DNA from: Bacteroidota bacterium
GTDB taxonomy: Bacteria > Bacteroidota > Bacteroidia > Chitinophagales > Chitinophagaceae
Reading direction: 5' to 3'
Assembly (NCBI GenBank): GCA_947454745.1
Contig: CANGMV010000002.1
Span: forward strand, 1 to 18,798
Length of the DNA stretch: 18,798 nucleotides
The notes under the pieces are model-generated. The model was given only the letters and a program-made list of their open reading frames with translations. It searched no databases and was not told where the DNA came from. The first letter of the stretch is position 1. Each line of letters starts with the position of its first letter. Below are positions 1-18,798 of the stretch, piece by piece. The translations under genes and the position numbers were made by a program.

Positions 1-24
1 TAACTTTACAAAAATAACAATTCT

Positions 25-666
25 TTGTCACCTGCCACACCAATTATCACATTAGGCGAGCCGCTCATCGAACTGTCGTCCATAGATAGTACCAATATTT
101 ATGCCATAAGCCAAGTGCATCAACAATTGGCCGTATCTGGCAGTTGCTATCGTGCTGAGTTTCAAACACAAGGAAAGGGTCAACATGGACGGGTATGGGA
201 TAGCGAACCAGGCCTAAATCTACTTTGTAGCTATGTTTTGGAGTTAAAAAGCTTGGATCCTAGTAAAAATTGGGGCCCAAACGACCAAAAAGGGCTCTCT
301 GCAGCTGTTGCAATAGGTGCAAAAACCTTTTTTCAAGCCCATGCAGGGGATGAAACCCTTATAAAATTACCCAATGATATCTATTGGCGTGACAGAAAGG
401 CAGGGGGGATTTTAATTGAAAACACAGTTAGGGGACAAGAATGGACCTGGACGGTAATTGGCATTGGATTCAATATTAACCAAACCCAGTTTAGCGCTGA
501 AGCCACCAAGCCAGTATCCCTGCTACAAATCACTGGTAAGCAATGGGAAATAGCTAGATTGCAGACCGAATTAAGTAAGGAATTGACCATCAGCATACAA
601 AATTGGTTAAAAGATGGCGATACAGCAACAATAGAAAAAATGAAACCATTATGGAAATCAAATTAA
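25..666 (+). CDS. birA: Biotin--[acetyl-CoA-carboxylase] ligase, catalytic domain only
   Basis: This enzyme activates biotin with ATP and transfers it to the lysine of biotin carboxyl-carrier proteins in the cytoplasm. The sequence shows the BirA catalytic core: SIDSTN near residue 20, the biotin/AMP loop region GKGQHGRVWDS at about residues 50-60, LPNDIYW at about 114-120, GGILIEN at about 127-133 and GIGFNIN at about 146-152. There is no N-terminal helix-turn-helix, so it is not a BirA-type repressor. At 213 residues it is short: the C-terminal SH3-like domain of about 45 residues is missing, and the protein stops just after the helix that normally precedes it. The start is TTG at 25; an in-frame stop lies at 1-3 and there is no in-frame ATG before the core motifs. 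It overlaps selD by 16 bp. Ligase function is confident; full activity is not. Confidence 0.9.
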   Translation: MSPATPIITLGEPLIELSSIDSTNIYAISQVHQQLAVSGSCYRAEFQTQGKGQHGRVWDSEPGLNLLCSYVLELKSLDPSKNWGPNDQKGLSAAVAIGAKTFFQAHAGDETLIKLPNDIYWRDRKAGGILIENTVRGQEWTWTVIGIGFNINQTQFSAEATKPVSLLQITGKQWEIARLQTELSKELTISIQNWLKDGDTATIEKMKPLWKSN

Positions 667-1703
667 CACAACATAGTAAAGGAGGAGGATGTGGATGTAA
701 AATATCACCTGCAGTACTTTCAGAAATATTAGCAGCACACAATGTAGGTGCTAAAAATAATATCCCTCAATTATTAGTGGGCAATGATAGTAGAGATGAT
801 GCAGCTGTTTATCAAATAGATGAAAAAACAGCGATGATTAGCACTACCGATTTTTTTATGCCGATTGTTGATGATGCATTTTCATTTGGACAAATTGCAG
901 CAGCGAATGCTATTAGCGATGTGTATGCGATGGGTGGCAAACCTATTTTTGCCTTAGCTGTATTAGGATGGCCATTGGCGAATCTCCCTGCGAGTGTAGC
1001 AGCACAAGTAATGGAAGGTGCGCGCAAAACCTGTGCCGACGCGGGTATTGTGATTGCGGGTGGGCATAGTATTGATAGCCAGGACCCCATTTTTGGATTG
1101 GTCGTAAATGGATTAGTAGCAATTGAAAATTTAAAGAGAAATGATACAGCTAAGGAAGGTGACTTGTTAATTATTACAAAACCATTAGGTGTGGGTATCT
1201 TGGCATCTTCCCAAAAAAGAGGATTGTTAACTGAACCCGATTTAGCAATGCTTGTAAAACAACTTACTACGATTAATAAAGCAGGAGAAGCATTAGGAAA
1301 AATAAAAGGTGTGCATGCTATGACCGATGTAACTGGTTTTGGTTTAGCAGGTCATTTAACTGAAATGATGGAAGGAAGTGGATTAACTGCAAAGCTTTCT
1401 TATGCTAAAATTCCTATCATTGAACAAGCAAGAAATTATATAGCACAAAAGGCCATCCCTGGCGCCACTGCAAGAAACTGGAATGCAACCTGCGAGGGCA
1501 TTACATTACACGAGAGCATTGATGAAAAAGAAGCAAGTTTAATTTTACCTGATCCTCAAACCAATGGCGGATTATTAATTGCCGTGGATCCAGCAGTGTT
1601 AACTGAAGTGCAAGCCGTTTTAAAAGCAGCAGGTATTGTTTATACTGAACCTATTGGCGTGTGTGAAGCAGCATCAGGGAAAAAAATAGTGATTAACGCC
1701 TAA
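651..1703 (+). CDS. selD: Selenide, water dikinase (selenophosphate synthetase), Cys form
   Basis: SelD makes selenophosphate from selenide and ATP, the selenium donor for selenocysteine-tRNA (SelA) or for 2-selenouridine in tRNA (MnmH/SelU). The N-terminus carries the hallmark glycine-rich loop GGGCGCKISP at residues 11-20, with Cys14 and Lys17 matching E. coli Cys17 and Lys20. The codon is TGT, so this is a cysteine rather than a selenocysteine form. Further family motifs are DDAAVY near residue 50, STTDFFMPIVDD near 65 and the TDVTGFGLAGHL stretch near 225. ATG at 651 is chosen because it places the motif at the usual distance; a longer reading from TTG at 603 only adds residues encoded within birA. 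The 16-bp overlap with birA suggests co-transcription. No selA, selB or mnmH gene is in this window, so the downstream use of selenium cannot be told from here. Confidence 0.94.
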   Translation: MEIKLTQHSKGGGCGCKISPAVLSEILAAHNVGAKNNIPQLLVGNDSRDDAAVYQIDEKTAMISTTDFFMPIVDDAFSFGQIAAANAISDVYAMGGKPIFALAVLGWPLANLPASVAAQVMEGARKTCADAGIVIAGGHSIDSQDPIFGLVVNGLVAIENLKRNDTAKEGDLLIITKPLGVGILASSQKRGLLTEPDLAMLVKQLTTINKAGEALGKIKGVHAMTDVTGFGLAGHLTEMMEGSGLTAKLSYAKIPIIEQARNYIAQKAIPGATARNWNATCEGITLHESIDEKEASLILPDPQTNGGLLIAVDPAVLTEVQAVLKAAGIVYTEPIGVCEAASGKKIVINA

Positions 1704-1720
1704 TTCATAAAGCAATTGGG

Positions 1721-2164
1721 TTATTCAAAAATAAGGTTGCCCTTGTTTTTGATATGCTCGGGAGTCAACTCCACCACCAATTGTACGCCTTTAATATCAC
1801 GAATGGTTTGAGAGATTTCTTTTACTTTTTCATCCTCGACCCAATCGCCGCGTATCCACCATATAAAGTCCATATGCTTAAGTTCGGGTAATAAATACTC
1901 GCCGTCAAACTGATTATGGTACACGAAATGTTGAATGGTCGTATTGGGTTCATCGGCTTCATACATCGAAAAATAGTAGGTTCTACTTTTTCTTTTTAAA
2001 GCAATTTCATGTTCCGGATTAAAACGAAATTCAAATCCCATGTATTGATTCAAAAACATGCAAAATTGGAAATTTTTTATAGGCGCAGTGATGCCCAAAA
2101 TTCGAGTTCCCTCAAAATCTTGTTCATTAATCTCGTCCTGATTTAAAATTAGTTTTGCACTCAT
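1721..2164 (-). CDS. IPExxxVDY family protein (Bacteroidota, function unknown)
   Basis: A small protein of 147 residues with no signal peptide or membrane segment. It carries a variant of the signature that names the IPExxxVDY family of Bacteroidota: LPELKHMDF at residues 92-100, where the family has I-P-E-x-x-x-V-D-Y. The aromatic stretch IWWIRGDW follows directly. Family members are conserved, uncharacterised proteins of about 150 residues, so the length fits. The gene lies 33 bp downstream of the M28 peptidase on the same strand, with no promoter visible in the gap, so the two are probably one transcript. It converges on selD with only 17 bp between the stops. No function should be assigned; the family assignment rests on the motif, length and lineage. 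Confidence 0.8.
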   Translation of the reverse strand: MSAKLILNQDEINEQDFEGTRILGITAPIKNFQFCMFLNQYMGFEFRFNPEHEIALKRKSRTYYFSMYEADEPNTTIQHFVYHNQFDGEYLLPELKHMDFIWWIRGDWVEDEKVKEISQTIRDIKGVQLVVELTPEHIKNKGNLIFE

Positions 2165-2197
2165 GAATCCTATTCTTAATTCGTAATAAATAATAGA

Positions 2198-3832
2198 TTA
2201 AAATTGAATATCAAATTTCAATGCTTCACCCGCTCTTTTAATAATTAATATTGTTTTATCTCCTTTTTTAAATTTACCTAGAGCTTGCATATAACCCATC
2301 ACATCAATTAATTTATACTCCCCCAATTGCACCAAAACATCGGCAGCCTTCAAGCCAATTTTCTCTCCTAATTTACCTTGGCTAGTGCCCTCAATCCTAA
2401 CCCCAGTGCCGGTAAACGCATAATCGGGCATTACACCCAAACTCACTGTGAACTTAGTGCTCTTACCCATACTTTGTTCACGTGTTTTTAAAAAATCAAG
2501 CTTGCCATAACGGTCAGTGGTCTTGATAATATTTTGTACCAAACGTACAATATCCTTCTCCCCCACATAATTAATTTTATCCCAATCGTCGGTTGCTTTA
2601 TGATAATCGGAATGACTTCCTGTAAACATAAATAATACAGGCATGTCCTTGCGATAAAAACTTGCATGGTCACTAGGTCCTGTTCCAGCACTATCATAAT
2701 GTGTAATTAAACTAGTAGGCGTTTGGGATAAAACCTCCGCCCATTTGCTTGAAGTACCAAAACCACCAATGGTTAATTTACGTGCAGTGTCATACCTGCC
2801 CACCATATCCAAGTTAATCATATAATTAAAATTGCCTTTGTAGGTAGGGTGATCTAGCCAATATTTACTGCCCAATAAGCCCAATTCCTCACCCGAAAAA
2901 TGTATTATTAAGTAGTTGTTATTTTTAGGTGCTTTTTTAAGTAATGATTTTGCAATTTCAATCAAAGCCGCAGTACCACTGGCATTGTCATCGGCTCCAT
3001 TATGAATAAAGTTGTTTAAATCCAATCCGTGTTTGTCCTCATTGTAACCTAAATGATCCAAGTGCGCCCCAATAACAATAGTGTTAGTAGCATGGTTATT
3101 AATAAAGCCAACAACATTGTGAGCTGTTCTGGTAGGATGTTCAAATTGGACATTCGCATCAATAGTATAAGTGCCTAGCTCATCGCTAAAATATTTTGCA
3201 TACCCTTGTTTTGTAAAATAAACAACAGGCAACGCTAAGGACTTTGCAGTATCATATTTATTAAACTGAATATTGTCCACCAAGCTTCCGCTATTGTGTA
3301 AAAATAATGCGGTAGCTCCTTTGTGCTTAAGCTCTAATGCATTGGCAGTAAGCCATTCATTCATGTCAAAATGTGGATTGCTTGTGTTTTCCTCTAACAC
3401 TTCATTTACATCTTTAAACCAAACTTGTTTTGATTCGTTTAATGCAATAGAAGCTCGAGAACTAAAAGTATTGATGCCACTATTTGAAAGTGCAAAAAAA
3501 TCACTGTCTATAATTGCTGCTTGATTATTGATTTTTACAAAAGCAGTTGTCGCAAATTTCTTGCCTTCATCAATTGGAAAATTTTGAATAAATCCTTGTT
3601 CACCCATGGGTTCAATTTGTAAACCTTGGTATTGTGCAATCACATAGTCCACTGCTTTTTGTTCTCCACTATTACCAGCACGGCGACCCTCTAATTCATC
3701 ACTTGCTAAAAACTGAATATGGCTTTTTAATTTTTGAATTAACACTTTATCGGCATGATTCAATTTTTGAGCCATCACACCCAATGGGGCTAACACTACC
3801 AACAGTACTAATATTCTACGCATTGCATACAT
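2198..3832 (-). CDS. Secreted M28-family zinc aminopeptidase with C-terminal PDZ domain
   Basis: A predicted exported metallopeptidase of 544 residues from the ATG at 3832. Residues 1-21 are a signal peptide with a hydrophobic core (ILVLLVVLAPLGV) and a V-M-A cleavage site. A PA-like insert covers about residues 135-230. The M28 zinc-binding set is complete: His257 and Asp259 in GAHLDHLG, Asp281 in GADDNASG, Glu315-Glu316 in SGEELGLLGS, Asp342 in NLDMVGR and His411 in SDYHKATD. A PDZ domain fills about residues 461-542, as in other Bacteroidota M28-PDZ proteins. A TTG at 3844 would add four residues but lies in the -7 promoter element, so the ATG at 3832 (or 3823) is preferred. It probably trims peptides in the periplasm or outside the cell; the substrate is unknown. 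The IPExxxVDY gene follows. Confidence 0.9.
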   Translation of the reverse strand: MYAMRRILVLLVVLAPLGVMAQKLNHADKVLIQKLKSHIQFLASDELEGRRAGNSGEQKAVDYVIAQYQGLQIEPMGEQGFIQNFPIDEGKKFATTAFVKINNQAAIIDSDFFALSNSGINTFSSRASIALNESKQVWFKDVNEVLEENTSNPHFDMNEWLTANALELKHKGATALFLHNSGSLVDNIQFNKYDTAKSLALPVVYFTKQGYAKYFSDELGTYTIDANVQFEHPTRTAHNVVGFINNHATNTIVIGAHLDHLGYNEDKHGLDLNNFIHNGADDNASGTAALIEIAKSLLKKAPKNNNYLIIHFSGEELGLLGSKYWLDHPTYKGNFNYMINLDMVGRYDTARKLTIGGFGTSSKWAEVLSQTPTSLITHYDSAGTGPSDHASFYRKDMPVLFMFTGSHSDYHKATDDWDKINYVGEKDIVRLVQNIIKTTDRYGKLDFLKTREQSMGKSTKFTVSLGVMPDYAFTGTGVRIEGTSQGKLGEKIGLKAADVLVQLGEYKLIDVMGYMQALGKFKKGDKTILIIKRAGEALKFDIQF

Positions 3833-3841
3833 TTTGAGGAA

Positions 3842-3849
3842 CAAAAATA
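3842..3849 (-). promoter_or_regulatory. -7 promoter element of the M28 peptidase gene
   Basis: On the minus strand this reads TATTTTTG, an exact match to the Bacteroidota -7 consensus TAnnTTTG. It lies 9 nt before the chosen ATG at 3832, so the leader would be only a few nucleotides. No clear TTG -33 element is seen at the right spacing, so the call is moderate. Confidence 0.5.
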
Positions 3850-3942
3850 AGTAAAGCAGTTAGGAATTGAGTGACTTGTAGCATGATAGTTTAAGATATC
3901 GGTCAATTTCTAATTTCGTAAGCACTAGCCAAGCATAAAACA

Positions 3943-3950
3943 TAGCTTTG
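3943..3950 (+). promoter_or_regulatory. -7 promoter element of feoB
   Basis: TAGCTTTG matches TAnnTTTG exactly and ends 6 nt before the feoB ATG at 3957. Transcription from it would give a nearly leaderless mRNA. No -33 TTG is evident. No iron-box (Fur) palindrome was recognised in the 112 bp between the M28 gene and feoB. Confidence 0.5.
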
Positions 3951-3956
3951 CCCACA

Positions 3957-6065
3957 ATGAAAGCCGGCATACATATTGCTTTAGTGGGAAACCCCAATTG
4001 TGGAAAGAGTTCGCTGTTCAATGCCTTAACCGGGTTGAATCAAAAAGTGGGCAATTTTCCAGGGGTGACGGTCGACAAAAAAACCGGACAGCTTACTTTA
4101 GGCGGGCATCCTGCTACACTTATTGATTTGCCAGGCACTTACAGCTTCTATCCAAAACGAGAGGATGAATGGGTAGCCTATAAAGTATTGATGGGCGTAG
4201 ATTTGGAAATGCATACCGATGTAATTTTATTGGTAGCCGATGCAAGCAACTTAAAAAGAAACTTACTTTTTTGTAGTCAAATTATTGATTTGAAAAAGCC
4301 AGTGGTATTGGCTTTGACCATGAATGACTTAGCGGCAAAAAAAGGAATTAAAATAGATATAGCAGGACTGCAAGCCGATTTAGGAATTCCAGTTGTGGCT
4401 ATTGATGCAAGAAAAAATAAAGGCTTAACTGAATTAAAGCAAGCGCTCATTGGCATCATTGAAACGCCAAGATCCAGAAATCAAGAAAGTTTTATTGACA
4501 ATAAAAATTTAGCGCCGCTTGCTATTGATGCTTTTAAAGAATTGTTTCCAACACAAAGTGATTATGCAGCATTGCATTATTTAATGCACCACGAAGCATT
4601 TCCATTGGAAAGTGAAATGCAGGAAAAGATTGAACAAATAGAAATTGACAATCAATTTAACCATACTAAAACACAGGCGCAGGAAATATTACAACGCTAC
4701 GGACGTATTCAAGAAATAATGAAACATAGGGTTTCTGAACCCGATCCTGCAGCCAAGAAAAAAAGAACAGACATTCTCGATAATATATTCTTACATCGTA
4801 TTGGAGGTTATGCAATTTTATTATTTGTATTGTTTGTTTTATTTCAGTCGGTATTTTGGATGGCAAAATATCCAATGGATGGTATTGAATGGGTATTCAC
4901 GAATGTAACAAGTTACTTAAATCAAGTTTTACCAAACGCATGGTGGGAGGACTTGTTAGTGAATGGTATTGTTGCCGGCCTGGGTGGCATTTTTGTTTTC
5001 ATTCCTCAAATTATGATTTTGTTTGGACTCATTACCATACTTGAGGATACTGGGTACATGGCCCGTATTAGCTTTTTAAGTGACAAGCTTATGCGTAAAG
5101 TAGGATTAAATGGAAAGAGTGTAATGCCTATGATTAGTGGATTTGCTTGTGCAGTTCCTGCTATCATGAGCGCAAGGAATATTGAAAATAAAAAAGAAAG
5201 GTTGCTGACTATAATGGTAACACCATTTATGAGTTGCAGTGCAAGACTTCCTGTTTATACCATTTTAATTTCACTTGTGATTGATAAAAAAATATACTTT
5301 GGATTTTTAAGCTTGCAAGGTTTGGTAATGATGGGCTTGTATTTATTAGGAATTGTAATGGCATTACTAGCAAGCATGGTATTAAAATGGTTTATACGCA
5401 TCAAAGAGAAAAGTTATTTTATTTTAGAGTTGCCGGTTTATCGTGCACCACGTTGGAAAAATGTAGGTACGACCATGGTACAAAAAGCAAAAATATTTGT
5501 GACCGATGCGGGAAAAGTAATTATGGTCATTAGCTTGTTATTATGGTTTTTAAGTAGTTATGGGCCAAGCCAACAAATGAATAGAGTGGAACAGGCTCAT
5601 ACGCAACAAGTGGCTGCACATCCTGAACAACAAGCACATTTAGATAAAATATACCATACCCAAAAACTAGAACATTCTTATGCGGGCGTATTAGGAAAAA
5701 CAATCGAACCTGCTATTGCTCCATTAGGATTTGATTGGAAAATGGGTATTGCAATTATAACTTCTTTTGCAGCAAGAGAAGTGTTTGTGGGCACGATGGC
5801 GACTTTGTACAGTGTAGAAGCTGCCGACAATAGTTCACTTCGCGAAAAACTCCAAGCTGCAAAAAGACCAGACGGCACTCCAGTATACAGCTTTGCCGCA
5901 GCCCTTTCATTAATGATATTTTATGTATTGGCTATGCAATGTATGAGTACACTTGCTGTAGTAAAAAGAGAAACCCAAAGTTGGAAATGGCCCACCATCC
6001 AATTTTTCATGATGACGGGTCTTGCTTATATTATGAGCTGGGTGGTGTATACAATTGCCAACTAG
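3957..6065 (+). CDS. feoB: Ferrous iron transport protein B
   Basis: FeoB is the inner-membrane channel-like protein that imports Fe(II). The N-terminal G domain has G1 GNPNCGKS at residues 11-18, the switch-I FPGVTVD with Thr38, and G3 DLPG at 57-60. The expected G4 motif NxxD reads TMND at 121-124. After a helical linker, the membrane part begins near residue 280 and has the two inverted gate repeats: SGFACAVPAIMSAR at 395-408 with FMSCSARLPVY at 424-434, then AAREVFVG at 605-612 with LAMQCMSTLAV at 658-668. The cysteines lining the proposed pore (398, 427, 662) are present. At 702 residues the length is normal. ATG at 3957 is preferred over TTG at 3948, which sits in the promoter element. 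No feoA is fused or adjacent. It converges on bcp. Confidence 0.96.
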   Translation: MKAGIHIALVGNPNCGKSSLFNALTGLNQKVGNFPGVTVDKKTGQLTLGGHPATLIDLPGTYSFYPKREDEWVAYKVLMGVDLEMHTDVILLVADASNLKRNLLFCSQIIDLKKPVVLALTMNDLAAKKGIKIDIAGLQADLGIPVVAIDARKNKGLTELKQALIGIIETPRSRNQESFIDNKNLAPLAIDAFKELFPTQSDYAALHYLMHHEAFPLESEMQEKIEQIEIDNQFNHTKTQAQEILQRYGRIQEIMKHRVSEPDPAAKKKRTDILDNIFLHRIGGYAILLFVLFVLFQSVFWMAKYPMDGIEWVFTNVTSYLNQVLPNAWWEDLLVNGIVAGLGGIFVFIPQIMILFGLITILEDTGYMARISFLSDKLMRKVGLNGKSVMPMISGFACAVPAIMSARNIENKKERLLTIMVTPFMSCSARLPVYTILISLVIDKKIYFGFLSLQGLVMMGLYLLGIVMALLASMVLKWFIRIKEKSYFILELPVYRAPRWKNVGTTMVQKAKIFVTDAGKVIMVISLLLWFLSSYGPSQQMNRVEQAHTQQVAAHPEQQAHLDKIYHTQKLEHSYAGVLGKTIEPAIAPLGFDWKMGIAIITSFAAREVFVGTMATLYSVEAADNSSLREKLQAAKRPDGTPVYSFAAALSLMIFYVLAMQCMSTLAVVKRETQSWKWPTIQFFMMTGLAYIMSWVVYTIAN

Positions 6066-6076
6066 CAATAACAATA

Positions 6077-6541
6077 CTACCAACCGCTAATCGCTAAAAT
6101 TTCAGCAGTGTGGTCTTTTGTATCAGGCTTTTCGATAATATGTTGCACAATACCCGCTTCGTCAATTAAAAACGTAGTACGCGTAGTGCCCATATAAGTG
6201 CGGCCCATAAACTTTTTCTGACCCCATAAGTTGTATTTATCTACAATTTTCTTGTCTTCGTCGGCAATCAAGGAAAAAGGCAGGTCGTATTTAGCAATGA
6301 ATTTTTCGTGTGAAGCCACTGAATCCACGCTAACGCCTAACACTTGTAAGCCTTTCTTCATCAATTTCTTATAATTATCTCTAAGATTGCATGCCTGCGC
6401 GGTACAACCTGGTGTATCATCCTTTGGATAGAAGTATAAAACTACTTTTTGACCTTTAAAATCGGCCAAAGCCACATTTTTCCCGTGCTGATCTACCCCT
6501 TTAAACGCTGGAGCTTTAGCCCCTTCTTTTATTACTGCCAT
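6077..6541 (-). CDS. bcp: Thioredoxin-dependent peroxiredoxin, BCP/PrxQ type
   Basis: A 154-residue cytoplasmic peroxidase that reduces hydrogen peroxide and organic hydroperoxides using thioredoxin. The peroxidatic cysteine is Cys46 in YPKDDTPGCT, and the resolving cysteine is Cys51, five residues on, the spacing of atypical 2-Cys PrxQ/BCP enzymes (E. coli Cys45/Cys50). The conserved VVLYFYPKD strand and the later TTFLIDE segment are also present. ATG at 6541 gives MAVIKEGAKAPAF, the usual family start; the reading frame stays open upstream to 6619 but that extension is not family-like and lies in the carB promoter region. The gene is divergent from carB (115 bp between starts) and converges on feoB with an 11-bp gap. 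Confidence 0.94.
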   Translation of the reverse strand: MAVIKEGAKAPAFKGVDQHGKNVALADFKGQKVVLYFYPKDDTPGCTAQACNLRDNYKKLMKKGLQVLGVSVDSVASHEKFIAKYDLPFSLIADEDKKIVDKYNLWGQKKFMGRTYMGTTRTTFLIDEAGIVQHIIEKPDTKDHTAEILAISGW

Positions 6542-6622
6542 AATGCTTGAGTTGCGGTAAATATAAGACTTAAAAAGGACAAAAATGTTTAGGCCTGAAA
6601 AGCGGTAAAATGCGGTCATTTT

Positions 6623-6651
6623 TTGGTAGATTTGCGCAATTTATATTTTTG
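6623..6651 (+). promoter_or_regulatory. Promoter of the carB-N gene
   Basis: TTG at 6623-6625, an 18-nt spacer, then TATTTTTG at 6644-6651 match the Bacteroidota -33/-7 consensus. The -7 element ends 5 nt before the ATG at 6657, so the mRNA would be almost leaderless. No pyrimidine- or arginine-responsive leader fits into this space. Confidence 0.65.
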
Positions 6652-6656
6652 TAGAC

Positions 6657-8303
6657 ATGCCTAGAGACACATCCATCAAATCCGTATTAATTGTAGGTTC
6701 TGGACCCATCATTATTGGACAGGCCTGCGAGTTTGATTATTCTGGTTCACAAGCCGCTCGTTCATTAAGAGAGGAGGGGATTAAAGTTATTTTAATTAAT
6801 AGCAATCCTGCCACCATTATGACCGATCCGATGATGGCCGATAAGGTGTATTTGTTGCCATTAACAATTGAGAGCTTAGAGCAAATTTTACAAGAAAATC
6901 AAATTGATGCAGTGCTTCCAACTATGGGAGGACAAACTGCATTGAATTTGTGTAAAGAAGCCGATGAAATTGGATTGTGGAATCGATACAATTGTAGAAT
7001 GATTGGTGTGGATGTAGCAGCAATTGATACAGCAGAGGATAGAGAAAAATTTAGACAATTAATGGTGAAGATTGGAATGGCCGTTGCGCCAAGCCAAGTA
7101 GCGAATAGTTTTTTAGAGGGAAAAGAAATTGCACAAAAAATTGGATTTCCATTGGTAATACGTCCTTCGTTTACATTGGGTGGAACGGGTGGAGGATTTG
7201 TGCATGATGCAAGTGAATTAGATGCAGCATTAGAAAAAGGATTGAAAGCATCCCCAATGCATGAAGTGTTGGTAGAGAAAGCAGTATTGGGATGGAAAGA
7301 ATATGAATTAGAATTATTAAGAGACCAAGCGGACAATGTAGTCATTATATGTACTGTCGAAAACTTGGATCCAATGGGTGTGCATACTGGAGATTCAGTA
7401 ACCGTAGCACCCGCAATGACATTGAGTGATACAGCATTCCAAGAAATGCGTAACAAAGCCATGCTCATGATGCGTAGCTTAGGAAATTTTTCGGGAGGTT
7501 GTAATGTGCAGTTTGCATTAAACCCAGCAACTGAAGAATTAATTGCAGTAGAAATTAATCCACGTGTATCACGTTCATCTGCTTTGGCATCAAAAGCAAC
7601 AGGATATCCTATTGCAAAAATTGCTGCTAAGTTGGCAATTGGATACCACTTGGATGAATTAAAAAATCAAATTACACAAACCACATCGGCCTACTTTGAA
7701 CCAGCATTGGATTATGTAATTGTAAAAGTACCAAGATGGAACTTTGATAAATTCAAAGGAGCGAATGATACTTTAGGATTACAAATGAAAAGTGTGGGTG
7801 AAGTTATGGCAATAGGAAGAAGTTTTACCGAAGCCATTCAAAAAGCATGTCAAAGTTTAGAGAACGAAGCCATTGGTTTAGGATACTACGGAAAGAGTTT
7901 AATGAAGAACGAGGAATTGATGGAATATATCAAGACACCAAAATGGGATCGAATTTTCCGAATAAAAGATGCATTAATGCAAGGCTCAACAGTACGTTCA
8001 ATTGCAGCGGCAACAGGAATAGACAATTGGTTCTTATATCAAATCAGAATCATTTGTGATGTAGAAAAAGAATTAATGAAACATACATTGGAAAGCTTGC
8101 CAGCCGACTTAATGAAGGAAGCTAAAAAGCATGGTTTTAGCGATATGCAAATTGCAAAAGTATTACATGGTGACACCAACGACGACGCAGTGTATGAAAA
8201 GCGTAAAGCATTAGGCATAACAAGAGTCTACAAAATGGTGGATACCTGCGCAGCAGAGTTTGAAGCAAAGACGCCTTATTTTTATTCTACATTCGAAAAC
8301 TAA
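6657..8303 (+). CDS. carB: Carbamoyl-phosphate synthase large subunit, N-terminal half (split carB)
   Basis: CarB uses ammonia from CarA, bicarbonate and two ATP to make carbamoyl phosphate for pyrimidines and arginine. This 548-residue product matches the first half of the usual protein of about 1,070 residues. The carboxyphosphate synthetase ATP-grasp domain runs to about 400, with Arg129, Arg169, GGTGGGF at 175-181, Glu215 in GWKEYELE, and Glu299/Asn301 in EINPRVSRSSALASK, all conserved and at E. coli numbering. The oligomerisation domain fills about 400-548. It stops at the linker where the second, carbamoyl-phosphate-synthesising half should begin. The 47 bp to the next gene hold no remnant of that half in any frame. 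Genes split at this boundary are known from some archaea and Aquifex. The carB2 part should lie elsewhere; alternatively this is an extra, partial copy. Confidence 0.9.
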   Translation: MPRDTSIKSVLIVGSGPIIIGQACEFDYSGSQAARSLREEGIKVILINSNPATIMTDPMMADKVYLLPLTIESLEQILQENQIDAVLPTMGGQTALNLCKEADEIGLWNRYNCRMIGVDVAAIDTAEDREKFRQLMVKIGMAVAPSQVANSFLEGKEIAQKIGFPLVIRPSFTLGGTGGGFVHDASELDAALEKGLKASPMHEVLVEKAVLGWKEYELELLRDQADNVVIICTVENLDPMGVHTGDSVTVAPAMTLSDTAFQEMRNKAMLMMRSLGNFSGGCNVQFALNPATEELIAVEINPRVSRSSALASKATGYPIAKIAAKLAIGYHLDELKNQITQTTSAYFEPALDYVIVKVPRWNFDKFKGANDTLGLQMKSVGEVMAIGRSFTEAIQKACQSLENEAIGLGYYGKSLMKNEELMEYIKTPKWDRIFRIKDALMQGSTVRSIAAATGIDNWFLYQIRIICDVEKELMKHTLESLPADLMKEAKKHGFSDMQIAKVLHGDTNDDAVYEKRKALGITRVYKMVDTCAAEFEAKTPYFYSTFEN

Positions 8304-8350
8304 GCAATAAAATAATTCAATTACTGATTTAACAGCACAACCTATAAGAT

Positions 8351-9316
8351 ATGAACGTAAAAGACATTGTAGCACAAAATGAAAAAGAAACCAGAGCTGG
8401 ATTTGGTGATGGTATATTAGAAATTGCTAGAGAAAACAAAGACGTAGTAGTATTAACTGCCGACTTAGCGGGTAGCTTTAAGTTGGGACCTTTAATGAAG
8501 GAAATGCCCGAGCGTTTTATTGAAGTAGGTATTGCCGAAGCCAATATGATTGGTATTGCAGCAGGTTTAACTATTGGTGGTAAAATTCCTTACACGACCA
8601 CTTTTGCTGGATTTAGTACAGGCAGAGTGTATGATCAAATCAGACAATCAGTTGCCTACTCCGATAAGAATGTAAAAATTTGTGCATCACATGCAGGATT
8701 AACATTAGGTGAAGACGGTGCAACGCACCAAATATTAGAAGATATTGGATTGATGAAAATGTTGCCAGGCATGACCGTGATTGTACCTTGTGATTATAAC
8801 CAAACTAAAGCTGCAACAAAAGCAGTAGCTAGTTACCATGGTCCAGTATACTTACGCTTTGGTCGTCCAAAATGGCCAAATTTCACCAAGGAAGATGGTT
8901 CTGATTTTGTAATTGGCAAAGCACAAATTTTAGCCGAAGGTACCGATGTAACTATAATTGCATGTGGTCACTTAGTATGGAAAGCAATTGAGGCAGGAAA
9001 ACAATTAGAGGCTGAAGGTATTAGTGTAGAAGTAATCAACTTACATACAATCAAGCCTTTGGATGAAGCCGCAATTATTAAGAGCTTACAAAAAACAGGT
9101 TGTGTAGTCACAGCCGAAGAACATAATATTATTGGTGGCATGGGAGATGTAGTGGCACAAGTAGCTGCAAAAAATTGTCCAGTACCTCAAGAATTTGTAG
9201 GAACAAAAGATACATTTGGAGAAAGCGGAACACCAAACCAATTGTTAACGAAGTATGGATTAGACGCAGTGAACATTGTAGAAGCTGCTAAGAAAGTAAT
9301 TGCTCGTAAGAAGTAG
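8351..9316 (+). CDS. Transketolase, C-terminal subunit (split enzyme)
   Basis: A 321-residue protein matching the pyrimidine-binding and C-terminal domains of transketolase, which moves two-carbon units between sugars in the pentose phosphate pathway. The catalytic glutamate of the thiamine-diphosphate site is Glu63 in VGIAEANMIGIAAG. HAGLTLGEDGATHQ at about 114-126 and the GPVYLRFGR stretch near 165 are family landmarks, and the transketolase C-terminal domain runs from about 195 to the end. In many bacteria transketolase is encoded as two adjacent genes, N-half then C-half. Here the preceding gene is the carB half, and no N-half is in the window. The ATG at 8351 starts 47 bp after carB, without a clear promoter, so the two may be co-transcribed. 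DXS is excluded by the length and motif pattern. Confidence 0.92.
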   Translation: MNVKDIVAQNEKETRAGFGDGILEIARENKDVVVLTADLAGSFKLGPLMKEMPERFIEVGIAEANMIGIAAGLTIGGKIPYTTTFAGFSTGRVYDQIRQSVAYSDKNVKICASHAGLTLGEDGATHQILEDIGLMKMLPGMTVIVPCDYNQTKAATKAVASYHGPVYLRFGRPKWPNFTKEDGSDFVIGKAQILAEGTDVTIIACGHLVWKAIEAGKQLEAEGISVEVINLHTIKPLDEAAIIKSLQKTGCVVTAEEHNIIGGMGDVVAQVAAKNCPVPQEFVGTKDTFGESGTPNQLLTKYGLDAVNIVEAAKKVIARKK

Positions 9317-9369
9317 CATATTCTATAATTTTTTGAAAGATAAATTTTAAAATATTTGCTCTCTAATGA

Positions 9370-9415
9370 TATCATAAAAAAAGAGTCTCAAAAATGAGAC
9401 TCTTTTTTTATGATA
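9370..9415. terminator. Bidirectional intrinsic terminator between the transketolase gene and pdxH
   Basis: A perfect 21-bp inverted repeat with an AAAA loop (9391-9394). The GC-containing core GAGTCTCA/TGAGACTC is flanked by seven A's on the left and seven T's on the right. Read from either strand it is a hairpin followed by a T tract, so it can end transcription from both convergent genes. It lies 54 bp after the transketolase stop and 18 bp after the pdxH stop. Confidence 0.92.
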
Positions 9416-9433
9416 AGTAATGTTTGAAAATCA

Positions 9434-10078
9434 CTATGGCGCTAATCTTACACGCACCCAATGTCCGTCGGCATGTAAGCTGTATTGAATTCGATCATGC
9501 AAACGAGAGCTACGCCCTTGCCAAAATTCCATTTCGTTGGGCTTAATAATATACCCACCCCATTGTGGAGGCAAAGGAATGTTTCCGTCCTTAAATTTTT
9601 CAGTGTTCTCCGCAACAATCTCTTCTAAAAAAATACGATCGGGAATAATTCTGCTTTGCGGTGAAGACCATGCACCAATTTGGCTTCCAATGGGTCTTGA
9701 TTTAAAATAAGCTTCACTTTCTTCACTACTAATTTTCTCGATGGTTCCTGTGATGCGCACTTGACGTTCAAGCTCTTTCCAAAAAAAGTTCATAGCAGCA
9801 ACAGGGTGTGCAGCTATATCTTGTCCTTTAGCGCTTTGGTAGTTTGTAAAAAATATAAAACCTTCGGGCGTATAGCCTTTCAATAATACTACACGTGAAT
9901 TGGGAATATTTCCTGCTTTAATAGTTGAAAGCACAAAAGCATTTACTTCTTCAATGCCACTTGCAATTGCATCTTCCCACCAATGTTCAAACTGATCCAT
10001 AGGTAAAGACGCAGTAGTTTCTTCGTCCAAAGAAGCGAACTGATAATCTTTTCTGATGCCAGCAATATCTTTATTCAT
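9434..10078 (-). CDS. pdxH: Pyridoxamine/pyridoxine 5'-phosphate oxidase
   Basis: A 214-residue FMN enzyme that oxidises pyridoxamine or pyridoxine 5'-phosphate with oxygen to give pyridoxal 5'-phosphate. The FMN/substrate motifs are in order: SRVVLLKGY near residue 62, FFTNYQSAKG near 75, RQVRITG near 105, GAWSSPQS near 134, PPQWGGY near 170, and the C-terminal EFWQGRSSRLHDR near 183 with the conserved arginine and histidine. The length is that of the family. The gene lies 40 bp downstream of ctaA on the same strand and probably shares its transcript. Both need oxygen or serve aerobic metabolism, but no closer functional link is claimed. Its 3' side is closed by the bidirectional terminator. 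Confidence 0.96.
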   Translation of the reverse strand: MNKDIAGIRKDYQFASLDEETTASLPMDQFEHWWEDAIASGIEEVNAFVLSTIKAGNIPNSRVVLLKGYTPEGFIFFTNYQSAKGQDIAAHPVAAMNFFWKELERQVRITGTIEKISSEESEAYFKSRPIGSQIGAWSSPQSRIIPDRIFLEEIVAENTEKFKDGNIPLPPQWGGYIIKPNEMEFWQGRSSRLHDRIQYSLHADGHWVRVRLAP

Positions 10079-10118
10079 AAAACACTAATTTATATTTTCA
10101 CGCTTTTTATTTCGCTGC

Positions 10119-11198
10119 TTAAATTTCCTTTGTCGAATATAATATGTTCACAACCGACAATAATAACAACATACCTACCAATTGATGCAGTTGAGCAAAC
10201 CATTCAAATTTCGCCCACACCCCTGGTACAATATGCGCACTTGAGAGAATCGTTAATATACCCAATAACACTTGTATAAAAACCAAAGCCATTGGTAGCA
10301 ATTTTACCTTCGCCCAAAATGCATTGCCTTTAATTTTATTCATTTGAATAGACCAATAAATAATAATAGCTAATAAAATATAGGCAAGTCCTCGATGAAC
10401 AAAATGAATCCAAATAGTATTGTTTACTGCATTCAATAAAAATCCATCCTTACTTGTAAGGCCCACTGGGAGCCATTGTCCATTAATTGTAGGCCAAGTA
10501 CTAGCCACATTCGCCGCCTTATGTCCCGCCATTAAAGCACCATATATTAATTGGAAAAATAAAATCAAAATAATCACCCAGGCCCATTTACGAATGCCAG
10601 CTAATTTAAATTGACCTTCGGCACTTACATTTGATTTTTGTATAGCATTGGCTTTTAAAGATAAAGCAAACCAATACGTGTACGCCAACAAACCCAATGC
10701 GAAAATAAAATGTAATGCAAGACGCGTTGGTTTAACATAAACCGCATCCCCTTCTAAACCACTTGCTACCATTATCCAACCTATCGCTCCTTGCAAGGCA
10801 CCCAATAAAAACAAAACCACTAACGGTTTGATCATACTAGGTTTAAAATATTTTTTTACAAAAAAGTATATAAAGCCAATGGCAAAAACGAGGCCAATGG
10901 TACGTGCCCATAAACGATGGAACCATTCCCAAAAAAAAATAAATTTAAAATTAGCTAGATTGAAATCAAAATTCAATAATTGAAACTGCGGCGTAGTTTT
11001 ATATTTAGCAAATAACTCCTGCCAATGTGCTTCATTCATGGGTGGCAAAGCGCCCGTTACCACATCCCACTCTGTAATCGAAAGACCACTTCCGGTTAAA
11101 CGGGTAATACCCCCCAGCGCAATTTGAATCACTGTCATACCAACACCTAATAATAACCAATTGGCAACAGCACGTGATTTTTGATCTTGTAGTTCCAT
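10119..11198 (-). CDS. ctaA: Haem A synthase (COX15/CtaA family)
   Basis: An inner-membrane enzyme that converts haem O to haem A for cytochrome c oxidase. At 359 residues with about eight hydrophobic segments, it resembles the alphaproteobacterial/mitochondrial COX15 type rather than the Bacillus type. The signature GGITRLTGSGLSITEWDVVTG lies at about residues 29-49. Haem-ligand histidines are His94 (EWFHR), His163 (LALHF), His265 and His268 (WIHFVHRG) and His338 (QLHQ). The extracellular cysteine pair of the Bacillus type is not seen. ATG at 11198 is the start. No haem O synthase (ctaB) or oxidase genes are in this window, although they often sit nearby in other genomes. pdxH follows 40 bp downstream. 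Confidence 0.95.
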   Translation of the reverse strand: MELQDQKSRAVANWLLLGVGMTVIQIALGGITRLTGSGLSITEWDVVTGALPPMNEAHWQELFAKYKTTPQFQLLNFDFNLANFKFIFFWEWFHRLWARTIGLVFAIGFIYFFVKKYFKPSMIKPLVVLFLLGALQGAIGWIMVASGLEGDAVYVKPTRLALHFIFALGLLAYTYWFALSLKANAIQKSNVSAEGQFKLAGIRKWAWVIILILFFQLIYGALMAGHKAANVASTWPTINGQWLPVGLTSKDGFLLNAVNNTIWIHFVHRGLAYILLAIIIYWSIQMNKIKGNAFWAKVKLLPMALVFIQVLLGILTILSSAHIVPGVWAKFEWFAQLHQLVGMLLLLSVVNILYSTKEI

Positions 11199-11232
11199 AA
11201 AGCGTAAGCTAAATAATGAAATAATGATAACA

Positions 11233-11260
11233 CAAAGGTACTAAGTAAAGCCTTAAACAA
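11233..11260 (-). promoter_or_regulatory. Promoter of ctaA-pdxH
   Basis: On the minus strand TTG (11260-11258), a 17-nt spacer and TACCTTTG (11240-11233) match the Bacteroidota consensus. The element lies 34 nt upstream of the ctaA ATG. It sits in the 75-bp divergent region shared with rnhB. Confidence 0.6.
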
Positions 11261-11273
11261 TTAAATTTACAAT

Positions 11274-11870
11274 GTGTTATTAAACGCTTACCAAGACATA
11301 TTATTAGAAGCTGGTTGTGACGAAGCAGGCCGTGGTTGTTATGCTGGCCCAGTGTTTGCAGCGGCTGTGATACTTCCTGCCAATTTTTATCATCCTTTGT
11401 TAAACGATAGCAAAAAATTAAGCGAAAAGCAAAGGCAGGAATTGGAGCCCATTATAAAATCAAGTGCTATTGCTTGGGCTATTGCATCACAAACTGCAGC
11501 TGAAATAGACAACTCGAATATATTAAAGGCCTCCATAAAATGTATGCACTTGGCCTTGGACCAATTAAAAAAAAGCCCACAATTTATTGCAGTGGATGGA
11601 AATCGATTTTATCCATATAAGAAAATTGCGCATCAAACCATTGTAAAGGGAGACGGGAAATATGCGCATATAGCAGCAGCAAGTATTTTAGCAAAAACAG
11701 CGCGTGATGTTTATATGGAAAAAGCGCACTTGCAATATCCAAAATACGGATGGGATAAAAACAAAGGATATGGAACAGCCATACATCGTGCTGCTATAGA
11801 AGCACATGGACTATGCTTTGAACACCGAAAAAGTTTTAAGATAATACCTCCGCAATTATCACTACTGTAG
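11274..11870 (+). CDS. rnhB: Ribonuclease HII
   Basis: RNase HII removes ribonucleotides embedded in DNA and cuts RNA in RNA-DNA hybrids. The 198-residue protein has the catalytic set: Asp16 and Glu17 in CDEAGRG, Asp108 in AVDGNRF, and Asp145 in AAASILAKTARD, together with the LNDSKKLSEKQR motif at 43-54 that is specific to type II. The length is normal. The start is GTG at 11274; the ATG at 11272 is in another frame that stops at once, and an in-frame stop lies at 11262-11264. The gene is divergent from ctaA and converges on the YciO-family gene, with 36 bp and no good terminator between them. Confidence 0.95.
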   Translation: MLLNAYQDILLEAGCDEAGRGCYAGPVFAAAVILPANFYHPLLNDSKKLSEKQRQELEPIIKSSAIAWAIASQTAAEIDNSNILKASIKCMHLALDQLKKSPQFIAVDGNRFYPYKKIAHQTIVKGDGKYAHIAAASILAKTARDVYMEKAHLQYPKYGWDKNKGYGTAIHRAAIEAHGLCFEHRKSFKIIPPQLSLL

Positions 11871-11906
11871 CAATTGGTTCTTGAATTTTAAAAAGTCAAG
11901 CAATCT

Positions 11907-12515
11907 TTAGTAATCCCACACACCAGCGCCCTGACGTGTAACAATATATTCGTCACTAGTACAATCAACAACGGTAGAAGGGACAATGCCGCCAATGCCG
12001 CCATCCACAACCATATCCACTTGTTTGCCCCAGTGTTCATAAATAACTTCAGGGTCGGTATAGTCTTCGATCGTATCACCCGGAAAACTTGCCGATAAAA
12101 TGGGATGCCCTAATGTTTTAATAATAGAGAGGGCGATATTATTATTCGGAATACGCAAGCCAATGGTTTTCTTTTTAGACTGCAATATTTTAGGCACTTG
12201 TTTGCTAGCAGGTAAAATAAAAGTAAAAGGTCCAGGTAGTGCTTTTTTCATAATGCGAAACAAAGCATTGTCAATCGCCTTAGCATATAAGCTCAAATCG
12301 CTTAAATCTGCACAAATAAAACTCAGGTTTGCTTTCTCTGGATTCACTTTTTTTATTGCGCATATTTTCTCAATTGCTTCGGGATGAAAAATATCACAAC
12401 CTAGCCCATAGATGGTATCTGTGGGATACGCGATAATGCCGCCACTTTCTAAACAATCTTTGACCATAGAAAGTTGTCTAGCTTGAGGATTGTCTGGATG
12501 AATACTAATTAGCAT
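11907..12515 (-). CDS. YrdC-domain protein, YciO subfamily (putative threonylcarbamoyl-AMP synthase)
   Basis: A 202-residue single-domain YrdC/Sua5-like protein. IHPDNPQ at 5-11, YPTDTIYGLGCD at 30-41, PGPFTFILP near 94-102 and the GLRIPNN stretch near 119 follow E. coli YciO closely along the whole length. Family members such as TsaC make threonylcarbamoyl-AMP for the t6A modification of tRNA. The K-x-R substrate motif of TsaC/Sua5 appears altered here: the corresponding segment reads IKKVNPEKANLSF (54-66). It could be the cell's only TsaC or a YciO paralogue of uncertain activity, since E. coli YciO is not the main TsaC. A -7 element lies just upstream. It is divergent from the LuxR-type gene. 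Confidence 0.88.
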   Translation of the reverse strand: MLISIHPDNPQARQLSMVKDCLESGGIIAYPTDTIYGLGCDIFHPEAIEKICAIKKVNPEKANLSFICADLSDLSLYAKAIDNALFRIMKKALPGPFTFILPASKQVPKILQSKKKTIGLRIPNNNIALSIIKTLGHPILSASFPGDTIEDYTDPEVIYEHWGKQVDMVVDGGIGGIVPSTVVDCTSDEYIVTRQGAGVWDY

Positions 12516-12528
12516 AAATGTTATAGTG

Positions 12529-12536
12529 CAAAAGTA
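12529..12536 (-). promoter_or_regulatory. -7 promoter element of the YciO-family gene
   Basis: On the minus strand this reads TACTTTTG, an exact TAnnTTTG match, 13 nt before the ATG at 12515. No TTG -33 element is found at 17-21 nt. Confidence 0.45.
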
Positions 12537-12550
12537 CCTATTTTTATTAC

Positions 12551-12584
12551 GCGTTGTTTATGTTTTATTTGTAGTAAACAACGC
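12551..12584. promoter_or_regulatory. Perfect 10-bp inverted repeat before the LuxR-type gene (candidate operator)
   Basis: GCGTTGTTTA at 12551-12560 and its exact reverse complement TAAACAACGC at 12575-12584 are separated by 14 nt, so the half-site centres are 24 bp apart. The right arm ends 2 bp before the regulator's ATG at 12587. The spacer contains TTTATTTG, one base from a -7 element, so a bound protein would cover the promoter. It could instead act as a 5'-UTR hairpin. Confidence 0.5.
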
Positions 12585-12586
12585 CT

Positions 12587-13234
12587 ATGTTTAGCATCGT
12601 ATACCTCGAAGAAAAAGTATTAACAAGAACTGCTTATATGTATGCATTTGAAGCGCAAGCCGATTGTAAAGTAATTTATAATAGTGGTGACTTACAAGCC
12701 TTTTATAAATTCTTACAAAACGAATTACATCCACCCGACTTATGTATTGTATCGGATTGCTATCATTATATCGACTTAGTGAATATTATAAAAAACATCA
12801 AGTCAAAAAGTAATCACACCTATATCTTATTAAAGTCGGATGCGAAATTCATGAAGGGTATTTGTTATTTAATGAAGAATGGACTGCATGGCATATTCTT
12901 CACCGACGAACCATTGATAGATTTAAAAACATGTGTGCGCCAAAGAACTCGGTTTAACTTGTCGGCCGATAAATCTAAGCTCATTACGAGTAATGTATTG
13001 GGTAGTATACAAATAAAGGAATTGAATTATAACAACACGCCGCTTACACAAAATGAAATTGAATTTATACAAGCCTGTGCTAAGGACCAAAGCTATGAGG
13101 AGATTGCAACTGCCCTTCACAAAAGTGTAAACACAATTTATGGCTATCGTGATAGGGTATTTAAAAAGTTGCAAGTAAAACAAAGGACCGCCATGGTAAT
13201 GACGGCCCTTAAAAGAAATTATATCGACCTGTAG
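12587..13234 (+). CDS. LuxR/NarL-type transcriptional regulator with a degenerate receiver domain
   Basis: A 215-residue protein built like a NarL/FixJ response regulator. Residues 152-213 form the LuxR/GerE helix-turn-helix: LTQNEIEFIQACAKDQSYEE begins it, followed by IATALHKSVNTIYGYRDRVFK and a KLQVKQRTAMV end, all good matches. Residues 1-120 align with a receiver fold but the phosphorylation site is eroded. The first-strand acidic pair is EE (8-9), the acceptor position falls at Ser56/Asp57 rather than in a clean D-x-x-M-P, and the conserved lysine of the fifth strand is not seen (GIFFTDEP at 102-109). It is therefore probably an atypical regulator not controlled by a classical kinase. 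No histidine kinase is adjacent. A perfect inverted repeat lies immediately upstream, suggesting autoregulation. Targets are unknown. Confidence 0.85.
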   Translation: MFSIVYLEEKVLTRTAYMYAFEAQADCKVIYNSGDLQAFYKFLQNELHPPDLCIVSDCYHYIDLVNIIKNIKSKSNHTYILLKSDAKFMKGICYLMKNGLHGIFFTDEPLIDLKTCVRQRTRFNLSADKSKLITSNVLGSIQIKELNYNNTPLTQNEIEFIQACAKDQSYEEIATALHKSVNTIYGYRDRVFKKLQVKQRTAMVMTALKRNYIDL

Positions 13235-13255
13235 CTCTAATTAAAATGAAAGCGA

Positions 13256-14293
13256 CTATTTTATTTCCCAAGTTTCGCGACCACGAATTAATTTATCTAA
13301 ATCACCAGGACCTTTCACTAATGACTCTTCTAATTGCAAAGCCATCATATCCTCATAACAAGGACGGTCTGCAGTAAAGAATACGCCAAAAGGACGAGGG
13401 AATACCGCACCTACTTCAGTTGGGTTGTCGAATAAACGCGTTAAGATTTGTGCTTTATAAAAATCTTTCTCATCGTGAATCCATAAATCGTCGGCACTGT
13501 ATTTATCTCCAATGGTTACCACTTCAGGGCGCATGCCGTCAAAACGAATACCTTGTTCATTATTTGCACCAAAGGTTAATGGCTTGCCTTGTTCTACAAA
13601 CAATGCATGTAAAGGCTTGGTCGCTTTTTCGGTAAATATTTCAAATGCACCATCATTAAAAATGTTACAGTTTTGATAGATCTCTAAAAAACTAGTTCCT
13701 TTATGTTGCTCGGCTCTTGTGATCATGTATTGTAAATGCTTAGGGTCACGATCCATGGTACGACCCACAAAAGTGGCATCGGCGCCCATTGCTAAAGCAG
13801 CAGGATTAAATGGATGGTCGATACTTCCCATCGGCGTACTCTTGGTAATTTTATTTACTTCAGAGGTAGGAGAATATTGTCCTTTTGTTAAACCATAAAT
13901 TTGGTTATTGAAAACTAAAAAGTTAACGTTAAAATTTCTTCTGATCATATGAATGGTATGATTACCACCAATACTCATGGAGTCACCATCACCAGCAACA
14001 ATCCAAACACTTAATTCAGGACGAGAAGCTTTTAAGCCACTTGCAATCGCAGTTGCACGACCATGAATCGAGTGCATACCATATGTGTTCATATAATATG
14101 GGAAACGGCTACTACAACCTATACCACTTATCACCACAATATTTTCTTTAGGAACACCAATAGTTGGCATTACTTTTTGCACTTGTGCTAAAATAGAATA
14201 GTCACCACAACCAGGGCACCAACGTACTTCTTGGTCAGATGAAAAATCTTTTGCGGTTAAAGGGGTTGCTTGTGCTAAAGTTTCAGTAGACAT
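13256..14293 (-). CDS. korB: 2-oxoacid:ferredoxin oxidoreductase, beta subunit (KorB-like)
   Basis: The thiamine-diphosphate subunit of a 2-oxoacid (probably 2-oxoglutarate) ferredoxin oxidoreductase, which decarboxylates the oxoacid to acyl-CoA and reduces ferredoxin. With ATG at 14293 the protein has 345 residues. The [4Fe-4S] cysteines are Cys26 and Cys29 (WCPGCGDY), Cys60 (GIGCSSR) and Cys209 (QNCNIFND). The TPP motif runs from GDGD at 101-104 to NN at 129-130, and GMHSIHGRA at 72-80 is family-typical. An ATG at 14305 would add four residues and is possible. The alpha (or alpha-gamma fusion) subunit korA, normally next to korB, is absent: the upstream gene is a glycosyltransferase and downstream is the LuxR-type gene. 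It has its own promoter. Confidence 0.92.
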   Translation of the reverse strand: MSTETLAQATPLTAKDFSSDQEVRWCPGCGDYSILAQVQKVMPTIGVPKENIVVISGIGCSSRFPYYMNTYGMHSIHGRATAIASGLKASRPELSVWIVAGDGDSMSIGGNHTIHMIRRNFNVNFLVFNNQIYGLTKGQYSPTSEVNKITKSTPMGSIDHPFNPAALAMGADATFVGRTMDRDPKHLQYMITRAEQHKGTSFLEIYQNCNIFNDGAFEIFTEKATKPLHALFVEQGKPLTFGANNEQGIRFDGMRPEVVTIGDKYSADDLWIHDEKDFYKAQILTRLFDNPTEVGAVFPRPFGVFFTADRPCYEDMMALQLEESLVKGPGDLDKLIRGRETWEIK

Positions 14294-14313
14294 ACACTCA
14301 TTCATTTAGGACA

Positions 14314-14342
14314 CAAAATTACGAAAACTCGGGCTTCGACAA
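14314..14342 (-). promoter_or_regulatory. Promoter of korB
   Basis: On the minus strand TTG (14342-14340), an 18-nt spacer and TAATTTTG (14321-14314) give a complete -33/-7 match. It lies 20 nt before the ATG at 14293, or 8 nt before the one at 14305, and shows that korB is transcribed separately from the glycosyltransferase gene upstream. Confidence 0.65.
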
Positions 14343-14357
14343 AGAATTATTTAGCCC

Positions 14358-15497
14358 TTATTTTACTTGTCGGCCTTTCCAAGTATAGGTCTTAATTTGC
14401 CCAAACAATCCAGCTACCAAAGTGTAAGCAATATGAAGGGGTTGGTACAAAGCAAAATAGCGTAACTGGCCATGCATATTGTAAAATCGAGTCACAGGAT
14501 CTAAAAAGAAGAGTTCAAAAAAGGTCTTAAATGCCAAGGCAATGAATAAACTTGAATAATCACCTGCTAATAATAAAAGCAAAAAGGAAAAATTGAAGAT
14601 ATATACCAATAACAATACCCAAAAAATAGAGTTGTCATCATAATAGCGTGCCTTGCTAGACCATCTAATTCTTTGCATGATAAAGTCCTTCCAATTGTCC
14701 ATGGCCTTGGTTAAAACAATAGCACCAGGATGAAATAAATAGCCAATTCGATTGGATAAAGTCACTTTCATTTTATGCATTAAAAACATATCATCCCCAC
14801 TCGCAATTTGATCCACTCCTTGGTATCCGCCTACCGCAATAAAGGCCGATTTTTCAAACGCTAAGTTTGCACCATTGCTCATAGAATGCTTGCCAGCGCC
14901 TACTGCAGCGGCAGTAATGCCTTGCAATGCTAAAAAATCTAACAGCTGAAATTCATTCAACACCCCCTTTTCTTTTATAAACATAACAGGTGCAGCCACG
15001 AATACAGGTTTGTTTTTTTGGATATATGCATTGTATAAACTCAGCCATTTGAGGGGCACGATACAATCGGCATCGGTAGTCACAATCCAATCCCCTTTTG
15101 CTTGGCTCACTGCTTTTTCAATGGCCTTCTTTTTAAAGGAATTCATCTCCCCCGGCTTATAATAATCGGCTAAACTTAGTAGATGCACATTGGGATAATC
15201 ATGCCCAATAGCTTTCACAATAAAAGCCGTATCGTCTTCCGAAAAATCATCTATTACAATAATTTCGTAGGCATGTACTGGATAGTCCTGTGCTAAAATG
15301 GAGTCCACACAGGCCTTAATATTGGCAGCTTCATTACGCGCAGGAATCACTACGGAAAATCGAATGGGTTCAAGGCCCTGGCCAGCTTCCTCGGGTTCAA
15401 AGGACTTAAGTTTACCAAACCAATAACGGTAGGCCATTAATAAAAGGGCATACAAAATGGTCAAAATCCCAACTGTCCAATCCAATATTGCTAACAT
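14358..15497 (-). CDS. Membrane-anchored family 2 glycosyltransferase
   Basis: A 379-residue processive-type GT2 enzyme. A hydrophobic segment covers residues 4-24. The cytosolic GT-A domain runs from SVVIPARNEAANI at 48-60, with EIIVIDDFS (Asp83/Asp84) for nucleotide-sugar binding and the D-x-D-like TDADC at 141-145. A GDD at 234-236 and QRIRW at 275-279 (the Q-x-x-R-W acceptor motif) follow. Two or three further membrane segments lie at about 291-335 and 350-368. This layout fits enzymes making lipid-linked or surface polysaccharides, but the sugar and acceptor cannot be told. No other polysaccharide gene is nearby. The gene is divergent from marR, sharing an 87-bp promoter region. Confidence 0.9.
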   Translation of the reverse strand: MLAILDWTVGILTILYALLLMAYRYWFGKLKSFEPEEAGQGLEPIRFSVVIPARNEAANIKACVDSILAQDYPVHAYEIIVIDDFSEDDTAFIVKAIGHDYPNVHLLSLADYYKPGEMNSFKKKAIEKAVSQAKGDWIVTTDADCIVPLKWLSLYNAYIQKNKPVFVAAPVMFIKEKGVLNEFQLLDFLALQGITAAAVGAGKHSMSNGANLAFEKSAFIAVGGYQGVDQIASGDDMFLMHKMKVTLSNRIGYLFHPGAIVLTKAMDNWKDFIMQRIRWSSKARYYDDNSIFWVLLLVYIFNFSFLLLLLAGDYSSLFIALAFKTFFELFFLDPVTRFYNMHGQLRYFALYQPLHIAYTLVAGLFGQIKTYTWKGRQVK

Positions 15498-15501
15498 GGC
15501 C

Positions 15502-15509
15502 CAAAGTTA
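15502..15509 (-). promoter_or_regulatory. -7 promoter element of the glycosyltransferase gene
   Basis: On the minus strand this reads TAACTTTG, an exact TAnnTTTG match ending 4 nt before the ATG. The only nearby TTG on that strand (15526-15524) is 14 nt away, shorter than usual. The transcript would be nearly leaderless. Confidence 0.45.
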
Positions 15510-15530
15510 CCGCCTTTCTTGGTCAAAAAT

Positions 15531-15562
15531 TTGGAGAAATCCTCAAATTGGTCGTACTTTTG
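15531..15562 (+). promoter_or_regulatory. Promoter of the marR gene
   Basis: TTG at 15531-15533, a 21-nt spacer and TACTTTTG at 15555-15562 fit the Bacteroidota consensus. Transcription should start at about 15567-15570, inside the palindrome described next. Confidence 0.6.
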
Positions 15563-15564
15563 AA

Positions 15565-15580
15565 TTAGTTGCATAACTAA
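15565..15580. promoter_or_regulatory. Palindrome over the marR transcription start (candidate MarR operator)
   Basis: TTAGTT, a GCAT spacer and AACTAA form a perfect 6-bp inverted repeat starting 2 nt after the -7 element and ending 4 nt before the marR ATG. Its size and position are typical of a MarR-family autoregulatory site. Binding here would block the marR promoter and possibly affect the divergent glycosyltransferase gene. Confidence 0.55.
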
Positions 15581-15584
15581 CTAT

Positions 15585-16040
15585 ATGTCAAACAACCAAT
15601 TTAAAAGAGGGGAATTATACAGTGTCATAAATGGCATGGCCACGACTGCTGTAGCCCGTCGACTGCAAAAGAATTTTCGTAACGCTGGATTAGAAATCAC
15701 CATCGAACAATGGTCGGTATTGTACCATTTGTGGAAGGAAGACGGATTAAGTCAACAAGAATTAGGCGTTCGCACTTTTAGAGACAAAGCAAGTATCACA
15801 CGCTTAATTGATAACCTTGAAAAATTAGGATTGGTTACTCGTGTTGCAAGTACAAGTGATAGACGCATTAACAAAGTATGTTTAACCGATGCCGCAAAAC
15901 CATTACAGCAAAGTACTTACGAGTTAGCAAACACTACTATGAATGAAGCTTTGCAAAACATTAGTAAGGAAGAAATTGAAGTAGTCAAAAATGTATTACA
16001 GAGAGTGTATGATAATTTAACGCATCCGGATTTGGACTAA
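15585..16040 (+). CDS. MarR-family transcriptional regulator
   Basis: A 151-residue winged-helix regulator, expected to bind DNA as a dimer and release it on ligand binding. The N-terminal dimerisation helix covers about residues 5-35. The wHTH spans about 40-110, with IEQWSVLYHLWKEDG at 40-54, LSQQELG at 55-61, the recognition-helix region DKASITRLIDNLEKLGL at 67-83 and the wing motif STSDRRIN at 89-96. The C-terminal helix closes the dimer. It stands 61 bp upstream of an acyl-CoA dehydrogenase on the same strand. In Bacteroidota a MarR gene often heads a beta-oxidation operon, so a fatty-acid-related ligand is a reasonable guess but unproven. A palindrome over its own start site suggests autoregulation. 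Confidence 0.92.
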   Translation: MSNNQFKRGELYSVINGMATTAVARRLQKNFRNAGLEITIEQWSVLYHLWKEDGLSQQELGVRTFRDKASITRLIDNLEKLGLVTRVASTSDRRINKVCLTDAAKPLQQSTYELANTTMNEALQNISKEEIEVVKNVLQRVYDNLTHPDLD

Positions 16041-16101
16041 TCTAAATGAGGTAAATTATTTACTTGCCAAAAATATTCGACAAAAAATTAAAACCTATTT
16101 T

Positions 16102-17877
16102 ATGGGAACAACAATTCACGGAGGAGAATGGATCATTAAGGAAGTAAAAGCAAGTGATGTTTTTATTCCTGAAGATTTTAACGAGGAGCAATTAATGGTA
16201 CGCGATATGTGTACTCAATTTGTAGATGGAGAAGTATTGCCAGTTGCTGACAGAATTGATAAATTAGAGCCGGGCTTAATGCCTTCCCTACTAGCAAAAG
16301 CAGGTGAGCAGGGGCTTTTAGGCATTACCGTACCAGAACAATATGGAGGGTTGGGAAAAGATTTTATCACTTCCATTATTGTAGCAGAATATTTAGGAGG
16401 TGGTTATTCATTTTCGGTTGCCAATGCAGCACATACCGGAATTGGCACTTTACCCATTTTATATTTTGGTACCGAAGCACAAAGAACAAAATATGTACCC
16501 AAGTTAGCAAGTGGAGAATGGAAAGGTTCATATGGTTTAACCGAACCCAATAGTGGATCCGATGCATTGAGCGCAAAGAGTACTGCAAAATTATCCGAGG
16601 ACGGAAAGTATTATATTTTAAACGGACAAAAATGTTGGATCACGAATGGAGGATTTGCCGATGTATATACGGTGTTTGCAAAAATAGATGGTGAACAATT
16701 CACTGCATTTATTTTAGAAAGAGGCATGGAAGGATTTACGCAAGGACCCGAAGAACATAAAATGGGTATTAAAGGTTCAAGTACAGTGCAATTGTATTTT
16801 CAAGATTGTAAAGTACCTGTTGAAAATGTATTAGGAGAAATTGGCAAGGGCCATATTATCGCCTTTAACATTTTAAATATTGGTCGTTTAAAATTAGGCG
16901 CGGCAACATTGGGTGGAGCAAGAAGAGCCTTAACAACAAGTTTACAATATGCAAAAACAAGAGAGCAATTTAAATTACCTATTGTAAAATTTGGAGCTAT
17001 CCGACATAAATTAGCCGAAATGGCCATTCAAATGTGGGTAGGTGAAACAGCACTATACCGTGTATCTCGCAATATTGATGAGATGGAAGCGGAGTTAGCG
17101 GCGAGTGGAAAAAATTTATCAGAATCCTTATTGGGTGCAGCCGAAGAGTATGCCATAGAGTGTGCAATTTTAAAAGTATTTGGATCGGAGACCTTGGACT
17201 ATATTGTTGACGAAGGTGTACAAATACATGGTGGTAATGGTTATAGCGATGAGTATACTATTTCAAAAGCGTATCGCGATAGTCGTATTAACAGAATTTA
17301 CGAGGGCACTAATGAAATTAATAGATTGTTAACTGTGGACATGGTTTTAAAACGCGCTATGAAAGGCAAGTTGGATTTAATGGGACCAGCTATGAGTGTA
17401 CAACAAGAATTAATGAGTATCCCCGATTTTGGAAGCGAAGAAGAAGGTGCATTTGCAAAAGAGAAAAAAGCAATTGCTAATTTTAAGAAATGTATTTTAA
17501 TGGTAGCAGGTGCAGCAGTACAAAAATTAATGATGACCTTAAATAAGGAGCAAGAAATTTTAATGAATATTGCTGATATGTCCATTATAACATTCCATGC
17601 AGAGAGTGCATTATTAAGATTAGAAAAATTAACTACACAAAAAGGAGAAGCAGCAACTTCAATACAGGCCGACATTGTACGCACTTATATATACGATGCA
17701 GCCGATGCTATCAATAAAGCAGGAAAAGACGCTTTGAATTCATTTGCCGAGGGCGATGAATTAAGAATGATGCATATTGGATTAAAGCGATTTACAAAAG
17801 TAGATCCATTTAATACCAAGGAAGCTCGACGCAGAATCTGTGCACAATTGGTAGCCGATGATGGTTACAAATTGTAA
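16102..17877 (+). CDS. Acyl-CoA dehydrogenase (long/very-long-chain type, ACAD with C-terminal extension)
   Basis: A 591-residue flavoenzyme for the first step of beta-oxidation, forming trans-2-enoyl-CoA and passing electrons to ETF. Residues about 25-410 are the standard acyl-CoA dehydrogenase fold: the FAD/substrate motif YGLTEPNSGSDA at 144-155, the WITNGGFADVYTVFAK strand at about 179-194, AKTREQF at 284-290, and HGGNGYSDEY at 376-385. The catalytic base is Glu401 in RIYEGTNEINR. Residues about 410-591 are the extra helical domain of VLCAD/ACAD9-type proteins. The fadB-like and fadA-like genes that commonly accompany this gene are not next to it; only MarR precedes it. No clear -33/-7 promoter is seen in the 61-bp gap, so it is probably read from the marR promoter. 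A terminator follows. Confidence 0.94.
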   Translation: MGTTIHGGEWIIKEVKASDVFIPEDFNEEQLMVRDMCTQFVDGEVLPVADRIDKLEPGLMPSLLAKAGEQGLLGITVPEQYGGLGKDFITSIIVAEYLGGGYSFSVANAAHTGIGTLPILYFGTEAQRTKYVPKLASGEWKGSYGLTEPNSGSDALSAKSTAKLSEDGKYYILNGQKCWITNGGFADVYTVFAKIDGEQFTAFILERGMEGFTQGPEEHKMGIKGSSTVQLYFQDCKVPVENVLGEIGKGHIIAFNILNIGRLKLGAATLGGARRALTTSLQYAKTREQFKLPIVKFGAIRHKLAEMAIQMWVGETALYRVSRNIDEMEAELAASGKNLSESLLGAAEEYAIECAILKVFGSETLDYIVDEGVQIHGGNGYSDEYTISKAYRDSRINRIYEGTNEINRLLTVDMVLKRAMKGKLDLMGPAMSVQQELMSIPDFGSEEEGAFAKEKKAIANFKKCILMVAGAAVQKLMMTLNKEQEILMNIADMSIITFHAESALLRLEKLTTQKGEAATSIQADIVRTYIYDAADAINKAGKDALNSFAEGDELRMMHIGLKRFTKVDPFNTKEARRRICAQLVADDGYKL

Positions 17878-17883
17878 TGCACC

Positions 17884-17897
17884 AAACACATGTGTTT
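17884..17897. repeat. Perfect 14-bp palindrome after the acyl-CoA dehydrogenase gene
   Basis: AAACACATGTGTTT is its own reverse complement and starts 6 bp after the stop codon. Without a loop it makes a poor hairpin, so a protein-binding site or chance are both possible. Confidence 0.4.
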
Positions 17898-17938
17898 CGG
17901 GGTTTAGATTTTGATATTGAATTGATTTAGGTTTTAAG

Positions 17939-17967
17939 CGTCCCAGCAAATTGTTGGGACGTTTTTT
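17939..17967 (+). terminator. Intrinsic terminator of the marR-acyl-CoA dehydrogenase transcript
   Basis: CGTCCCA (17939-17945) pairs with TGGGACG (17955-17961); one G-T wobble and a C-G, A-T pair can extend the stem inward. Six T's follow directly. It lies 61 bp after the acyl-CoA dehydrogenase stop. From the minus strand the T tract is weaker, so it mainly serves the + gene. Confidence 0.88.
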
Positions 17968-17983
17968 ATTTACTCTATAACCA

Positions 17984-18472
17984 CTAAACAATTTTAACGT
18001 TACGCGAAAAACTTTCTTCCAATGAAATTAAAGTTTCGGTACGTTCAATGCCTTTAATTTTTTGCAACTCGTCGTGTAATACAAAACGTAATTGTTGAAT
18101 ATCCTTACAAACAATCTCCACAAACATGCTATAGTTTCCTGTTGTATAATTTACACGCACAACTTGTGGAATTGCTTTTAATGCTTGTGCCACGGTATCA
18201 TACATCGAACTCTTTTCCAAGTAAATACCAATGAATGCAATAATATCATAGCCCAATACTTTTAAATCTACAGCTAGTCTCTTCCCTTGAACAATACCCA
18301 ACTCCTCCAATTTCTTAATGCGCACGTGAATGGTACCGCCCGATACAAAAAACTGCTTACCCAGGTCGGCATAGGAAACCTCAGCATCCTGCATCATGGC
18401 CTGAATAATTTGCAAATCCAGCTTATCGAGGCTTTTGTCAATGTTTAATTTAGGGGTAATTTTAGGCTCCAT
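17984..18472 (-). CDS. Lrp/AsnC-family transcriptional regulator
   Basis: A 162-residue Lrp-like protein. The N-terminal HTH_AsnC domain covers about residues 15-75 (LDKLDLQIIQAMMQDAEVSY, then ADLGKQFFVSGGTIHVRIKK, with the LEELGIVQGKR wing). The C-terminal RAM/AsnC ligand-binding domain covers about 78-155 and has the expected GYDIIAFIGIYLE strand and VVRVNYTTGNYSMFVEIVCKD core. Such proteins form octamers and usually sense amino acids. The first 14 residues are an extra hydrophilic tail. No amino-acid gene is adjacent. It is divergent from the structured RNA at 18633, sharing an AT-rich region of about 110 bp (18473-18582) that could hold its own binding sites. No TAnnTTTG element was found for this gene. 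Confidence 0.93.
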   Translation of the reverse strand: MEPKITPKLNIDKSLDKLDLQIIQAMMQDAEVSYADLGKQFFVSGGTIHVRIKKLEELGIVQGKRLAVDLKVLGYDIIAFIGIYLEKSSMYDTVAQALKAIPQVVRVNYTTGNYSMFVEIVCKDIQQLRFVLHDELQKIKGIERTETLISLEESFSRNVKIV

Positions 18473-18545
18473 AATTTATATATTTTTAAATAATTTGCTA
18501 ATTTATTAACAATATTCTATATTTTAAAATAAATACTTAAATTAT

Positions 18546-18576
18546 TTGCAACATATGTGCCAATACCTTAGTTTTG
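18546..18576 (+). promoter_or_regulatory. Strong promoter in front of the tRNA-like RNA
   Basis: TTG at 18546-18548 (within TTTG), a 20-nt spacer and TAGTTTTG at 18569-18576 match the -33/-7 consensus fully. Transcription should start near 18581-18584 and run into the RNA. No protein-coding start follows in a usable frame. Confidence 0.7.
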
Positions 18577-18586
18577 ATATATCAAA

Positions 18587-18613
18587 TGAGAGGAATCACA
18601 CCGAAACCGCTCA
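18587..18613 (+). other. Leader hairpin ahead of the tRNA-like RNA
   Basis: TGAGAGG (18587-18593) pairs with CCGCTCA (18607-18613), with one A-G mismatch and a 13-nt loop. It begins about 4-6 nt after the predicted transcription start and ends 19 nt before the acceptor stem. It may be part of the RNA or a processed leader. Confidence 0.4.
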
Positions 18614-18632
18614 AATGGTAAGTTCTAAATAC

Positions 18633-18795
18633 TGTGGGGTGATGAAATCTTGGCAGACATGCCCCCTTGTCTCGGGGGTGAGGATAACGGGATAAATATA
18701 GCATAGAGCCGTCTAGCAATAGGCGACCAGGGTCGACCACTGAACTTTGTGCTACAACTAACTGCCTCATGGAGGTTCGATCCCTCCCCCTACAG
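18633..18795 (+). ncRNA. Unrecognised class II (Leu-like) tRNA-like RNA with an 81-nt insert in the variable arm
   Basis: The stretch folds as a tRNA cloverleaf. The acceptor TGTGGGG (18633-18639) pairs with CCCTACA (18788-18794), seven pairs including one G-T. A Leu-like D arm follows: stem ATG/CAT at 18642-18644/18658-18660, with a GG and AGA in the loop. An anticodon-like arm has stem CCCCC/GGGGG (18662-18666/18674-18678) and loop TTGTCTC. The variable arm stem TGAGG/CCTCA is at 18679-18683/18765-18769. The T arm is GGAGG/CCTCC (18771-18775/18783-18787) with a canonical TTCGATC loop. Between the variable-stem strands lie 81 nt instead of a small loop. The formal anticodon would be GTC with a T at position 37, unlike any class II tRNA. 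The 3' end reads G-CAA, so CCA is not encoded. It may be a tRNA-derived RNA or a decayed tRNA. Confidence 0.55.
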
Positions 18796-18798
18796 CAA

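Follow-up and report, generated by a model that had tools for sequence, protein, structure and literature searches.

Near its end, at positions 18633-18795, the window (the whole 18,798-nucleotide stretch of DNA analysed) encodes an RNA that folds completely as a tRNA and has a structured variable arm of 81 nt, as the sequence-only reading had observed. This RNA belongs to what is, close to certainly, a real and widespread tRNA-derived family; it is apparently undescribed, and widespread in Bacteroidota and their phages. No description of it was found in listings of PMC papers. On the evidence of sequence, the family is not an ordinary decoding tRNA. Its best-supported reading is that of an Asp-charged GatCAB substrate, and we consider it probable that this tRNA does not decode but is dedicated to asparagine synthesis of the tRNA-dependent kind, being charged with Asp, amidated, and placed under AsnC control. 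The features of the window are as follows, with the basis of each in brackets.

17984..18472, minus strand: divergent AsnC-like regulator of the Lrp/AsnC family, 162 aa (profile and PDB comparisons)
18545..18548, plus strand: putative -33 box TTTG (sequence; Bacteroidetes promoter consensus)
18569..18576, plus strand: putative -7 box TAGTTTTG (TAnnTTTG), 20 nt downstream of the -33 box (sequence; relatives of the genus)
18577..18632, plus strand: probable 5' leader of about 55 nt, presumably removed by RNase P (relatives)
18633..18795, plus strand: tRNA-like RNA, its mature part running from U1 to discriminator G73 (relatives, covariation)
18633..18639, plus strand: 5' strand of the acceptor stem, TGTGGGG (alignment of relatives)
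18642..18660, plus strand: D arm of Leu type, 3-bp stem ATG/CAT (18642-18644 / 18658-18660), GG retained (alignment, tRNA-Leu comparison)
18662..18678, plus strand: anticodon arm CCCCC-TTGTCTC-GGGGG, 5-bp stem (sequence, alignment)
18667..18673, plus strand: anticodon loop TTGTCTC, with G34 U35 C36 at 18669-18671, U37 at 18672 and C38 at 18673
18680..18768, plus strand: variable arm, base stem GAGG/CCTC (18680-18683 / 18765-18768) (compensatory changes)
18688..18690 / 18762..18764, plus strand: second stem of the variable arm, CGG/CTG (compensatory changes)
18691..18761, plus strand: insert in the variable arm (relatives, covariation)
18691..18696 / 18758..18761, plus strand: conserved internal loop of the insert, GATAAA / CTAA
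18699..18708 / 18745..18754, plus strand: 10-bp helix of the insert
18710..18725, plus strand: hairpin of the insert with a GCAA loop
18733..18743, plus strand: hairpin of the insert, TCG-ACCAC-TGA
18771..18787, plus strand: T arm GGAGG-TTCGATC-CCTCC, 5-bp stem (sequence, alignment)
18788..18796, plus strand: 3' strand of the acceptor, CCCTACA, with G73 (18795) and an encoded C74 (18796), CCA not encoded (row filter count)

The acceptor stem has 7 bp, one G-U among them, the cloverleaf keeps the canonical D/T elbow (G18 G19, T-loop TTC.A) in the alignment of relatives, and a variable-arm base of 4 + 3 bp encloses the insert. Fold energy alone is unremarkable in the window (z -1.63; 10 of 200 shuffles fold equally well or better), and the proof of structure is therefore taken from relatives. 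ARAGORN reports no tRNA in the window, and Rfam 15 matches no family at gathering scores, a permissive search returning a single match at E 9.6; by this check, which the sequence-only reading had proposed along with homologues and covariation, the RNA falls into no Rfam family. That reading's exclusion of tmRNA, RNase P RNA and tRNA-Sec holds as well, with no ARAGORN or Rfam match and no such features (no tag frame features in the case of tmRNA), and a group I intron is rejected on the same lack of features and of an Rfam match.

A DNA search found the RNA in 35 of 60 relatives, and a covariance model built from 25 genus-level sequences matches 253 of the 396 genomes of the order, with one to five matches per genome, some of them tandem. 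Strong matches (E 5.7e-21 or better, plus G395 at 7.3e-11, whose sequence was inspected) are present in 239 of the 396 and supply the homologues that had been sought. In a sample of the phylum the model matches 104 of 395 genomes, with a listed match of at least 109 nt in 40; those 72-87 nt long (E as low as 2.4e-12) were set aside as having ordinary tRNA length. One RNA-bearing family (f68) belongs to another class. In the alignment of 25 relatives, standard pairs fill 99.1% of pair cells, and 66 cells show double changes versus 18.4 in shuffles. Across 91 distinct rows from several families, 97.5% of pairs are standard and double-change cells number 481 versus 121.6, a count reached by 0 of 500 shuffles; this alignment was fitted to the structure and hence leans that way, and sliding it by 1-3 columns leaves 44-56% paired. 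Compensatory changes back the nine helices, among them the two stems of the variable arm, the insert's long helix and a small hairpin. Relatives and covariation thereby bear out the tRNA-like RNA with all arms and the giant structured variable arm that had been drawn from one sequence; the Leu-like body also stands, its D arm and variable-arm frame matching tRNA-Leu, and so does the odd anticodon loop TTGTCTC with its pyrimidine at 37, confirmed in the sequence.

A pattern scan of named genomes returned at least 120 matches, and the covariance model confirms 80 of 80 among the matches listed. Their hosts, as given by the record names, are Chitinophaga, Pedobacter, Mucilaginibacter, Algoriphagus, Dyadobacter, Spirosoma, Saprospiraceae and other Bacteroidota, the exceptions to Bacteroidota names among the 80 being an Ignavibacteriales MAG (L166) and another MAG (L215). 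The Ignavibacteriales-labelled MAG carries a 111-nt form (3130-3240) and is either outside the usual hosts or misbinned.

Conservation was counted on the distinct full-length rows that the covariance model found, 89 in all; the model comes from genus-level sequences, and very deviant members would be missed in these counts. Sets A3 and A4, found by a pattern that contains GTCYC, did not enter the anticodon-loop counts for that reason. U1, G2, U35, C36, C38, C71, A72 and G73 are each present in 89/89 rows, and G34 in 87/89, the two other loops having U34 or C34. The pairs U1-A72, G2-C71 and U3-A70 are constant (89/89), as are U1, G2 and U3 of the acceptor 5' strand in the 89 rows with letters there, and pairs further down the acceptor covary freely. 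U1-A72 is also present in 67/67 phage copies. C74 is encoded after G73 in 258/258 filtered rows; ordinary neighbouring tRNA genes show the same 3' end, with CCA mostly unencoded.

The bacterial Asp identity set comprises G73, G10, G34, U35, C36 and C38, with position 10 a minor determinant (PMC9976931). The RNA has G34, U35, C36, C38 and G73 of this set; G10 occurs in only 6/89 rows, and the G1-C72 that is normal for bacterial tRNA-Asp and that AspRS uses for placing the 3' end (same source) is not found. In its place stands U1-A72 (89/89), the pair by which bacterial GatCAB recognises tRNA-Asn and tRNA-Gln and which tRNA-Asp avoids through G1-C72 (PMC4206432 and PMC9976931). The RNA is a hybrid in its sequence identity, combining AspRS determinants and the GatCAB signal in one molecule. 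With both sets of features it could receive Asp even from an AspRS that refuses tRNA-Asn, and could next be amidated. We considered tRNA-Asn as a decider, the expectation being a lack of U1-A72 in the RNA-bearing genomes, but U1-A72 occurs in both groups and decides nothing. Since bacterial tRNA-Asn also carries this pair (32/32 genes found), the RNA need not be the sole GatCAB substrate; the ordinary tRNA-Asn genes found in phages have G1-C72 in 7/7 cases (L291, L294, L299, L300, L311, L337 and L346), whereas the phage copies of the RNA keep U1-A72.

Position 33 is U in 74 of the 89 rows, C in 7, A in 7 and G in 1, so that U33 is lost in 15; position 37 is U in 84 and C in 5, with A37 in 0/89, and position 32 also varies. 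Purine 37 occurs in 0/89 distinct rows (G37 was seen in four Mucilaginibacter-type rows), and the canonical decoding combination of U33 with a purine at 37 is not a property of the family. We know of few, if any, elongator tRNAs that tolerate a lost U33 together with a non-A37. Decoding by the RNA would place Asn at Asp codons, which would explain the decay of its decoding features.

The presence of GatCAB, scored by GatB, tracks the RNA. Order-wide, GatB is found in 232 of the 239 strong-RNA genomes; in 56 genomes GatB is present but no RNA is matched, and both are absent from 87 (Fisher p 1e-38, uncorrected for kinship, with 14 weaker RNA matches left out of the table). At least two of the 56 lack a match merely through a contig ending inside the RNA. 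All seven RNA genomes without a GatB match have at least 290 contigs, and five of them are in assemblies of at least 350 contigs or below 70% completeness. RNA and GatB switch together within genera g27 (G106, G192, G233 versus G247, G305), g31 (G143 versus G428), g50 (G245 versus G309, G323) and g28 (G283, G373, G416, G418 versus G117, G267, G420); G018, of the same genus, and G495 are discordant.

We also compared a panel of 80 genomes, in which close relatives are included and are not independent. It holds 44 RNA-bearing genomes, hand-picked among well-assembled matches, and 36 RNA-lacking ones: 17 of the 20 order genomes listed without a match, 16 of the 18 same-class genomes listed without one in the phylum sample, and 3 from the 60-relative search (G176 and G405 were dropped, their contigs ending inside the RNA, and G038 was left out). 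AsnRS is present in 80/80. GatB is found in 44/44 RNA-bearing versus 3/36 RNA-lacking genomes (G018, G465, G495). With the G299 protein as query and E 1e-60 as threshold, housekeeping AsnB is found in 0/44 versus 15/36, the match in G477 being just 40% identical and three matches listing internal stops, and AsnA above the cut-off in 1/44 (G093) versus 6/36. A protein above the TIGR01536 asparagine synthase cut-off occurs in 36 of the 44 RNA-bearing genomes, mostly exceeding 590 residues; these long proteins are presumably enzymes of the polysaccharide-locus type. The other eight have none above the cut-off, and five of these (G131, G016, G331, G212, G215) have none better than 1e-13, which leaves the GatCAB route as their only recognisable asparagine source among the families searched. 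Neither AsnA nor housekeeping AsnB is found in 16 of the 36 RNA-lacking genomes, and 14 of the 16 are without GatB too; loss of the RNA is therefore not always matched by a synthetase.

The divergent neighbour, which the sequence-only reading had named lrp, appears nearer to AsnC than to Lrp. Its best model is NCBIfam AsnC (160 bits, below the cut-off of 227), and comparison with the PDB gives the AsnC structure 2cg4 at 9.2e-35 versus Lrp at 1.4e-10. Of the 80 named bacterial loci listed, 51 have a divergent AsnC-like gene no more than 1.5 kb upstream of the RNA, and at least five of the remaining 29 have less than 300 nt of DNA on that side. Among 32 separately fetched bacterial loci, 20 have such a gene, at a distance of about 117-267 nt. 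The RNA does not adjoin such a gene in f18, f19 and part of f28, and none was found beside it in the 80 listed viral loci. Four genomes (G247, G299, G305, G428) have a close AsnC-like gene but show no RNA in the stretch read upstream of it. None of the four has GatB; two have AsnB instead and two AsnA.

The claim of an own promoter is likewise sustained by the putative boxes: TTTG at 18545 and TAGTTTTG at 18569 fit the Bacteroidetes promoter consensus, and the -7 box region is largely similar in many relatives of the genus. No terminator is visible in the window because the contig ends at 18798, just past the RNA; most relatives having downstream sequence show a hairpin and T-run 3' of it. Contigs often stop inside or beside the RNA (the window at 18798; L129 and L132; contig ends of G023, G030 and G031), and tandem RNA copies breaking assemblies are perhaps the cause.

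The same pattern returned at least 120 matches in IMG/VR, and the model confirms 80 of 80 viral contigs among those listed; these contigs are predicted viruses, some of which may be host DNA, and the copies in L301 and L330 are cut by contig ends. A blastn search of the RNA against annotated phage and plasmid collections gave no match, though the IMG/VR contigs carry it. A second viral scan, using a pattern outside the loop, found 19 contigs, several of them near-identical; the loop is visible in 18 and reads GUCUC in all. One neighbour is common to 30 of the 80 listed viral loci, and the one member tested is a terminase large subunit by PHROGs. Several phage copies lie inside arrays of 14-25 ordinary tRNAs, and some are only 4-9 nt from ordinary tRNA genes (L299, L349, L303). 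Ordinary tRNA-Asp(gtc) accompanies the RNA in six phage loci (L283, L291, L299, L327, L337, L346), and tmRNA in 4 of 30 RNA-bearing loci scanned (L299, L320, L337, L346; also L347), within an array of at least 24 genes or beside a smaller set. An extra hairpin-like insertion is seen in the D loop of the phage copies L278, L284, L289, L294, L299, L346 and L347, and the phage tRNA array of L291 includes three odd tRNA-Leu-like matches of 124-182 nt with large inserts (4211-4392, 4533-4678 and 4976-5099).

In the mechanism that we propose, the RNA would be trimmed and given CCA like a tRNA (the encoded C74 and the phage copies lying close to tRNA genes would fit this), AspRS would charge it with Asp, and GatCAB would amidate Asp-RNA to Asn-RNA. 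The lost U33 of many members, the non-A37 and the big variable arm would keep Asn-RNA off Asp codons and so prevent mistranslation. Asn would then be released or handed on, its leaving the RNA being the weakest step; the AsnC-like protein would tune RNA output to asparagine, and phages would carry the RNA gene as they do tRNAs and tmRNA. It is likely that the RNA serves to make free asparagine, the release step being conjectural. The large variable arm might hinder AspRS, which would count against this explanation. So do the scarcity of G10 and the missing G1-C72, the TIGR01536 proteins of most RNA-bearing panel genomes, the RNA-lacking genomes with no synthetase, the genomes in which GatB and the RNA occur apart, the loci with no AsnC-like neighbour, and the neighbour's sub-threshold AsnC score. 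In a broader proposal a tRNA has become the RNA cofactor of enzymes for amino-acid biosynthesis: in many Bacteroidota, AspRS, the RNA and GatCAB would jointly act as asparagine synthetase, subject to feedback through a regulator of AsnC type, and phages would hold their own copy. For this we find the balance even.

The RNA could also be charged with Asp and amidated by GatCAB, with Asn-RNA donating to a lipid, a peptide or a protein N-terminus or feeding a sensor, and with no free asparagine made. The same identity and GatB evidence fits, no Asn-releasing activity has been identified, and special tRNAs with non-ribosomal uses exist, which gives precedent. Such a donor is nevertheless unlikely: none of the 44 RNA-bearing panel genomes has housekeeping AsnB and 43 of them have no AsnA, the AsnC-like neighbour points to asparagine supply, and phages would hardly be in need of it. 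The decoy or regulator first envisaged retains a small share of probability as an uncharged regulatory RNA, its tRNA fold lending stability, its invariant loop UCYC binding a target, and its expression under AsnC-like control. The invariance of loop positions 35-38, the divergent regulator gene and the up to five matches per genome, as in sRNA gene families, would agree with this, but it explains less than an Asp/Asn carrier and seems improbable, as it does not account for the invariant U1-A72 and G73, the C74 of 258/258 rows, the GatB link or the placement within phage tRNA arrays. The first interpretation is partly supported; the AspRS set with G73, the GatCAB signal U1-A72, the AsnC-like neighbour and the tracking with GatCAB had escaped it. 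It is very improbable that the RNA is a tRNA-Asp variant that decodes and has an enlarged variable arm, or that it is a recoding tRNA. The kept G34 U35 C36 would suit this, as would the ARAGORN calls of tRNA-Asp(gtc) for six of the seven shortest phage forms tested, but against it stand the loss of U33 in 15/89 rows, A37 in 0/89, U1-A72 in place of G1-C72, and the ordinary tRNA-Asp(gtc) that RNA-bearing phages also have. Hardly credible is a Ser- or Leu-accepting class II relative with an irrelevant anticodon: the D arm and variable-arm frame are Leu-like, and SerRS would be suited by G73 combined with a large variable arm, but Leu requires A73 (both from PMC9976931) where the family has G73 in 89/89 rows, and neither enzyme accounts for the invariant loop or the GatB link.

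The RNA shares G34 U35 C36 C38 and G73 with tRNA-Asp, the family loop CUGUCUC differing from the tRNA-Asp loop CUGUCAC (L204) at position 37 only. It departs from tRNA-Asp in having U1-A72 for G1-C72, a pyrimidine at 37, an unfixed U33, a class II variable arm with an insert, and a Leu-like D arm. In its D arm and variable-arm frame it is nearly identical to tRNA-Leu(UAA) (for example the tRNA-Leu of L347), which is by sequence the probable ancestor of its body, whereas it has G73 and not A73, a replaced anticodon arm, and a variable-arm insert of up to about 110 nt. The staphylococcal tRNA-Gly for cell-wall synthesis is a non-proteogenic tRNA and is likewise specialised outside the ribosome, but it involves another amino acid and other enzymes, has ordinary size, and has no GatCAB link. 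In E. coli, asnC and asnA are divergent genes. AsnC there activates asnA (asparagine synthetase A) and is damped by asparagine, as stated in PMC8707732; here an AsnC-type gene is similarly divergent from a would-be asparagine-making unit, with the RNA gene replacing asnA. Known tRNA-dependent asparagine synthesis employs AspRS and GatCAB on tRNA-Asn (PMC4206432), and the same enzymes and U1-A72 signal would serve the RNA. In that system a non-discriminating AspRS puts Asp on a tRNA-Asn that decodes normally, whereas here the RNA is separate and apparently unfit for decoding; as it carries the Asp anticodon, even a discriminating AspRS could charge it.

Under the asparagine-synthesis reading, the amidation chemistry would thus be of a known kind, and the novelty would lie in a carrier that is dedicated to the task, does not decode, and has a domain and a regulator of its own. 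If the reading is true, a tRNA has evolved away from decoding into an RNA carrier for the making of an amino acid, which matches early-life models that imagine tRNA-bound amino-acid synthesis. It would also offer an answer to the puzzle, raised in PMC4206432, of why some bacteria with AsnRS but without asparagine synthetase retain GatCAB. The finding adds an RNA family spread across many Bacteroidota genomes and phages.

RNA length is 111-200 nt in the bacterial set and goes down to 91 nt in phages, a range that suggests a constant tRNA body and a modular insert. The shortest phage forms (91-96 nt) are without the insert, and the earlier idea of an insert-carrying tRNA is, anatomically, correct. 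The variable-arm domain may be a new functional module for ribosome exclusion, complex scaffolding or Asn release. In one copy (L030 / L122, in G034) about 48 nt of insert are missing, some of the variable-arm base among them, through a deletion or an assembly error. In another genome (G080, locus L127), two 68-nt insert-only repeats of the variable-arm domain (5683-5750 and 6001-6068) lie downstream of a full RNA at 6209-6368.
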